Source of the DNA: Enterococcus sp. PF1-24
GTDB taxonomy: Bacteria; Bacillota; Bacilli; Lactobacillales; Enterococcaceae
Length of the DNA: 64,000 nucleotides
Reading direction: 5' to 3'
Assembly: GCF_029893325.1 (NCBI RefSeq)
Contig: NZ_JARXWL010000006.1
Coordinates: forward strand, 1-64,000
The notes beneath the pieces were generated by a model. It was given only the letters and a program-made list of their open reading frames with translations. It had not been told where the DNA came from and searched no databases. Within the stretch, counting starts at the first letter, position 1. Each line of letters starts with the position of its first letter. This document shows positions 1 to 64,000 of this stretch, one piece after another. The position numbers were made by a program, and so were the translations under genes.

Positions 1-20
1 CTTCTTTTTTATTTTACTAG

Positions 21-67
21 AAAAAACGCATGAAATGAACGATTTTTCGTTATTTCATGCGTTTTTT
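21..67. terminator. Strong hairpin terminator
   Basis: The arms AAAAAACGCATGAAAT and ATTTCATGCGTTTTTT flank a short AACG/CGTT stem and a T-rich loop. T and A runs on the two sides let it work in both directions, ending the LysR gene on the minus strand and whatever lies left of the window. Confidence 0.85.
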
Positions 68-180
68 GTTAGAGACTTTTGTCACAGCCCCTTTTGTTTG
101 GTTCATAAGTGCTGTGCTTTTTTTGATTTATACACCTTCTGCATAAATCAAAAGCTTTTTTCTATTTCCAATTTTTATGT

Positions 181-1092
181 TTAAACAGTATGCTTAGGGT
201 AATCAGTAAGCATTGGTTGTTGGCTGAACCAGTCGATAAATAGTTTTAAATTAGGGTTTTGGTTATCTTTTTGATAGCCGAAAATCATTTGTGAAGGTTG
301 CGCATTTTCGATAGGAATCAGTTTTAAATTTTTTGGTGCAGCGCTGCGGCAGCCTTCGGTTAAAACGGTAATCCCTTTGCCTAAAGAAACTTGCATAAGT
401 AAAGTGGTTACGCTTTGGCAGGTGCTAGCGATGACGGGATAATGACCGTTGCTGAGATATAAACTAAGTACGAAGTCATACCAAGCTTTGGTCAGCTGTT
501 TTTTTACACAAAGATAAGGTTCTTCAGTGAAATCGTTAAAGGTTACTGTTTGTTTAACCGCTAAAGGATGAGAATCAGGAACGACCAGTACGGTTTTTAA
601 CTGGCTGAAAGGTAGCAGCTTCAAATCATTGGCGCCAGTTAAGGTGCTAATCATGGTTAAACATAGATCATGATGTTGTGCTTCTAGCTCTTTTAATAGT
701 TCGTCGTGATTACCGTCGTAAAGTTTTAGCGGAACTTGCGGATATTTTTCAGTGAACTTCTGTAAAATTGGCAATAAGTAAGCTTCAGAACCGCCCCTTA
801 AAAAACTAATTTTTAAAGGCTGATTCACTTTTTCAGTAAAAGTATCTAACTTTTGCAAGCCCCGTTTATAGTCAAAAATCATATTGGTGGCATATTTCAA
901 AAAGAGATTGCCTTGATTGGTTAGTTGAACTTGGCGGGTGTTTCTGATAAAGAGCTGACAGTTTAGTTCACTTTCCAAATTTTTAATATGGCGACTTAGC
1001 GTTGGCTGCGTTATGAAAAGCGTTTCGGCGGCTTTTGTATAGTTTAAAGTATTGGCTAAAGTAACAAAAGATTGTAAATGTTCAATTTTCAT
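181..1092 (-). CDS. LysR-family transcriptional regulator
   Basis: This is a 303-residue LysR-type regulator, the usual family length. The N-terminal winged helix-turn-helix includes KAAETLFITQPTLSRHIKNL at about residues 18-37, followed by a periplasmic-binding-protein-like effector domain. The ATG at 1092 is preferred over an upstream GTG at 1104 because AGAAGGTG lies at the right distance before the ATG and the protein then begins with MKIEHLQSF, as in the family. It is divergent from the NmrA-like oxidoreductase at 1193, which is its likely target. The effector cannot be read from sequence. Confidence 0.93.
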   Translation of the reverse strand: MKIEHLQSFVTLANTLNYTKAAETLFITQPTLSRHIKNLESELNCQLFIRNTRQVQLTNQGNLFLKYATNMIFDYKRGLQKLDTFTEKVNQPLKISFLRGGSEAYLLPILQKFTEKYPQVPLKLYDGNHDELLKELEAQHHDLCLTMISTLTGANDLKLLPFSQLKTVLVVPDSHPLAVKQTVTFNDFTEEPYLCVKKQLTKAWYDFVLSLYLSNGHYPVIASTCQSVTTLLMQVSLGKGITVLTEGCRSAAPKNLKLIPIENAQPSQMIFGYQKDNQNPNLKLFIDWFSQQPMLTDYPKHTV

Positions 1093-1139
1093 TGGACGAA
1101 GCACCTTCTTTTATAAAATTAAGTGAAGAAATACACAAT

Positions 1140-1160
1140 CCAAGTGTAACATAAGCTTGG
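1140..1160. promoter_or_regulatory. Candidate LysR operator in divergent region
   Basis: An interrupted inverted repeat, CCAAG-N11-CTTGG, lies between the divergent LysR and NmrA-like genes. Size and placement suit a LysR-type site. The assignment is inferred from position and dyad symmetry only. Confidence 0.4.
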
Positions 1161-1192
1161 TAGTATAAAAAATAATATTGGGGGATTTTATC

Positions 1193-2050
1193 ATGATTTT
1201 AGTAACAGCAGCAGCTGGCGGCGTAGCTAGTCGAGTAATTCCGGTATTAATCGCGAAAGGCTTAAAGGTAAAGGCCTTTGACATTAGTCCGAAAGTTGAA
1301 AATTTAAAAGAAATTGGCGTGGCAGAAACATTTGTCGGCGATGCTCGTTCAAAAGAGGATATCGCTAAAGCGTTAGAGGGTTGTGAACAAGTTTTATATA
1401 TTCCACCGATGTTTGTTTATGATGAAGCTGAAATTGCCAACGCTTTTGTGGATGCGGCAGCTGAGGCTGGCGTGAAGCAATTTGTGATGATGAGTGTAAC
1501 GCATCCCTTGATGTCAACGCTATTACAACATACTCAAAAGTTAAAGGCTGAAGAGCATCTGGTTTATAAAGGGCTATCTCACGGCTTGAATTATACCATT
1601 TTACAACCAATGCATTACATGCATAATTTTGATGTAGCCAATGTTTCCGCAACTAATTCTTATCAATGTTTTTATACTTTAAGCACGAAACTAAGCTATG
1701 TGGATATTTTAGATGTGGCTGAAGTTGCAGCGAAAGTTTTAAGTGAAACAGGCCATGAAAATGCTACTTATGAATTGGTCGGCACCGATTTCTTATCACC
1801 AAACGATATGGTCGCTAAGTTTAATCAAGCGGCTAATCGTCAAAGTGTTGCTGAAAAAATCACCGTTGCCGATATTGCCGATTATTTTGGTAACGGTAAA
1901 TATGACAGCTATTTTATGAAAACTTTTGAATGTTTGGCGGAAACTTATGGAAAATATGGCATTGCCGGCAACGCCAATGTATTAACCTGGTTATTAGGTC
2001 GCAAGCCAACTACTTTTGATGAATATTTACAACGAGAATTAGTGAAATAA
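1193..2050 (+). CDS. NmrA-like NAD(P)-binding oxidoreductase
   Basis: This 285-residue protein is an atypical short-chain dehydrogenase of the NmrA/QOR2-like group. It opens with MILVTAAAGGVASRVIPVL, a degenerate NAD(P)-binding glycine loop, and a second strand ending in FDIS. There is no clear YxxxK catalytic pair, as is common in NmrA-like proteins. These act as NAD(P)H-dependent quinone reductases or redox sensors. The ATG at 1193, preceded by GGGGGA, is chosen over a TTG at 1178. It is followed by a terminator, so it is probably monocistronic and controlled by the divergent LysR. The substrate is unknown. Confidence 0.88.
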   Translation: MILVTAAAGGVASRVIPVLIAKGLKVKAFDISPKVENLKEIGVAETFVGDARSKEDIAKALEGCEQVLYIPPMFVYDEAEIANAFVDAAAEAGVKQFVMMSVTHPLMSTLLQHTQKLKAEEHLVYKGLSHGLNYTILQPMHYMHNFDVANVSATNSYQCFYTLSTKLSYVDILDVAEVAAKVLSETGHENATYELVGTDFLSPNDMVAKFNQAANRQSVAEKITVADIADYFGNGKYDSYFMKTFECLAETYGKYGIAGNANVLTWLLGRKPTTFDEYLQRELVK

Positions 2051-2068
2051 AAATTTAATAGTTCGTTC

Positions 2069-2103
2069 AAAAACGGTTTTCTTTTAAAGAAAGCCGTTTT
2101 TTT
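2069..2103 (+). terminator. Rho-independent terminator
   Basis: AAAACGGTTTTCTTT pairs with AAAGAAAGCCGTTTT, followed by a T tract, just after the NmrA-like gene. Confidence 0.85.
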
Positions 2104-2128
2104 AAAATTTTTTTGAAAAAATCAGTCG

Positions 2129-2188
2129 CTTTTTTTAGCAGTAATTTGGAAAAAAGTTAATTTTTTAGACTTCTTTGCTGCTAAAAAG
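2129..2188. repeat. Spaced inverted repeat before DUF1033
   Basis: CTTTTTAGCAG-type and CTGCTAAAAAG arms of 11 bp are separated by about 36 bases in the AT-rich leader region before DUF1033. No open reading frame or RNA family is recognised. It could be a regulatory dyad or chance in AT-rich DNA. Confidence 0.3.
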
Positions 2189-2334
2189 ACCGATATCTTG
2201 CATATTTTCTTTAAACTGGCTAGAATGAACTAGGAAGTAATATAAAAAAATGCAGATTAGATAAGCCAGCATAACTGACATGCTTGTGAAGGATTGTTTG
2301 AGTTTTATACAAACAGAAGGGAGAGTCTGCTATA

Positions 2335-2724
2335 ATGTACCAAGTGATTAAAATGTACGGCGATAATGAGCCGTGGTGGTTTTTTGAAAACTGGCAATCA
2401 GACATTAAGGAAAACTGGCATTTTGAACATTTAGAAGAAGCAAAACAGTGTTATAAAGAACAGTGGCTTTTACTAAAAGAACAATATGACTGTTTAAGCG
2501 CACGGCGTAATTTCCTTTGTGCATTTTGGAATAGCGGTGAAGAAGCTTGGTGTGAAGCCTGTGGTGAAGACGTCCAACAATATATGGGACTGGCTTTGCT
2601 GAAAAATAATCAAGCAATTGAAGAAGAAAGTGAAGAAGAATTTTATGAAACAGCTAATATTGGCAGAAAAGCCAAGTGTTGCCAAGGATTTAAGTCGCGT
2701 ACTCGGGGCCAAAAAAAAACATAA
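2335..2724 (+). CDS. DUF1033 family protein
   Basis: A 129-residue acidic, tryptophan-rich protein starting MYQVIKMYGDNEPWWFFENW, which is the signature of DUF1033, a small family of unknown function in streptococci, enterococci and relatives. The start is an ATG preceded by GAAGGGAGAG. The last 26 codons overlap topB in another frame, and this tail (basic, RKAKCCQGFKSRTRGQKKT) does not look like the rest of the protein. The conserved part may therefore end near the EEESEEEF stretch. Pairing with topB suggests co-transcription. The function is unknown. Confidence 0.85.
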   Translation: MYQVIKMYGDNEPWWFFENWQSDIKENWHFEHLEEAKQCYKEQWLLLKEQYDCLSARRNFLCAFWNSGEEAWCEACGEDVQQYMGLALLKNNQAIEEESEEEFYETANIGRKAKCCQGFKSRTRGQKKT

Positions 2725-4726
2725 AAGTTATTATGAAGGCCCAACGGTAATTGTAACTTGGGCTTTAGGGCATTTATTAGGGTTAAAAATGCCAGAAGAA
2801 ATCAACAAAGACTGGCAAAGTTGGCAGTTGGAAACTTTACCAATGTTGCCGAAACAATTAGGCATTAAACCCTTGCCTAAAACTGGCCATCAATTAAAAG
2901 CCATTAAACAATTAGCGCAACGAAAAGATGTTTCTGAAGCCGTGATTGCTACTGATGCCGGACGTGAAGGGGAACTAGTGGCGCGTTGGATTTTAGAATA
3001 TGTTCGTTTTAATAAACCGGTGAAACGCTTGTGGATTTCTTCCCAAACAGATAAAGCCATTAAAACTGGCTTTCAAAAGTTACGCCCAGCGAAAGAATAT
3101 GATAATTTATATCAATCAGCTTTGGCACGAGCAAAAGCCGATTGGCTAGTAGGTTTAAACGTTACGCGGGCTTTAACGGTAAAATATAGCGATAATTTAT
3201 CAGCTGGACGGGTACAAACCCCCACGCTAGCTTTAGTTCGCCAACAGGAAAAACAGCTGGCGGCTTTTCGTCCGCAAACTTACTACACGATTGATTTGCA
3301 AGTAGGTGATGAAGTCGGACGTTTACAGTTAAAAAATCCCCAAGCGATGCATGAACGTGACGAAGCAGAAGCACTGGTTAAAACGTTGAATCAAGAAAAA
3401 GGCCAAGTCATTGAGATTCGCGAAAAACAAAAATCCGAACCGGCGCCTTTACCTTATGATTTAACAGAAATACAAAGAGAAGCCAACCAAAGATACGGCT
3501 TTTCAGCGAAAAAAACTTTATCTTTAGTCCAAAGTTTATATGAATTTCATAAAATCGTAACTTATCCCCGAACTGATAGCAAATATTTAACGCAAGATAT
3601 GCAAGCAACCATGAAAGAACGCCTGCAAGCTTTAAGTGGCAGTTATCCAGAAGTTAAACAAATCATCAGAAACGGCGGGCAAGTGCAGCAAAAACGCGTC
3701 TTTAATGATAGCAAAGTTTCTGACCACCACGCTTTAATTCCCACTGAGCAAGCGCCACGTTTTGAAAAACTCAGCGGTGAAGAGCAAAAAATTTATCAAT
3801 TAATCGTACAACGCTTTTTAGGTTTATTTGCCGAAAATCATACCACTGCTCAAAAAGTGATTACTGTACAGCAAGCCAATCAGAAATTTACTTTTAAACA
3901 AACCACTGTTTTAACAGCCGGTTGGAAACAAGCCAATGAAGCAACAGCGAAATCAAACTTTAATTGGCAAGAAGGCGCCGTAGTCAAAGGAGATTTACGG
4001 ATAAATAAAGAGTTGACTGCCCCACCCAAACCTTCAACAGAAGCAAGTTTATTAGGGGGTATGGAGAAATTCAGTTTAGGAACCCCAGCTACCCGCGCAG
4101 AAATTATCGAAAAACTGATTAAATCAGATTTAATGGAGCGTAAAAGCACCCACTTAGAAGTAACGCCGAAGGGGAAACAGCTGTTAGAGCTAGTCAATCC
4201 TTCATTAGTTACCCCTGATTTAACAGCGACTTGGGAGCGAGAATTAGAAAAAATTGCAGAAGGCAAAGTTTCAGAAAAACATTTTATTGCTCAAGTAACG
4301 ACTGATACGAAACGGTTAGTTAGTGAAATTAAAGAGAGCCAGCAAAACTATCAAGACTTTTCAATTACTCAAAAGAAATGCCCAGAGTGTGGCGCAAATT
4401 TACGAGAAAAAAATAGTCGCGATGGCAAACTTTATGTTTGTAGCAATAACGATTGTTCGTATCGCCGCCGCAAAGACCCAAAAGTTTCCAATCACCGTTG
4501 CCCGCAATGTCATCGGAAAATGGAAATCATTGATGGTAAAAACGGTAGCTACTTCCGTTGTAAGTACGACGGGACAACCGAAAAAATGCTAGATAAAAAA
4601 GCTCAAAAGAAAAAAATCAATAAACATGAAGAACGCCAGCTATTGAAAAAATATAATCAAGCTGACGAAGAACAAGAAAGTCCTTTAGCAGCCGCTTTAA
4701 AAGCTGCAATGGAACAAAAAGATTAA
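2645..4726 (+). CDS. topB: DNA topoisomerase III
   Basis: A 693-residue type IA topoisomerase. It begins with the TOPRIM motif LILAEKPSVAKDLSRVLGA, has ATDAGREGELVARWI in the TOPRIM core, and the active-site tyrosine sits in VTYPRTDSKYL near residue 307. Two C-terminal zinc-finger-like modules follow (CPECGANLREK...CSNNDC and CPQCHRKMEI...), then a Lys-rich tail. It relaxes and decatenates DNA through a transient 5'-phosphotyrosine link. The ATG at 2645 gives the conserved N-terminus. It lies 80 bases inside the DUF1033 frame, with GAAGAAGAA as a weak binding site, so translation may be coupled. A terminator follows. Confidence 0.96.
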   Translation: MKQLILAEKPSVAKDLSRVLGAKKKHKSYYEGPTVIVTWALGHLLGLKMPEEINKDWQSWQLETLPMLPKQLGIKPLPKTGHQLKAIKQLAQRKDVSEAVIATDAGREGELVARWILEYVRFNKPVKRLWISSQTDKAIKTGFQKLRPAKEYDNLYQSALARAKADWLVGLNVTRALTVKYSDNLSAGRVQTPTLALVRQQEKQLAAFRPQTYYTIDLQVGDEVGRLQLKNPQAMHERDEAEALVKTLNQEKGQVIEIREKQKSEPAPLPYDLTEIQREANQRYGFSAKKTLSLVQSLYEFHKIVTYPRTDSKYLTQDMQATMKERLQALSGSYPEVKQIIRNGGQVQQKRVFNDSKVSDHHALIPTEQAPRFEKLSGEEQKIYQLIVQRFLGLFAENHTTAQKVITVQQANQKFTFKQTTVLTAGWKQANEATAKSNFNWQEGAVVKGDLRINKELTAPPKPSTEASLLGGMEKFSLGTPATRAEIIEKLIKSDLMERKSTHLEVTPKGKQLLELVNPSLVTPDLTATWERELEKIAEGKVSEKHFIAQVTTDTKRLVSEIKESQQNYQDFSITQKKCPECGANLREKNSRDGKLYVCSNNDCSYRRRKDPKVSNHRCPQCHRKMEIIDGKNGSYFRCKYDGTTEKMLDKKAQKKKINKHEERQLLKKYNQADEEQESPLAAALKAAMEQKD

Positions 4727-4727
4727 G

Positions 4728-4764
4728 AAAAAGCCTTTTGCGAATGATACGCAAAAGACTTTTT
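4728..4764. terminator. Bidirectional terminator between topB and add
   Basis: AAAAAGCCTTTTGCG pairs with CGCAAAAGACTTTTT around a 7-base loop. It lies between convergent genes and serves both. Confidence 0.85.
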
Positions 4765-4770
4765 AAACAT

Positions 4771-5772
4771 TTAATTGTGATAACTAGTCATTATTTTTTC
4801 AATGACGGCTTGTTTGACTTTTTCTTCAGCAAAGGAGCCTTCAATGGCATTTAAATTTAATTGTTTCATTTCTGCAAAGCTTAGTTGACAATGCTTAACT
4901 AGTAAACTGTATTCATTAACTAAATTTGTTTGCGAAACGGTGCGATTATCAGTATTAATGCAACAATTTATGCCTTCCTTTAAAAAGAAACGCAACGGAT
5001 ATTCAGACCAATCGCTGATGGCGTTGGTTTGAATGTTGCTAGTAGGGCAGAGCTCTAATAAGGTCTGATTTTTTTTGCACTGCACCATAGCATCAGGGCT
5101 ATCTTTTATGGCAACCCCGTGACCGATTCGGGTGGCGCCTAAATGAATGGCTTCCACAACATTGTGAGGACAACCACATTCCCCTGAGTGCAAAGTCAAT
5201 TTCAAACCAGCAGCAAGCGCGGAATCTGTACAATTTTTAATGTTTTCGTTGCCGACTTGCTGTTCATCACCAGCAAAATCAAAACCAACCACAGCGTCAG
5301 CTTGCAATTGCTTAATGCTGTTAATCAATTCCAAATTAGCGGCTTCTTCATGATGACGCATTGCCGAAATTAATAAATTGACGTGAATCTCATGTTCTTT
5401 TTGAGCAGCTTGAATCCCTGTTAAGACTGCTTGAATGATTTGTGGGACAGCAAGCCCTTTTTTTTGATGTAATAAAGGTGCGAAACGAATTTCCAGATAG
5501 CAAATATTGTCTCGAACGGCTTGTTCAACTAAATCATAAGCGGCTAGTTGCAAATTTTCGGCACTTTGAAGTAAAGGGAGCACAACATCGAAGCTAGCTA
5601 AATATTCTTTTAAGTCATGGCATTTTTTTGGAGCTACGGCTTTTTTCAATTCTGCCAGAGGTAAATTTTCTTTTTTTGCTAATTTTTCCAACGTGGCCAT
5701 TTGAATGGAGCCGTCTAAATGGCAATGCAATTCAACTTTTGGTAAGGCTTGAATGGTTTCTTGATTCAACAC
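4771..5772 (-). CDS. add: Adenosine deaminase
   Basis: A 333-residue zinc metallo-aminohydrolase that converts adenosine or deoxyadenosine to (deoxy)inosine. Visible motifs are the zinc-binding HCH in VELHCHLDGS (His16/His18), LHSGECG near residue 195 with the catalytic Glu region, RIGHGVAI with the third His, and CINTDNRTVS with the metal-binding Asp. The start is the GTG at 5772, which has GGAAAGGAAG eight bases upstream; a TTG one codon in is possible. It follows the ADP-ribosylglycohydrolase on the same strand after a strong hairpin, so it may be only partly co-transcribed. Its product feeds the purine nucleoside phosphorylases at 43-44 kb. Confidence 0.95.
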   Translation of the reverse strand: MLNQETIQALPKVELHCHLDGSIQMATLEKLAKKENLPLAELKKAVAPKKCHDLKEYLASFDVVLPLLQSAENLQLAAYDLVEQAVRDNICYLEIRFAPLLHQKKGLAVPQIIQAVLTGIQAAQKEHEIHVNLLISAMRHHEEAANLELINSIKQLQADAVVGFDFAGDEQQVGNENIKNCTDSALAAGLKLTLHSGECGCPHNVVEAIHLGATRIGHGVAIKDSPDAMVQCKKNQTLLELCPTSNIQTNAISDWSEYPLRFFLKEGINCCINTDNRTVSQTNLVNEYSLLVKHCQLSFAEMKQLNLNAIEGSFAEEKVKQAVIEKIMTSYHN

Positions 5773-5799
5773 AGTAGCTGCTTCCTTTCCTTTTTAATA

Positions 5800-5846
5800 A
5801 AGTTGTTGAAAGAATCCTGTAACTGCTGGGATTCTTTCAACAACTT
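5800..5846 (-). terminator. Perfect 18-bp hairpin between ARH and add
   Basis: AAGTTGTTGAAAGAATCC and its exact complement are separated by 11 bases. On the minus strand the hairpin follows the ADP-ribosylglycohydrolase and precedes add, with only a short TTTATT tail. It may be a terminator or a partial attenuator. Confidence 0.7.
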
Positions 5847-5867
5847 CTGCTTGATTTTATTTAACTA

Positions 5868-6887
5868 TTATAGATACAAGTCAACGAATTTTGCAACCGT
5901 TGTTTGAATCGCTAAAGATGAGTTGGCTGCGGTCATTGTTTCAATATATTTTGGCGGGATACTTGCTAAGCCGTTTAAACCACCTAAAATCCCACCTAAC
6001 ATAGAAGCAATCGTATCGGTATCGCCACCGACATTAGCTGCCGCATAAAGGCCTTCCATCGTTTGCCCTTTTACCCCGACTAATAAACTGAAAACCGCCG
6101 GAATGGATTCTTGCACGATAAAGTTCGTACCGACTTTATTAGCGGTATCTTGCAATAACTGTTGGAAGTTTTTAGCTTGTTTGCCGATTTTTACCGCTTC
6201 TTGAATTTTGTAGGCAATATCAGGGCCTACAGAAATATGCTGCTGTTCTTCTCCGTAAACTTTGCCTTTTTGAGCGCCCCATAAAGCTGCTTCAATAATT
6301 GTATCAAGGGTAGCTTGTGAGGTTAAAGCCGTAGTAGCCGCACAACAAATGGCTGCCGCTGCGGAAATCGCGTTGCTGTTAAAATGGGTTGGTTTACACA
6401 TATCAATCGTATAAGCCAAGGCTGTTTCTAAATTTCCTTGCGCCGCCACGGCTAAAGGAATAGTTTTCATGGCGCCACCATTGGTGGCTAAGCTGTTGTA
6501 ATTGATTAAACCAAAAGGGTCAATATCGGTTGGCAGATTTTGCTTCATGTTTTCAATGGCCGCTCTAGTTGTTGGACCGGCAAATTTATCAAAGTAGCGT
6601 TCATCAGTGCCCCAGTTAATAATGGCTTGTTGAGCAATTTTTTCATTAAAAGTCCCCTGATTATCAATCAGCGCCCCCATTAAATAATAAGACATACTGA
6701 AATCGTCAGTAACTGTTCCCGCCGGATAATCTCTGGCAAAAGTATCATCAGGAGAAACCGTATATTCTTTTACATAATCACCGAAAGTAGCTAGAATTTG
6801 CGTGGTATTTCGTAATTCGGTAGGTGCACCTAAGGCATCACCAACTGCTGCGCCATAAAGGGCACCCAGCATTTTTTCTTTATTCAT
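5868..6887 (-). CDS. ADP-ribosylglycohydrolase family protein
   Basis: A 339-residue member of the DraG/ARH fold. The N-terminus MLGALYGAAVGDALGAPTE, the TVTDDFSMSYYL stretch near residue 60 and GGDTDTIASMLGGILGGLNG near residue 285 are the conserved blocks that bind the two magnesium ions. Family members cleave ADP-ribose or related ribosyl N/O-glycosidic bonds. The gene overlaps the stop of the PTS EIIC gene by 8 bases, so the two are translationally coupled. That link, plus adenosine deaminase downstream, suggests cleavage of an imported ribosyl compound rather than protein de-ADP-ribosylation. The substrate is not known. Confidence 0.9.
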   Translation of the reverse strand: MNKEKMLGALYGAAVGDALGAPTELRNTTQILATFGDYVKEYTVSPDDTFARDYPAGTVTDDFSMSYYLMGALIDNQGTFNEKIAQQAIINWGTDERYFDKFAGPTTRAAIENMKQNLPTDIDPFGLINYNSLATNGGAMKTIPLAVAAQGNLETALAYTIDMCKPTHFNSNAISAAAAICCAATTALTSQATLDTIIEAALWGAQKGKVYGEEQQHISVGPDIAYKIQEAVKIGKQAKNFQQLLQDTANKVGTNFIVQESIPAVFSLLVGVKGQTMEGLYAAANVGGDTDTIASMLGGILGGLNGLASIPPKYIETMTAANSSLAIQTTVAKFVDLYL

Positions 6888-8175
6888 GAATCATTTGCTC
6901 CATTTCTGTTTGTTTTTGATTATCTAAAACTTTCAAGAAGACATACCACATAAAAGTTAAAATAACTAATAAGAATAGTTGTAAAATCGCCCCTTGTAGT
7001 GAGTTGGTTACAATCGCGCCACTAATCACTAACGGCATGGTATAAGGTAACGCCACCCCAGTTGTGAAAGGCACTAAGCCAACACTCATAGCAAAATAAG
7101 AAATCGTAGTAGTAATAATCGGTGTCGCAATTAACGGAATAAATAAAACCGGATTCAACATAATTGGTAAACCGAAAATAAGAGGTTCATACACGCCGAA
7201 AATACCAGGAGCTAAAGCGATTTTTCCTAAATCACGCCAATCTGACCGTTTTTTGAAAAAGAACAATAGTGAAATTAAAACCGGAATTGATAAATAACCA
7301 CCATTTAAAACGAAGAAATCCGTAAATTGCCCAGTTACTAAATGAGGTAATTTTTCATGAGCTTGAAAAGCTGTTAAATTATCGATAGATTGTGAGTTCC
7401 AAATCGGCACCATCACACTCCCAACAATTACGTGGCCGTGTAAACCGAAGAACCAGAATAAATTCACTAAGACGCCAACAATAATAGTGGCTGGTAAAGA
7501 AGTCCCTAAAGAAGTTAATGGTTTTTGAAGCATTTGATAAATTAAAGCATTCATAGTTTCAAAAGAAGTCATTTCAAAAGCTTTTCGTACGCCAAAAGCC
7601 ACGATTAAAGCTACTGCAACCGGAATGAAAGAAGAGAAAGAGTCCGCAACTAATTTCGGTACGCTACTAGGCATTTTAATTATCCAGTTGTGTTGAATGG
7701 CATAGCGATAAACTTCCGTTGTAATAATCGAGATGATAATTGCAGAGAACATGCCGATTGCACCAATTTCAGAGAGAGGTAAAATCCCCGCTACAAGTTC
7801 GCCAGATTCAGCGGTAATCGTAGTTGGTGTAATCATAATAAAAGCAAGCAAACCCACTAAAGCGCCATATATTGGGTTTACTTTATAATGATTTGATAAG
7901 CTATAACCAATACCGACAGCGACGATAAAGGAAATAACCCCCATCGTTAAGGAAACGGTTGGTGAAACAAAAGCTTGAAACTGAGCAACTTTTTCATCAC
8001 CAATCAAATTAGGCAAAAAAGGCAGATTAACAAGCATTGTAAAAATAGAACTAAAAATAGTAAAGGGCAGAGAGATTAAAAAGGCGTCTTTAATTGCGAC
8101 TAAGTAACGGTTTTTACTGAAGATATCAGCTAAAGGCAACAGATACTTTTCTAAAACGGCTGTTAATTTTTTCAT
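6880..8175 (-). CDS. PTS EIIC component, lactose/cellobiose type
   Basis: A membrane permease of about 431 residues with ten or so hydrophobic segments, matching the CelB-like EIIC family (opening AVLEKYLLPLADIFSKNRYL, internal FFGLHGHVIVGSVM). No EIIA or EIIB is encoded nearby, so phosphorylation must come from components elsewhere. The ATG at 8175 is chosen because AAAGGAGA sits seven bases upstream; an in-frame start at 8253 would add 26 poorly conserved residues. It is divergent from a GntR regulator and coupled to an ADP-ribosylglycohydrolase. The imported sugar is unknown; a ribosyl or chitobiose-like compound is a guess only. Confidence 0.9.
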   Translation of the reverse strand: MKKLTAVLEKYLLPLADIFSKNRYLVAIKDAFLISLPFTIFSSIFTMLVNLPFLPNLIGDEKVAQFQAFVSPTVSLTMGVISFIVAVGIGYSLSNHYKVNPIYGALVGLLAFIMITPTTITAESGELVAGILPLSEIGAIGMFSAIIISIITTEVYRYAIQHNWIIKMPSSVPKLVADSFSSFIPVAVALIVAFGVRKAFEMTSFETMNALIYQMLQKPLTSLGTSLPATIIVGVLVNLFWFFGLHGHVIVGSVMVPIWNSQSIDNLTAFQAHEKLPHLVTGQFTDFFVLNGGYLSIPVLISLLFFFKKRSDWRDLGKIALAPGIFGVYEPLIFGLPIMLNPVLFIPLIATPIITTTISYFAMSVGLVPFTTGVALPYTMPLVISGAIVTNSLQGAILQLFLLVILTFMWYVFLKVLDNQKQTEMEQMIHE

Positions 8176-8201
8176 GAGTGGGTCTCCTTTTATTTTTTTA
8201 T

Positions 8202-8216
8202 CGAAAGCACTTTCAT
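8202..8216 (-). promoter_or_regulatory. Candidate cre site in PTS leader
   Basis: On the minus strand ATGAAAGTGCTTTCG matches the CcpA cre consensus WTGNAANCGNWNNCW at about 13 of 15 positions and holds the palindrome GAAAG-TG-CTTTC. Its place just upstream of the EIIC start fits carbon catabolite repression. Confidence 0.45.
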
Positions 8217-8233
8217 ATGTATTAAACCATTTA

Positions 8234-8259
8234 TTTTTATTGGTGTCAACCAATAAAAA
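8234..8259. promoter_or_regulatory. Palindromic operator between PTS and GntR
   Basis: A perfect 11-bp inverted repeat, TTTTTATTGGT-N4-ACCAATAAAAA, lies in the divergent promoter region. TGGT...ACCA dyads are typical of HutC-type GntR regulators, so this is probably the binding site of the protein at 8347. A looser TTGG...CCAG dyad lies just to its right. Confidence 0.65.
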
Positions 8260-8346
8260 AACTGGTACGTTCCAATTTATTTGCTAAACGTTTTTTTCTT
8301 AGCTATAATAGAGATTAATTCATGATATTCACAATAGGAGGCGGCG

Positions 8347-9078
8347 ATGGATTCTCTTAATTTATATAACCAAATAGCCAATCAGCTAAAGCAAAATATT
8401 CTTGAAGACCTTTATCCCACAGGCAAGTTACCTAACGAACGGATTTTAAGTGAAGAATTTAACGTCAGTCGTAGCACTATGAAAAAAGCCATTGATTCTT
8501 TGGTGGAAGACGGTTTACTTTTAAGAAAAGCCCGTTCAGGTACTTTTGTAAACTTATTATTTAAAAAGAACTACACCGATTACAGCCATCAAAAAAGAGG
8601 CCCAATTGGCTTAACGAAATCATTTTCGGAACAAGGGAAAAAAATCACTTCTAGAATTTTAGTTTTTGAAGTCGTTTTACCCCCAGAAGAAGTACGAAAA
8701 GGCCTGCTATTATCTAGCGATGACTTTACTTATCACTTTAAACGGGTCCGTTATATTGATCAAGTTGCGGTTTCCATTGAAACAAACTATATTCCTATTC
8801 AACTTTTTCCTAAATTGAATAAAGAAATCGCCAAAGATTCCATTTATGATTATGCAATTAAAGAAATGAATATTTTATTAACCAACTCTTATGTTTCTAT
8901 TTTTTCTTTACCTTCCAACGAAGAAGATCAAAAAGAGTTAAACCTAACGCCTTATGAACCCGTAACTGTTTCAGAAGAAATCGTCTTTACCGAAACGGGC
9001 ATTCCATTTGAGTATACAATTGTCAGAAATCACTATCAGAAGTTTACCTATAATACTTCAGTTAGTGCAAATAAATAA
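8347..9078 (+). CDS. GntR-family (HutC/UTRA) regulator
   Basis: A 243-residue regulator with an N-terminal GntR winged helix (LPNERILSEEFNVSRSTMKKAIDSLVEDGLL, about residues 25-60) and a C-terminal UTRA sensor domain of the chorismate-lyase fold, which in relatives binds sugar phosphates. It is preceded by a full AGGAGG. It is divergent from the PTS-ARH genes and very likely controls them through the TGGT...ACCA palindrome between them. The ligand is probably the phosphorylated substrate of that PTS. Confidence 0.93.
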   Translation: MDSLNLYNQIANQLKQNILEDLYPTGKLPNERILSEEFNVSRSTMKKAIDSLVEDGLLLRKARSGTFVNLLFKKNYTDYSHQKRGPIGLTKSFSEQGKKITSRILVFEVVLPPEEVRKGLLLSSDDFTYHFKRVRYIDQVAVSIETNYIPIQLFPKLNKEIAKDSIYDYAIKEMNILLTNSYVSIFSLPSNEEDQKELNLTPYEPVTVSEEIVFTETGIPFEYTIVRNHYQKFTYNTSVSANK

Positions 9079-9084
9079 GCTTTT

Positions 9085-9133
9085 GAAAAAAAGTAATGCT
9101 ATCTCTTGTAAAAGAGTGGTGTTACTTTTTTGT
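9085..9133 (+). terminator. Terminator after GntR gene
   Basis: AAAAAAAGTAA and TTACTTTTTT arms enclose an inner TCTCTT/AAGAG stem, and the element ends in T residues. Confidence 0.7.
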
Positions 9134-9186
9134 TTTTGGGAAGAGGATGCGGCTGAACGAGCCCGCTTCGCTTTTTATGTAATCTA

Positions 9187-9294
9187 GCTGCGTGAGTTTG
9201 CACCGCTCGACAAAGTGAGAATAAAACTCGTGGCCGAAAACGCCACTATAATTTTATTCTGCACTTTGCTCGGGTGCAGAACAACTCACTCCGC
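9187..9294. repeat. 108-bp imperfect palindromic element
   Basis: The left arm (9187-9223) and right arm (9251-9294) are complementary over GTGAGTT, GCACC, CAAAGTG and AATAAAA with short bulges. The loop carries its own hairpin, GTGGC-CGAAAAC-GCCAC. The element is richer in G and C than its surroundings and lies in a 320-bp gene-free gap. This nested stem architecture resembles miniature mobile or REP-like repeats rather than a terminator, since no T tract follows. Another copy was not seen in the window. Confidence 0.6.
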
Positions 9295-9401
9295 TTTATA
9301 GTTAATAAACAGTTAATATTTGGTTAATAGTCATTTTAGGTTTGCTTGGTAGAATGAATTTGTTAAGTGGTATTAGTTGAAAAGTAGAGAGGATGTAAAA
9401 A

Positions 9402-10280
9402 ATGAAGAGTCTTTTAAGTTTGAAAGATGTATCAAAAAAATATAAAAAGCAAGATGCACTGGATCATGTGACGATGACGATTAATCAAGGAGATATTTAT
9501 GGTTTTATTGGCAGAAATGGGGCGGGTAAAACGACCTTGTTGCGAACGATTACTGGCTTAAATGAAAAAACTGCTGGGACTGTTGAATTTACCACTGAGA
9601 AAATTAAAGTTGGTGCAGTGATTGAAGGGCCGGCTTGCTATCCGTATTTATCCTCCAAAGATAATTTAATGACTTATTGCTACCAACAAAAAATTGCTAA
9701 TCCTAAAGAGCGGGTAGCTGAAGTTTTGCAATTTGTTGGTTTGGGGGATGTGGATTCGCATAAAACTTTTAAAGACTATTCTTTAGGTATGAAACAGCGC
9801 TTAGGAATTGCTGTTGCTATTTTAAGCGAACCTGATTTTTTAATTTTAGATGAACCGATTAATGGTTTAGACCCTCAAGGCATTGTGGAAATTCGTGAAA
9901 TTATTCAACGTTTAAATCAAGAGCAGGGGACGACGATTTTAATTTCTAGCCATATTTTGTCAGAACTTTCTTTAGTAGCTACCCGCTATGGCATTATCAA
10001 TCAGGGAAAATTAATTAAAGAGCTAACCCAAGCGGAATTAATTGCCGCCTGCAGTCAAAGTTTATTGTTGGATACTTCAGATAATCAAACAGCGGTTGAA
10101 GTTTTAAATAAAGCTGGCATGACGCTTGCATATCAGGGTGAAAAAATAAAATTAATGGAAGAAAAAGCGGCGATGCCAGCCATTTCAGCTGGTTTATTCG
10201 CAGCTGGAATTTATGTCACGGAATTTTCTGTGAATGAACAACAATTAGAAGATTACTATTTGAACTTAGTGCGTGCATAA
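9402..10280 (+). CDS. ABC transporter ATP-binding protein
   Basis: A 292-residue ATPase of the bacitracin/lantibiotic exporter (BcrA-like) type. It has Walker A GRNGAGKTT near residue 38, the signature YSLGMKQRLGIA near residue 127, and Walker B FLILDEPINGLDP near residue 146, followed by a roughly 80-residue C-terminal extension. It is preceded by AGAGAGGATG and pairs with the ABC-2 permease that starts 28 bases after it. The substrate is unknown; no two-component system or peptide gene lies beside it. Confidence 0.94.
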   Translation: MKSLLSLKDVSKKYKKQDALDHVTMTINQGDIYGFIGRNGAGKTTLLRTITGLNEKTAGTVEFTTEKIKVGAVIEGPACYPYLSSKDNLMTYCYQQKIANPKERVAEVLQFVGLGDVDSHKTFKDYSLGMKQRLGIAVAILSEPDFLILDEPINGLDPQGIVEIREIIQRLNQEQGTTILISSHILSELSLVATRYGIINQGKLIKELTQAELIAACSQSLLLDTSDNQTAVEVLNKAGMTLAYQGEKIKLMEEKAAMPAISAGLFAAGIYVTEFSVNEQQLEDYYLNLVRA

Positions 10281-10307
10281 AAATATTTTTACGAGGAGTG
10301 TTAGGAA

Positions 10308-11030
10308 ATGTTAGCAATGATTAGAGCCGATATTTATCGGATTATTAAAGGGCAACAAGGCGTGATTAGCAGTATCATTTTATTAGTTTTAGCGGTTGGT
10401 TTAGCATGGTTAGGAAAAGATGCTGGCGGAGAAGTGGCCAGTGAACAAGCTTTAGTAATTGGTAGTTTATTTATTCCAATTTTTTTAACGGTGGTTTTGA
10501 CGGTAATCTGGGGTCAAGAAATTAATAACCGCACCATCAATAACACTTTGATTGCTGGTGCTAGTCGGTTAAAATTTTTCATCAGTAAATGGTTGCTGAT
10601 TTGTATTTGGACGATTGTCGAAATTGCCATTTTTGTGGTCGGTTTCAATTTAGCATCACTAATTTTAGGTAATGGCTTGCTTTTCAATCAGCTATTACCG
10701 GTGATTGCCTTACAATTACCTTTTTATTTTGCGATTAGCGCTTTACTTTTATTGTTGCTTAATCTTTTTCCTACCAACACGATGGCTGTTTTAGCTTTTG
10801 TGACTTTGCTTTTTATGGGGGATAATTTATTGCAATTGTTGCTGCAAGTTTTAGCAGAACCTTTGAGTTTCATTAGTGAATACTTTATTTTTACTAATTT
10901 AAACACCATGATTCATTTTGCAGAGTTAACCCAAGCAAAAATTATCGCCTATATCACTGTCGCTTTATTGGGTGGTGTGGTCTGTTTGATTAGTAGTGGT
11001 CTGATTTTTAGGAAAAAAGCGTTGAAATAA
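10308..11030 (+). CDS. ABC-2 type permease
   Basis: A 240-residue integral membrane protein with six hydrophobic segments (for example ISSIILLVLAVGLAWLG and VVLTVIWGQEINNRTINNTL, the latter a conserved cytoplasmic loop of ABC-2 permeases). GAGGAG precedes the ATG. It forms an exporter with the ATPase just upstream; the gene ends at a terminator. It may export an antimicrobial peptide or a lipid-linked compound, but the sequence does not decide. Confidence 0.9.
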   Translation: MLAMIRADIYRIIKGQQGVISSIILLVLAVGLAWLGKDAGGEVASEQALVIGSLFIPIFLTVVLTVIWGQEINNRTINNTLIAGASRLKFFISKWLLICIWTIVEIAIFVVGFNLASLILGNGLLFNQLLPVIALQLPFYFAISALLLLLLNLFPTNTMAVLAFVTLLFMGDNLLQLLLQVLAEPLSFISEYFIFTNLNTMIHFAELTQAKIIAYITVALLGGVVCLISSGLIFRKKALK

Positions 11031-11035
11031 CTAAT

Positions 11036-11070
11036 GAAAAATTCAAGTGATAAGTCACTTGGATTTTTTT
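11036..11070 (+). terminator. Terminator after ABC exporter genes
   Basis: CAAGTGA-TAAG-TCACTTG extended by A/T pairs and followed by TTTTTTT. Confidence 0.85.
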
Positions 11071-11130
11071 GTTTAATTATGTATATACTTATGCTATGTT
11101 AGTTTTAACAAGTTTAAAGGAGGAACTAAA

Positions 11131-11490
11131 ATGAGTTTTTCAGAAATCAGTATTTATCAAGTGAAACCTGACAAAACAGAGGCATTTGAAACCGTTATGG
11201 CGGACGCCGCAAAATTAATGGCTCAAATGGAAGGCTGTCTAGCTTTTAAATTGATGGAACGCACCCATTATATAAAAGAAATGAAAACCATTAAAGAAGG
11301 TCTGCCACCTGATAAGCTAACACGCATTGTTAAATGTGTGAAATACGCCCATTATTGGGAGTTTGATAACGATGAAAGCTATGGTAAAGCACAAAAACAA
11401 CTATATGAGACTCACTGGAAAAGCATTGAAAAATGTTTAATCGCACCTCATGATAAAGTGTTGGGAGAACGATTGAAGAATAAATATTGA
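11131..11490 (+). CDS. Small ABM-like (dimeric barrel) protein
   Basis: A 119-residue soluble protein preceded by AAAGGAGG. The opening MSFSEISIYQVKPDKTEAFE, a Met/Gly turn (MAQMEGCLAFKLMERT) and the YAHYWEFDND strand followed by a helix fit the dimeric alpha-beta barrel fold of antibiotic-biosynthesis-monooxygenase-like and stress-response proteins. No catalytic residue can be named. It stands alone between two terminators. Confidence 0.65.
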   Translation: MSFSEISIYQVKPDKTEAFETVMADAAKLMAQMEGCLAFKLMERTHYIKEMKTIKEGLPPDKLTRIVKCVKYAHYWEFDNDESYGKAQKQLYETHWKSIEKCLIAPHDKVLGERLKNKY

Positions 11491-11501
11491 TAAGAGCAAT
11501 A

Positions 11502-11540
11502 TAAAACAGCAGCATCCTTTTAAAGGGTGCTGCTGTTTTG
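11502..11540. terminator. Strong terminator after ABM-like gene
   Basis: AAAACAGCAGCA and TGCTGCTGTTTT arms with an internal CC/GG pair. It can serve both strands. Confidence 0.88.
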
Positions 11541-11837
11541 ACTTTTCTAAAGAATTTTTAAAAAGTCAAAAAATTCTCCTAAAACGGTAAACGAATGAAG
11601 GCCTGCTGAGTTCATCACAATCGAAAATAGAAGGAATCTTATTACCGCATGCAACATAGCTAAGTCAGCATCCCCGTTAAATTAAATAGCACTGGGAGGT
11701 AAGCGCTATTTCTGGTGCTTTTGTACCAATAAGTAACAAAAAGAATGGAGATTGTTGCTTAAAGGTATGATGCCGCTTACTTTGTCGGTGGTGAAAGAAT
11801 CCTGCTGATGATACGCTTACATTGTTGAAAGCGTTAG
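11541..11837. other. Non-coding debris downstream of broken ABC gene
   Basis: No convincing gene is visible in about 300 bases. A short AAATAGC/GCTATTT dyad at about 11685-11713 is the only structure noted. Together with the fragment at 11838-12002 it appears to be leftover DNA of an insertion or deletion that removed the ATPase half of the ABC exporter. Confidence 0.4.
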
Positions 11838-12002
11838 TTACTTATCTTGAATTGTTTCAGACCAAGGAGGCAAAATCATAGCCGGTAAGCCTCGAATATA
11901 AGCGGAGATGATGACCTCGATAGCTTCTGGAGTTCCCATTTCCAAAGCCCATTTGATGGAGCTTAGGGACAAGGTAGCGTAAGACTGACATAGATAATCA
12001 GC
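11838..12002 (-). pseudogene. Possible HTH fragment of a conjugative element
   Basis: On the minus strand a 55-codon stretch, in another frame from the ABC remnant, reads ADYLCQSYATLSLSSIKWAL then EMGTPEAIEVIISAYIRGL and ends at TAA. The pattern (I..A..G.PEAI..I...Y..YI) resembles the start of the small helix-turn-helix (HTH_16) proteins of Tn916-family elements. It has no start codon and runs straight into the truncated ABC gene. The family call is from memory of the motif and is uncertain. Confidence 0.35.
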
Positions 12003-13078
12003 TTCAATACTAAGTTGCCGCTTTGGAAATCTTCTGATGCTTCATCTAACAACTCTTGAACCCGCTTTGTTGAACCCGCTTTGTTGAACCCGCTTTGTTG
12101 AACCCGCTTTGTTGAGCCGGCTGCTTTGGCCATTTCAGTGAAAAGGGTGGCGATATTTGGTAGAGCACCGATTAAATTGAATAGATACATAAAAAAACTC
12201 ATCAATGTTCCGATTTCCATAGCACCGATGGCGATGCGATGCATGCCGTAAGCGAGTAAACCAAAAATCATCGTCATCATAATCATTAACATAAACGGTT
12301 GCATAGTGGCATCGAAAGTCGCTTCTTTTTTGCCAACTTCGAATAATTTATCGACTTCTTTATTGGCGTGAACTTGCGCTTGTTTTTCTGCGTTAGAAGT
12401 TTTTACTAAACGGATTTCGCTAAGGGTTTCGCTGGCGATACCGTTAAATTTAGCTAATGTATCTTGGCGCAAATGACCGACTTTTGTACCGAAACTAAAA
12501 ATCGGAATCATCACCAACATCACGATAGGTACGGCAACTAACATGGCAACGCACATTCGCCAGTCCATCCGAATCATCATATAAACAGAGCCAATTACCA
12601 AAATCATGCTTGATAAAGTTTGTGGGAAAGTTGTTGCGACTAATTGTTTTACTTGAGAAGTGTCATTAACTAAGCGGCTGGAAATTTCGCCGGCTTTGAC
12701 GGTGTCAAAATAGCTAACTTTTAGAGTAGTTAATTTTAACAACAGACTTTTTCTAAGTTTTTTAACAATGTTTTCGCCAAAAATCCCTAAAATCGTACCG
12801 CCTAATGCTGAAATTAGTGCTGAACCTATAAATAGCAATGCAACTTTAATCAATAAAGCATAGTCAATTCCTTTTGAAAACGTATTGACTAAGGTGGAAG
12901 CTAATTGCGGAACGTAAATCTGCACGCTAGAGGAAATCATGAGTAAGAGTACGCCGCTGATTAAAAGATGATATTTTGGTTTAGTTGTGGTAATTAATTT
13001 TGTAAACTGTTTTAAAGAAAATTTGGTGCCATCTTTGCGAGTAGCATCACCAATAGGTCTTCCGCCGCCTCCAGCCAT
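11963..13078 (-). pseudogene. Truncated multidrug ABC exporter, ATPase domain lost
   Basis: The 371 codons encode the six-helix membrane domain of an LmrA/BmrA-type exporter (family length about 580). The normal sequence stops near residue 355 (ELLDEASEDFQSG), and the rest (LIIYVSLTLPCP) is out-of-family. No Walker A, signature or Walker B follows, so it cannot hydrolyse ATP. It starts at the ATG of a TAATG junction with the MarR reading frame. Near its 3' end it carries four copies of a 14-bp repeat that duplicate AGSTKRVQ in the protein. It was probably a MarR-controlled drug exporter before decay. Confidence 0.85.
12058..12113. repeat. Four tandem copies of a 14-bp repeat
   Basis: GAACCCGCTTTGTT is repeated four times without a mismatch inside the truncated ABC exporter gene. 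One copy would be expected from the protein family (AGSTKRVQELL). Three extra copies add 42 bp, which keeps the reading frame; any other gain or loss not a multiple of three copies would shift it. Confidence 0.95.
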
Positions 13079-13125
13079 TATCTATGCCCCCTGTTCCAGC
13101 GGTCAAAACTGCCACCGAAGCCGCC

Positions 13126-13668
13126 TCAAAAATCATTAAAGCCGCTACGGTCTAACATTTGTCCGCGAGCACGACCGAAATGAGCAGACATTTTTTCGAA
13201 TTGTTGCCAGCGTTGGTCGTCACCGAAAATCTTATTTAATTTTTCTTGAAATTCTTCGCTGGAAACATTGGTTGCCATACGAGCTAGGTAATTATCTAAT
13301 TTTGTTAGTTCTTCTTCAGTAAAATCTTTAAACAATTCATCTCTTAGGTTTACTGAAATATTGCCGCGATATTCTAAGCTTTCACGACCTTTTGCTGTTA
13401 GTTTTACATAAGTAACGCGAGCATCTTTTTGTGATTTAACTTTTTCGGCTGTACCGGCTTCTTCAAGTTTTTTAATAATTTGAGTGACGCTGGAAGGCTT
13501 GATATCTAAATATTCAGAGATGCGACCAGCGGTAACTTCCTCTTCCTTAGCAAGTAATTGTAAGGTTTCAAGGGCGTTATCAGTTTTTTCATCGACTTGG
13601 TTTGCAAAGATTAAAAAAGGTTGCCGAGCGATATTGGTTAAATTGTTTAAAATATTATTTTCATGCAT
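13126..13668 (-). CDS. MarR-family regulator, probably shortened by a stop
   Basis: A 180-residue MarR-type winged-helix protein (VTAGRISEYLDIKPSSVTQIIKKLEEAG recognition region, then the wing with KDARVTYVKLTAKG). The start has GGAGGG at good spacing. After its TGA the same frame stays open for 15 more codons (GGFGGSFDRWNRGHR) and ends in a TAA that overlaps the ATG of the ABC gene. This suggests that the TGA replaced a sense codon such as TGG, CGA or GGA, and that the natural protein is about 196 residues. The DNA-binding domain is intact. Confidence 0.9.
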   Translation of the reverse strand: MHENNILNNLTNIARQPFLIFANQVDEKTDNALETLQLLAKEEEVTAGRISEYLDIKPSSVTQIIKKLEEAGTAEKVKSQKDARVTYVKLTAKGRESLEYRGNISVNLRDELFKDFTEEELTKLDNYLARMATNVSSEEFQEKLNKIFGDDQRWQQFEKMSAHFGRARGQMLDRSGFNDF

Positions 13669-13770
13669 TTATTTTTCCCTCCAAATTGATTTTATAATTG
13701 AATAGTTAGTTTTGTTCTTAACTAACGAAATAAATTATAATCACGTTTAGTTAGTTTGCTAAGTTTAAAA

Positions 13771-14052
13771 CTAACTAAAATACAAAGAACAACAAAGAAC
13801 CCAATCAGTAGTGGCTTTCTGATGGGATTTCTTATTGTTTTTGCTATGGATTTTTAGTTTATTGAAACATTTAGTCAATAAAGCTAAGGTTGTTACGCAA
13901 GTTTGACCAACTCTTTCAAAAATAAGTAGTATTTTGTTTTCATTTTCAAAGCTATAATCCTGTGGCTGATTTTTTGTCCAAATAAGATTAGGGATAGTTA
14001 ACATCATGATAAACAGCAAACCGATGTAAGAAAACCCAAAATTAGTAAACAT
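13771..14052 (-). pseudogene. Remnant of a multi-pass membrane protein gene
   Basis: The first 50 or so residues (MFTNFGFSYIGLLFIMML, then IPNLIWTKNQP and ENENKILLIFERVGQ) resemble the start of a family of integral membrane proteins of more than 200 residues found in Firmicutes. The remainder (KLKIHSKNNKKSHQKATTDW) is low-complexity and not membrane-like. It therefore appears to be a gene with a large internal or 3' deletion, next to the decayed MarR-ABC locus. A weak ribosome site precedes the ATG. The family identification is from recall. Confidence 0.5.
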
Positions 14053-14082
14053 ATATTTCTCTTAACTTTTAAATAAGTAAGT

Positions 14083-14622
14083 TTATTCTGCCATTTTTAA
14101 TAATTTATTGACCGTGTTGGCATTGCGAATCGTAACGTGGTTATTGGCGGCTGAACTGGCAATTTTGGACCATCTAGCCTTTTGAAAAGTTTTTAAAGGA
14201 GCAGTCCAAAAAATGACATTTTCATGATAGTCGATTTGTTCATATTCAGGCTTAATTTCGCCGACAGCTGCAAATACTGTTGCGATATCCATTGGTGGAA
14301 TAAGAAAAATCGCATAGTTGACAGCTTCTTTATCAATATCCCACCAAGCGGGCGCATGCGCCAAAGTAGCAGTTAGCTCTTTGGTAGAAACAACAGTCAC
14401 GGGAATCTCTAACATAAATTTTTCAGTTATCAGGGTTTCGATTTTACGAATCAAATCTGTTTTATATTGATTGGCGGTAGTAAAAAGTACATTACCACTA
14501 TTAATATAGGAGGTTACATCTGTAAAACCAAATTCTTCAAAGACTTTTCTTAGTTCAGGCATGGCAATTTTGTTTTTACCACTAACATTTATTCCCCGTA
14601 AAAGAGCGATATATTTTTCCAA
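14083..14622 (-). CDS. DUF1697 family protein
   Basis: A protein of about 179 residues with the DUF1697 hallmark at its start, YIALLRGINVSGKNKIAMPELR, and YINSGNVLF shortly after. The family has a ferredoxin-like fold and no assigned function. The start chosen is the TTG at 14622, which gives LEKYIALLRGINV and has GCAGGTG six bases upstream. A longer frame from 14676 would add 18 unconserved residues. It stands alone on the minus strand. Confidence 0.85.
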   Translation of the reverse strand: MEKYIALLRGINVSGKNKIAMPELRKVFEEFGFTDVTSYINSGNVLFTTANQYKTDLIRKIETLITEKFMLEIPVTVVSTKELTATLAHAPAWWDIDKEAVNYAIFLIPPMDIATVFAAVGEIKPEYEQIDYHENVIFWTAPLKTFQKARWSKIASSAANNHVTIRNANTVNKLLKMAE

Positions 14623-14864
14623 TAAAAACACCTGCTTTTCTGTTAATAGCCTTAGTATAGTATACAAACAAAGCAAAATATAGGTTTTACTAACAGTTTG
14701 ACCGCTGTTTCTGCAGAAATAATTATGAAAAATCTTTTTTTAAAGCGTATAATAAATGATTATTAGTCAAAAAAAGCTAGACATTAATTTTAAAAAAAAT
14801 TCTCGATTTTAGTGTCACAGTTTTAAAAAAGCGCAGTCTAATTAGTGAAAGGAGAATTTTTGAA

Positions 14865-15713
14865 ATGGAAAAAAGGATTAATGATTTAATTGCTAAAGCC
14901 TTGGCTGGAGAGCGTGAAGCCCTTGAAGAGATTTTAGTTGAAGTTAAAGATTTTGTTTTTAATATTTCTTTGCGGATGTTAGGGACAATTCCGGATGCTG
15001 AAGATGCAACGCAAGAAGTTTTAATTAAAATTATAACTAATTTGGCTTCCTTTAAAATGAACGCTAAGTTTGAAACTTGGGTTTATCGAATTACGACCAA
15101 TTATCTGATTGATTATAAAAAATCGATGTTCGCCCAGTATCCTTTAACTTTTACTTATTATGGAAATGATATAAAAGCCCAAGTTAATGAAAGCGTGGAG
15201 GATGCCTTTAATCAGGAAGAGCGAGAAACGCTGACAAATGAGCTGAAGCTATCTTGTACCAATGTGATGTTGCAATGTTTAACACCACTTAATCGCTGTG
15301 TTTTTATTCTGGGAACGATGTTTAAGATAAATAGTCAGTGGGCTAGTGAAATTTTAGGTTTATCACCGCAAAATTATCGGCAAAGACTTTCCCGCAGTCG
15401 TAAAAAAATGCAAGCATTTCTATTTGAACATTGCGAGTATGCTGGGGGAACTTGTCGTTGTAATCAACGAATTGAGTACGCGATTAAGTGTGAACGTTTA
15501 AAGCCCAAAAATTTGGAGTATACGAATTTAGTTGTACTAGATAAAGATATTTTGGAGGTCCATAAAAATATCATGGAAGATGTTGAAGACCAGGTCGATG
15601 TCTTTAACAAATTACCTTTATATCATGCTAAAGTGGATAGTAAAACTTTTATTAGCCAGTTGCTATCAACAGCAGAAGTAGAACAATTATTAAATTTTTC
15701 ACAGGAGGGATAA
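14865..15713 (+). CDS. ECF-like sigma factor with Cys-rich C-terminal extension
   Basis: A 282-residue sigma-70-family protein. Region 2 (LRMLGTIPDAEDATQEVLIK, then FETWVYRITTNYLIDY) and region 4 (SQWASEILGLSPQNYRQRLSRSRKKM) are both clear in the first 185 residues. About 95 more residues follow with four cysteines in CEYAGGTCRC...IKCERLKP, which could bind zinc or sense redox state. AAAGGAG precedes the ATG. The DUF2461 gene begins one base after its stop codon and shares a transcript. No separate anti-sigma gene is visible, so the tail may be a built-in regulator. The target promoters are unknown. Confidence 0.88.
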   Translation: MEKRINDLIAKALAGEREALEEILVEVKDFVFNISLRMLGTIPDAEDATQEVLIKIITNLASFKMNAKFETWVYRITTNYLIDYKKSMFAQYPLTFTYYGNDIKAQVNESVEDAFNQEERETLTNELKLSCTNVMLQCLTPLNRCVFILGTMFKINSQWASEILGLSPQNYRQRLSRSRKKMQAFLFEHCEYAGGTCRCNQRIEYAIKCERLKPKNLEYTNLVVLDKDILEVHKNIMEDVEDQVDVFNKLPLYHAKVDSKTFISQLLSTAEVEQLLNFSQEG

Positions 15714-15714
15714 T

Positions 15715-16407
15715 ATGTCAGATATCAAAAAAATACTAACTTTTCTTGATGGTTTTTCAAAAAATAATAACAGAGAGTGGTTTCATGAAAATACTCAAGT
15801 GCGTAAACAAGCGAATTTAGCTTTTGAAGGTTTAGTCGGAGAATTAGAGCATGAAATTATGAATTTTGATTATACCATTAAATTTCATGCTCCAAAAGAA
15901 TTAACTTTTAGACAAGTAAGGGATTTACGTTTTAGCAAGGATAAAACACCTTATCATCCGATTTTTCGGGCACATATTGCACCAGCAGGGAAACTGCCTA
16001 TTCCGGTAGGATATTTTATTTGTATTAAGCCTAATGATGGTTCTTTTGTCGGTGGGGGGCTGTTTACTGACCAGTTTAGTGAAGCTACGAATCAAATTCG
16101 GGATTATTTATCAGCGCATCCCCAAGAATTTGAAGCTATTATCAATAATGATTTGTTTAAAGAAAACTTCACTGTTAAGGGAACCAAATTGAAGAATGTA
16201 CCTAAAGCTTATGATTCGGATTCAGCCATTGCAGAATATTTGAAGTACAAAAGTTGGTATTTGGAATATAAAATTACTGACCAAGAGCTACTAACGGCGG
16301 ATAATTTAGTTAATTTGCTTGCGGAAAAATTTGCATTAATGAAAGATTTTAATGATTTTCTAAATAAAGCATTGGTTGATTTTAAGATGCCTGAGCGGAA
16401 GAAATAA
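15715..16407 (+). CDS. DUF2461 family protein
   Basis: A 230-residue cytoplasmic protein of the DUF2461 (TIGR02453-like) family. The opening LTFLDGFSKNNNREWFHEN, the RDLRFSKDKTPYHPIFRAHI block near residue 70 and GGGLF are the conserved features. The function is unknown. CAGGAGG lies in the 3' end of the sigma-factor gene, so it is translationally linked to that gene. Confidence 0.9.
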   Translation: MSDIKKILTFLDGFSKNNNREWFHENTQVRKQANLAFEGLVGELEHEIMNFDYTIKFHAPKELTFRQVRDLRFSKDKTPYHPIFRAHIAPAGKLPIPVGYFICIKPNDGSFVGGGLFTDQFSEATNQIRDYLSAHPQEFEAIINNDLFKENFTVKGTKLKNVPKAYDSDSAIAEYLKYKSWYLEYKITDQELLTADNLVNLLAEKFALMKDFNDFLNKALVDFKMPERKK

Positions 16408-16477
16408 TCAGCTTGTTTCATAATTTTAATTAAGCTAGAATAATGAAAGAAATATGTGGAAATGAGGGAGTTGGATA

Positions 16478-17404
16478 ATGGCTGAAGGAAAACGCACCAT
16501 CCATTTAATGGGGACGGTAATCCAGATGTGGGTTCAAGCTGAACAACCAGAAGTTTTACTAGCTAAAGCGGAAGCGCAATTGGTGGACTATGAAAAACGT
16601 TTTAGCGCCAATAATCCTAACTCTCATTTGATGCACATCAATCAACAAGCAGGTCAGCAACCTGTTCAAGTTGAAGCTGATTTATTAGAGCTAATAAAAA
16701 TTGGTAAAGCTCAGAGTATGGCAAAAGATAGTTTCTTAAATATTGCGATTGGTCCGTTAATTCAAACTTGGCGGATAGGCTTTCAAGATGCTAAGCGACC
16801 GACTGAAAAACAAATTCAAACGGCATTATCTCGAATCAATGTCGCTGATATTTTGATTGATGATACCCAAAAGACCGTTTATCTAAAGAAAGCCGGGATG
16901 GCGATTGATTTAGGTGCCTTAGCGAAAGGCTATTTTGCTGATAAAATTATCGCATATTTTCAAATGCAAGGCGCGACAGCAGGGTTTATTGATTTAGGGG
17001 GAAATGTATTAACTTTTGGGGAATCGCCTAATCAAGCAGATGGTTATTGGAGAGTAGGAGTTCAAAATCCCTTTTTGCCAAGAGGTAATTATTTAACTGT
17101 TTTAAAAGTAAAAAATCAATCAGTAGTTACTTCGGGAATTTATGAAAGAAAATTTGAGTTTGCTGGAAAGACGTATCATCATATTTTTGATAGCCAAACT
17201 GGTTACCCAATCACAACTGATGTAGCTAGTTTAACAATCGTTTCTGAGCATTCACTAGCTGGTGAAATTTGGACAACTCGTTTATATGGTCAAAAATCAA
17301 CAGAAATGATTCGTTCAGTGGAGAAATTACCCGGAATTGAAGGTCTGGTTGTAACGACAGCAGGCTTGATGGCACAGACTACTAATTTGCAAATTGTTAA
17401 ATAA
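16478..17404 (+). CDS. apbE: FAD:protein FMN transferase (ApbE)
   Basis: A 308-residue flavin transferase that attaches FMN from FAD to a Ser/Thr in FMN_bind domains. Visible blocks are MGTVIQMWV at the N-terminus, YEKRFSANNPNSHLMHIN, LGALAKGYFADKI near residue 148, IDLGGNV near residue 170 and SGIYERKF...YHHIFDSQTGYPI near residues 222-245. It lacks the usual lipoprotein signal, so it acts in the cytoplasm. Its likely client is the flavoprotein at 19266, which has a matching acceptor motif. A LysR gene on the other strand lies between them. The gene has a good GGGAGTTG-type ribosome site. Confidence 0.92.
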   Translation: MAEGKRTIHLMGTVIQMWVQAEQPEVLLAKAEAQLVDYEKRFSANNPNSHLMHINQQAGQQPVQVEADLLELIKIGKAQSMAKDSFLNIAIGPLIQTWRIGFQDAKRPTEKQIQTALSRINVADILIDDTQKTVYLKKAGMAIDLGALAKGYFADKIIAYFQMQGATAGFIDLGGNVLTFGESPNQADGYWRVGVQNPFLPRGNYLTVLKVKNQSVVTSGIYERKFEFAGKTYHHIFDSQTGYPITTDVASLTIVSEHSLAGEIWTTRLYGQKSTEMIRSVEKLPGIEGLVVTTAGLMAQTTNLQIVK

Positions 17405-17417
17405 AATAATTAAAAGG

Positions 17418-17460
17418 AACCACGAAACTTTTTTCAAAAGAAAGTTTCGTGGTTTCTTTG
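17418..17460. terminator. Bidirectional terminator apbE/LysR
   Basis: AACCACGAAACTT and AAGTTTCGTGGTT arms lie between convergent genes, with T or A runs on each side. Confidence 0.88.
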
Positions 17461-17462
17461 TT

Positions 17463-18410
17463 TTAATTTTCAAGGAGGCTGTTTTTTAAACTACTTTCTA
17501 AAGATGAAATAAAGCAGTCAATCAAGGTGTTTTCAGCAGGAATCAGGCTTTTATTGGCACGATGAGCAATAAAATAAGCTAAAGACAGTGACTCCAAAGG
17601 CAGTGGGTAGAGATTGAATTGGGTATCCAAAGTGTTGGTTTTAACACTTTCAGGAACAAAAGTCACGCCAAGATTGCTTTTTGCCAGCTCTACCACAGTA
17701 AAAATATCAGCACTTTCAATAACGATAGTTGGTTGGATGCGATATTTTTGAAATAAGTAATCCACTTGACGTCGAATCGCTGAACCACGAGCAGTTAAAA
17801 TTAGATTTTGCGCCAATAATTTTTTTAGCGGAATGCTGTTAGCTGGTAGCCATAAGGTGCCTTCTTGATAAAGCTGACTTGATGCAGGAATGACAGCATA
17901 ATAACCGTGGTCGCCAACATGATTGACAGTTAAATTTGGTGAGAGTGTTTCGGGATTCTGACCAATAAGAAAATCAATTTCACCATTTAATAATTTTTTC
18001 TCGTTTTCAGCTGGAATCGTCTCTATTAATTCAATTTTCACATGAGAATTTTCAGCTAAAAATTTTGTTAAAAATAAAGGTAATAAATAAGTTCCTAAAC
18101 TAGGTAAAATGCCAATGCGAATAATCGTTAAATCAGGCGTGGAGTATTTAGCGATCTTTTTTTTGAATTGATCTTGTTTCGTTTCCAGAGAACTTAAATA
18201 TTGGTAATAAATTGTGCCAGCTTCGGTTAATTGTAAAGGAGTAGAGTGACGGTTGATAATTTCAATCCCCAGTTCTTGTTCTACCTTTTTGATAGTTTGA
18301 GTTAAGTAAGGTTGTGAGATGTATAGGACTTTAGCTGCTTTTGTGTAGTTCCCGTGCTTTAACAGCATATCTATGTATTGGAGCATTTGTGGTGAGTCAA
18401 TAAGCGCCAT
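17463..18410 (-). CDS. LysR-family regulator of the flavoprotein reductase locus
   Basis: A 315-residue LysR-type regulator with helix-turn-helix YTKAAKVLYISQPYLTQTIKKVEQ at about residues 22-45 and a C-terminal effector-binding domain. It is divergent from the flavin reductase-flavoprotein-transporter genes starting at 18643 and is their probable activator. A LysR regulator (HcrR) sits in the same relative place in the Lactiplantibacillus plantarum hydroxycinnamate reductase locus. AGGAGG lies just before the start. The effector is probably the unsaturated acid substrate, which is an inference from context. Confidence 0.92.
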   Translation of the reverse strand: MALIDSPQMLQYIDMLLKHGNYTKAAKVLYISQPYLTQTIKKVEQELGIEIINRHSTPLQLTEAGTIYYQYLSSLETKQDQFKKKIAKYSTPDLTIIRIGILPSLGTYLLPLFLTKFLAENSHVKIELIETIPAENEKKLLNGEIDFLIGQNPETLSPNLTVNHVGDHGYYAVIPASSQLYQEGTLWLPANSIPLKKLLAQNLILTARGSAIRRQVDYLFQKYRIQPTIVIESADIFTVVELAKSNLGVTFVPESVKTNTLDTQFNLYPLPLESLSLAYFIAHRANKSLIPAENTLIDCFISSLESSLKNSLLEN

Positions 18411-18446
18411 CGAAAGTACCTCCTGATGTTTTCCATAAGTAATTGG

Positions 18447-18460
18447 TTATCACTTGATAA
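18447..18460. promoter_or_regulatory. Candidate LysR box
   Basis: TTATC-ACTT-GATAA, an inverted repeat of LysR-box size, lies 37 bases upstream of the regulator start in the 230-bp divergent region. Confidence 0.4.
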
Positions 18461-18642
18461 TTAAATAAATATTTCACAAATGATTCTTCCTACTCTACAC
18501 TCAAGGTAGAAGGAAGTATGTACTTTATTTTACCATAATAATTAGTGGAAAAGTGGTTTAGCTAGGCTATTAATAAAAAACTTTAAGCGTTTTATTTAGG
18601 TGGGATTGTACATTTTAGCACAAAAGGAAAGGAAGAGTTTTT

Positions 18643-19266
18643 ATGAAATTTATCGGAATTGTCGGAACAAATTCAGCAACTTCAACCAATCGTAAGTTAT
18701 TACAATTTATGCAGCAGCATTTTGCTGGAAAAGTGGAACTAGAAATTTGTGAAATTAAAGATTTACCTGCTTTCAATGAACCTGAAGATCATGCTGTACC
18801 AACAGCAGTTCAAGCGTTATCTGCAAAAATTGAAGCAGCAGATGGCGTAATTATCAGTACGCCAGAGTATGACCATGCAATTCCAGCGGCATTAAAAAGT
18901 GCTTTAGAATGGTTATCTTATACCACTCGTCCACTGATTGATAAGCCAGTGATGATTGTTGGAGCCTCTCATGGTTCTCTAGGTTCTTCAAGAGCGCAGG
19001 CACATTTACGTCAAATTTTAGATGCTCCAGAATTAAAGGCGCGGATTATGCCTAGTTCAGAATTTTTATTAGGTCGCTCTTTAAGTGCTTTTGATGGCCA
19101 AGGGAATTTGCTTTATCCAGAAAAAATGCTGGAACTTGAAGAATGCTTTGATGAATTTATGCTTTTTGTAAAAATGATCAATCAATTAAAAGCGAATCAT
19201 CATTTTACGACTGACCGCAATAAAAAATTTACATGGGAACATGCAGCTGAAGGAGGAAATTGTTAA
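18643..19266 (+). CDS. NAD(P)H-dependent FMN reductase (HcrA-like)
   Basis: A 207-residue flavodoxin-fold FMN reductase. The start [20 protein letters not shown] holds the FMN phosphate loop, and [21 protein letters not shown] near residue 82 is the family signature. It is closely similar to the first 190 residues of the next protein, evidence of duplication. Its TAA overlaps the ATG of that gene. In the plantarum hydroxycinnamate reductase locus a protein of the same type (HcrA) is required with HcrB. It probably supplies electrons from NAD(P)H. Confidence 0.9.
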
Positions 19267-21695
19267 TGAAACTTATTGGAATTGTTGGAACGAATGCAAA
19301 AGTATCATACAACCGTATGCTATTACAATTTATGCAAAAACATTTTGCAAATAAAGCTGAAATTGAAATTTTAGAGTTAACTAATGTACCGATGTTTAAT
19401 GAATCAGAAGATCAATCAAACAGTGAATTAATTCAATCCTTCAACACAAAAATCAGCGAAGCGGATGGCGTGATTATTGCTACACCTGAACATAATCACT
19501 CAATTCCTTCTGCATTAAAAAGTATTTTAGAGTGGTTATCTTTTAATTTACATCCTTTTGATGGCAAACCAGTGATGATTGTAGGAGCTTCTTATGATGT
19601 GCAAGGTTCTTCAAGAGCACAGTTACATTTACGTCAAGTTTTAGATGCTCCAGGAGTTAACGCAACAGTTATGCCAGGTTCTGAGTTTTTATTAGGTAGA
19701 GCACATCAAGCGTTTGACGAAAAGGGAAATTTAAAAGTTGAAGGTACAATTGACTTTTTAGATAGCTGTTTCTGGCGTTTCCTACGCTTCACTGAAATTG
19801 CTAATCAACTAAATGTGCCAGAAGAAGTTACTTTTGAACCAGGAGAATTTTCAGTAACTGCACCAGGGCATAATGGCGATTTACCAATGGTTGTTACTTT
19901 ATCAGAAAAAAGAATTGAAGATATTTCAATTGATACTTCTGGCGAATCAGAAGGGATTGCAGATGTCGTCTTTACACGAATTCCCCAACAGATTATTGAA
20001 GGGCAAACTTTAAATGTTGATGCTTTATCTGGAGCATCAGTAACTAGTAATGGTGTAATTGATGGCGTAGCAAAAGCTGTTAAAATGGCTGGTGCTAATC
20101 CTGATGCTTTAAGGAAACGTCCGAAAGCCCCAAGTTCAGCTGATACCGAAGATGCTGAATATACAACGGATGTAATTGTTGTTGGTGCTGGTGGAGCTGG
20201 TTTAACTGCTGCCGCTAGCGTTTTACAGGCAGGGAAAAAAGTGATTGTTGTTGAAAAATTCCCAGCTGTTGGTGGTAATACCGTACGGACAGGTGGCCCG
20301 ATGAATGCTGCTGATCCTGAATGGCAAAAAACTTTTGCAGCAATTTCTGGTGAAGAACATACCTTAGCAGAAATGGCAGCTTTAGATGAAGCAACCATTG
20401 ATCCAGAATATCTTGAAGATTTCCGTGAAATGAAAAAACAAATTTCAGCTTATTTGGCAGAAAATAGAGAGCATGAAGGCTACTTGTTTGATTCTAACTT
20501 ATTCTATCGTATGCAAACTTATTTAGGTGGTAAACGAACAGACCAATTAGGAAATAAAATTTATGGTCAATATGATTTAGTTAAAACTTTAACGGATCAA
20601 TCATTGGAATCTGTTAAATGGTTAGAAGAAATTGGTGTTGAATTTGATAAAAAAGATGTTAGTATGCCGGTTGGTGCACTATGGCGTCGTGGTCATAAAC
20701 CAGTTAAAAGTGAAGGTTACGCTTATGTTTCAGCCTTGCAAACTTTTGTTGAAGCTAACGGGGGCATGATTATTACTGATACAGCGGTTAAAGAAATGCT
20801 TGTTGAAGATAATCAAATCAGTGGGATTGTTGGCGAAGGCCTAAATGGTAAAAAAATCACAATCAAGGGTAAAGCAGTTGTTTTAGCTACAGGTGGTTTT
20901 GGTGCCAATACCAAAATGTTGAAAGAATATAATACTTATTGGTCAGAAATTGCTGATGATATCAAAACTTCAAATTCACCAGCTATTACTGGTGATGGAA
21001 TTCTATTAGGTCAAAGCGTTGGGGCTGATTTAGTTGGCATGGGCTTTTCACAAATGATGCCGGTCTCTGATCCGGAAACAGGTGCTCTTTTCAGTGGTTT
21101 ACAAGTGCCACCACAAAACTTCGTTATGGTGAATCAAGTTGGTAAACGTTTTGTTAATGAATATGGTAGCCGTGATACATTGACGCAAGCAGCGATTGAC
21201 AATGGTGGTTTGTTCTATCTAATCGCTGATAATGAAATCAAGAAAACAGCCTATAATACAACCCCAAAAAAACTGGATAAACAAGTTGCAGCCGGTACTT
21301 TATTCCGGGCGGATACTTTAGAAGAGTTAGCAGAACAATTAAAAATGGATCCTAAAGTCTTTAAAGAAACCATTGAAAACTATAATCGTTATGTTGATGC
21401 TGGCGAAGATCCAGAATTTGGCAAAGATGTTTTCGATTTGAAAGTAGAAGTCGCACCATTTTATGCAACACCGCGTAAACCAGCTGTTCACCATACGATG
21501 GGTGGTTTGAAAATTGATACAGAAACTCATGTTTTAACAGAAAATGGTGAAATTATTACTGGTTTGTATGCGGCGGGTGAAGTTGCAGGTGGGATTCACG
21601 CCGGTAACCGCTTAGGTGGGAATTCATTAACTGATATCTTTACTTTTGGCCGTATTGCCGGTAAGACAGCGATTAAAGATTTATTTACTAAATAA
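19266..21695 (+). CDS. Three-domain flavoprotein reductase (HcrB/fumarate reductase-like)
   Basis: An 809-residue soluble protein with three parts. Residues 1-190 are an NAD(P)H:FMN reductase domain. Residues 200-285 are an FMN_bind domain with the acceptor motif DALSGASVT, putting covalent FMN on Ser258. From about 300 to the end is a FAD-binding fumarate/urocanate-reductase-like domain ([20 protein letters not shown]-terminal [20 protein letters not shown]). This order matches HcrB of Lactiplantibacillus plantarum, which reduces the double bond of hydroxycinnamates. Fumarate, urocanate or acrylate are alternatives. There is no signal peptide. The start is the ATG in the TAATG overlap, with AGGAGG upstream. 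Confidence 0.9.
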
Positions 21696-21722
21696 AACAA
21701 TTATAAGGGGATAAGGAATAAA

Positions 21723-22940
21723 ATGAATTATAAAATTAACCGTGTACAAGTTTTAATTGCTTCGACAATTGTTTTACTTTGTACAGGTGCCGTTTACGCA
21801 TTTAGCGTTTTTGCAGGACCTTTGAGTGCTGTTCGAGGTTGGAGCATGGGAGAAATTATGATGGCATTTACAATAAATGCAGCAATTAGCCCAGTGCCAA
21901 TGATTTTAGGTGGTTTTTTAACTGATAGAGGTTTAGCGAAATGGACAATTACCATTGGTGGTTTGATGTTTGGTGCAGGTTTCTTCTTAACTGGTATGGC
22001 GACAACACCTACGATGCTCTATCTGACATACGGAATTATCGGTGGTTTAGGGCAAGGCTTGGCTTACTCAGGTTGTTTAAGTAATACGATTAAACTTTTC
22101 CCTGATAAAAAAGGTTTGGCTTCAGGGATTATCACTGCTGGAATGGGTGGAGCAGCAATTATCGCTGCTCCTGTAGGAAACTATTTAGTAGAGCATTATG
22201 ATGTTTTACAAGCTTTTAAGACACTAGGAATTGCTTACTTCGTCATCATTTTAGTTGCTAGTTTCTTTATCAAAAATACACCTGATGATTATCAACCAGC
22301 AGGGTGGACACCGCCAGCAACTAAAGGAAATGGTGGAGCGGTTAATAAAAACTGGGTTGAAATGTTAAAAACTCCTTATTTTTATTTAATCTTTTTAATG
22401 TTCTTCACTGGTGCTTTTTCAGGTTTGATGATTGCTTCAAACGCTTCTGTTATTGGTCAACAGATGTTTAAACTTTCTGCTGGAACTGCGGCTTTCTATG
22501 TGAGTTTATATTCATTAAGTAATTGTGCTGGTCGGGTTGTTTGGGGAACTGTTTCTGATAAAATCGGTCGCAATCGGACATTGACTATTATTTTAATTGC
22601 CGTTATGGTAGCATTTGGTATCTTAGTGAGCCTTTCTTCACAAGTTGGTTTTGCTTTAGGAATCATTATTTTAGGGTTGTGTTTCGGTGGCGTAATGGGT
22701 GTCTTTCCACCAATGGTTATTGAAAATTATGGACCAGTCAATCAAGGTGTGAACTACGGCATTATTTTCACTGGTTATTCAGTAGCAGCTTTCTTTGCGC
22801 CACGAGTTGCAGCGAGCATGGCAGCTAGCGATAACGGTGACTTCACTAAAGCTTTTTATGTAGCGATTGTCGTAGCCTTTATTGGCTTGATTTTAAATTT
22901 AATTTATATGCGTCTGCGTAAAAGTGAAACAGCTAAATAA
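21723..22940 (+). CDS. MFS transporter, oxalate/formate antiporter (OFA) family
   Basis: A 405-residue 12-helix carrier. MNYKINRVQVLIASTIVLLC and the early YAFSVFAGPL are typical of OxlT-like OFA carriers, and DKIGRNRTL is the mid-protein MFS loop. It starts 27 bases after the flavoprotein gene with AAGGGGATAAGG and ends at a terminator, so it is the last gene of this operon. It probably imports the carboxylic acid that the flavoprotein reduces, or exchanges it for the reduced product. Confidence 0.9.
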   Translation: MNYKINRVQVLIASTIVLLCTGAVYAFSVFAGPLSAVRGWSMGEIMMAFTINAAISPVPMILGGFLTDRGLAKWTITIGGLMFGAGFFLTGMATTPTMLYLTYGIIGGLGQGLAYSGCLSNTIKLFPDKKGLASGIITAGMGGAAIIAAPVGNYLVEHYDVLQAFKTLGIAYFVIILVASFFIKNTPDDYQPAGWTPPATKGNGGAVNKNWVEMLKTPYFYLIFLMFFTGAFSGLMIASNASVIGQQMFKLSAGTAAFYVSLYSLSNCAGRVVWGTVSDKIGRNRTLTIILIAVMVAFGILVSLSSQVGFALGIIILGLCFGGVMGVFPPMVIENYGPVNQGVNYGIIFTGYSVAAFFAPRVAASMAASDNGDFTKAFYVAIVVAFIGLILNLIYMRLRKSETAK

Positions 22941-22958
22941 AAGTGAAACTAGAATGGC

Positions 22959-22997
22959 AAAAGAACCTCTGACACATTACCGTCAGAGGTTCTTTTT
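22959..22997. terminator. Strong bidirectional terminator
   Basis: AAAGAACCTCTGAC and GTCAGAGGTTCTTT arms, an 8-base loop and a T tail, between convergent genes. Confidence 0.9.
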
Positions 22998-23014
22998 ATA
23001 GCTGATAAATTTAC

Positions 23015-24574
23015 CTAGTTTTCTTTTTCGTAAAGAAAAGTAATCAAAGTATGTTTATTAATCGTAACAGTTTGCGTTTCTGCACTCTTTAAAGTATAAC
23101 CAGCAAATTCTTTTGCTTCATCAACGAAAGATGTCCCAGGAGCAACTTGAACAGTTGGGCCAAAGCCTAAAAATTGGTTATCAGTCGATTCGTAAAAGAC
23201 TGTAACAGTGTATTTTTCAGGTTCGCTAGTTTGTTCATAAGTAAAGACAATTGTTTGATTATTAGTGATATTGTCTAATTTTTGTGAGCTATTTCCTTGT
23301 AAATTATAACCGGAAATAGTTGGTGCTGTCGCTGTATAAGAGGCACCTTTTTCAACTGTAGCGCTAGCAGAATCTTTGATGTTGTTGCCATCGGTATCTT
23401 GATATTTAACAGTTACAGTGTACGTTTGCGTTTCAGTACTAATCTTTTTGTATTGAATCGTAAGTGTTTGGTCTTCTTTTGTAAAGGTAACTTTTCGATT
23501 GATATTGCCTGATGCTTGGTAGCCAATGATGAAGGGGACAAAATAAGATTTAGTTGTACCTTCTAATTGGCGATCAGTTGTTGCTGGTTGTAGTTCGTTG
23601 TTTTGCTCATCCACATATTTGATGGTTAAAGTAGAGTATACTTTTGCTGGATCATTTTTCTTGTAAGTAAAGACAATTGTTTTATTACTAGTAATATTAT
23701 TTAATGTTTGTGAGCTATTTCCTTGTAAAGTATAGCCTGAAATCGTTGGTGCCTTAGCTGTGTAAGCTTTGCCTTTTTCCACAGATTGTTCAGTTGAATT
23801 TTGAATTTTTTTACCAGTTGTATCTTTGTATTCAGTTGTTACGGTATACTTTTGAACTTCCGTAGCATTCTTTTTGTAACGAAAGGTAATGGTTTGATCT
23901 TTTTTGGTAAAGGTAACTTTTTGTGTGGTGCTGCCAGATACTTGATAACCAGTAATGGTTGGTGCTGAGTAAGTTTTAGTTGTACCTTCTGTCCGAGTAT
24001 CAGTCGTGGCTGTTTTAATTTCTTTATTTTGTTCGTCCAGATATTTAATCGTTAAAGTTGTCCGAACTTTTGGCGCTTCGGTCGCTTCATCTTTTATACC
24101 GTACCAAGCGATGCCTTCATTATTCCAACCGGCTGCAAGCAAGCTGTTTTGTTCAGCATTTTTAGCAGTATAATTGTGGGTGCCAGTTTGGGCATTAGGG
24201 TTATAGGCACGATAAATCGGTTGCGATTTATTGGTGTCAGAATACCAACTGATGCCTTCATAACGCCAACCAGAGTTAACCAAGTTATCTTTTTCACCTG
24301 GGTTCAAGGTATAGTGATGATCGCCGGCGTTAGGATTGTATAAGCGATGAACGGCGTTGCCGCTTAATGGCGCGTACCAACCAATGCCTTCAGCTTGCCA
24401 ACCAGCGTTGACTAATTGTTGTTTTTCTGCAGCGTTAGCTGTGTAAAAATGTTCTCCAGAGTTAGGGTTATAAAGGCGATGCATTTCGTTGTAATCTTTT
24501 GCTTCAGCCATGGTTGGCGCTAATGTCAATGTAGTAACCAGCGTTAATAATCCTAATAAACTTTTTTTCTTCAA
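23015..24574 (-). CDS. Secreted protein with DUF5648 and MucBP repeats
   Basis: A 519-residue exported protein. The signal peptide ends near AEA-KD at residue 26. Three DUF5648-type repeats of about 45 residues follow (RLYNPNSGEHFYT...GWQAEGIGWY and two more), then five MucBP-like repeats (YTVTVKYQDTDGN..., ending in ITFLYEK) to the C-terminus. MucBP repeats bind mucin or extend adhesins. There is no LPXTG signal, membrane anchor or lipobox, so the protein may be released or held by other wall contacts. The start is TTG with AAGGAG eight bases upstream. Repeats are similar enough to recombine. Confidence 0.9.
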   Translation of the reverse strand: MKKKSLLGLLTLVTTLTLAPTMAEAKDYNEMHRLYNPNSGEHFYTANAAEKQQLVNAGWQAEGIGWYAPLSGNAVHRLYNPNAGDHHYTLNPGEKDNLVNSGWRYEGISWYSDTNKSQPIYRAYNPNAQTGTHNYTAKNAEQNSLLAAGWNNEGIAWYGIKDEATEAPKVRTTLTIKYLDEQNKEIKTATTDTRTEGTTKTYSAPTITGYQVSGSTTQKVTFTKKDQTITFRYKKNATEVQKYTVTTEYKDTTGKKIQNSTEQSVEKGKAYTAKAPTISGYTLQGNSSQTLNNITSNKTIVFTYKKNDPAKVYSTLTIKYVDEQNNELQPATTDRQLEGTTKSYFVPFIIGYQASGNINRKVTFTKEDQTLTIQYKKISTETQTYTVTVKYQDTDGNNIKDSASATVEKGASYTATAPTISGYNLQGNSSQKLDNITNNQTIVFTYEQTSEPEKYTVTVFYESTDNQFLGFGPTVQVAPGTSFVDEAKEFAGYTLKSAETQTVTINKHTLITFLYEKEN

Positions 24575-25080
24575 TTGCTTTCTCCTTTTTCACTATAAAT
24601 AGTTTTTAATGGTAAATGTTAGTCAATAGAATATTGAACAGTAAAATAGATAAGTGATATAAATAACTAATCTATTCTGATTTTCTCAGTGGTTTATTTT
24701 GTTGGATTAGTTTTTTTGAGAAAATCATTTTGTAGATGCGTCGTACAAATAACGTTCTTTTTTATTCTTTTGAAAAACATTTGTGAAATAGAGTAGGTAA
24801 TATGTGCTTTTTCAGTGAAGAACTATTTCATAAAATAATTGTATGACTAATATTTGTGTATGTCAAACGAATTTGAAAAAATCATTGTTATTTAATTGTT
24901 GCTGAAAAGCGAAAGATAAAAATAACAATTGTGAGTTTTTATGAAAAGTAAGGGGCTGCAAGCATTTTTGCAAATAAGGTAAAGCCAGTTAAAATAGTTA
25001 TTTACAAAATGAGCTGTAGAGTGAAATGAGGTGTTTTTTTAGAAATCAGAAAGCAACTTTTATTTTTTATCGGAAAGCTC
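24575..25080. other. AT-rich gene-free gap before MerR gene
   Basis: About 500 bases without a credible gene on either strand. They must hold the promoter of the leftward MucBP gene. No riboswitch, repeat or RNA gene was recognised. Confidence 0.5.
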
Positions 25081-25111
25081 TTGACCCTTCCTTTGGGTAA
25101 GCCTGTATTAT
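25081..25111 (+). promoter_or_regulatory. MerR-type promoter with 19-bp spacer
   Basis: TTGACC (25081-25086) and TATTAT (25106-25111) are separated by 19 bp, the overlong spacing typical of MerR-activated promoters. The dyad ACCCTTCCTTTGGGT sits between the two boxes. It lies just upstream of a MerR-family gene, pointing to autoregulation. Confidence 0.75.
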
Positions 25112-25144
25112 GGAGATAACTTATCGAAGGAGAGAATGAAAAGT

Positions 25145-26119
25145 ATGAATGAATTAATGAAAATTAGAGATGTATCCAGCCGATATGATGTTACGGCGCG
25201 TACTTTACGTTATTATGAGGATATGGGTTTGTTAACGAGTATTCGTAATGATGATGTGGCTTATCGGATGTATGATGAAAACGCGATTCGTCGCATTGAG
25301 CAGATTTTGATTTTGCGTAAATTAAATATTAGCATCAAAGATATTAAGCGAATTTTTGATTCTGCTAGTTCGGAACTTATTTTGGATGTTTTAGGGAAAA
25401 AAGTTGAAAATATTGATGATGAAGTGGCTCTGCTACAAGAGTTAAAGGAAATCGTGTTGGATTTTATTCAAGAAATTGAACGCATTAATTTTACTGACAA
25501 CTCTGATATTAAGCAACTTTATGACAAAGCCAAAGAAATTGAAACGCAAATTGTCAAGGTGGATTATGTAGGCAAGCCTAATAATGTTCACCGTTTGATT
25601 GAAATTACTGATAAATTAGATAAAAAAGTTCCCGATGTGATGGTGGTTAGAGTGCCGGCCTTTAGAGGCTTGTCATCAGGCGCGCACTCTTGGGAAGAAT
25701 TATTTAAACCTGGTGGCTATATGTTTCAATTGTGGCAACATTATAATTCCTTTAAACCAGTCATTTTTGATTGCTTAGATTTTACAATGGTAAAAAATGA
25801 CGATACTGGTGAAATGATTTGTGCGATTAATGATGAGCTTCGTCAAGAAGATGTTAGCCCGCTGGAAATTGTTGATTTCCCTGGTGGTTTGTATGCGATG
25901 GCGGTGAGTATTGATGAAGATGATGAAAGTATTCGCAAAGTGCAAGATAAAATTCTGCAATGGATTGAAACGACTAATTTTGAGTTGGATGAAAGTCGCA
26001 GCTTTATGTTTAATATGCCTTATTTAGATGAAGAAAATGCTTATCAACAAGATATCGAAAAAGGCTTAGGTTATCGCCAAATGCAAAGATATTTGCCAAT
26101 TAAATTAAAGAAAGCGTAG
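25145..26119 (+). CDS. MerR-family regulator with C-terminal sensor domain
   Basis: A MerR-type activator of about 324 residues. The N-terminal helix-turn-helix and wing are clear (MKIRDVSSRYDVTARTLRYYEDMGLL, then RMYDENAIRRIEQILILRKL), followed by a coiled-coil dimer helix and a C-terminal region of about 170 residues that fits a GyrI-like or similar small-molecule domain. Three in-frame ATGs compete (25136, 25145, 25157). AAGGAG is too close to the first, so 25145 is preferred. The gene has its own 19-bp-spacer promoter and no adjacent target on its strand; the divergent MucBP gene or distant genes may be targets. Confidence 0.88.
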   Translation: MNELMKIRDVSSRYDVTARTLRYYEDMGLLTSIRNDDVAYRMYDENAIRRIEQILILRKLNISIKDIKRIFDSASSELILDVLGKKVENIDDEVALLQELKEIVLDFIQEIERINFTDNSDIKQLYDKAKEIETQIVKVDYVGKPNNVHRLIEITDKLDKKVPDVMVVRVPAFRGLSSGAHSWEELFKPGGYMFQLWQHYNSFKPVIFDCLDFTMVKNDDTGEMICAINDELRQEDVSPLEIVDFPGGLYAMAVSIDEDDESIRKVQDKILQWIETTNFELDESRSFMFNMPYLDEENAYQQDIEKGLGYRQMQRYLPIKLKKA

Positions 26120-26123
26120 TTAA

Positions 26124-26168
26124 AAAATAAGCGATTGCTCTATGAAGAGACAGTCGCTTATTTTTTTT
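26124..26168. terminator. Bidirectional terminator MerR/DUF4274
   Basis: AATAAGCGA and TCGCTTATT arms with an inner pairing and a run of T residues. Confidence 0.85.
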
Positions 26169-26637
26169 TTGCTTGTAGTTCTGCTGGAAAGCCATCTTCC
26201 CAATCAGTTGGCTCTGGCACTTCTTCACCAGTTAAAGGAATAAACAGTTCTTTAGGGATTGCTCGTTTCATGGCATTATCGTGAAAATAAGCTGGCGGGG
26301 TATAAGCATAATTTTGCTGTTTATAAAAGTTAGACAAATAATTTTTTTCTAAGGTTTCAACGATATCAAAATTTTCTGCGTACCAACTACTTTTATTGAG
26401 CATTTCTTCTCTTGTGTCAAATTGATAAGCAAAATCAGGTTCCATTAGCCAAAACAATAATAAAGCTGAACCTTTATCAGTTTTGGGTGAGCTGGCAATC
26501 CAAGCAATTGCTTGTTTAGGATTATCAAAATTCCACCCTAAAAGAGCTTGGTAGATTTGTTTAGGGCTACAATTTTCTAAGTAATTGATTAGCAAATCAG
26601 CGAGTTGTTCTTCAAATTCTTCTTCTGTAAGGCTCAT
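26158..26637 (-). CDS. DUF4274-like protein
   Basis: A 159-residue acidic cytoplasmic protein. The central block (ALLGWNFDNPKQAIAWIASS, then KGSALLLFWLMEPDFAYQF) resembles DUF4274, a family often found near toxin-immunity genes. A GGAGCCTC-type site precedes the ATG. It stands alone between a terminator and an AT-rich gap. Whether it is an immunity protein cannot be told here. Confidence 0.7.
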   Translation of the reverse strand: MSLTEEEFEEQLADLLINYLENCSPKQIYQALLGWNFDNPKQAIAWIASSPKTDKGSALLLFWLMEPDFAYQFDTREEMLNKSSWYAENFDIVETLEKNYLSNFYKQQNYAYTPPAYFHDNAMKRAIPKELFIPLTGEEVPEPTDWEDGFPAELQAKKK

Positions 26638-26833
26638 TGTTGAGGCTCCTTTGATTTTTGAACAATTATATCATATTGGCTATTTAATTTAATATAAGTG
26701 ATAGACAAGTAACGGTGCTTTTTTTCTAAATAATTTGACTTATAAGAAACTTGCTTGTTTTTGCTGAATTTTAGTTTATATTTATAGTTAGATACTGTTT
26801 AAAGGGACAACACTAATTATCGGAGGAGTAGTC

Positions 26834-27209
26834 ATGAAAAAAATCATTTTAGTGTTTACTTAGCTTGTTTCTTCCTTGGGGATATTCAGTTGATGAGATG
26901 GCGCTTGAGTTAACGAAGCTGAATGGTTTTCAATATATATTTTCTGATAAGTTATTTCTGATTTTATTTATTATATATTTAGGTGGATTATTAATTTTCC
27001 TTAAAACGAAGCAGTCGAATTTATTACTAATGCTTTCAATAGTCAGCGCTGTTATATTAGGAATGCTTATTACACCTGTTGAGTATATTATTTCGCAAAC
27101 AGGTTTTACAACTTATTTTAGCAGTGTGTATGGACTTTTTATAGCAATGCCCGTTTTTTTGATGATGATTGTTATTCTTGCTTATGAGTCTAAAAGAGAA
27201 AGAGTTTAG
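26834..27209 (+). pseudogene. Frameshifted small membrane protein gene
   Basis: A full CGGAGGAG and ATG at 26834 begin MKKIILVFT, then a TAG follows at once (26861). One frame over, an open frame runs to 27209 and encodes a protein with three hydrophobic segments (FLILFIIYLGGLLIFL; LLMLSIVSAVILGMLI; LFIAMPVFLMMIVILAY). Removing one T at the ACTTAGC junction would join MKKIILVFT to SLFLPWGYSVDEM in a single frame of about 125 codons. Either a frameshift or a sequencing error in this spot explains it. The family is not recognised. Confidence 0.65.
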
Positions 27210-27245
27210 GAAATTAATTTAAGTGATGAAGTATTTCAACGAAAA

Positions 27246-27292
27246 AAACAGGAGCATCAATTAGGGGGGGCTGATTGATGCTCCTGTTTTAG
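27246..27292. terminator. Terminator with G-run loop
   Basis: AACAGGAGCATCAAT and ATTGATGCTCCTGTT arms enclose a loop holding seven consecutive G residues, between convergent genes. Confidence 0.88.
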
Positions 27293-27293
27293 T

Positions 27294-27863
27294 TTATAAA
27301 GTTTTAGCGTGTTTGGCTAGTTGCAGTAAAAAATTTTCTCGTTTGGTTTCGTTGGCATTACGAAGAAATGGCATGGTAAGTGTAGAAGTTACTTTGATAC
27401 CACACATTTTAAGGATTTGTTTATTTAGAACTTTGCCATAATCTTTTTGAAATAGTTTAACATAAAAATTAGGTGTATCATGGGTCGTTACAATCGTTGC
27501 GGTTTTATTAGTTAATAAAGCAACTGGACGAATTCCTTTGTATTCATAAGCAAATCCTTTTGCGAATACTCGATCAATATAGCCTTTTAAAATAGCTGGC
27601 ATGCTGCTCCACCAAATCGGATAAATAAAAACTAAATGATTTGCCCAAGTCAAATCATCTCGGTACTTTTGAGTAGTTGGGTCGAATTGTAAATCACGCC
27701 TTCTATTATTTTCATCAAAATAAAGTACAGGATTAAAATCTTCTTGATACAAATCAAGAATTTTAAAATGATGAGCAGCGGAAATATTTTCTTTAAAAGT
27801 TTCCAGTATGGCATTGTTATAGCTTGATTTATTGGGATGAGCGTAAATGATTAATATGTTGAT
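27294..27863 (-). CDS. Flavodoxin-fold NAD(P)H oxidoreductase without a normal start codon
   Basis: A protein of about 189 residues of the NAD(P)H dehydrogenase (quinone)/KefF-MdaB type. The reading frame includes the flavin-loop segment INILIIYAHPNKSSYNNAI, the WANHLVFIYPIWWSSMPAILKGYIDRVF block and a C-terminal GI..T. The natural start, seven bases after GGAGGG, is ATC (27863-27861) where ATG would be expected; no ATG, GTG or TTG lies between it and the upstream stop. The next TTG (27752) would lose the flavin loop. The gene may be weakly translated from ATC or be a start-loss pseudogene. Confidence 0.75.
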   Translation of the reverse strand: MNILIIYAHPNKSSYNNAILETFKENISAAHHFKILDLYQEDFNPVLYFDENNRRRDLQFDPTTQKYRDDLTWANHLVFIYPIWWSSMPAILKGYIDRVFAKGFAYEYKGIRPVALLTNKTATIVTTHDTPNFYVKLFQKDYGKVLNKQILKMCGIKVTSTLTMPFLRNANETKRENFLLQLAKHAKTL

Positions 27864-27912
27864 AGGGGTACCCTCCGTTTAATAATGAAAATATAGATAG
27901 TAGTAAAAAAAA

Positions 27913-28130
27913 CTATCCTTTTTTCTGCTTCATTTTCTTGCGAACTTCTTTTGCCAAATATTCAATAGTAAATAAAGCAGGAACTTGAGAAGTAATATCG
28001 GCGCCATCCAACTCTTCCCGAGAGACATAGTAAGGGATATTAACATCAGAAAGCTTGGCAATAGTTGAGTTGGAGCTATTGGTAATGGAAATAATACTAC
28101 TGTCTTTTAAATTGAAATGATTCAAATAGT
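27913..28130 (-). pseudogene. C-terminal fragment of an RpiR/MurR-type regulator
   Basis: About 72 codons (VIDYLNHFNLKDSSIISITN, SSNSTIAKLSDVNIPYYVS, then GADITSQVPALFTIEYLAKEV) match the end of the SIS domain of RpiR/MurR regulators. The helix-turn-helix and most of the SIS domain are missing. Upstream the frame runs directly into the 3' end of the DUF4303 gene, so the piece looks like the residue of a deletion or recombination. It lacks a ribosome site. Confidence 0.6.
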
Positions 28131-28133
28131 CAA

Positions 28134-28636
28134 TTACTTCATTCTTTTCAAAGCATCTTCAACATCCTCATCATGGTCAATACAATAGAATTTAAAGTTG
28201 GTAGTTTAAACACATCAGTTTTCGAAAACTGAATAAGAGTCTGGGTGAAGGATTCAAGTGAATTTTTTATGAAAGATTTCCAGGCTTGGTAATCATCTTG
28301 CACACCATTAGGATAAAGGTTATTAAAAATAGTTGTTAGTTCTTCATCATCAAATACATAAAGAGTATCGAAACATTGGAATTTCCAATCTCCTGTATTG
28401 AATTTTAAACGCTGGATGTTCTCTTCGTTTTTGTAATAGTCAGCATTATTTCCTGTTTGATAATGTGACAATGTTTCTGAGAAAGCCTCTTCGGTGTTGA
28501 AACATAAATTGATTTCGGCATCCTCAGCATTACAATCGAATGCAAAAGCATAAAACTCTAAAGTAGGATTATCATTCAAAAAAATTGTGACGCCATTAGT
28601 CGCAAATTCAACTATCTTTTTTGTATCAATTTCCAT
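28134..28636 (-). pseudogene. DUF4303 family gene with 3' frameshift
   Basis: The main frame from the ATG at 28636 (MEIDTKKIVEFATNGVTIFL) gives about 162 residues resembling DUF4303, a family common beside polymorphic-toxin genes. Its last 12 residues (LPTLNSIVLTMMRMLKML region) are odd, while the next frame reads TTNFKFYCIDHDEDVEDALK and ends at TAA 28134, the usual type of ending. Adding one A in TTTAAACT restores this. So it is a one-base deletion (or error), followed at once by a foreign RpiR fragment. GGAGA precedes the ATG. Confidence 0.6.
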
Positions 28637-28670
28637 TTTTATCATTCTCCATGTCTACAGTGTATAAGTT

Positions 28671-28699
28671 AAAAAGCCAGCCATTTCTGACTGACTTTT
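28671..28699 (-). terminator. Terminator downstream of guaA
   Basis: On the minus strand AAAGTCAGTCAG pairs imperfectly with CTGGCTTTTT, ending in T residues. Confidence 0.65.
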
Positions 28700-28723
28700 C
28701 AGGGATAAATTGCAGCGCTATTT

Positions 28724-28754
28724 GTTACAAATGTTGACATATCAACGTTTGTAA
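28724..28754 (-). terminator. Hairpin at the guaA stop codon
   Basis: TTACAAACGTTGA and TCAACATTTGTAA arms begin three bases after the guaA stop codon. There is no T tract, so it may protect the transcript end rather than terminate. Its ACAAACGTTG core also occurs twice at the guaA start. Confidence 0.55.
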
Positions 28755-28756
28755 AC

Positions 28757-30313
28757 TCACTCCCACTCGACTGTTGCTGGGGGTTTACTCGTAATATCAT
28801 ACACAATTCGATTGACGTGACCGACTTCATTAACGATACGAACGGAGATTTTTTGTAACACATCCCACGGGATTCTTGCAAAGTCAGCGGTCATACCATC
28901 AATAGAAGTTACCGCCCGGATTCCGACTGTGTAATCGTAAGTTCGGCCATCACCCATCACCCCAACACTACGCATACCAGGTAGGACTGTGAAATATTGC
29001 CAAATATCGCGGTCTAAGCCAGCTAGAGCGATTTCTTCACGTAAGATAGCATCAGATTCTCTCACGATTTCTAATTTATCTTCAGAAATTTCACCAAGGA
29101 CGCGGATTCCTAAGCCAGGGCCTGGGAAAGGTTGGCGCCAAACGATTTCGTCAGGCATCCCTAATTCAGTTCCTAGTGCGCGAACTTCATCTTTAAATAA
29201 CGTATTTAAAGGTTCGATTAATTCAAATTGCATATCTTCAGGCAGGCCACCAACGTTGTGGTGGGATTTGATTGTTTGTGCTGTTTCGGTACCACTTTCG
29301 ATAACGTCAGTGTACAAGGTACCTTGCGCTAAGAAATCAATGCCTTTTAATTTAGTGGCTTCGTCGTCAAAGACATAGACAAATTCGTTGCCGATGATTT
29401 TGCGTTTTTCTTCTGGGTCAGAAACGCCAGCTAATTTAGTTAAGAAGCGTTCTTTGGCATCAACTTTAATGATGTTTAAACCGAATTTTCCGCCAAGGCT
29501 TTCCATTACTTGTTCAGCTTCGCCTTTACGCAATAAACCGTGGTCAACGAAAATACATGTTAATTGGTCGCCAATCGCTTTTTGTAGTAAAACCCCAACG
29601 ACGCTAGAATCAACTCCGCCGGATAAGCCTAATAAGACTTTACGATCGCCGACTTTTTCGCGGACTTTAGCAATTTCCATATCAATAAAGCTACCCATGC
29701 TCCAGTCGCCAGTGCATTGACAAACATCAAAAGCAAAATGACGTAATAAATCATTGCCGTATTCTGAGTGTTGCACTTCTGGGTGGAATTGAACGCCGTA
29801 GAAATTGCGGCTCAAATCTTGAATAGCAGCAATCGGACAATCTTTACTAGTGCCGACAACTTCAAAACCTTCCGGAATTGCAGTGACTAAATCACCGTGG
29901 CTCATCCACACTACTTGTTTAGCAGGTGTGCTTTGGAAAAGCGAAGCGTCTTTAGCCGTAACTTCCAATTCTGCTTTACCGTATTCCCGATTTTGCGCAG
30001 GTTCAACTTTGCCGTCTAATTTATAAGTTAATAGTTGCATGCCGTAGCAAATCCCTAAAATTGGAATCCCTAGTTCAAGGATTTCAGGGTCAATCCCAAA
30101 AGCATTTTCATCGTAAACACTGTTAGGGCCACCAGAAAGAATAATTCCTTTAGGCTGCATTTGACGAACTTCGTCAGCTGTGATGCGGTGGCTTAATAGT
30201 TCCGAAAAGACACCGAATTCACGAATTCGTCGGGTAATCAATTGATTATATTGACTACCGTAATCTAATACAATAATTTTTTCAACGTTTGTCATTTTGG
30301 CAACGTTTGTCAC
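28757..30313 (-). CDS. guaA: GMP synthase (glutamine-hydrolysing)
   Basis: A 518-residue enzyme converting XMP, glutamine and ATP to GMP. The class I amidotransferase domain has nucleophile Cys89 in GICYGMQ and HPEV near residue 178; the ATP-pyrophosphatase loop is [10 protein letters not shown] near residue 233; the C-terminus KPPATVEWE is canonical. The start is GTG at 30313 with GAGG eight bases upstream. This gives [12 protein letters not shown], an 18-base near-duplication of the start region, with a second start-like ATG at 30295. It lies downstream of coaA on the same strand. Confidence 0.97.
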
Positions 30314-30379
30314 AGTATCGACCTCGATTCATTTTAGTTTTTTATCTCAAGAGGAGCTTCCCTCTGAAAAGCTAGTTGA

Positions 30380-31303
30380 TTAATAACGCCGCATGTAGAT
30401 TTCATCAATAATATGATTTTCAGTTTTATGCAGAATAACATCCGCTCGGCCGCGTGTCGGCAAGATGTATTCTTCTAAATTTTTCAAATTGACATTTTTC
30501 CAAACACCGCGAGCCATTTGAAAGGCATCGTCGCGATTGCCAATGGCGTATTGATAATAATAATTGTCAGGGTCTAAAAAGGCGGAATCTAACAAGGCGC
30601 CGAAACGCTCTAAGTACCATTTTTCAATTAACAAAGGGTCGGCGTCAACGAAAACTGAAAAATCGAAAAAGTCACTGACGTAAATTTGTTGATTGGCAGG
30701 TAATTGCAAGGTGTTAATTCCTTCGACAATTAAAATATCGGGCTGATTGATGTAAGCAAATTCTCCTTCAATAATATCATAAACACTGTGAGAATAAATA
30801 GGAACTTCGATTTGTTCTTCGCCAGATTTTACGCGATTAAGAAAATCAATTAATTTTTCCATATCGTAACTTTCGGGAAAACCTTTGCGGTCCATGATGC
30901 CCCGCTCTTCTAAAACGTGATTAGGATATAAAAAACCATCCGTTGTAATTAATTCGACGTTACTGCGTTTAAAAGTACGAGATAAAATCGTTTGAATTAA
31001 GCGGGCGGTGGTACTTTTTCCCACAGCAACACTTCCTGAAATCCCGATAATAAAAGGGGAAATTGGTAAATATTTATGGAGAAAAAGGCCTTTACTTAAT
31101 GATAGTGATTCATATTCTTTTTTATATAGTTGGATTAAATGGGCTAAAGGCACATAAACATCTTGAACATCTTGAATGGAAATTTTATCATTAAAACCCT
31201 TGATATTATCTAGTTCTTCTTCAGTTAGAGGAGCTTTGCCATTGCGATAAAAGCCTTGCCACTCATCACGAGCAATCCGATAATAATTTGTTTTTTCCTT
31301 CAT
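30380..31303 (-). CDS. coaA: Pantothenate kinase, type I
   Basis: A 307-residue bacterial type I pantothenate kinase, the first step of coenzyme A synthesis. The P-loop is GISGSVAVGKSTTARL near residue 95; VELITTDGFLYPN and YDMEKLIDFL follow, and ILIVEGINTLQ is the Walker B-like block. Length and motifs are typical. AAGGAG lies before the ATG. guaA is 66 bases downstream on the same strand. Confidence 0.97.
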   Translation of the reverse strand: MKEKTNYYRIARDEWQGFYRNGKAPLTEEELDNIKGFNDKISIQDVQDVYVPLAHLIQLYKKEYESLSLSKGLFLHKYLPISPFIIGISGSVAVGKSTTARLIQTILSRTFKRSNVELITTDGFLYPNHVLEERGIMDRKGFPESYDMEKLIDFLNRVKSGEEQIEVPIYSHSVYDIIEGEFAYINQPDILIVEGINTLQLPANQQIYVSDFFDFSVFVDADPLLIEKWYLERFGALLDSAFLDPDNYYYQYAIGNRDDAFQMARGVWKNVNLKNLEEYILPTRGRADVILHKTENHIIDEIYMRRY

Positions 31304-31573
31304 GAGGACTCCTTTTTAGCTAGTTCATAAGAAGTAGCTCGCTGTTATTAAATGCTGGTGAAGCTGGTAGGCCACTTGTTAATTAAAGTGGTGTCAGGCA
31401 TTTTTTGAGTAAGCGTGTTAATCTGATTATTCTTTGCGATTATCATTGGGCTTATTATAACAGAAATTAGCAGGACAAACACTTTTTTTCATCATAAATG
31501 CTTTTGATTTGTTGAAAAAAAGCTTCGTGGTATGATAGAGGTATAAGTTGTAGAGAAAAGGATGTGATTTTTG

Positions 31574-32137
31574 ATGAGGAAAATTGTTTTATTTGGTGAT
31601 AGTATTACTGGTGGCTATTTAAATTATCAAAATTCTGATATTTTAACGGAAATGACGGCGAAACATTTAAGCAACATGGGTTTTCCTGATAATCAGTGGG
31701 TGAACCATGGGGTGAATGGCGAAACTTCTCGGGATGCTTTGCGACGGTTAGCAACGATTGCTGCAGAAAACGCTGATTTAGTGGTGGTTTTCTTTGGCGA
31801 TAATGATATTATTGATGAAAAAGTTGCGGTGGCAGAATATCAAGCAAATCTGCAAAAAATAGTGGAGCAACTGGGCGCCGATAAAGTTTTATTAGTGGGG
31901 CCTACTTATATTCGTTCTGTAGACCAAAGCTTACTACAACAATATGTGGCAGCAGCTGAGGCGGTGGGCAAAGAAACCGTTAGTTTTTTAAATATGTATC
32001 AGCATATGACCGTTTATCCTGGGGTGAATGAATTTTTACAAACGGACGGCTTACATTTATCCGAAGCAGGCTATGATTTATTATCTTCCTTGATTGCTAG
32101 AGATTTAAAGGTTAAAATGTTGAAAGATAGCAATTAA
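31574..32137 (+). CDS. SGNH/GDSL-family esterase
   Basis: A 187-residue hydrolase. Block I is VLFGDSITGGY with the catalytic Ser near residue 10, block III is FFGDNDI with Asn, and block V is DGLHLSEAGYDLL with the Asp-His pair. It is cytoplasmic, with no signal peptide. Substrates of this group are lipid or acetyl esters; this one is not defined. The ATG at 31574 follows AAGGATG. It is probably co-transcribed with the methyltransferase 22 bases downstream. Confidence 0.92.
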   Translation: MRKIVLFGDSITGGYLNYQNSDILTEMTAKHLSNMGFPDNQWVNHGVNGETSRDALRRLATIAAENADLVVVFFGDNDIIDEKVAVAEYQANLQKIVEQLGADKVLLVGPTYIRSVDQSLLQQYVAAAEAVGKETVSFLNMYQHMTVYPGVNEFLQTDGLHLSEAGYDLLSSLIARDLKVKMLKDSN

Positions 32138-32159
32138 TCAGGAATTTGAGGGAAGCAGA

Positions 32160-32762
32160 ATGACAAATCATTATTATTCACAGCAGCCGACAACCGCCCA
32201 TAACTTAGCGGAGTGGCAGTTTGAATTGTTAGGAAAGAATTTTCGTTTTACAACTGATAGCGGTGTTTTTTCAAAAGGTACGGTGGATTTTGGCTCGCGG
32301 GTGTTAATAGAAGCTTTTTCACCAGTCGACTTGCCAGAGGGAACGTTATTAGATGTCGGTTGTGGCTATGGACCAATGGGCTTGGCGTTAGCGGCAGCCT
32401 ATGAGTTGCCGGTAGAAATGGTGGATATTAATCAACGAGCTGTTGCTTTGGCGCAAGAAAATGCGGCTAAAAACCAAGTGAATAACGTTGATATTCACGT
32501 TTCTAATATTTACGAAGAGTTGCACCAAGCAAGTTACGCTGCGATTATTAGTAATCCGCCGATTCGGGCTGGTAAACAAGTCGTTCATGAAATTTTAAGT
32601 GGCGCTGAACCCTTGTTAAAAACTGGTGGCACCTTAACTGTCGTGATTCAGAAAAAACAAGGAGCCCCTAGCGCTGAGAAAAAAATGCAAGAAGTTTTCG
32701 GCAACGTGGAAATTGTTACCAAAGATAAAGGTTACTATATTTTAAAAAGTGTTAAAGAATAA
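32160..32762 (+). CDS. Class I SAM-dependent methyltransferase, RsmC-like
   Basis: A 200-residue methyltransferase. The SAM motif is LLDVGCGYGPMGLALA near residue 64, and the NPPI motif (IISNPPIRAGKQVV) near residue 130 marks an N-methyltransferase acting on a base. The length is that of the short, single-domain RsmC-type proteins of Gram-positives, which are thought to modify 16S rRNA guanine. GGGAAGCAG precedes the ATG. Confidence 0.9.
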   Translation: MTNHYYSQQPTTAHNLAEWQFELLGKNFRFTTDSGVFSKGTVDFGSRVLIEAFSPVDLPEGTLLDVGCGYGPMGLALAAAYELPVEMVDINQRAVALAQENAAKNQVNNVDIHVSNIYEELHQASYAAIISNPPIRAGKQVVHEILSGAEPLLKTGGTLTVVIQKKQGAPSAEKKMQEVFGNVEIVTKDKGYYILKSVKE

Positions 32763-32764
32763 AA

Positions 32765-32812
32765 CAGAGAGTGTGAGACAAAAAGCAGATTGTTTCGCGC
32801 TCTTTTTTGTTG
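32765..32812 (+). terminator. Terminator after methyltransferase
   Basis: AGAGAGTGTGAGACA pairs imperfectly with TGTTTCGCGCTCT, followed by TTTTTT. Confidence 0.8.
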
Positions 32813-32945
32813 TTGCTGAAATTTTAAAAATGGCGAAATATATTTTTCTAAATTGGTAAAAATTAAGGAGTATTTTTGTAGATTTTTTGGTAAAATAGTA
32901 ATGAGTGAAAAAAGCAGATTTTTTGATTGCGTTGGAGGTGAAGCG

Positions 32946-33962
32946 GTGAAGTTAACAATTAAAGAAATTGCTGACTTAGCTGGCGTTTCGATTACCACCG
33001 TTTCGCAAATTTTGAATCATAAAGGCAGTCGTTTTAGTCAGGAAACCCGCCAAAAAGTTTTACGTATTGTTGAAGAGCAGCAATATAAGCCGGATTTTTT
33101 TGCTTCAAATCTGATTAAACGCCATTCAAAAACGATTGGTATGATTGTGCCTGATGTGACGAATTTGTTTTTTTCAAAGATTATTGAAGGGGTGGAGAGT
33201 TATCTTAATCCCTTAGGCTACATGATTTTGTTGTGCAATTCAAAGCATAGTCAGGCCAAAGAATTACAATATATTGACGAGCTGATTTATCGTTCGGTGG
33301 ATGGCATTATTTTAGCCACGCCCCATGTTTTGCCGGCTGAAAAATCGTTAACTAGTGGTTTTTTTGATAAAATGCCTTTGATGCTGATTGACCGGGGTAT
33401 TAATCAACGAAAAATAGACCGTTTAATCGTACAGGAATACAGTGGTGCTTATCAAGCGATGGAAACTTTGTTGGCGCTTGGGCATCGGGAAATTGGCATG
33501 TTGCGGGAAATGCAAGGTTATTATCAATTAACCGAGCGAACGGATGCTTATAGGCAAGCTTTGTTAGATGCGGAAATTCCTTTTCGCAAGGAGTATGTGA
33601 CCCAAGGGGAATTGACAGTTGCTGGTGGCTATCGGGCAGCTAAGGAATTGTTGGCAACCCAGTCAGAGATTACCGCGATTTTTTGTGGTAATGATGAAAT
33701 GGCATTAGGTTGCTATCAAGCGATTCATGAAATTGGTAAAAAAGTTCCTGATGATATTTCGGTAGTGGGCTTTGATGGCGTGGAAATTTCAGAGTTTGCG
33801 GTACCGACTTTAACAACTATTTATCAACCAAGTTTTGATATTGGTTTTTATGCAGCAAAATTTTTAGTGGACCGCATTGATTTTCCGCAAACTAAAGGGC
33901 AAAACAAACTGTTTGCTACGGAGTTTTTGTTGCGGGGAAGTGTCGCGCCTGTTAAGAATTGA
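32946..33962 (+). CDS. LacI-family regulator, likely of the nucleoside operon
   Basis: A 338-residue LacI/GalR-type regulator. LTIKEIADLAGVSITTVSQIL is the N-terminal helix-turn-helix, followed by a hinge and a periplasmic-binding-like domain (IGMIVPDVTNLFFSKIIEG; DISVVGFDGVEISEFAVP). The start is the GTG at 32946 with GGAGGTG five bases before it; the longer frame from 32853 lacks support. It sits just upstream of pdp on the same strand, with a palindrome (34023) between them, so a role in controlling the salvage operon is likely. The inducer could be a ribose or deoxyribose phosphate or a nucleoside. Confidence 0.92.
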   Translation: MKLTIKEIADLAGVSITTVSQILNHKGSRFSQETRQKVLRIVEEQQYKPDFFASNLIKRHSKTIGMIVPDVTNLFFSKIIEGVESYLNPLGYMILLCNSKHSQAKELQYIDELIYRSVDGIILATPHVLPAEKSLTSGFFDKMPLMLIDRGINQRKIDRLIVQEYSGAYQAMETLLALGHREIGMLREMQGYYQLTERTDAYRQALLDAEIPFRKEYVTQGELTVAGGYRAAKELLATQSEITAIFCGNDEMALGCYQAIHEIGKKVPDDISVVGFDGVEISEFAVPTLTTIYQPSFDIGFYAAKFLVDRIDFPQTKGQNKLFATEFLLRGSVAPVKN

Positions 33963-33991
33963 CAATTAAGTGAGAATGTTTTATGATGTTT

Positions 33992-34006
33992 TGGAAATCG
34001 TTTACA
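33992..34006 (+). promoter_or_regulatory. cre-like site upstream of pdp
   Basis: TGGAAATCGTTTACA matches the CcpA consensus WTGNAANCGNWNNCW at 14 of 15 positions. It suggests glucose repression of the salvage operon. Confidence 0.6.
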
Positions 34007-34022
34007 GCTTGGTTTATCAACA

Positions 34023-34038
34023 AGTAAAATGTTTTACT
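34023..34038 (+). promoter_or_regulatory. Palindromic operator upstream of pdp
   Basis: AGTAAAA-TG-TTTTACT, a near-perfect dyad of LacI-operator size, lies about 90 bases before pdp. It is the best candidate site for the LacI regulator encoded just upstream. Confidence 0.55.
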
Positions 34039-34125
34039 AAGAGGGATTTTCAGTGCCATTAGTAAGCGAAAAAATAGTTATAAGGAAAGTAACAGTTGTG
34101 TTTGTAACCAAGGGGGATTTTTTAT

Positions 34126-35427
34126 ATGAGAATGGTCGATTTAATTGAGAAAAAACGAGATGGTCATGCTTTAACTAAAGAAGAAATTCTATTTATTATT
34201 GAAAACTATACAAATGGCACTATTCCAGATTATCAAATGAGTGCCTTATTAATGGCGATTTATTATCAAGATATGACGGATGAAGAAATTACGAATTTAA
34301 CCTTAGCGATGGCTAATTCTGGCGAAGTGATTGATTTATCACACTTAGCTGGGATTAAAGTTGATAAACATTCGACTGGCGGCGTGGGGGATACGACAAC
34401 TTTGATTTTGGCGCCGTTGGTTGCTAGTGTTGGCGTGACGGTTGCTAAAATGTCTGGTCGCGGGTTAGGTTATACTGGCGGCACGATTGATAAATTAGAA
34501 GCGATTCCCGGTTTTAAAGTGGAATTAAGCGATGAGGATTTCGTTAAATTTGTTAATGAAAGCCATGTTGCCGTGATTGGTCAGTCAGGGAATTTAGCGC
34601 CGGCTGATAAAAAATTATATGCTTTACGAGATGTAACGGCTACTGTTGGTTCAATTCCGTTAATTGCCAGCTCAATTATGAGTAAAAAAATTGCGGCAGG
34701 TGCCGATGCAATTGTTTTAGATGTAACAACTGGCGATGGTGCTTTTATGAAAAATCTTGATGAAGCCCGACGTTTAGCGAAAACTATGGTAAGAATTGGT
34801 AAATTAGCGCAGCGCAATACGATGGCGGTAATTTCTGATATGTCGCAGCCTTTAGGGCGAGCAATCGGCAATAGCTTGGAGATTATTGAAGCGATTGATA
34901 CGCTACAAGGTCGCGGGCCAGCTGATTTAGTTGAGATGTGTTATGCCTTAGGTAGCCAAATGGTAGTTTTAGCTAAAAAAGCCGAAACGTTAGCTGAAGC
35001 TCGTGAGATGTTAGAAGCGGCTTTAACCAGTGGCGCAGCCTTTGCGAAGTTTAAAGAAATGGTAGCTAATCAAGGTGGCGATTTATCGGTGATTGAAGAA
35101 CCTGCTAAATTAATGACTGCCAAATATAAAATTGAATTACCAGCCAAAACGTCAGGTTATGTCCGCCGAATTGTTGCCAATGAAATTGGGATTGCTGCTA
35201 TGATGTTAGGAGCAGGCCGCAAAACGAAAGAAGACAGTATTGATTTCGCTGTTGGTTTAGTTTTGAATAAAAAAGTTGGCGATGCCGTAACTGAGGGCGA
35301 ATCACTCTTAACTATTTATAGTAATACAGAAGATATTGCCGAGGTCACCAGATTAATTTATAATAATATAGAAATTGGTAATCAAGTGGATGAACCACCA
35401 CTAATTCATGATATAATAACAGAGTAG
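34126..35427 (+). CDS. pdp: Pyrimidine-nucleoside phosphorylase
   Basis: A 433-residue enzyme that cleaves thymidine, deoxyuridine or uridine with phosphate. It opens [20 protein letters not shown] and carries the family signature in [18 protein letters not shown] near residue 109, the phosphate-binding [12 protein letters not shown] near residue 82 and [13 protein letters not shown] near residue 184. It has an AAGGGGGA ribosome site. It is the first enzyme of the salvage operon; deoC follows after a 200-base gap. Confidence 0.95.
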
Positions 35428-35442
35428 TTTTAGCTGCTAATT

Positions 35443-35585
35443 TCAGAATTTTGACCAGTCAAAATTTTGTCAGGCTGAACTTTTAAATTTAAATAAGAAG
35501 CGCAGGCGTTAGCTGAAAACATAAATAAGTGATAGTGAAGAAAGCTAGCGCTACTTTTATGGCTAGCAGGACTTGAAACTATTCA
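35443..35585 (+). other. Structured pdp-deoC spacer
   Basis: The 200-base spacer holds two inverted repeats: AATTTTGAC-CAGT-CAAAATTTTG near 35443-35473, and GCTAGC...GCTAGC near 35545-35570. Neither has a clean T tract. They may tune transcript stability between the first and later genes. Confidence 0.4.
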
Positions 35586-35628
35586 GCAAACAGCCACTGC
35601 GTAAAAAATAAAAGGAGCGATAAAAACG

Positions 35629-36294
35629 ATGGAAATCAATCGCATGATCGATCACACCGTGTTAAAAGCGGATACGAAAGAAGAAACAGTTTTAAAAATT
35701 ATTGAAGAAGCTAAAAAATATCATTTTTATTCTGTCTGTATTAATCCAACTTGGGTGGCTTTCGCCAGCCAACAATTGCAAGGGGAACCGGTGGCAGTTT
35801 GTACCGTAATCGGCTTTCCTTTAGGGGCTAATACTTCTGCAACCAAAGCTTTTGAAACTACCGATGCTATTAAAAATGGTGCGGATGAAGTAGATATGGT
35901 GATTAATATTGGTGCTTTAAAAGCCCAACAATATGATATTGTTCAAAAAGATATCGAAGCCGTGGTGAATGCTGCGAAAGATCAAGCCTTAGTGAAAGTT
36001 ATCATCGAAACAGCTTTACTTGAAAAAGATGAAATTATTAAAGCTTGTGAGTTAGCTAAAGTAGCGGGGGCTGATTTTGTTAAAACGTCAACTGGTTTTT
36101 CAACTGGTGGTGCTAAAGTGGAAGATATCCGCTTAATGCGCGCAACTGTTGGCCCTGAAATGGGCGTTAAAGCTTCTGGTGGCATCTACAGCGAAGCCGA
36201 TGCCTTAGCAATGATTGAAGCAGGGGCTACCCGAATTGGAACAAGTGCTGGGGTTGCCATTATGTCTGACGCTGCTGGTACAGCGGGGTATTAA
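35629..36294 (+). CDS. deoC: Deoxyribose-phosphate aldolase
   Basis: A 221-residue class I aldolase that splits 2-deoxyribose 5-phosphate into acetaldehyde and glyceraldehyde 3-phosphate. The Schiff-base lysine lies in [16 protein letters not shown] near residue 153, and the second conserved lysine in GVKASGGI near residue 183. The start is ATG after AAAGGAGCG. cdd begins one base after its stop, so they are translated together. Confidence 0.97.
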
Positions 36295-36295
36295 T

Positions 36296-36691
36296 ATGCA
36301 AGCAAAACAAGAATGGCTTGATGTGGCAACGGCAGCTTTAGATAAAGCTTATGTTCCTTATTCACATTTTCCAGTAGGCGCTTGTTTAGTCACTAAAGCT
36401 GGTAAAATTTATCAAGGTCTGAATATTGAAAATGCTTCTTATGGCCTGAGTAATTGTGCCGAACGAACAGCAATTTTTAAAGCTGTTTCCGAAGGGGAAC
36501 GGGAGTTTGCTCATTTAGTAATTGCTGGTCATACTGAGCGGGCAATTTCACCTTGCGGGGCTTGCCGTCAAGTGATGGCTGAATTTTGTGAGCCAGAAAT
36601 GCCAGTCACTTTAATTGGTGACCATGGTACGCTGAAAGAAACAACTGTAGCAGAATTGCTACCTTATGCCTTTGTAGGCAAGGACCTTTAA
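36296..36691 (+). CDS. cdd: Cytidine deaminase
   Basis: A 131-residue zinc enzyme converting (deoxy)cytidine to (deoxy)uridine. Zinc ligands are Cys53-Ala-Glu in NCAERTAIF and Cys-Gly-Ala-Cys in SPCGACRQVM near residue 85; FPVGACL and NIENASYGL are typical. The ATG at 36296 gives the conserved N-terminus; a longer frame from 36215 overlaps deoC and is not used. Confidence 0.97.
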   Translation: MQAKQEWLDVATAALDKAYVPYSHFPVGACLVTKAGKIYQGLNIENASYGLSNCAERTAIFKAVSEGEREFAHLVIAGHTERAISPCGACRQVMAEFCEPEMPVTLIGDHGTLKETTVAELLPYAFVGKDL

Positions 36692-36757
36692 TCTTGGTTC
36701 AATCAGTCGCTGACTGTTGAAAAAATAAAAACTATATTAATAGGGGGCTTTACAGAA

Positions 36758-37861
36758 ATGAAAAAAGCAAAATTATTTAGTCGTGGCGTAGCTACATTAG
36801 GACTAACACTAGCGTTAGCTGCATGTGGTGGCGGAGACAAAGGCGGCTCAACAGCTGACTCAGGGAGTACAGATGGCGGCAAAGATACTGCAGCTCTTAC
36901 AGCAGTAATTATCACTGACGTTGGTGGGGTAGATGATAAATCATTTAACCAATCAGCTTGGGAAGGTATGCAAGAATGGGGTAAAAAACACGATATTCCT
37001 GAAGGAGTAGGCGGTTATACTTACATTCAATCAGGCGATGCTGCTGACTATGCAACGAATATCGACTCTGGTGTTTCACAAGGTTTCCAAAATATTTTTG
37101 GGATTGGTTACTTATTAGGTGATTCAATTGAAGCGGCTGCTGGCCAAAATCCTGATACTAACTTTACAATCGTTGATAGCGTAATTGAAGGTGCTGACAA
37201 CGTTGCTTCTGCAACTTTTAAAGATAACGAAGCAGCTTACTTAGCTGGTTATGCTGCTGCTTACACAACACAAACTGATAAAGTTGGTTTTGTTGGTGGG
37301 GAAGAAGGCATCGTTATCGGTCGCTTCCAAGCAGGTTTTGAACAAGGGGTTGCTGATGCAGCTGAAGAATTAGGTAAAGACATTTCAGTTGATGTTAAAT
37401 ATGCTGCTTCATTTGCAGATGCTGCTAAAGGTAAAGCGTTAGCTGCTGCAATGTATCAAAGTGGTATCGACGTAATCTTCCATGCTTCAGGCGCGACTGG
37501 CGCTGGTGTTTTCCAAGAAGCTAAAGATTTAAACAGCATGGGTGAATCTGATAAAGTTTGGGTAATCGGTGTTGATAGCGATCAATCATCTGAAGGTGTT
37601 TACACAACTAAAGACGGTAAAGAAGACAACTGTGTATTAGCATCAACACTTAAAGGTGTAGGCGCTGCTGTACAAGATATTTGTGACCGTGCGTTAGATG
37701 GCAAATTCCCTGGCGGCGAACATTTAGTTTATGGTTTAACTGATGGTGGGGTTGACTTGACAGAAGGCCAATTATCAGACGAAGCTAAAGCAGCTGTTGA
37801 TGGCGCTAAAGAAAAAGTTATCGCAGGTGACGTAGAAGTTCCTGAAGAACCAGCAAAATAA
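36758..37861 (+). CDS. bmpA: BMP-family nucleoside-binding lipoprotein
   Basis: A 367-residue surface lipoprotein. The signal peptide ends in the lipobox LAAC with Cys at residue 23, followed by a Gly/Ser/Asp linker. The mature part has the Bmp/Med features VGGVDDKSFNQSAWEG and VGFVGGEEGIVIGRFQAGFEQG. It captures nucleosides for the ATPase and two permeases encoded next. A perfect hairpin after the gene probably favours higher expression of the binding protein. Confidence 0.95.
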   Translation: MKKAKLFSRGVATLGLTLALAACGGGDKGGSTADSGSTDGGKDTAALTAVIITDVGGVDDKSFNQSAWEGMQEWGKKHDIPEGVGGYTYIQSGDAADYATNIDSGVSQGFQNIFGIGYLLGDSIEAAAGQNPDTNFTIVDSVIEGADNVASATFKDNEAAYLAGYAAAYTTQTDKVGFVGGEEGIVIGRFQAGFEQGVADAAEELGKDISVDVKYAASFADAAKGKALAAAMYQSGIDVIFHASGATGAGVFQEAKDLNSMGESDKVWVIGVDSDQSSEGVYTTKDGKEDNCVLASTLKGVGAAVQDICDRALDGKFPGGEHLVYGLTDGGVDLTEGQLSDEAKAAVDGAKEKVIAGDVEVPEEPAK

Positions 37862-37877
37862 TAAAGAGTGACATTAA

Positions 37878-37908
37878 GATAGCCTTGTTGTTTAGCAACA
37901 AGGCTATC
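37878..37908 (+). terminator. Intercistronic hairpin after bmpA
   Basis: A perfect 13-bp stem, GATAGCCTTGTTG with its complement, lies 17 bases after bmpA. The T tract is weak, so it is probably a partial terminator or a 3' stabiliser rather than a full stop. Confidence 0.7.
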
Positions 37909-38048
37909 CTATAATTTAATTTGACAAAGTTGTTTTGTTTTAGGCAAGCAGAAAGCAAGTCTTTCTGTTTGGCTAAGGCAAAAATTCTAATTGCATTTTT
38001 TGTTAGAAGAAAAAAACCTAAAAAAGAAAATGATAGGATGTGAAAAAA

Positions 38049-39617
38049 GTGGCCCAAGAAAATCTAGTCATTGAAATGCGAAATATTACCAAGCAATTTG
38101 GAGAATTTAAAGCAAATGACAATATTAATTTGCAACTTCGTAAAGGCGAGATTCATGCACTATTGGGGGAAAATGGTGCTGGGAAATCAACTTTGATGAA
38201 TATATTATCAGGGTTGTTAGAGCCAACTTCTGGGGATATTTTACTGAATGGAAAAAAAGTAAGTATTAACGGTCCCACAGCAGCAAATCGGTTAGGAATT
38301 GGGATGGTGCATCAGCACTTTATGCTAGTCGACGCTTTTACTGTTACAGAAAATATTGTTTTAGGTAGTGAAATAACTAATTTAGGTGTTTTGAATCACA
38401 AAAAAGCGCGAGCTGAAATCGAAGAGCTATCACAACGTTATGGTTTGGATGTTAATCCCGATGCGTATATTTGTGATATTTCTGTAGGGATGCAGCAACG
38501 GGTAGAAATTTTAAAAACTTTATATCGTGGTGCGGATATTTTAATTTTTGATGAACCGACAGCGGTATTAACGCCCCAAGAAATTGATGAGTTAATCGAA
38601 ATTATGCATGGCTTAATCAAAGAAGGCAAATCAATTATTTTAATCACCCATAAATTAGATGAAATTAAAAAAGTTGCTGATCGTTGTACCGTTATTCGTC
38701 GTGGTAAGAGTATTGATACGGTAAACGTGAAAGACGTTTCTTCACAAGAATTAGCCGATATGATGGTGGGCCGCTCTGTTTCCTTCAAAACAGAGAAAAA
38801 ACCAGCGGATCCGCAAGAAGTAATTTTATCAGTCGATAATATCGTGGTTAAAGAAAGCCGCGGCTTAGAAGCAGTTAAAGGTTTAAGCTTTGAAGTCCGA
38901 GCGGGAGAAGTTTTAGGTATTGCCGGTATTGACGGCAATGGTCAAACTGAGTTAGTTCAAGCTTTAACCGGCTTACGTAAAGTTGAAAGTGGCAAAATTA
39001 TTATTGATGATGAAGATATGACTAACCAACGTCCGCGGAAAATCACGGAATTAGGTGTTGGTCACGTACCAGAAGACCGCCATAAATATGGTTTGGTTTT
39101 AGAGATGTCTTTATCAGAAAATATCGCTTTACAAACTTATTATAAAGAACCTATGAGTAAACGTGGAATTTTAGATTATGGGGAAATGAATGATCATGCT
39201 AGAGATTTGATTAAAGAGTATGATGTGCGAACAGTCAACGAATTAGTACCTGCTAAGGCCTTATCTGGTGGGAATCAACAAAAAGCCATTATTGCTAGAG
39301 AAATTGATCGTAATCCAGAATTATTAATTGTTTCACAACCTACACGTGGTTTAGATGTGGGGGCGATTGAATATATTCATCAACGTTTGATTGAACAACG
39401 AAATCGCCATAAAGCAGTTTTGATTATCAGTTTTGAATTAGATGAAATTTTAAATGTCTCTGATCGGATTGCGGTTTTACATGCAGGTGAGATTGTTGGG
39501 ATTGTGGATCCTAAAGAAACATCAGAAAATGAGCTGGGCTTAATGATGGCAGGTTATTCTTTAGAGGAAGCAAGACGCGAGCTAGCAAATCAGAAAGTAG
39601 GTGAGCCTGTTGAATAA
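38049..39617 (+). CDS. nupA: Nucleoside ABC transporter ATP-binding protein
   Basis: A protein of about 522 residues with two fused ATPase domains, as in sugar and nucleoside CUT2-type importers. The first has Walker A GENGAGKSTLMN near residue 39 and FDEPTAVLTPQE; the second has GIDGNGQTELVQ, a degenerate Walker A, and LSGGNQQKAIIAREI. The GTG at 38049 is preferred because AGGATG lies about nine bases before it; GTG 38040 would overlap that site. It works with BmpA and the two permeases that follow. Confidence 0.93.
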   Translation: MAQENLVIEMRNITKQFGEFKANDNINLQLRKGEIHALLGENGAGKSTLMNILSGLLEPTSGDILLNGKKVSINGPTAANRLGIGMVHQHFMLVDAFTVTENIVLGSEITNLGVLNHKKARAEIEELSQRYGLDVNPDAYICDISVGMQQRVEILKTLYRGADILIFDEPTAVLTPQEIDELIEIMHGLIKEGKSIILITHKLDEIKKVADRCTVIRRGKSIDTVNVKDVSSQELADMMVGRSVSFKTEKKPADPQEVILSVDNIVVKESRGLEAVKGLSFEVRAGEVLGIAGIDGNGQTELVQALTGLRKVESGKIIIDDEDMTNQRPRKITELGVGHVPEDRHKYGLVLEMSLSENIALQTYYKEPMSKRGILDYGEMNDHARDLIKEYDVRTVNELVPAKALSGGNQQKAIIAREIDRNPELLIVSQPTRGLDVGAIEYIHQRLIEQRNRHKAVLIISFELDEILNVSDRIAVLHAGEIVGIVDPKETSENELGLMMAGYSLEEARRELANQKVGEPVE

Positions 39618-40758
39618 TCGATCTGAAAAAATGCGTAATTTGTTAGTCCCAGTTATAGCTGTTGTTTTTGGTTTTATTTTAGGGGCGATTATTATGTGGG
39701 CTTCCGGCTATGATGCAATTGAAGGCTATAGTCAGATGCTGCGAACAACTTTCTTGAATCCTCAAACAGGTGCTTTGAATCCTAAAAGTATTGGGGAAAT
39801 TTTCGTAACAGCTGGACCTCTGATTTTTACCGGTTTAGGTTTTGCGGTAGCTAATTCAGCTGGTTTCTTCAATATCGGGCTTTCTGGCCAAGCGTTATGT
39901 GGTTGGGTAGCCAGTGTTTGGGTAGCTTTATCAATGCCTGATATGCCTAAAATTGTCGTGGTTCCTGTTGCGGTGATTGTTGGTGCTTTAGCTGGCGCGC
40001 TTGCTGCAGCGATTCCCGGAATTTTACGGGCTTTCTTTGGAACCAGTGAAGTAATTGTAACGATTATGATGAACTATATTTTATTATATATGAGTACACA
40101 TATTGTAAATAATGTTATGGCTGATGGAATTATGAGTAACAAAGGGGTTACCAAAATTGTTGGCGCCAATGGTTCTTTACGAACAACTTGGATGACTGAG
40201 TTAACAAATGGTTCTCGTTTAAACTTGGGAATTATTTTAGCGTTAATCGCTTTAGTCGTTGTTTGGTTCTTAATGAAAAAGACAACATTAGGTTTTGAAA
40301 TTCGTTCCGTTGGTTTAAATCCTTTTGCTTCTGAATATGCAGGGATGAGTAGCAAACGAACAATTATTATTTCAATGATGATTTCTGGTACTTTAGCTGG
40401 TTTAGGGGGCGTAGTTCAAGGTTTGGGGACTTTCCAAAACTTCTTCGTTCAAGGCAGCTCACTAAGTATCGGTTTTGATGGGATGGCGGTTTCTTTATTA
40501 GGTTCTGGTAGCTCCATTGGGATTTTATTAGCGGCTTTACTTTTCAGTATTTTAAAATTAGGCGGTCAAGGAATGCAGTTTGCTGGGATTCCGGTTGAAT
40601 TAGTTGATGTCGTGATTGCTGCGATTATTTTCTTCGTGGGAATTAGTTATGTGATTCGTTTACTTTTAAGTAAATTTCCTAGTAAGAAAAATGAAGTACA
40701 TGCAGCTACGTTGGTAAATGAAGAACCACAGCGACAACCAAAAGGAGGGACACGCTAA
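39610..40758 (+). CDS. nupB: Nucleoside ABC transporter permease 1
   Basis: A permease of about 382 residues with eight to ten hydrophobic segments and the BPD_transp_2 pattern (TSEVIVTIMMNYILLYMSTH; SVGLNPFASEYAGMSSKRT). The start is probably the TTG at 39610, inside the end of the ATPase gene and preceded by AGGTGAG; a GTG at 39601 is the alternative. Its stop overlaps the ATG of the next permease. Confidence 0.9.
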   Translation: MNNRSEKMRNLLVPVIAVVFGFILGAIIMWASGYDAIEGYSQMLRTTFLNPQTGALNPKSIGEIFVTAGPLIFTGLGFAVANSAGFFNIGLSGQALCGWVASVWVALSMPDMPKIVVVPVAVIVGALAGALAAAIPGILRAFFGTSEVIVTIMMNYILLYMSTHIVNNVMADGIMSNKGVTKIVGANGSLRTTWMTELTNGSRLNLGIILALIALVVVWFLMKKTTLGFEIRSVGLNPFASEYAGMSSKRTIIISMMISGTLAGLGGVVQGLGTFQNFFVQGSSLSIGFDGMAVSLLGSGSSIGILLAALLFSILKLGGQGMQFAGIPVELVDVVIAAIIFFVGISYVIRLLLSKFPSKKNEVHAATLVNEEPQRQPKGGTR

Positions 40759-41711
40759 TGAGTATTTCAATGATTGCCCAAATTGTCACGCAAACATTAC
40801 TGTATTCAGCTCCTTTAATTTTAGTTGCTTTAGGTGGTGTTTTCTCTGAGCGTAGTGGGATAGTTAATGTAGGGTTAGAAGGAATTATGGTAATGGGGGC
40901 TTTTAGCTCAATCGTTTTTAACTTAACTTACGCTGATCAATTTGGTGCTTGGACGCCATGGATTTCAATGTTGGTGGGTGGTTTAGCCGGCATGCTATTT
41001 TCACTTTTACATGCTATTGCAACGATTAACTTGCGAGCAGACCATGTTATTAGTGGGACGGTTATTAATTTAATGGCACCTTCACTAGCGGTCTTTTTAG
41101 TAAAAGTTTTATATGGTAAAGGTCAAACAGATAATATTAATCGTAACTTTGGGTATTTTTCTTTCCCTGTTTTACAAGATATTCCGGTTATTGGTAAGAT
41201 TTTCTTTAAATCAACTTCTTTACCAGCGTATTTTGCTATTTTAGTTGCGTTAATTTCTTGGTTTATCATTTTTAAAACAAAATTTGGTTTGCGTCTGCGG
41301 TCTGTTGGGGAAAATCCTCAAGCTGCTGATACTTTAGGGATTAATGTTTATGTGATGCGCTATGCTGGTGTACTGATTTCTGGTTTCCTTGGTGGAATGG
41401 GTGGCGCGGTTTATGCGCAATCTATCTCTGGTCGTTTTGCGGTAACCACAATCGCTGGTCAAGGGTTCATTTCAATGGCAGCGATGATTTTTGGTAAATG
41501 GAATCCACTAGGGGCAATGGGCGCAGCAATTTTCTTTGGCTTTGCTCAAAATATCAGTATTGTTGGTGGTAATTTGCCAATTATCTCGGCTATTCCAGAT
41601 GTTTATCTTCATTCAGCACCATATGTGTTGACAATTGTCGTATTAGTATTATTCTTAGGTAAAGCATCAGGACCAAAAGCAAACGGTAAAAATTATATTA
41701 AATCAAAATAA
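40758..41711 (+). CDS. nupC: Nucleoside ABC transporter permease 2
   Basis: A 317-residue permease of the same family (SERSGIVNVGLEGIMVMGAF; LRSVGENPQAADTLGINVY). It starts in a TAATG overlap with the first permease and has a full AAAGGAGGG. It ends the transporter block and is followed by a terminator. Confidence 0.94.
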   Translation: MSISMIAQIVTQTLLYSAPLILVALGGVFSERSGIVNVGLEGIMVMGAFSSIVFNLTYADQFGAWTPWISMLVGGLAGMLFSLLHAIATINLRADHVISGTVINLMAPSLAVFLVKVLYGKGQTDNINRNFGYFSFPVLQDIPVIGKIFFKSTSLPAYFAILVALISWFIIFKTKFGLRLRSVGENPQAADTLGINVYVMRYAGVLISGFLGGMGGAVYAQSISGRFAVTTIAGQGFISMAAMIFGKWNPLGAMGAAIFFGFAQNISIVGGNLPIISAIPDVYLHSAPYVLTIVVLVLFLGKASGPKANGKNYIKSK

Positions 41712-41719
41712 AGTTACGA

Positions 41720-41764
41720 AAGGGCGGGCTATGGGAAGTTTTCTTTAGCTCGCTCTTATTTTGT
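41720..41764 (+). terminator. Terminator between transporter and deoB
   Basis: AAGGGCGGGCTA pairs with TAGCTCGCTCTT, two mismatched pairs, followed by ATTTTGT. Confidence 0.65.
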
Positions 41765-41887
41765 CTTACTGCACACGTTTGCATTATACTTAGCTGTAAA
41801 TTTTTATAGTGAACCCGATGTTGGGAGATTGTTAAAAATAAAAAACAAGCTCCTGTCATTTAAAAAATAAAGAAAGAAGGAACCGAA

Positions 41888-43054
41888 ATGTTTAAACGCA
41901 TTCATTTAGTTGTGATGGACTCTGTCGGAATTGGAGAAGCACCAGATGCTGAAAAATTTGGTGATGTTGGCGCGGATACTTTAGGTCATATTGCTGAAAC
42001 GGCTGGTTTAACTGTTCCCCACTTTGAAGAATTAGGCTTAGGCACAATTGCCCCCTTAAAAGGCGTAGCTGCTGTTGAAAAACATCAAGGCTATGTTACA
42101 AAATTGCAAGAAGTTTCTGTAGGTAAAGATACTATGACTGGTCACTGGGAGATTGCTGGTTTAAATATTCAAAAACCATTCCGAGTTTTCCCTGATGGTT
42201 TCCCGCAAGAATTACTACAACAAATTGAAGAATTTTCAGGTCGGAAAATTGTTTGTAACCAACCTTATAGTGGGACCGCTGTAATTGACGATTTTGGTGA
42301 ACATCAAATGAAAACCGGTGATTTAATCGTTTATACTTCAGCAGATCCTGTTTTGCAAATTGCAGCTCATGAAGAAATTATCCCGTTAGAAGAGCTATAT
42401 CGGATTTGTGAGTATACGAGAGAAATTACTAAAGATGAACCTTATATGATTGGCCGTATTATTGCCCGCCCTTATTTGGGAGAACCTGGCAACTTTAAGC
42501 GCACAAGTAATCGTCATGACTATGCTTTAGATCCATTTGGTCATACTGTTTTAGATTCTTTAAAAGAAGCCGGGAAAGATGTGATTGCGATTGGCAAAAT
42601 CAACGATATTTTTAACGGTCAAGGAATGACAGCGGCCGTTCGCACGAAAAGCAATATGGACGGCGTGGATCAATTATTAAAAGTTATGGCCGATGATTTT
42701 ACTGGTGTCAGCTTTACTAACTTAGTTGATTTTGATGCTTTATATGGCCACCGTCGCGATCCTGAAGGTTATGGTCAAGCGATTGAAGACTTTGATCAAC
42801 GCTTACCAGAAATTATGGCAGCGATGCAAGAAGATGATTTATTATTAATCACCGCCGACCACGGAAACGATCCAACTTTCCCTGGCACCGATCATACGCG
42901 AGAATATGTGCCATTACTAGCTTACAGTAAAAAAATGAGCGGCCAAGGCCACTTGCCACAAGGTCATTTTGCTGATATTTCTGCAACGATTGCTGAAAAT
43001 TTTGGAGTGGCTGCTACCGAAAACGGCACAAGCTTCTTAAATTTATTAAAATAA
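41888..43054 (+). CDS. deoB: Phosphopentomutase
   Basis: A 388-residue alkaline-phosphatase-fold mutase interconverting (deoxy)ribose 1- and 5-phosphates. Metal ligands lie in [12 protein letters not shown] and GADTLGH at the N-terminus and in [23 protein letters not shown] near residue 321. AGAAGGAACC precedes the ATG. It links the phosphorylases, which make the 1-phosphates, to DeoC and the pentose phosphate pathway. Confidence 0.97.
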
Positions 43055-43089
43055 TTTTTAGATAAATATTAAAGGGGGAATAAACAGGC

Positions 43090-43905
43090 ATGGATTTACA
43101 AACAAAAATTAATGAAACGGTCGCTTTTATTCAAGGAAAAGGGGTCAAGGAAGTTGCTTTTGGTTTGATTTTAGGTTCTGGTTTAGGAGAGTTAGCAGAA
43201 GAAATTACTGATGCTGTAGCTATTCCTTATGAAGAAATTCCGCATTTTCCAGCTTCAACAGTGGTGGGACATGCTGGGCAACTTGTTTATGGCACTTTAG
43301 CAGGTAAAAAAGTTTTAGCGATGCAAGGTCGTTTCCATTTTTATGAAGGCCATTCAATGGCAACGGTAACTTATCCTGTACGAGTGATGAAAGCTTTAGG
43401 TATTCATTCTTTAATCGTGACTAATGCAGCTGGTGGCGTTAATGAAAGTTTTGCAGCTGGCAACTTAATGTTGATTAACGACCACATTAATTATATGGGC
43501 ACCAATCCATTAATCGGGCCAAATGATGAAGCAATGGGTCCCCGGTTTCCTGATATGTCACAAGCTTACTGTAAAGAATATCAAGAAAAAGCTAAAGCTG
43601 TTGCCGTTGAAAAGAATTTACATTTAACTGAAGGTGTTTATATGGGCTTTTCTGGTCCAACTTATGAAACACCAGCAGAAATTCGTTTTGCCAGAGCAGT
43701 AGGAGCGGATGCAGTAGGCATGTCGACGGTGCCAGAAGTAATTGTAGCGGCACACATGAGCATGAAAGTTTTAGGAATTTCTTGCATCACCAACTTAGCG
43801 GCTGGTATGCAATCAGAATTAAATCACGCGGAAGTTGTAGAAACAACTGAACGAGTGAAAGGTGAATTTAAAGCTTTAGTCAAAGAAACCTTAGCTATTT
43901 TATAA
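43090..43905 (+). CDS. punA: Purine nucleoside phosphorylase, trimeric type
   Basis: A 271-residue PNP-I family enzyme cleaving guanosine and inosine (deoxy)nucleosides. Motifs are [24 protein letters not shown] near residue 80, TNAAGGVNE near residue 114 and the C-terminal [30 protein letters not shown] precedes the ATG. It sits between deoB and a second, unrelated-type phosphorylase. Confidence 0.95.
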
Positions 43906-43924
43906 AAACGAAGGGACTGTTTTC

Positions 43925-44632
43925 ATGAGTACACATATTGAAGCGAAAGCTGGCGAAATTGCTGATAAAATTTTATTACCTGGAGATCCTTTACGGGCAA
44001 AATATATTGCGGAAACTTTCTTAGAAAATCCCGTTTGCTATAATCAAGTGCGCGGCATGTTAGGTTATACCGGAACTTATAAAGGTGAACGGGTCTCTGT
44101 GCAAGGAACAGGAATGGGGATGCCTTCTGCTACCATTTATGCCCATGAGCTAATTAATTTTTATGATGTCAAACGTTTGATTCGTGTGGGCACTTGCGGT
44201 GGGATTCAAAAAGATGTTCATGTGCGCGATTTAGTTTTAGCACAAGCTGCGGCGACTAGCTCATCAATGATTGAAAAAGACTTCCAAGTTTTCCATTTCC
44301 CACCAATTGCTGACTTTGATTTATTATTGAAAGCTTATGCTGTTGGGAAAGCCAAAAACTTTAATATTCATGTAGGGAATATTCTTTCTGAAGACAGCTT
44401 CTATAAAGAAGATACAACTGAAACTATGAAATTAGCAGAATTAGGGGTTTTAGGGGTTGAAATGGAAGCTGCTGCTTTATATTATTTAGGGGCAAAATTC
44501 AACGTTCAAACTTTAGCTTTAATGACAGTTAGTGATCATTTAATCACTGGTGAAGAAACAACGGCTGAAGAAAGACAAACAACATTCAACGACATGATTG
44601 AAGTCGGCTTAGAAGTGGCGATTAGTAAATAA
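43925..44632 (+). CDS. deoD: Purine nucleoside phosphorylase, hexameric type
   Basis: A 235-residue DeoD-type phosphorylase. It has the N-terminal phosphate-binding [33 protein letters not shown] near residue 60, VEMEAAALY near residue 178 and the catalytic Asp in TVSDHL near residue 203. This class also accepts adenosine, which the trimeric PunA usually does not, so the two cover all purine nucleosides. A strong terminator follows. Confidence 0.96.
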
Positions 44633-44634
44633 GC

Positions 44635-44674
44635 AAAAATTGCAGATGATTTCCTTTTCATCTGCAATTTTTTG
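44635..44674 (+). terminator. Terminator of salvage operon
   Basis: AAAATTGCAGATGA and TCATCTGCAATTTTTT arms with a short loop. Confidence 0.9.
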
Positions 44675-44728
44675 TTTTATCATGAAGAAAATATCTTAAT
44701 ATGAATTAGAGCTTAGGAGGAATCGACA

Positions 44729-45907
44729 ATGGATAATTTTCGTTTTTGTGTAGGAACTGATATTCGTTTTGGCAAAGAACGTTTAGCAGAATTGCCAGAA
44801 GTTTTAGCTGAATACGGTAAAAAAGTTTTGCTAGTTTACGGTGGTGGCAGCATTAAGAAAAATGGTTTATATGATAAAATTCAAAGGCTATTAAAAGATT
44901 TTGAAATTGTAGAATTAGCTGGCGTGGAACCCAATCCTCGTTTAACAACAGTTAAAAAAGGCGCTGCTTTATGTCGTGAACAACAAATTGATGTGATTTT
45001 AGCAGTCGGTGGCGGCTCAACCGTGGACTGTTCAAAAGTGATTGCGGCAGCTACTTTTTATGAAGGAGATCCTTGGGAGTTTATTAAAGATCGGCAATAC
45101 GTTGGTAAGGCATTACCATTAGTTGATATTTTAACACTAGCAGCTACCGGTAGCGAAATGAATCGTGGTGCCGTGATCAGTAATTGGGATACCAATGAAA
45201 AAATCGGCGTTGGCGGCTGGGAAATGTTGCCGAAAGTTTCTTTCTTGGATCCAGAGAATACTTTCACCGTTTCAAAATATCAAACAGCAGCTGGTTCGGC
45301 GGATATTTTAAGTCATTTATTTGAAAATTATTTCAAAAATACTGAAGGGACTGACGTGCAAGATTTTGTTGCCGAAGGTTTAATGAAGACAGTTATTAAA
45401 AATTGTCCAATTGCTTTAGTGGAACCAAACAATTATGATGCCCGTGCCAATTTAATGTGGGCCAGTACCTTAGCTTTAAACGGTTTAACCGGTAGTGGTA
45501 AAGGCGGCGCTTGGTCTTGTCACCCAATTGAACATGAGTTAAGTGCTTATTATGATATTACTCACGGAATTGGTTTAGCGATTTTAACGCCTCGCTGGTT
45601 GAAATATGTTTTAAACGAAAAAACAGCGACTAAAATTGCCCAATATGCCCGCAATGTTTGGCAAGTAACAGAAAGCGTGGATGAATTAGCAGCGCGAATC
45701 GGTATTCAAAAAACATATGACTATTTCAAAGCTTGTGGCATCCCTATGACTTTACCAGAAGTGGGGATTGATGAAGAAAAATTTGAATTAATGGCCCAAC
45801 AAGCCGTTAAGCATAGCGATATTGAAAATAGTGCTTATGTTCCAATGACAGCGGCTGACGTGGTGGGGATTTTACAAGATTGTTTAATTGAATCTAGCTA
45901 TCTTTAA
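44729..45907 (+). CDS. Iron-type alcohol dehydrogenase
   Basis: A 392-residue group III NAD(P)H-dependent alcohol/butanol dehydrogenase (YqhD/BdhA-like). The nucleotide-binding GGGSTVDCSKVIAAA lies near residue 94, and metal ligands lie in HPIEHELSAYYDITHGIGLAI near residue 265. AGGAGGAAT precedes the ATG. It is monocistronic between two terminators. It could reduce the acetaldehyde made by DeoC or other aldehydes, but the substrate is not shown. Confidence 0.92.
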   Translation: MDNFRFCVGTDIRFGKERLAELPEVLAEYGKKVLLVYGGGSIKKNGLYDKIQRLLKDFEIVELAGVEPNPRLTTVKKGAALCREQQIDVILAVGGGSTVDCSKVIAAATFYEGDPWEFIKDRQYVGKALPLVDILTLAATGSEMNRGAVISNWDTNEKIGVGGWEMLPKVSFLDPENTFTVSKYQTAAGSADILSHLFENYFKNTEGTDVQDFVAEGLMKTVIKNCPIALVEPNNYDARANLMWASTLALNGLTGSGKGGAWSCHPIEHELSAYYDITHGIGLAILTPRWLKYVLNEKTATKIAQYARNVWQVTESVDELAARIGIQKTYDYFKACGIPMTLPEVGIDEEKFELMAQQAVKHSDIENSAYVPMTAADVVGILQDCLIESSYL

Positions 45908-45923
45908 TAGCGGATGAGTAAAG

Positions 45924-45962
45924 AAAAAAGATTGTTGCGGTAATCGCAACAATCTTTTTTTA
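45924..45962. terminator. Strong bidirectional terminator
   Basis: AAAAAAGATTGTTGCG and its complement around a 5-base loop, between convergent genes. Confidence 0.92.
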
Positions 45963-45999
45963 AAGTGAATTGAGTAAACAAGTCTCTTCACATTTTATA

Positions 46000-46686
46000 T
46001 TATAAGTAGTATTTTTTGATAATTGTTAGGTCGTCGTTTAATTCATAAACTAATGGTTGACCTGTTGGGATTTCAAGATCCATAATATCGTCGTCAGAAA
46101 TGCCTTCGATATGTTTAGCTAAAGCACGTAATGAGTTACCGTGAGCAGCAACTAAAACAGTTTTGCCATCTAATAAAGCAGGGGCAATTTGATCTTGCCA
46201 GAATGGTAAAGCACGTTCAAGAGTAACTTTTAAGTTTTCTCCTCCAGGAACGTCGCGAGGGTCTAACATTGCATAACGACGATCGTTAGCAATAGAACCT
46301 TCGTCAGTAGCTGTCATTAATGGTGGTAAAGTATCGTAAGAACGACGCCAAATATGAACTTGTTCATCACCATATTGTTCAGCTGTTTCTTTTTTATTTA
46401 AACCTTGTAATTTACCGTAATGACGTTCGTTTAAGCGCCAAGATTTAACTTGAGGCACCCATAATTGATCTGAATATTCTAAAATGTAGTTACAAGTTTT
46501 GATAGCACGAGTTAATACAGAAGTATAAGCAACATCAAATTTGATGCCAGCTTCTTTAATTTTGCGGCCACCTTCTTTGGCTTCTTCAACACCTTGGGGT
46601 GCTAAATCAACATCTGCCCAACCAGTAAATTGGTTTAAAGCATTCCATTCACTAAGACCATGACGAGAAAAAACTAATTTTGGCAT
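46000..46686 (-). CDS. gpmA: 2,3-bisphosphoglycerate-dependent phosphoglycerate mutase
   Basis: A 228-residue glycolytic mutase. The phosphohistidine is in [20 protein letters not shown] (His9), [13 protein letters not shown] holds the second cluster near residue 87, and [15 protein letters not shown] near residue 180 has the second catalytic His. AAAGGAGCG precedes the ATG. It is monocistronic. Confidence 0.97.
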
Positions 46687-46828
46687 GTAAAACGCTCCTT
46701 TAATAAAAAGTTTCTGAAATTTTCAATTCCATTATTATTGTACATAATTTCACGAAGAAATGCTATGGAAATCATAAAGAAAAAAATAATTTCCCTATTT
46801 GTTTGAAAAGTTTTTTGTAAGAGCTAGA

Positions 46829-48175
46829 TTATTGCGGTTCTTTTTTGAAACGGCTAATGATAAAACCGATGATGAAGCCAACCGCAGCGGGCAACACCCA
46901 ACCCATGCCTAAATCAAAAAATGGTAAGTAGTTGGCGCCGAAAGTTAAGAGCTGTTTCACTAAAGCAGTATCCTTAATCGCAGCTGGGCAAGCATTAAGA
47001 GCATCTAAAATAGCAGCGACTAAAGTGAAAGCAGTGGTAGTTTGATAAATTATTTTATAATTAGTTAGCAAAGGACTAATCAATGTTAATAAAATTAAAG
47101 TCATAGCTAATGGATAAATAAACATTAATACAGGAATTGATAAGGCAATAATATTAGTTAAACCAACATTAGCAAAAAGGCAGGCTAAGCCACAAGCTAA
47201 AGTAACAAAGAAAAGATAGCTGCGTTTAGGGAATAATTCCACAAAAGTTTCTGCAAAAGCGGTACTTAAACCGATTGCAGTTTTTAAACAAGCTACAATA
47301 ATAATTAGCGCTAACAAGATACCGCCAGCTGTCCCTAAATAATGTTGAGCGATTTCAGCTAAAGCAATCCCGCCATTGGCTGAAATTGGGAAAGTTCCTA
47401 AACTCATTGTCCCCATATAAGAAAGTAATGTATAGATAACACCCATTAAAAAGATGCTGATTGTTCCAGATTTAATCATTCCTAAAGTAATATTGCGAGG
47501 TTTAGTTACCCCTAATTCTTTCACTGCGTTAACAACTAAAATCCCGAAAGCTAACGAAGCTAAAGCATCTAAAGTATTATAACCTTGCGTAAAACCGACT
47601 AAAAAAGTATGCTCTTGATAACTTTCTTGCACAACACTATTTGCGACACTGCCCAATGGTGAGATGAAAGCAAAAATAATTAAAATGCCTAACAGTAATA
47701 AAAAGAGCGGATTTAAAAATTTCCCCACATAATCTAAAATTTTAGAAGGTTTACGAGAAAGAAACCAAGCAACTGCGAAAAAGGCAATACTAAAAAGGGC
47801 TAAAGCAATTTTTTGATTTCCTTCAGGAATAAAGGGGGCCAAGCCAATTTCAAAAGAAGTTGTTGCTAAACGAGGCATTGCGAAAAATGGCCCAATCACT
47901 AAATAAAGTAATAAAGTAAAAATAAAAGCATATTTTTTATGAACCCGCGTAGCTAATTCGTAAACTCCGGCACTTTGAGAAATTCCGATAGCGACCACCC
48001 CTAAAAAAGGTAAGCCAATCCCCGTTACTAAAAAGCCTAAATTGGCTGCAAAAACTTGATTCCCAGCTTCTTGTCCCATATGAACCGGGAAAATTAAATT
48101 GCCCGCTCCGAAAAACAAACCGAAAAGCATAGAACCGATAAATAAATAATCTTTAAACTGTAATTTTTTATCCAC
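46829..48175 (-). CDS. brnQ: Branched-chain amino acid transporter BrnQ
   Basis: A 448-residue carrier of the LIVCS family with twelve hydrophobic segments. The start [31 protein letters not shown] is typical of BrnQ, which imports leucine, isoleucine and valine with a cation. GGGAGCTTCC lies before the ATG. Two CodY-like boxes upstream suggest repression when branched-chain amino acids and GTP are plentiful. Confidence 0.95.
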
Positions 48176-48221
48176 TAGATTGGAAGCTCCCTACAAATAT
48201 ATTTTTATAAAAAGTAACACA

Positions 48222-48236
48222 TATATTCAGAAAATT
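48222..48236 (-). promoter_or_regulatory. CodY-like box upstream of brnQ
   Basis: On the minus strand AATTTTCTGAATATA matches AATTTTCWGAAAATT at 13 of 15 positions, 47 bases upstream of the brnQ start. Confidence 0.6.
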
Positions 48237-48322
48237 CAATGTTTTTGATAGGTGATGGAAATAAGTAGGAAGCAAAGTTGGCGCTTTGCCTGTTAACATA
48301 TGAATGTTATTTAAAAAGACGC

Positions 48323-48337
48323 AATATTCAGAAAAAA
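48323..48337 (+). promoter_or_regulatory. Second, weaker CodY-like box
   Basis: AATATTCAGAAAAAA matches the CodY consensus at 12 of 15 positions, about 100 bases further upstream of brnQ. Confidence 0.4.
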
Positions 48338-48370
48338 CTGATATTTTTTAGCAGTAAGGAATTTAAACAA

Positions 48371-48410
48371 ATAAAAAAAGTTGCCCTCGGCATTTTAGCG
48401 AGGACAACGC
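48371..48410 (-). terminator. Terminator of uspA
   Basis: GTTGTCCTCG and CGAGGGCAAC arms on the minus strand, followed by TTTTTTTAT. Confidence 0.85.
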
Positions 48411-48432
48411 AAAAGTAAATTTTAGTTAAGAC

Positions 48433-48903
48433 TTATTTTTCTGGAGCAGGTAATTTATTTTCTAAATCGGTACGAACTACTAAAACGTCACAAGCAGCGT
48501 TACGAATAACATATTCAGAAACAGAACCGATAAATAGCCGTTCGACAGCATTTAAGCCAGTCGCACCTAACATGATTAAGTCAACTTCATGATCTTTTGG
48601 CATTTGTTTAGCGATAATTGGTTTAGGAGAGCCAAATTCAATCGCAGTAGTTACAGATTTAACGCCGTGATCTTCAGCTTCATTTTGATAGTCTTTTAAA
48701 GTTTGTTTTGCCATTTCAGTAGCTTGTTCAGCTAACACGCCATCGAAAGAAGAAACCGTCTGGAAAGCACGAGTATCAATAACATGAGCTAAAAGTAATT
48801 CAGCTTCATTTCGCTTAGCAACATTGACCGCTTTTTTGAAAGCTAATTCAGCTTCAGCAGAACCATCGACAGCAACCATAATTTTTTTATATTGTTGGAA
48901 CAT
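48433..48903 (-). CDS. Universal stress protein, UspA family
   Basis: A 156-residue UspA-fold protein. YKKIMVAVDGSAEAELAF starts the fold and the ATP-binding loop GATGLNAVERLFIGSVSEYVI (G-x2-G-x9-G-S pattern) is near residue 119, so it probably binds ATP. The ATG at 48903 is used because GAGGAG lies eight bases before it; a GTG at 48912 is too close to that site. It is monocistronic. Confidence 0.94.
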   Translation of the reverse strand: MFQQYKKIMVAVDGSAEAELAFKKAVNVAKRNEAELLLAHVIDTRAFQTVSSFDGVLAEQATEMAKQTLKDYQNEAEDHGVKSVTTAIEFGSPKPIIAKQMPKDHEVDLIMLGATGLNAVERLFIGSVSEYVIRNAACDVLVVRTDLENKLPAPEK

Positions 48904-49055
48904 AGAAAACACTCCTCTCGAAATTTTGTTATCTTGCTACACTTTCATTGTAGAATACTTTTACGAAAAATAAAACTAATTCCCCTTGGTTTCTTTATCA
49001 TTTTTCAAGAAAAAAGTAATGCTTTGTTGAAATTAAATAAAAGAGTAGTGAAAAA

Positions 49056-49334
49056 CTAGTTTTCTTTCATCTTTTTAGAGAAAAATATGCTAAAGCTTCC
49101 TGATAAAATAATAATCGCTAACAATAAAATCAAAGTAATTCCTTTATTGTTAAAAAGACTAACAACTATCGAAGCAATGCCTGAAATAATGTAAATAAAG
49201 CCCCAGTGTTTTAAAAATTGCCGATTTTCAGAACTATCGCCAGTTAATGATAAAAAGACTGTCGGATTAACAATCAGAAAATAGCTAATTAAAAATAGTA
49301 CAAGTGCAAAAAATATCATGGTGATAAAAATCAT
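49056..49334 (-). CDS. Small membrane protein, DUF3784-like
   Basis: A protein of about 92 residues with three hydrophobic segments (MIFFALVLFLISYFLIV; WGFIYIISGIASIVVSLF; LILLLAIIILSGSFSIFF) and a charged tail KKMKEN. The ATG at 49334 follows GAAAGGAAG at good spacing; the longer frame runs into the 6S RNA terminator and is rejected. The family call is tentative and the function unknown. Confidence 0.75.
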   Translation of the reverse strand: MIFITMIFFALVLFLISYFLIVNPTVFLSLTGDSSENRQFLKHWGFIYIISGIASIVVSLFNNKGITLILLLAIIILSGSFSIFFSKKMKEN

Positions 49335-49376
49335 AGTAAACTTCCTTTCAATGCAAACCCAGCTATTAAATATAGA

Positions 49377-49406
49377 AAAAGCAACTTGCCAAGGCAAATT
49401 GCTTTA
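49377..49406 (-). terminator. Terminator of 6S RNA
   Basis: On the minus strand AAAGCAATTTGCC pairs with GGCAAGTTGCTTTTT, directly after the RNA's closing stem. Confidence 0.8.
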
Positions 49407-49410
49407 TTCA

Positions 49411-49616
49411 CTATCAAAGGGTAATCTCCGTCGATGCCGTTCTTCGTCCTATAGTATTGATCCCGCAATCTAAGCAGGTGGGTTCTACGGTCTGAACATT
49501 GAGCTACCAAATGAGAAGGCATGCTACCCGTTCTGACATGAAATAGATCCCGAAATATCAATAAAAATGTTCGGTCAACACACAAAAGAGACAACTCGTA
49601 CATCACAGATTTCCCA
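49411..49616 (-). ncRNA. ssrS: 6S RNA
   Basis: A stable RNA of about 205 bases that mimics an open promoter and binds RNA polymerase. Read on the minus strand, the 5' GGGAAATCT...TGATG pairs with 3' CATCGACGGAGATTACCC to close a rod. Internally GATATTTCGG, GGTAGCATGCC and GGCATC..CGGAGATT resemble conserved blocks of E. coli 6S RNA. GAACATT and AATGTTC flank the central part. Upstream are TTGCGA and TAAGAT boxes 17 bp apart, about six bases before the start, and downstream is a terminator. No protein frame here looks real. Confidence 0.85.
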
Positions 49617-49960
49617 CCTTTATCTTAGCATAGAGTAGCAAAAATCGCAATCAAGATGATTGTGATTTTCTATTTGTTATATGCCTCTGTCAGCCTTTGA
49701 AAAAGAATAGTCAAAGCTATCTCAAAAGAGATTTTTTTCATATTTTTGATATTTAATAGGTGTTGTTTACTATTTATTAGAAAGTCAAATTTTTAACGGA
49801 AGTAATAGTTAAGAAAATAATTAGAAAATTTTCTCTTAGTAAATAAATAAAAAAACATAGTTTTTAAGCTTTCTCTGTAATATGACAAATGTTTTTTTTA
49901 AGAGAGATTTTCACACTTGAAACAATCATAATACTATTTAACATAGATACAAAAGTTTCG

Positions 49961-49974
49961 AGAAAGCGTTTTCT
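49961..49974. promoter_or_regulatory. Distal operator 1 of pentose locus
   Basis: AGAAAGCGTTTTCT, a palindrome sharing the GTTTTCT half of the sites at 50159 and 50200 but about 200 bases away from them. It may serve DNA looping or be a cre site. Confidence 0.45.
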
Positions 49975-50158
49975 GAACGGCGGAATTCTTCGATAAGAGA
50001 CAAGAAATTAATACAAAGTGATATAAATAGCTGATAAATCAAGTAATTAAAAAATACAGAAAAACTTTACTGCTAAAAATAAGGCTTAAGAAAAATATTA
50101 GAAAACTTTTTTTCTATTGATTTTACTTAGTGGGAGAGTGTATGCTTTTGTCAAATGA

Positions 50159-50172
50159 AGTAAACGTTTTCT
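50159..50172. promoter_or_regulatory. Operator 2 of pentose locus
   Basis: AGTAAACGTTTTCT, identical to the next site. It resembles LacI/CcpA operators. Confidence 0.65.
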
Positions 50173-50199
50173 GAGAGTGGTGATATTTCTTTTATTCTG

Positions 50200-50213
50200 A
50201 GTAAACGTTTTCT
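50200..50213. promoter_or_regulatory. Operator 3 of pentose locus
   Basis: AGTAAACGTTTTCT, an exact repeat of the site at 50159 with centre 41 bp away. Confidence 0.65.
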
Positions 50214-50220
50214 ATATAAA

Positions 50221-50244
50221 TTAGAAGTAAACGTTTACTTCTAA
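50221..50244. promoter_or_regulatory. Operator 4: perfect 24-bp palindrome
   Basis: TTAGAAGTAAAC followed at once by its exact complement. It has the AACGTT core of LacI-type sites, lies 34 bases before the kinase start and likely overlaps the promoter or leader. The local LacI regulator (51221) is the best candidate ligand; CcpA is an alternative. Confidence 0.75.
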
Positions 50245-50277
50245 TTTGATAGAACAATTCTAAAAAGGAGGTTAGTC

Positions 50278-51198
50278 ATGGCAGAAATAGTAGTTATCGG
50301 TAGTTTCATGATGGATTTGGTAACGAGATGTACACGAGCACCGAAAGATGGTGAAACACTTATTGGAGAGAGCTTTATTCGTAACGCTGGCGGAAAGGGT
50401 GCAAATCAAGCAGCTGCGATTGCACGTTTGGAAAAATCTGTTTCTTTTATTGGTATGGTAGGAGAAGATGATTTCGGAAAAGAAGCAAAGCAAATATTGG
50501 CTAGTACTGGTGTTGATGTACAACAACTTTTTATGACGGATAAAGCAGCAACTGGTGTTGGCTGTGTTTGGGTAGAGGAAGAGGGAAATAATCGAATCAT
50601 CGTTGTTCCAGGAGCTAATCATATTTTTGACAGCAACCATTTTGAAACAATAAAAGCAACACTAGATAATGCGAAGTTGTTGGTTTTACAATTAGAGATG
50701 GATTATGATTTGACATTTGAGATTATTGAATACGCAAAAAAAATTAATCTACCAGTATTATTAAATCCTGCACCAGCCTATCCACTATTAGATAAAACTT
50801 TATTTAATTTATCATTTTTGACACCGAATGAATCTGAACTAGCATCATTAACTAATCTACCAGTAGATACTACAGAAGACGTAGTTTTTGCTGCGACTAC
50901 GCTTATCGAGAAAGGTGTAAAAAATGTAATTGTAACTTTAGGCGAAAAAGGAGCACTTTGGCTAAATGAAAATCTAGAAGTATTTCAATCACCAGCACAT
51001 TCAGTAGCTGCAGTGGATACAGTAGCTGCTGGAGATTCTTTCAACGGTGCGCTAGCTTATGGAATAACAGAAGGGTGGGAAATATCTGAAATACTAACAT
51101 TAGCGAATCAAGTTGGAGCATTGACAGTTACGAAAATTGGAGCAATTCAATCTTTACCTACGATGGCAGAGCTTGAAACTTTCAGAAATAAATGCTAG
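50278..51198 (+). CDS. PfkB-family sugar kinase, ribokinase-like
   Basis: A 306-residue kinase of the ribokinase group. The N-terminal signature is GGKGANQAAAIARL near residue 42, and the C-terminal anion hole and catalytic Asp are in AVDTVAAGDSFNGALAYG near residue 250. AAAGGAGG precedes the ATG. It is the first gene after four operators. The neighbouring isomerase for arabinose 5-phosphate suggests that it phosphorylates D-arabinose (or ribose/fructose) at the end carbon. Family members show such relaxed specificity, but the substrate here is inferred. Confidence 0.93.
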   Translation: MAEIVVIGSFMMDLVTRCTRAPKDGETLIGESFIRNAGGKGANQAAAIARLEKSVSFIGMVGEDDFGKEAKQILASTGVDVQQLFMTDKAATGVGCVWVEEEGNNRIIVVPGANHIFDSNHFETIKATLDNAKLLVLQLEMDYDLTFEIIEYAKKINLPVLLNPAPAYPLLDKTLFNLSFLTPNESELASLTNLPVDTTEDVVFAATTLIEKGVKNVIVTLGEKGALWLNENLEVFQSPAHSVAAVDTVAAGDSFNGALAYGITEGWEISEILTLANQVGALTVTKIGAIQSLPTMAELETFRNKC

Positions 51199-51220
51199 CG
51201 AAAAGAGAGAAGGGGTATCT

Positions 51221-52207
51221 ATGAAGCGAGTAACAATTAAAGAAGTTGCCAAACATGCTAATGTTTCAATAGCGACTGTTTCTCGCGTCGTTAATAACTT
51301 AGGCACAGTAACTGAAGATAATCGCAAAAAAGTTCAAAAAGCTATTAAAGAGTTAAATTATTTTTCTAATACTGCGGCTTCAAATTTGAAAAAAAATAGT
51401 AGCAATGTAATTGGTATTGTTATTCCAACATTTACCAATGAGTTCTTTATGAAAATGATTAAAGGAATTGAAGATCAATTTGGGAACTCGGAGTACGTTT
51501 TCTACATTGCTAGTTCAGATGATAATCCAGAAAAAGAAAAAGCTATTTTAAGAAAATTGTTTGAAAGTAATGCAGAAGCGGTGGTTTTAGCAACAATCGG
51601 TAATAATGAAGAGTTTATACGAGAGCTTTTACGAATGCGGATGAATATTATCACTGTAGATCGTCGCATAAAATTAAATAATACTGTTGATTATATTGGA
51701 GAAAATAACTATGAATCTGCGTATAATCTGACAAAAAACTTTTTGAAAATTAATAAGAAAAAAGAATTGGTATTGTTAGGTGGTTATGAAGATCTTTCGA
51801 TTGGCTATGAACGAATTGCAGGTGCTACGAAAGCCTTGGATGAAGCAGATGTTGAGTTTGATTATTACAATGGAGAATATAATGAACATTTGGCAGAGCA
51901 GATTTTTAAGCGGTTACAAGTTAGCTATCCGCAAGGTTGTGGCATAGTTTCGTTAAATAATACAATGACTACTGGTTTAATACATGGAATTTATCAGTCG
52001 GATGAGTTAAAAAATACGGAATTATATCCAATAGCTTCCTATGGACAAATTGATTTTCAAGATGTTTTTTCAAAAAATATTGTTACTTCAGTTCATCAGT
52101 TCCCTTATGAAATTGGTAAGGAAGCAGCTATGCTTTTACAAGGGAAAATTTCAGGAGAAACGAATGCGTTAACTACCAAGCTCATTGAAAATATTATTTA
52201 CAGTTAA
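51221..52207 (+). CDS. LacI-family regulator of pentose locus
   Basis: A 328-residue LacI/GalR-type regulator. VTIKEVAKHANVSIATVSRVV is the helix-turn-helix, followed by the hinge and IGIVIPTFTNEFFMKMIKG at the start of the ligand domain. The start is the ATG at 51221 with AGAAGGGG upstream; a longer frame from 51137 overlaps the kinase and is rejected. It is second in the operon, so it is probably autoregulated through the palindromes at 50159-50244. The inducer may be a pentose or its phosphate. Confidence 0.93.
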   Translation: MKRVTIKEVAKHANVSIATVSRVVNNLGTVTEDNRKKVQKAIKELNYFSNTAASNLKKNSSNVIGIVIPTFTNEFFMKMIKGIEDQFGNSEYVFYIASSDDNPEKEKAILRKLFESNAEAVVLATIGNNEEFIRELLRMRMNIITVDRRIKLNNTVDYIGENNYESAYNLTKNFLKINKKKELVLLGGYEDLSIGYERIAGATKALDEADVEFDYYNGEYNEHLAEQIFKRLQVSYPQGCGIVSLNNTMTTGLIHGIYQSDELKNTELYPIASYGQIDFQDVFSKNIVTSVHQFPYEIGKEAAMLLQGKISGETNALTTKLIENIIYS

Positions 52208-52237
52208 AAATTTTATTTGGAAGGTGTATTAAGTATT

Positions 52238-52831
52238 ATGGATATTTTGAAACGTGCAAAAGAAGTCATAGAATCTGAGCGAAACGGATTAGAGTTGGCT
52301 GGAGCAGCTATTAACGATAATTATTTAGCAATTATAAAAACAATTGAAAATTGCCAAGGAAAAGTGGTTTTTACAGGAGTAGGTAAATCAGGACATATTG
52401 GGAAGAAATTAGCAGCGACTTTTGCTAGCTTGGGAACTTGTGCCATCTTTGTACACAGTACAGAATCGCTCCATGGTGACTTAGGGATGGTTCAACCAGA
52501 GGATGTTGTAGTTATGATGTCTAACAGCGGCGAAACTCAAGAAATTTTAGCTATGATAGAACCGTTAAAAAAAATCGGTTGTAAAAAAGTAGCCTTTACT
52601 TCAAAAGAACATTCTACTTTAGCAAAAAATTGTGAAGAATTATTAGCTTACCAACTGGAGCGAGAAGCAGACACTTTAAATTTAGCGCCTACAACGAGTG
52701 CGGTAATAATGTTAGCTATTGGCGATAGTATCGGTGTGACACTTTCAGAAATGAAACAATTTAGTAGCCAAGATTTTTATTTGTATCATCCTGGTGGTTC
52801 TTTAGGGAAAAAATTACAAACAAAGGGGTAG
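52238..52831 (+). CDS. Single-domain arabinose-5-phosphate isomerase-type SIS protein
   Basis: A protein of about 197 residues matching the SIS domain of the KdsD/GutQ/KpsF family. GVGKSGHIGKKLAATFASLG, then HSTESLHGDLGMV and MSNSGETQEI, and the C-terminal APTTSAVIMLAIGDSIGVTL and YHPGGSLGKKL are all conserved, including the active-site His of HPGG. The CBS pair of the 320-residue Gram-negative enzymes is absent. The family converts D-arabinose 5-phosphate and ribulose 5-phosphate. No KDO genes are nearby, so a catabolic role is likely. The ATG at 52238 is used, with GGAAGGTG a little far upstream. Confidence 0.88.
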   Translation: MDILKRAKEVIESERNGLELAGAAINDNYLAIIKTIENCQGKVVFTGVGKSGHIGKKLAATFASLGTCAIFVHSTESLHGDLGMVQPEDVVVMMSNSGETQEILAMIEPLKKIGCKKVAFTSKEHSTLAKNCEELLAYQLEREADTLNLAPTTSAVIMLAIGDSIGVTLSEMKQFSSQDFYLYHPGGSLGKKLQTKG

Positions 52832-52837
52832 AGAAAT

Positions 52838-54106
52838 ATGAAAAAATTTTTAAGTTTGACATTGTCAGCAGCGTTGATTATGGGATTGAGTGGTTGTGGC
52901 AGCAAAGAAGAAACTAAAAAAGAGAATACAAATGATGGTAAAGTAACGATTGAATTTTGGAATCATTGGACTAGTGATGGTGGAGAAGGAAAATTCTTTA
53001 CAGAAAAAATTAAAGAGTATCAAGAATTAAATCCAGATATTGAAATTATTCAAACTAATGTTCCGATTGATGATTATACAGGAACGAAATTAACAACTGC
53101 TTTTGCGACTGGCGAAGGACCTGATGTTTTTAGCGCAAGCCCAGGGACTATTAATACTTTTATTGATTCAGGGATTAATTATGATTTAAGTGATTACTTT
53201 AGTGAAGCGGTGTTAGCTGATTATTCAGAAGAGTCAATTGCCGATGTAACAAAAAATGACAAAATTATTGCGGCACCATTTGAACAGGATTTAATGGCAT
53301 TATTCTATGATATAGATATGTTTGAAAAAGCTGGGATTGAACCGCCTAAAACCTGGGAAGAAATGATTGATGCCGCTAAAAAACTTACAACTTCTGATGT
53401 GTCGGGGATAACTTATGATTTAACTAAAGGAGCATACGGAAACTTTAGCTTTATGCCATTTGTATGGCAAACGGGTGGAGATTTCTTTGAAGATGATAAA
53501 TCTTTATTGGATACGCCAGAAATGATTCAAGCATTAACACTATGGAAACAAATGGTAGAGGATGGTAGCGCTAATTTGAAACCATCTCGCTTTGCAAGTG
53601 ATGTAGGAATAATTGGTGATGGTGAAACAGCAATGTGGATTGGTGGTAGTTTCGGAATTAAAGCATTAGAAGATGAGTATCCAGATGCAAATATTGGTGT
53701 AATTCCATTGCCAATCCCTGATGGCGGGAAACCTGCTTCTGTAGCTGGTGGTTGGAAATTAGTAGTTAACTCTCAAAGTGATGAAAAAGAGGAAGCTGCT
53801 AAGTTTGTTCAGTGGTTATTCCTAGATGAAGATGCTAAGAATAGTGTTCAATGGAACACTGAAGTTAAATTCTCTTATTCTCCAAGAAAATCTGTTATTG
53901 AAGAAGCTGGTGCAATTTATCAAGATGGGTTAAGAGCTAATTTTACTGATGAAGTTTATGGGACAGAACGCCCAGAATTATCTATGGAACCCAAAGTAGC
54001 CGATATTATTGGTGATATGATCCAGAATGCATTATTTAGTATGTCACCAGAAGAAGCTGCTAAAGATGCAGATGAAAAATTAACAGCTTATTTTGAAAGT
54101 AAATAA
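52838..54106 (+). CDS. Sugar ABC transporter binding lipoprotein 1
   Basis: A 422-residue family 1 extracellular solute-binding protein. The signal peptide ends in lipobox LSGC with Cys20. VTIEFWNHWTSDGGEGKFF and FATGEGPDVFSASPGT are typical of oligosaccharide-binding proteins. It starts six bases after the isomerase gene, and a stem-loop follows it. A paralog lies at 57183. It probably delivers a di- or oligosaccharide to the permeases at 54228 and 55148. Confidence 0.94.
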   Translation: MKKFLSLTLSAALIMGLSGCGSKEETKKENTNDGKVTIEFWNHWTSDGGEGKFFTEKIKEYQELNPDIEIIQTNVPIDDYTGTKLTTAFATGEGPDVFSASPGTINTFIDSGINYDLSDYFSEAVLADYSEESIADVTKNDKIIAAPFEQDLMALFYDIDMFEKAGIEPPKTWEEMIDAAKKLTTSDVSGITYDLTKGAYGNFSFMPFVWQTGGDFFEDDKSLLDTPEMIQALTLWKQMVEDGSANLKPSRFASDVGIIGDGETAMWIGGSFGIKALEDEYPDANIGVIPLPIPDGGKPASVAGGWKLVVNSQSDEKEEAAKFVQWLFLDEDAKNSVQWNTEVKFSYSPRKSVIEEAGAIYQDGLRANFTDEVYGTERPELSMEPKVADIIGDMIQNALFSMSPEEAAKDADEKLTAYFESK

Positions 54107-54111
54107 ATAGA

Positions 54112-54155
54112 ACAAACACACCCTTATACTTAATAACGGGTAAGGGTGTGTTGTT
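54112..54155 (+). terminator. Intercistronic hairpin after binding protein 1
   Basis: ACACACCCTTA and TAAGGGTGTGT arms around a 14-base loop with weak extra pairing and no real T tract. It is likely a 3' stabiliser or partial terminator that raises binding-protein levels over permeases. Confidence 0.7.
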
Positions 54156-54227
54156 TAGTGGAATATTTACTAATAAGCTTAATCGATAATAAACTAGTAA
54201 TGTTTTTAGCAAGAATGGAGGGTAGTT

Positions 54228-55151
54228 ATGCTTAATAAAAAAGAAAAAATGTTTTCTAAAAATAAATCAAAAAGTAAAAGTCGTGGAGAAGCAATTACCG
54301 CTTATTTAATGTTATTACCTGATATTTTAGGTTTAGGGATATTCGTATTTATTCCGATGTTGTATGCAATTTATGTGAGTTTCCATCAATGGAATGGCTT
54401 AACAGATATGCAATTTACAGGGCTTGATAATTATAAGCGATTACTTGCAGACAAAGATTTTTTCAATTCTTTAAAAACTACATTGACTTATGCAATTATT
54501 TACATTCCTAGTGTTTACTGTATTTCATTAGGCTTAGCGATGATTACTGTCAACTTAAAAGGAAAATTAGAAGTTTTTGCTAGAATGGCTTACTTTATTC
54601 CGTATTCAATATCAACGGTAGTAGCGGCGTTAGTTTGGACTTTTATGTATGATCCGAAACGTGGTTATTTCAATAAGATTTTAGGAATGTTAGGCTTTGA
54701 AAATCAGAACTTTTTAGCGGATCGTGATCAAGCACTATTTGCAGTCATTGCGGTAGGTGTCTGGCTAATTGTAGGTTATAACATGGTGATTTTCATTTCA
54801 GCATTAAAAGATGTTCCTAAAATGTATTATGAAGCTGCTGAAATGGATGGAGCTAACGCACTTCAGAAGTTTTTTAACGTAACTATGCCGCAGATTAAAA
54901 ATACGACAGTTTTCATTTTAGTAGTGACAACAATTGGCTCTTTTCAGGTTTTTGACCAAATTAAAATTATGACCAATGGTGGCCCGGCAAAAGCTACTGA
55001 AGTAACGGTTTTTAGAATCTATGATCAAGCTTTTACGATGTATGATTTTGGCTATTCGTCTACCATGGCAGTAGCGCTATTTTTCTTGATTATGGGATTA
55101 TCTTATTTCCAATTTAAATCTATGGGAGAAGATAAGGGGGCATCTAAATGA
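54228..55151 (+). CDS. Sugar ABC transporter permease (MalF/UgpA-type)
   Basis: A 307-residue permease with six hydrophobic segments after a Lys-rich N-terminus. The EAA loop that contacts the ATPase is YYEAAEMDGANALQKFFNVT near residue 204. GGAGGG precedes the ATG. It overlaps the next permease by 4 bases. No ATPase gene is in the operon, so a shared MsmK-like ATPase elsewhere must power it. Confidence 0.94.
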   Translation: MLNKKEKMFSKNKSKSKSRGEAITAYLMLLPDILGLGIFVFIPMLYAIYVSFHQWNGLTDMQFTGLDNYKRLLADKDFFNSLKTTLTYAIIYIPSVYCISLGLAMITVNLKGKLEVFARMAYFIPYSISTVVAALVWTFMYDPKRGYFNKILGMLGFENQNFLADRDQALFAVIAVGVWLIVGYNMVIFISALKDVPKMYYEAAEMDGANALQKFFNVTMPQIKNTTVFILVVTTIGSFQVFDQIKIMTNGGPAKATEVTVFRIYDQAFTMYDFGYSSTMAVALFFLIMGLSYFQFKSMGEDKGASK

Positions 55152-55969
55152 GAAGTAAAAAGAAACAATGGACAATTAATATTTGTGCAATTTTATTAGC
55201 TCTAGTTTTTTTGTTTCCAATTTATGTAATGATTCTGAGTTCTCTAAAACCTAGTTCCGAAATTTTTAAAATGTCATTAATTCCAGATTTTAGCATTTTG
55301 ACTTTAGATAATTTTCGAGAAGTACTAGATAATGATTTTTTCTTTAGAAGTATGTTGAATTCATTTATTATTGCGACTTCAATTACGATAGCGGCTTTAT
55401 TTTTTCACTCTATGGCAGGATATGCTCTTGCGAAAATGCGATTTCCTGGAAAAAAATTGATTTTTGGGTGGTTCATGAGTACGATGATGATTCCCTTTGC
55501 AGTTATTATGATTCCACTTTTTATAATTGTACGACAAATGGGGTTGTTGAACACTTTGTGGGCAGTTATTTTGCCACTTCTACCTAATGCGTATGGCATT
55601 TTCTTATATCGACAGTTCTTTATGAATATCCCGGATTCGTTAATGGAAGCAGCCAAAATAGATGGTTTATCAAATTTCAAAATTTTTTGGAAAATCTATA
55701 TGCCACTTTCAAAACCAATTACAGTTACTTTAGCAATAACTTTTTTTGTTACTAACTGGAATACGTATTTATGGCCACTTATTGTGACTCAAAAACAGGA
55801 GTTATGGGTGATTCAAGTAGCGATGGCGAATTTTAAACAAGAACATACAACTGCTTGGAATTTAATTTTAGCTGGGGCAGTAATTGCAGCTTTACCAACT
55901 GTTATCCTATTCTTTATATTCCAAAAATATATCAAAGATGGTATTAAAACTTCTGGTATGAAGGAATAG
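55148..55969 (+). CDS. Sugar ABC transporter permease (MalG/UgpE-type)
   Basis: A 273-residue permease with six hydrophobic segments. The EAA loop is LMEAAKIDGLSNFKIFWKIY near residue 160. The start ATGA overlaps the stop of the previous permease. It is followed after 72 bases by the GH172 gene. Confidence 0.94.
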   Translation: MRSKKKQWTINICAILLALVFLFPIYVMILSSLKPSSEIFKMSLIPDFSILTLDNFREVLDNDFFFRSMLNSFIIATSITIAALFFHSMAGYALAKMRFPGKKLIFGWFMSTMMIPFAVIMIPLFIIVRQMGLLNTLWAVILPLLPNAYGIFLYRQFFMNIPDSLMEAAKIDGLSNFKIFWKIYMPLSKPITVTLAITFFVTNWNTYLWPLIVTQKQELWVIQVAMANFKQEHTTAWNLILAGAVIAALPTVILFFIFQKYIKDGIKTSGMKE

Positions 55970-56040
55970 GTATGAGTTTGATTGAGATGAAAATAGCAAA
56001 ATAGATTTTGATATCATAAAATGAATGAGGAGAAAATATA

Positions 56041-57141
56041 ATGAATGGATTTGGAAGTTCACTGAGAGATATTTGTAAGGAAAGAGTTGGAAGCAGAAAA
56101 CGAGTTTCTAGCTATGATACTACAGGTGGTAATCGTGACTTTTTAAAAGTTTACCCAGGTGATAGACAAGATATTGCATTAATAGAGGGAGCAGGTTGTA
56201 TTACCCATATTTGGATGACCATGGCACCTTTAGAAGAAATTATGGAAGAGTTTTTATATCGAAAAATCATTTTACGCATGTATTGGGAAGATGAAGAAAC
56301 ACCGAGTGTGGAAGTTCCGATTGGTGATTTTTTTGGAATGGGACATGGTATTACAAAAAATTATGTTTCAGCTCCCTTTCAGATGGGACCAGAAGGTGGT
56401 CAAGCTTTAAATTGCTTTTTGCCAATGCCTTTTTCGAAGAAGGCACGTATAGAAATTGAATCAAATGCTAGTGAACCAATTAAGTTTTACTTTTATGTGG
56501 ATTATGAAGCATATCAAAATGCTCCAGATACGAATTTACGTTTCCATGCATACTGGCATCGTGAAGTGACAAAAGGTATTGACTCAGATAAGGTGGATAA
56601 TGCATTTTATGAGTTTGGTGGTAAAAATACAACGGGCCAAAATAATTATGTTTTATTAGAAACGGAAGGAAAAGGACATTACATTGGCTGCAATTTAAAT
56701 ATTCATAATCTTCGATTTACTAACAATTGGAATTGGTACGGTGAAGGCGATGATATGATTTTTATTGATGGTGAGACCTGGCCGCCTTCCCTTCACGGAA
56801 CGGGAACTGAGGATTATTTTAATACAGCATGGTGTCCTACAGAGGAGTATCAAAGTCCTTACTTTGGTTTATTATTAGGTGGTGATGCCAATTGGGGTGG
56901 TAAAATTTCGACATATCGTTATCATATTGAAGATCCAGTTATGTTTGAAAAATCGATCAAAGTAACGATTGAACATGGTCATAATAATCATCGAAGTGAT
57001 GATTACAGTAGTACTGCTTATTGGTATCAAACAGAACCACATCAAACTTTTAATGATATTCTACCGGTCGAAGAACGCCTACCATTACCTGATATTGTTG
57101 CTCCACATGCTAGCGAAACCGAAAATTTCTTTAATTATTAG
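56041..57141 (+). CDS. DUF2961 / GH172-family glycoside hydrolase
   Basis: A 366-residue protein with the DUF2961 fold, now glycoside hydrolase family 172. Conserved blocks are SYDTTGGNRDFLKVYPGD near residue 23, ITHIWMT near residue 58, VPIGDFFGMGHG near residue 96 and LHGTGTEDYFNTAW near residue 250, whose Glu is probably catalytic. Known GH172 enzymes cleave alpha-D-fructofuranosides (difructose dianhydride type) or alpha-D-arabinofuranosides. No signal peptide, so it acts on imported sugar. GAGGAG precedes the ATG. Beside a D-arabinose-phosphate isomerase, arabinofuranoside is the better guess. Confidence 0.9.
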   Translation: MNGFGSSLRDICKERVGSRKRVSSYDTTGGNRDFLKVYPGDRQDIALIEGAGCITHIWMTMAPLEEIMEEFLYRKIILRMYWEDEETPSVEVPIGDFFGMGHGITKNYVSAPFQMGPEGGQALNCFLPMPFSKKARIEIESNASEPIKFYFYVDYEAYQNAPDTNLRFHAYWHREVTKGIDSDKVDNAFYEFGGKNTTGQNNYVLLETEGKGHYIGCNLNIHNLRFTNNWNWYGEGDDMIFIDGETWPPSLHGTGTEDYFNTAWCPTEEYQSPYFGLLLGGDANWGGKISTYRYHIEDPVMFEKSIKVTIEHGHNNHRSDDYSSTAYWYQTEPHQTFNDILPVEERLPLPDIVAPHASETENFFNY

Positions 57142-57182
57142 TTAAATAAATTGTTTTCAAAAAAGAAAAGAGGCGTATCCTA

Positions 57183-58463
57183 TTGAAAAAGAAAGTCTTT
57201 TGGTTCATTTTTTTATTAAGCGTTGTGAGTATCTGCTTTACTGCTTGTGGAAAAAAGGAAGAAGCTTCAAATAATGAACAAATTGAATTACAATTTTGGC
57301 ATTTTTGGTCGAAAGATGGTGGAGAAGATAAGTTTTTCAAAAAAAGAATTGCTGAGTTTGAAGAACAGAACCCACATATCAAGATTGTCGACAGTAATAT
57401 ACCCGTTGATGATTATATGGGAACAAAATTGGCAACAGCATTTGCTTCTGGCGAAGGACCTGACATTTTTGTTGCTAGTCCAGGAACCATAGGTAGTTTT
57501 AAAACTGCCGGTGTTTTATATTCATTAGATGATATTTTTTCTGAAACCGTACGAGCTGATTACTCACCGGCGTCAATTGAGGCGGTAACAGATGAAAAAG
57601 GGCAAATTATAGCAGTACCAACCGAACAAGATTTAGTTGCACTATTTTATGATATTGATTTGCTAGCTGAACAGAATATAGCTCCCCCTACTACTTGGGA
57701 TGAGTTACTTACTGCTGCAAAAAAACTAACAACGAATGACCGTTCGGGACTGACTTTCGAAGTTAATAAAGGTGCTTTTCAAAACTTTTTAATGATGCCT
57801 TTTTTGTGGCAACAAGGTAGCGACTATATTGTTGATGGCAAATCAAATTTGGATTCTCCAGAAGTTATAAAAGCTTTAACATTTTGGAGAGAATTTATTG
57901 ATAATGGTAGTGCTAATATTAAACCTTCGCGAGGTGCAGGCGATGTAGGCATCTTAGGAGATGATGAAACTGCACTATGGATTGGTGGAACAGTAGGAAT
58001 TAGAGCACTTAACGATGAGTATAAAGACCGAAATATTGGTGTTGTTCCTTTGCCCAAACCAGATGATGATGCGAAAGATGTAACGGTTGCTGGTGGTTGG
58101 AGCTTTGTAGTTAATAATCAAAGTAAACATCCTAAAGAAGCAGCAGAATTTATAAAATACATGTTTTTAGATGAATCTGGAGAAAATAGTTTGAAGTGGA
58201 ATACTGAAGCGAAATTCTCATATTCTCCACGAAAAAGTGTTGTAGAAAAAGGTGAAGCCGACTATCAACAAAATCTAGCAAAAGAAATAACAGAAAATAT
58301 TTATGGTACAGAACGCCCTGAATCGTCTTTACCTTCAGAAGTAAGTGATATTATCGGTGACATGATTCAAGATGCTCTATTTGGAAGTTCTCCCGAAGAA
58401 GCAGCTAAGAAAGCACATGAAAAACTGACGGAATTTATCGCAGACTATGAAGGTGATTTATAA
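57183..58463 (+). CDS. Sugar ABC transporter binding lipoprotein 2
   Basis: A 426-residue paralog of the protein at 52838, alike over the whole length (shared EFWxHWxxDGGE-type start, GEGPDxFxASPGT, NTEAKFSYSPRKSV). The signal peptide ends in lipobox FTAC with Cys22. The start is TTG. It follows GH172 by 41 bases and ends the operon at a terminator. It probably binds a related sugar and shares the same permeases. Confidence 0.93.
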   Translation: MKKKVFWFIFLLSVVSICFTACGKKEEASNNEQIELQFWHFWSKDGGEDKFFKKRIAEFEEQNPHIKIVDSNIPVDDYMGTKLATAFASGEGPDIFVASPGTIGSFKTAGVLYSLDDIFSETVRADYSPASIEAVTDEKGQIIAVPTEQDLVALFYDIDLLAEQNIAPPTTWDELLTAAKKLTTNDRSGLTFEVNKGAFQNFLMMPFLWQQGSDYIVDGKSNLDSPEVIKALTFWREFIDNGSANIKPSRGAGDVGILGDDETALWIGGTVGIRALNDEYKDRNIGVVPLPKPDDDAKDVTVAGGWSFVVNNQSKHPKEAAEFIKYMFLDESGENSLKWNTEAKFSYSPRKSVVEKGEADYQQNLAKEITENIYGTERPESSLPSEVSDIIGDMIQDALFGSSPEEAAKKAHEKLTEFIADYEGDL

Positions 58464-58493
58464 GTTTACTATCAAAATTTTAATGTTTTTTTG

Positions 58494-58521
58494 AGGAACG
58501 GAGAGATCCGTTCCTTTTTTA
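58494..58521 (+). terminator. Terminator of pentose locus
   Basis: AGGAACGGA-GAGA-TCCGTTCCT followed by TTTTT. Confidence 0.9.
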
Positions 58522-58722
58522 CTGCTGATTTTTGGCGATATAGTTGCATAAAATAACACTTGTATAGTTACGGATTTACACTTTCCCCGCAAAGAAAATT
58601 AGTAATAAAAAGTGGGACTAGAAAAATTTTGTTAATTATCAGAATAAGTGAAGTTTCAGCTTGCTTTTTCAAGCAAATCCACGTAACATAACTAGTATAT
58701 TCATAGAAGGATTGAAAATATA

Positions 58723-60912
58723 ATGACAAAAAATATTAAAGAGGATGATCACCGCGATTCCGCGTTATCTATAGATGAAAATACAACTGAAAAAGTAGCA
58801 ACTGGTTCACAAGAATTAGCCAGTTTTAAAGAAATGATAGAAAAAAGTTTAGAAGAAGGTCGTAGAAAAAGGCAAGAGTTAATTGAAAAAGAGACCGCTG
58901 AAGCAGCTGCAGAAAAAGAAAAACAAGAAGAAATAGCAAATCAGGTAGCAGAAGCTCCACCTGAAGAGCAAGAAACTGATAAAGTAAGTTCAGAAGAAAA
59001 AGACAAAGAAGAAGTTTCCGAAGAAGCAGAAGAAGACACTGATACCGAAAAGAAAAAGAAGAAAGATAAAGAGGATGAAACTCTTAAAAGGCGTTATATC
59101 ACTGGCTTGAACGGCGTGCGTTCAGTCGCAGTAATTGGCGTCATTTTATATCATTTATTGCCTTCCAGTATGAAAGGTGGGTATTTAGGAGTTCCAATAT
59201 TTTTTGTCGTTTCAGGCTATTTATTAACAGATGGTTTGTTACGACAGTGGGATAATAATAAAAAAATTGATTTGAAAAATTTATATTTCCGACGAATGAA
59301 GCGATTATATCCTTCCTTGTTGGCAATGTTCTTAATGGCGATTAGCTATATGACTCTGTTTCAACGGAATTTGTTGCGAGACATTCGGCAAATTGTTGCT
59401 AGTAGTTTATTGTGGGTGAATAATTGGTGGCAGATTAATAACGGGCTTTCTTATTTTGATCGTTTTGGGAATGAATCACCATTTACGCATATTTGGTCGT
59501 TGGCGGTTGAAAGTCAGCATTTCCTGATTTGGCCTTTAATTTTTATTTTATTGAAGCGTTTCTTAGGGAAGCGTTCAAAAATGTTTTATGCGACAGCGGG
59601 CTTGGCAGTTATTTCCGGCTTATTGATGTTGATTTTATATAAACCAGGAGTAGATCCAAGCCGGGTTTATTATGGCACAGATACACGTGTGTTCTCTTTA
59701 CTACTTGGTGGCGCATTAGGGATGGTTTGGCCTAGCGATAAAATCAAAGAAAAAATCTCGAAAGAAGCTCGGGCTATTTTAAATGCTATTGGAATTGCTG
59801 CGCTAATCATTGTGATTTTAGGCCTATTATTTTTGAAGGCCGACAGTACTTTCGTTTACTATGGCGGGATGTTTTTGTACAGCGTTGTGTGCTGCGTTTT
59901 AGTGGCGATTACGGCGCATCCTGGCGCATCTTTAGGGAAATGGTTAACGAATCCTGTCTTTGATTGGTTAGGTAAACGGAGTTATGGAATTTATTTATAT
60001 CAATTTCCAGTTATGATTTTTTATGAAGCGAAAGTTCGTAATATTAATAATCTGTTAGGTTTACACATTATTATTGAATTAGTGCTGATTTTAGGAATTA
60101 GTGAACTTTCTTATCGCTTTATTGAAGAGCCTTTCCGCCATATGGATTATCGCCAGACTTGGCAAGATTTCAAAGTTTTTATCAAAAAACCGAAATTTTC
60201 CAAAACGCAATTGGTTTCTATCCCAATTATTGCTATGACGGTACTTAGTTTGGTGGGTTTGGTGATTGCACCAACAAAAGCTTCTGTTGAACAAGAGGCG
60301 TTGCAACAGAAAATTGCTGAAAATAAAAAACTAGCTGAAGCTAGTAAAAAGCAAGATGCTGAGAAACAAAGCAATATTGCTGGAATTGAAGACCCAGAGA
60401 ATCTCTATGGGTTGCCACCAGAAAAATTAGCTATCGCAGCTAATATGCAAATTTCTGGTTTTGGTGATTCGTTAATGTTAGCAACAACCAATGAATTGCA
60501 AAATATTTTTCCTAACATTGTGGTTGATGGCGATATTGGTCGCCAGTTGATTGACAGTGCACCTTTAATCAGTAATTTGGTAGAAGAAGATCAATTGCGT
60601 GATGCGGTGATTGTTAGTTTAGGGGCGAATGGTCCTTTTTCAGAAGAAGAATTTGATGGGGTGATGGCTGCTTTTGGTGATCGCCAAATCTTTTGGGTGA
60701 ATTTGTATGTGCCAACGCAACGTTGGGAGACAGAAGTAAATGCCATGTTGACGAAGATGAATGAAAAATATGCCAATCTGACTTTGATTGATTGGCATGA
60801 TTACAGTAGGAGTCATCCCGAATGGTTTTATGAAGATCGTGTGCATCCTAATGAAGCGGGTTCAGTGGCTTATGCTGGCTTAGTTGCCCGAACTATTTTA
60901 AAAGATAAATAA
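58723..60912 (+). CDS. OatA-like acyltransferase with SGNH domain
   Basis: A 729-residue membrane enzyme. About 120 residues of Glu/Lys-rich, probably coiled-coil cytoplasmic sequence come first, longer than in typical OatA. The acyltransferase-3 domain follows (RYITGLNGVRSVAVIGVILYH, about residues 128-500, ten helices, with FTHIWSLAVESQHFLIWPL). A surface SGNH domain ends the protein, with catalytic Ser in GFGDSLML near residue 586 and DRVHPNEAG holding the Asp-His pair. OatA O-acetylates peptidoglycan and confers lysozyme resistance; teichoic acid or other glycans are alternatives. It is monocistronic. Confidence 0.9.
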   Translation: MTKNIKEDDHRDSALSIDENTTEKVATGSQELASFKEMIEKSLEEGRRKRQELIEKETAEAAAEKEKQEEIANQVAEAPPEEQETDKVSSEEKDKEEVSEEAEEDTDTEKKKKKDKEDETLKRRYITGLNGVRSVAVIGVILYHLLPSSMKGGYLGVPIFFVVSGYLLTDGLLRQWDNNKKIDLKNLYFRRMKRLYPSLLAMFLMAISYMTLFQRNLLRDIRQIVASSLLWVNNWWQINNGLSYFDRFGNESPFTHIWSLAVESQHFLIWPLIFILLKRFLGKRSKMFYATAGLAVISGLLMLILYKPGVDPSRVYYGTDTRVFSLLLGGALGMVWPSDKIKEKISKEARAILNAIGIAALIIVILGLLFLKADSTFVYYGGMFLYSVVCCVLVAITAHPGASLGKWLTNPVFDWLGKRSYGIYLYQFPVMIFYEAKVRNINNLLGLHIIIELVLILGISELSYRFIEEPFRHMDYRQTWQDFKVFIKKPKFSKTQLVSIPIIAMTVLSLVGLVIAPTKASVEQEALQQKIAENKKLAEASKKQDAEKQSNIAGIEDPENLYGLPPEKLAIAANMQISGFGDSLMLATTNELQNIFPNIVVDGDIGRQLIDSAPLISNLVEEDQLRDAVIVSLGANGPFSEEEFDGVMAAFGDRQIFWVNLYVPTQRWETEVNAMLTKMNEKYANLTLIDWHDYSRSHPEWFYEDRVHPNEAGSVAYAGLVARTILKDK

Positions 60913-60914
60913 AA

Positions 60915-60960
60915 AAGACTGAATGTTGCAGGAAATAAGCGCAACATTCAGTCTTTTTAG
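60915..60960. terminator. Strong bidirectional terminator
   Basis: AAAAGACTGAATGTTGC and its complement around an 11-base loop, between convergent genes. Confidence 0.92.
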
Positions 60961-60961
60961 G

Positions 60962-61240
60962 TTATAACACGTTTAAATTTTGATGATTTGTTAAATAGCG
61001 TTCTTTATTGGGGCGAGTCAATTTTTTAAAAGCTGTTTCAGCTTTAGTAGCTTCACTGCGGGTTGAGAAGCTTTCCGCGTGAATCATCGTTAGTGGTCGC
61101 CGAGTTTGTGGGCGAGTATATTTCGCACCAGTTCCTTGATTGTGTTCATTTAAACGCCGAGCCAAATCGGTAGTATAGCCGCCGTAATAACTATTGTCGC
61201 GACAATGGAGCACGTAAAAAAAGTGTTGTTTATTTTCCAT
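60962..61240 (-). CDS. GIY-YIG nuclease-domain protein (UPF0213/YhbQ-like)
   Basis: A 92-residue single-domain protein. FYVLHCRDNSYYGGYTTDLA is the GIY-YIG core (with YYGGYT as the second half), followed by RRLNEHNQGTGAKYTRPQTR and a conserved Glu. These small proteins may act in DNA repair, but the role is not established. It overlaps the methyltransferase gene by 11 bases and the two are an operon in many Firmicutes. Confidence 0.92.
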   Translation of the reverse strand: MENKQHFFYVLHCRDNSYYGGYTTDLARRLNEHNQGTGAKYTRPQTRRPLTMIHAESFSTRSEATKAETAFKKLTRPNKERYLTNHQNLNVL

Positions 61241-61967
61241 AAATCATTGCCCGCACTTCTTCTTGATAGTCATCCTGTTCATCATAAGTAATCAAAGGCG
61301 GTAATATTCGCAGACCGTCTTCTTTGCCGTTCTTGATGCTTTCGATTAATAAAATGTTGGCTTCTTTATTGGCTTTAGAATAAACAAAACGGATTTTTTT
61401 CGGAGCTAAGCGCTGTGCCCGCAGCTCATCTAAAATCTCTAAAAAGCGATCCGGGCGATGAACTAAGGCGAAACGGCCGTTTGTTTTTAATAAACGACTG
61501 GCAATTTGGACAACTTCTGTTAAATTGGTTTCAATCTCATGACGAGCGATTGCTAAATGAGCATTAGGATTTTTTTTGCTAGTGGGTAATTCCTTAAAGT
61601 ATGGGGGATTACATAACACTAAATCAACGGAATCAGCTTTAATATGCTGAAAGCTGTCCTTAATATCACTTTGAATCATAGTAACTTGTGCTTCTAAGTG
61701 ATTCAGTTGAATACTTCGCTGCCCCATATCAGCTAAGCGAGGTTGCAATTCAATTTGGGTAATTTCAGCACTAGTTTTTTTACTGACAAATAAACCAACA
61801 GCGCCATTGCCTGCACATAAATCAACAATCCGACCTTTTTTAGGCAGTTGTGGAAAATTCGCTAATAAGACAGCATCTAAGGAAAAAGAAAAAACTTCGG
61901 CGCTTTGAATGATTTTGACATCATCAGCGTATAATTGATCAATACGTTCATTAGGATATAATTTCAT
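61230..61967 (-). CDS. tRNA1(Val) (adenine37-N6)-methyltransferase-like protein
   Basis: A 245-residue class I methyltransferase of the TrmN6/YabB type. The SAM loop is IVDLCAGNGAVGLFVS near residue 47, and LVLCNPPYFKE near residue 117 is the NPPY motif of base N6-methylation. LAIARHEIETNL follows as in the family. It is the first gene of a two-gene unit with the GIY-YIG gene. Confidence 0.93.
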   Translation of the reverse strand: MKLYPNERIDQLYADDVKIIQSAEVFSFSLDAVLLANFPQLPKKGRIVDLCAGNGAVGLFVSKKTSAEITQIELQPRLADMGQRSIQLNHLEAQVTMIQSDIKDSFQHIKADSVDLVLCNPPYFKELPTSKKNPNAHLAIARHEIETNLTEVVQIASRLLKTNGRFALVHRPDRFLEILDELRAQRLAPKKIRFVYSKANKEANILLIESIKNGKEDGLRILPPLITYDEQDDYQEEVRAMIYGK

Positions 61968-62203
61968 TATTTTCTACTCTTTCAAAAATTTCGCTAGATT
62001 TATTATACTCTACCAAAAAAAAGCTGCAACTAGAATTGAAGACTTTCTTTTTGCACTCCGTATGTTTATGGAGTATAATAATATTATTTACTAGAAAAAA
62101 TACTTGTCAAATAAATGGATTTTAGGCATATTAAGGAATAGTTAAGATTTTAATACAAAAGCTCAGCCTGTGGGTTCAGCTTTTTAAGAAAAGGAAGAAA
62201 AAT

Positions 62204-62821
62204 ATGTTTTATCGCTTTATTCGAGTCGTTGCGCGGGTGGTTTTATTTATCGTCAACGGCAATGCTCATTATGAGAACCGTGAAGCTTTACCGCAAGACG
62301 AAAATTATATTTTAGTCGCTCCTCATCGAACCTGGTGGGAACCTGTTCATATGGCTGTAGGCGCTTCGCCGAAGAAGTTCAGTTTTATGGCAAAAGAAGA
62401 ATTATTTAAAAATCCAATTTTGCGTTATATTTTAGTTCACGCCAATGCTTTCCCAGTAAAACGGGATAATCCTGGCCCGAGCGCCATTAAAACGCCAGTT
62501 AAACTTTTAAAAGATACTGATTTAAGTTTAATTATGTTTCCTAGTGGTACGCGCCATTCCACTGCTTTAAAAGGCGGTATGGCACTGATTGCTAAAATGG
62601 CGAAAGTTAAAATTGTTCCTTGTGTTTATCAAGGTCCCTTAACTTTTAAAGGGGTTTTAAAACGAAAACGAATTACTGTCCGTTTTGGAGAAGCCATTGA
62701 TATTAGTGATATTAAAAAAATGGATAAAGATGGCTTAGCAGAAGTTGAAACGCGCTTGCAAGGGGCCTTTGATCAACTGGATACAGAAATTGATCCAAAT
62801 TTTAAATACGAACCAAAATAA
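62204..62821 (+). CDS. plsC: 1-acyl-sn-glycerol-3-phosphate acyltransferase
   Basis: A 205-residue membrane-associated acyltransferase making phosphatidic acid. The catalytic HX4D motif appears as HRTWWE (PHRTWWEP) near residue 47, with Glu in place of Asp. FPVKRDNP near residue 85 and FPSGTRHST near residue 111 are the substrate-binding blocks. AAAGGAAG precedes the ATG. It is monocistronic. Confidence 0.93.
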   Translation: MFYRFIRVVARVVLFIVNGNAHYENREALPQDENYILVAPHRTWWEPVHMAVGASPKKFSFMAKEELFKNPILRYILVHANAFPVKRDNPGPSAIKTPVKLLKDTDLSLIMFPSGTRHSTALKGGMALIAKMAKVKIVPCVYQGPLTFKGVLKRKRITVRFGEAIDISDIKKMDKDGLAEVETRLQGAFDQLDTEIDPNFKYEPK

Positions 62822-62825
62822 TTTA

Positions 62826-62866
62826 AAGGAACAAGCTAAGAGAGAAAATCTTTTAGCTTGTTTTTT
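62826..62866 (+). terminator. Terminator after plsC
   Basis: AACAAGCTAA and TTAGCTTGTTTTTT arms. Confidence 0.85.
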
Positions 62867-62965
62867 AGGCAATAAGCTTTATTTTTCTTTAGTTAATCTT
62901 TGAATAAATTTATTTAGAAATGTTATAATGGTTAGAAGGGCTTTTTTTATGGAAGGTGGGAGAAA

Positions 62966-64000
62966 GTGCGTTTTTTACATACGGGAGATTTACATATTGG
63001 CAAAAAATTACATGGTTATGATTTATTAGCGGATCAAAGAAAAATTTTAGCGGATATAGTGGCACTGGCTAAAGCTGAAAAAATTGATGCGTTAGTGATT
63101 GCTGGTGATTTATATGACCGTTCTGTGCCGCCATTAGAAGCCATTGAATTGTTAAATCAATTTGTGGAAGAAGTCAATTTACAGGAGAAAATTCCGATTT
63201 TAGCAGTTTCTGGTAATCACGACAGTGCTACCCGTTTAGCAGCTGGCAGCCGTTGGTATCAAATGACGGATTTTTATTTACATACTCAATTGGCGCAGGC
63301 TTTTCAGCCAGTTGAAATCGAAGATACGCAATTTTTCCTATTACCTTATTTTGAACCGATTGCAGCCCGTCTTTATTTTCAAGACGATAGTATTCGTACG
63401 CTAGCACAGGCGTTAGAGCGAGTTGTTCCGGAAATGGAGCAGCAGTTTGCTGCCGATAAAAAACAAGTCTTAGTGGCTCACTTTTTTGTTGCTGGTAGTG
63501 AGAAAAGTGATTCAGAAACGAAAATTGAAGTAGGAGGCTTAGATAGTGTTCCTAGTTATTTGCTGCAAAATTTTGATTATGTGGCGCTAGGGCATTTGCA
63601 TAATCGTAACGCCTTACAAGAAGAAAAAATGCGGTATAGCGGCTCGCCTTTGAAATTTTCTCTTTCAGAAATGCAACAAGAAAAAGGCGTGTGGTTAGTG
63701 GACCTACCAGATTTTAAAAAAGAATTTATGCCTTTAACCCCTTTGTTTGAAATGGGGCAATTAAAAGGTAGTTTTCAAGAGCTGCTAAATCCGGATTTTT
63801 ATCAAAATAACAATCGTGAAGATTATTTAGAAATTTGTTTAACGGACCAAGGCGCTATTCCTAATATGATGAATCAACTGCGGCAGGTTTATCCGCGGAT
63901 TTTAAGTATTACTCGTGAGAACGGTCGAGAAATTGAACAAGCGAAAATTACTGAGCAAGTGAAACGTCGGGATTTGAAACCCCAAGAATTAATGACGACT
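62966..64000 (+). CDS. sbcD: Exonuclease SbcD, partial (runs off the window)
   Basis: The first 345 codons of the SbcCD nuclease subunit, a Mre11-like metallophosphoesterase that opens DNA hairpins and ends. Metal-binding motifs are LHTGDLHIGKKLHGYD at the start, IAGDLYDRSVPP near residue 47, VSGNHDSATRL near residue 83 and ALGHLHNRN near residue 207. The start is GTG at 62966 with GAAGGTGGGAG upstream. The full protein is usually about 370-400 residues, so the end and probably sbcC lie outside. Confidence 0.95.
   Translation, partial: MRFLHTGDLHIGKKLHGYDLLADQRKILADIVALAKAEKIDALVIAGDLYDRSVPPLEAIELLNQFVEEVNLQEKIPILAVSGNHDSATRLAAGSRWYQMTDFYLHTQLAQAFQPVEIEDTQFFLLPYFEPIAARLYFQDDSIRTLAQALERVVPEMEQQFAADKKQVLVAHFFVAGSEKSDSETKIEVGGLDSVPSYLLQNFDYVALGHLHNRNALQEEKMRYSGSPLKFSLSEMQQEKGVWLVDLPDFKKEFMPLTPLFEMGQLKGSFQELLNPDFYQNNNREDYLEICLTDQGAIPNMMNQLRQVYPRILSITRENGREIEQAKITEQVKRRDLKPQELMTT

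Follow-up and report, generated by a model that had tools for sequence, protein, structure and literature searches.

A predicted LacI-controlled operon for alpha-D-arabinofuranoside scavenging in Enterococcus sp. PF1-24

Introduction

D-arabinose is one of the units from which cell walls of the tuberculosis type are built, and D-arabinose 5-phosphate is known mainly as a precursor of KDO. What, then, might an Enterococcus do with an operon that joins a relative of the D-arabinose 5-phosphate isomerases to a sugar kinase, an ABC importer and a GH172 enzyme? This operon lies in the window analyzed here, a 64,000-nucleotide stretch of the Enterococcus sp. PF1-24 genome. Based on sequence comparisons, we propose that it is very likely a LacI-controlled operon for the scavenging and catabolism of alpha-D-arabinofuranosides.

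Results

The original prediction described a single unit encoding a kinase, a LacI regulator, an SIS protein without CBS domains, an ABC importer and a GH172 enzyme, a gene set that is borne out by both profile matches and coordinates. All predicted genes are present and collinear on the + strand, at the coordinates given below, in a unit spanning 50158-58516 that is closed by an intrinsic terminator (58493..58516, + strand). Profile searches identify PfkB (1.7e-66), SIS (8.4e-24) and DUF2961/GH172 (PF11175, 1.2e-85, positions 1-235 of 235 and thus the full domain) families, along with LacI, two SBP_bac_1 proteins and two BPD_transp_1 permeases. No KDO genes are found among the operon's genes.

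The LacI-family regulator, assigned by its profile match, is encoded at 51221..52207 (+ strand), with 51221 as the better-fitting start codon. Its putative targets are three operator-like sites, AAGTAAACGTTTACTT, at 50158..50240 (no strand assigned): a perfect palindrome at 50225-50240, and sites with two mismatches at 50158-50173 and three mismatches at 50199-50214. Across the 2.89 Mb assembly, AGTAAACGTTTWC is unique to the operon's upstream region. In E. songbeiensis and E. florum the perfect site likewise lies 5' of these genes, and several Bacillaceae loci carry close variants of it. Judging from these sequences, the operon's LacI protein probably binds all three sites, and would respond to a putative inducer. 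A strong RNA hairpin (54110..54157, + strand; -21.9 kcal/mol, z -4.3) separates the gene for lipoprotein 1 from those for the permeases; its probable role is to attenuate or protect the transcript.

The GH172 gene (56041..57141, + strand) encodes a protein in which no signal peptide was seen, and which matches four GH172 structures in the PDB. The second-best of these is alphaFFase1, the family's founding member and a difructose dianhydride I/inulobiose enzyme; since fructokinases also belong among PfkB kinases, the operon might be read as a system for alpha-D-fructofuranosides, an alternative that the original prediction had raised. We consider this reading very unlikely. The window enzyme keeps the catalytic glutamate pair (nucleophile and acid/base) and -1 subsite of alphaFFase1, with W267, E270, E291, D292, W298 and Y187 all conserved, but lacks the +1 residues E85 and K147, and carries cysteine in place of glycine at 299, directly after the W298 position. 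In alphaFFase1, E85/K147 mutants keep their activity on pNP-alpha-D-Araf, with less than 5% remaining on inulobiose (PMC8605356). Both residues are present in the alphaFFase1-like enterococcal enzymes L100 and L101, which adjoin GH32 and ROK kinase genes, whereas GH32 is found within 10 kb of none of 72 relatives. The missing +1 residues and the lack of GH32 neighbors thus make difructose anhydrides an unlikely substrate. Moreover, the kinase scores far under the fructokinase cut-off, and fructose use has no step for a KpsF-type isomerase. The residue pattern of the window enzyme is instead close to that of DgGH172c from Dysgonomonas gadei PUL42, which shares the -1 site, the cysteine and the missing +1 residues and is active on pNP-alpha-D-Araf and D-arabinan (PMC10115798). 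We therefore predict that the window GH172 is an intracellular exo-alpha-D-arabinofuranosidase.

The kinase (50278..51198, + strand) is of PfkB/ribokinase type, carries a GSFMMD motif, and is predicted to be a D-arabinose 5-kinase. It passes the TIGR02152 ribokinase cut-off (319.7 bits vs 299.65), reaches 262 of the 341 required by another ribokinase model, NF008353, and is the genome's sole close ribokinase. Because it exceeds the NCBI ribokinase cut-off and has no close counterpart in the genome, ribose is possible as a further substrate, and the same two observations favor a reading of the operon as a system for D-ribofuranosides or nucleoside-derived ribose, with D-ribose freed by GH172 and phosphorylated by what would be a normal ribokinase, and with the SIS protein in a secondary role. 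We judge this reading to be very improbable given the kinase's predicted sugar site, where Asn14 of E. coli RbsK, a residue linked to ribose binding (PMC6452873), is replaced by methionine, and Ala98 by glycine (Gly95). The corresponding A98G mutation in RbsK increases kcat on D-arabinose 15-fold (PMC9604405). Glycine occupies this position in 22 of 23 SIS-linked kinases (15/16, and 7/7 in a second sample) versus 0/25 unlinked kinases, though SIS-linked kinases are confined to few clades and the signature thus has few independent origins; the one exception, L088, retains alanine. Further, RbsD is not in the operon, ribose use would not need a D-arabinose 5-phosphate isomerase, and the neighbors of related loci are D-arabinan enzymes.

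The SIS protein (197 amino acids; 52238..52831, + strand, with 52238 as the better-fitting start codon) lacks a CBS domain and is nearest to KdsD/KpsF/GutQ. It scores 194.4 bits against TIGR00393 (268 positions; cut-off 203.7), in a match that spans only model positions 1-156, the window protein having no CBS part. In KdsD, residues K59, H88, E111 and E152 and the histidine of the C-terminal HPGG motif are catalytic; the four equivalent residues and the HP[GN]G histidine are conserved in the SIS proteins at all 16 loci. The nearest solved relative is 5uqi, which we take to be c3406. KdsD, GutQ and c3406 are D-arabinose 5-phosphate isomerases that share the SIS fold and catalytic-site residues with the window protein, but KdsD and GutQ possess CBS domains and belong to KDO synthesis or a glucitol operon, while the window protein is encoded in a predicted catabolic operon with a furanosidase. 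Another bacterial D-arabinose 5-phosphate isomerase is Clostridium tetani API. The conserved residues lead us to predict the same activity for the window protein. The genome's second SIS gene (C39) was rejected as a duplicate for this pathway, as it lies in a PTS/aldolase operon and encodes VHGSLG in place of HGDLG.

The ABC importer comprises two SBP_bac_1 substrate-binding lipoproteins that are 56% identical to each other (lipoprotein 1 at 52838..54106, with a lipobox-like LSGC near its N terminus, and lipoprotein 2 at 57183..58463, both + strand) and two BPD_transp_1 permeases, A (54228..55151, + strand) and B (55148..55969, + strand). The operon contains no ATPase gene for the importer. 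A single MalK/MsmK-type ATPase is encoded elsewhere in the genome, and we infer that the permease pair is probably powered by this shared partner.

The original prediction called for a search for the same gene set in other genomes, and we find that it recurs in Enterococcaceae, Bacillaceae, Paenibacillaceae, Clostridia and Actinobacteria, so the arrangement is not due to chance. GH183 or a distant GH183-like protein is encoded near 32 of the 72 relatives, and GH116 near several. The SIS gene is found at 15/72 loci and FucI/FGGY genes at 26/72, never together, an exclusion that does not reach significance when relatedness is taken into account (an independent-pairs test with too few informative pairs). 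In other genomes, L-fucose-isomerase-type enzymes and FGGY kinases stand in for the SIS-kinase pair and would yield the same end product. Where GH172 is absent, the usual setting of the pair is with a FucP-type permease, found at four loci; for one further pair (L143) the surroundings are PTS and aldolase genes, with neither GH172 nor FucP. A KpsF-like isomerase also adjoins a D-ribulokinase in the Citrobacter rodentium Rbl operon, where it is dispensable for growth (PMC12307932), and the window operon might by analogy be a D-ribulose or polyol-type system with a dispensable SIS protein. We give this idea almost no credence: the window kinase is of the PfkB type (aldopentoses) rather than an FGGY ribulokinase, a furanosidase is present, and the SIS gene is missing wherever FGGY kinases adjoin a GH172 of the window type.

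Whole-genome searches returned no match to GH183 (DUF4185, PF13810), although positive controls were found in the same search, and none to GH116 or the GH183-like c22 protein. The suggestion that mycobacterial D-arabinan is the source is thus unsupported as far as this organism alone feeding on whole arabinan is concerned; given the lack of GH183 and GH116 matches, it probably scavenges small D-arabinofuranosidic products. A PLSDB search matched only GH172, at <60% identity, giving no sign that the operon is plasmid-borne.

Discussion

We propose that a single pair of permeases, served by both lipoprotein receptors, would import small alpha-D-Araf-containing saccharides or glycosides, from which the cytoplasmic GH172 would free D-arabinose. 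The ribokinase-like kinase would then phosphorylate D-arabinose at O5, and the SIS protein would convert the resulting D-arabinose 5-phosphate to D-ribulose 5-phosphate, which would enter the pentose phosphate pathway. This is the path that the original prediction laid out, and it gains support from the GH172 subsites, the GH183 and GH116 neighbors, the FucI/FGGY replacement, the kinase glycine and the FucP permeases. More broadly, the kinase-SIS pair is likely to represent a widespread kinase-first D-arabinose pathway in Gram-positive bacteria, with a natural D-arabinose 5-kinase (GSF[MIV]xD plus glycine at the Ala98 position), joined either to GH172/ABC modules for D-arabinofuranosides or to FucP modules for free D-arabinose. 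We found no description of a kinase-first D-arabinose step in the literature. The phosphorylative D-arabinose routes of E. coli, of which that in strain B also ends in D-ribulose 5-phosphate, begin with an isomerase and proceed via D-ribulose (PMC6336799), whereas the predicted window route proceeds via D-arabinose 5-phosphate.

The closest parallel in overall design is the D-arabinan locus of Microbacterium arabinogalactanolyticum, with a sugar ABC importer, an intracellular GH172 exo-alpha-D-arabinofuranosidase, and a downstream kinase plus isomerase with D-ribulose 5-phosphate as their end product, described as "a putative isomerase and kinase" with their types unnamed (PMC10509167). That locus, however, has its own secreted GH183 and intracellular GH116, and its GH172, ExoMA1, is distant from the window's (120 bits). 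D. gadei PUL42 is a Bacteroidota polysaccharide locus with endo-D-arabinanases, while the window operon encodes an ABC importer and a pentose phosphate branch of its own, but no endo-enzyme; for the secreted GH183 endo-D-arabinanase that marks a D-arabinan polysaccharide utilization locus, the whole genome gave no match. The Bifidobacterium dentium alphaFFase1 locus likewise pairs an intracellular GH172 with an ABC importer, but its enzyme is a DFA I synthase/hydrolase that possesses E85/K147 and has a GH32 neighbor (PMC8605356).

If our model is correct, D-arabinose 5-phosphate would have a catabolic role in Gram-positive bacteria. The kinase signature offers a sequence rule to separate D-arabinose kinases from ribokinases, which are at present filed as one, and through Ala98Gly these natural kinases match a change picked by enzyme engineers for arabinoside synthesis. 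The gene set is small enough for testing in one heterologous host. The model also points to lactic-acid-type bacteria as scavengers of D-arabinofuranosides, whether these come from mycobacteria or from other sources.

Results

Gene calling and family searches bore out the reported genes of the operon in Enterococcus sp. PF1-24, at their predicted positions and in a single direction, within the first 64 kb of contig 6. The assembly totals 2.89 Mb, and its relatives at family level are Enterococcaceae, including E. florum and E. songbeiensis. The unit encodes a ribokinase-like kinase (50278-51198), a LacI regulator (51221-52207), a CBS-less SIS protein (52238-52831), a first binding protein (52838-54106), permeases A (54228-55151) and B (55148-55969), a GH172 enzyme (56041-57141) and a second binding protein (57183-58463), with a terminator at 58493-58516 and a strong hairpin between the first binding protein gene and the permease genes. 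No ATPase gene lies within the operon; one MalK-type ATPase gene, at another position in the genome, is presumably shared by this importer.

The solved structures nearest to the GH172 enzyme are the uncharacterised BACUNI_00161 (4kq7), the Bifidobacterium dentium DFA I synthase/hydrolase alphaFFase1 (7v1v), and 8ah3, labelled in the PDB only 'DG02479 GH127', which from the Dysgonomonas gadei paper we take to be DgGH172c; Microbacterium arabinogalactanolyticum ExoMA1 (8ic8) is more distant. In alignment, our enzyme keeps all nucleophile, acid/base and -1 residues identified in alphaFFase1 (PMC8605356) and lacks E85 and K147, which build the +1 subsite of that enzyme. Mutants of alphaFFase1 at E85 and K147 show almost full activity on pNP-alpha-D-Araf and less than 5% on inulobiose (PMC8605356). 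DgGH172c, which is active on D-arabinan (PMC10115798), has the same Cys after the W298 position as our enzyme. In a tree, our GH172 groups with those of E. florum and E. songbeiensis, and next with enzymes from Bacillaceae and Paenibacillaceae. By contrast, L100 and L101, GH172 proteins of two other enterococcal genomes, cluster with alphaFFase1, retain E85 and K147 as well as the Gly at 299, and adjoin GH32 and ROK-kinase genes; theirs are probable difructose-anhydride/inulobiose loci. Other enterococcal-family genomes (L095-L099, L102, L103) carry distant GH172 proteins (31-35% identity) with a Phe/Ala active-site variant, beside PTS-subunit-size genes, a large regulator-size gene and, in most, a ROK kinase gene; five of the loci also encode a ~700-aa protein, whose L095 member had no Pfam match. 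Their PTS-like context suggests that these GH172 proteins may act on a phosphorylated sugar.

The original prediction had called for a search for the same gene set, and a genome-collection scan yielded 80 loci that encode a GH172 of 53-79% identity. Neighbours of these relatives include DUF4185/GH183, GH116 and a further family, c22; GH183, GH172 and GH116 are the enzymes of mycobacterial D-arabinan breakdown (PMC10115798, PMC10509167). Among the 72 loci that span 10 kb or more, GH183 or c22 lies near 32 and GH32 near none, and several loci carry a second, ExoMA1-type GH172. Four of five c22 members scanned had no Pfam match and one fell just above the DUF4185 threshold; the c22 profile aligns remotely to DUF4185 at 99.2% probability (hhalign), making c22 a candidate new branch of endo-D-arabinanases. 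The family occurs at L020 (11244-13010), L021 (11157-13175), L022 (12591-14408), L023 (11161-13224), L072, L082 and L087, and several members start with a signal-like N-terminal segment. DUF6259-type proteins (~740 aa) and a second uncharacterised family (~670 aa) also recur at D-arabinan-type GH172 loci, namely the Virgibacillus oceani locus L017 (4433-6670) and 15 others. Close GH172 proteins (59% identity) stand beside FGGY kinase genes in MAGs labelled Bathyarchaeota (L053, L055, L067), with an additional FucI-type match at L053.

E. coli ribokinase is poor on D-arabinose, and its A98G mutation raises kcat 15-fold and lowers Km (PMC9604405). The operon's kinase has Gly at the Ala98 position, in a gapless region of the alignment, and Met at Asn14. 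Gly is found in 15 of 16 SIS-linked kinases of a first set (Ala at L088) and in all seven further ones with the position visible in a second sample, for which 400 Bacilli genomes were screened solely on similarity to the SIS protein, although these counts are not independent events because the kinases sit in few clades. Of 25 enterococcal ribokinase-like proteins without a SIS link, 24 have Ala and one Thr.

The SIS protein most resembles E. coli c3406 (5uqi) and KdsD. The catalytic residues of KdsD are K59, H88, E111, E152 and the histidine of its C-terminal HPGG. Our protein carries all of these, and they are kept at 16/16 SIS loci (HPNG at L088). A second SIS in the same genome (L193, contig 39; 38% identical, VHGSLG for HGDLG) belongs to a PTS/aldolase operon that also has DHDPS-like and KDPG-aldolase-like genes. 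The Citrobacter rodentium D-ribulose operon, whose KpsF-like isomerase is not required for growth (PMC12307932), counsels caution.

Near GH172, the CBS-less SIS and ribokinase-like kinase occur together at 15 loci, L-fucose-isomerase-type and/or FGGY kinase genes at 26, and both pairs at none. Among the sampled pairs of the latter kind, the one at L033 combines a full L-fucose isomerase with an AraB-type ribulokinase, and the one at L083 fits the family models more loosely. Either pair would give D-ribulose 5-phosphate from D-arabinose. The exclusion (p = 4e-4, 2x2 test) is supportive only, since the loci are related and an independent-pairs test had too few informative pairs for significance.

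The 400-genome sample contained eight SIS-kinase pairs, five at GH172 loci (L181, L182, L183, L184, L189) and three adjoining a FucP-type permease (L185, L186, L187); FucP substrates are L-fucose and D-arabinose. RbsD/FucU-type, SIS, kinase and FucP genes stand together in another enterococcal-family genome (L144). An exception is the L143 pair (9308-10831), amid PTS, aldolase and dehydratase genes; this locus, with mannose-type PTS, RpiB-like, DHDPS-like, aldehyde dehydrogenase and mandelate-racemase-like genes, is pentonate-pathway-like. For four more SIS homologues of the 400-genome sample, in longer open frames (L159, L160, L162, L163), the flanking sequence retrieved held no kinase gene.

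Three AAGTAAACGTTTACTT-like sites lie 5' of the kinase gene, and a whole-assembly search found the core AGTAAACGTTTWC at this place only. In E. songbeiensis and E. florum the palindrome likewise lies ahead of this gene set, and near variants (GTGTAAACGWTTACAC) precede homologous units in Bacillus, Lentibacillus and Virgibacillus; at L017 one variant precedes the ABC cluster and, again, the LacI-SIS-GH172 genes. This distribution fits a dedicated, local LacI regulator, probably the operon's own LacI protein. A cre-like site, AGAAAGCGTTTTCT (49962-49975), ~300 bp upstream of the operon, raises possible catabolite control.

Discussion

Earlier work has described GH172 D-arabinofuranosidases, A5P isomerases and D-arabinan loci of the ABC type; the enzyme activities throughout this operon are predictions. 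The Microbacterium paper names just 'a putative isomerase and kinase' (PMC10509167), and D-arabinose use has been described as isomerase-first or non-phosphorylative (PMC6336799); in our incomplete coverage of the literature, we found no published description of a kinase-first route.

Searches of the whole PF1-24 genome found no GH183, GH116 or c22 match, and E. florum and E. songbeiensis have no GH183. On these results the substrate is probably small: oligosaccharides released by other organisms, or other D-arabinofuranosides.
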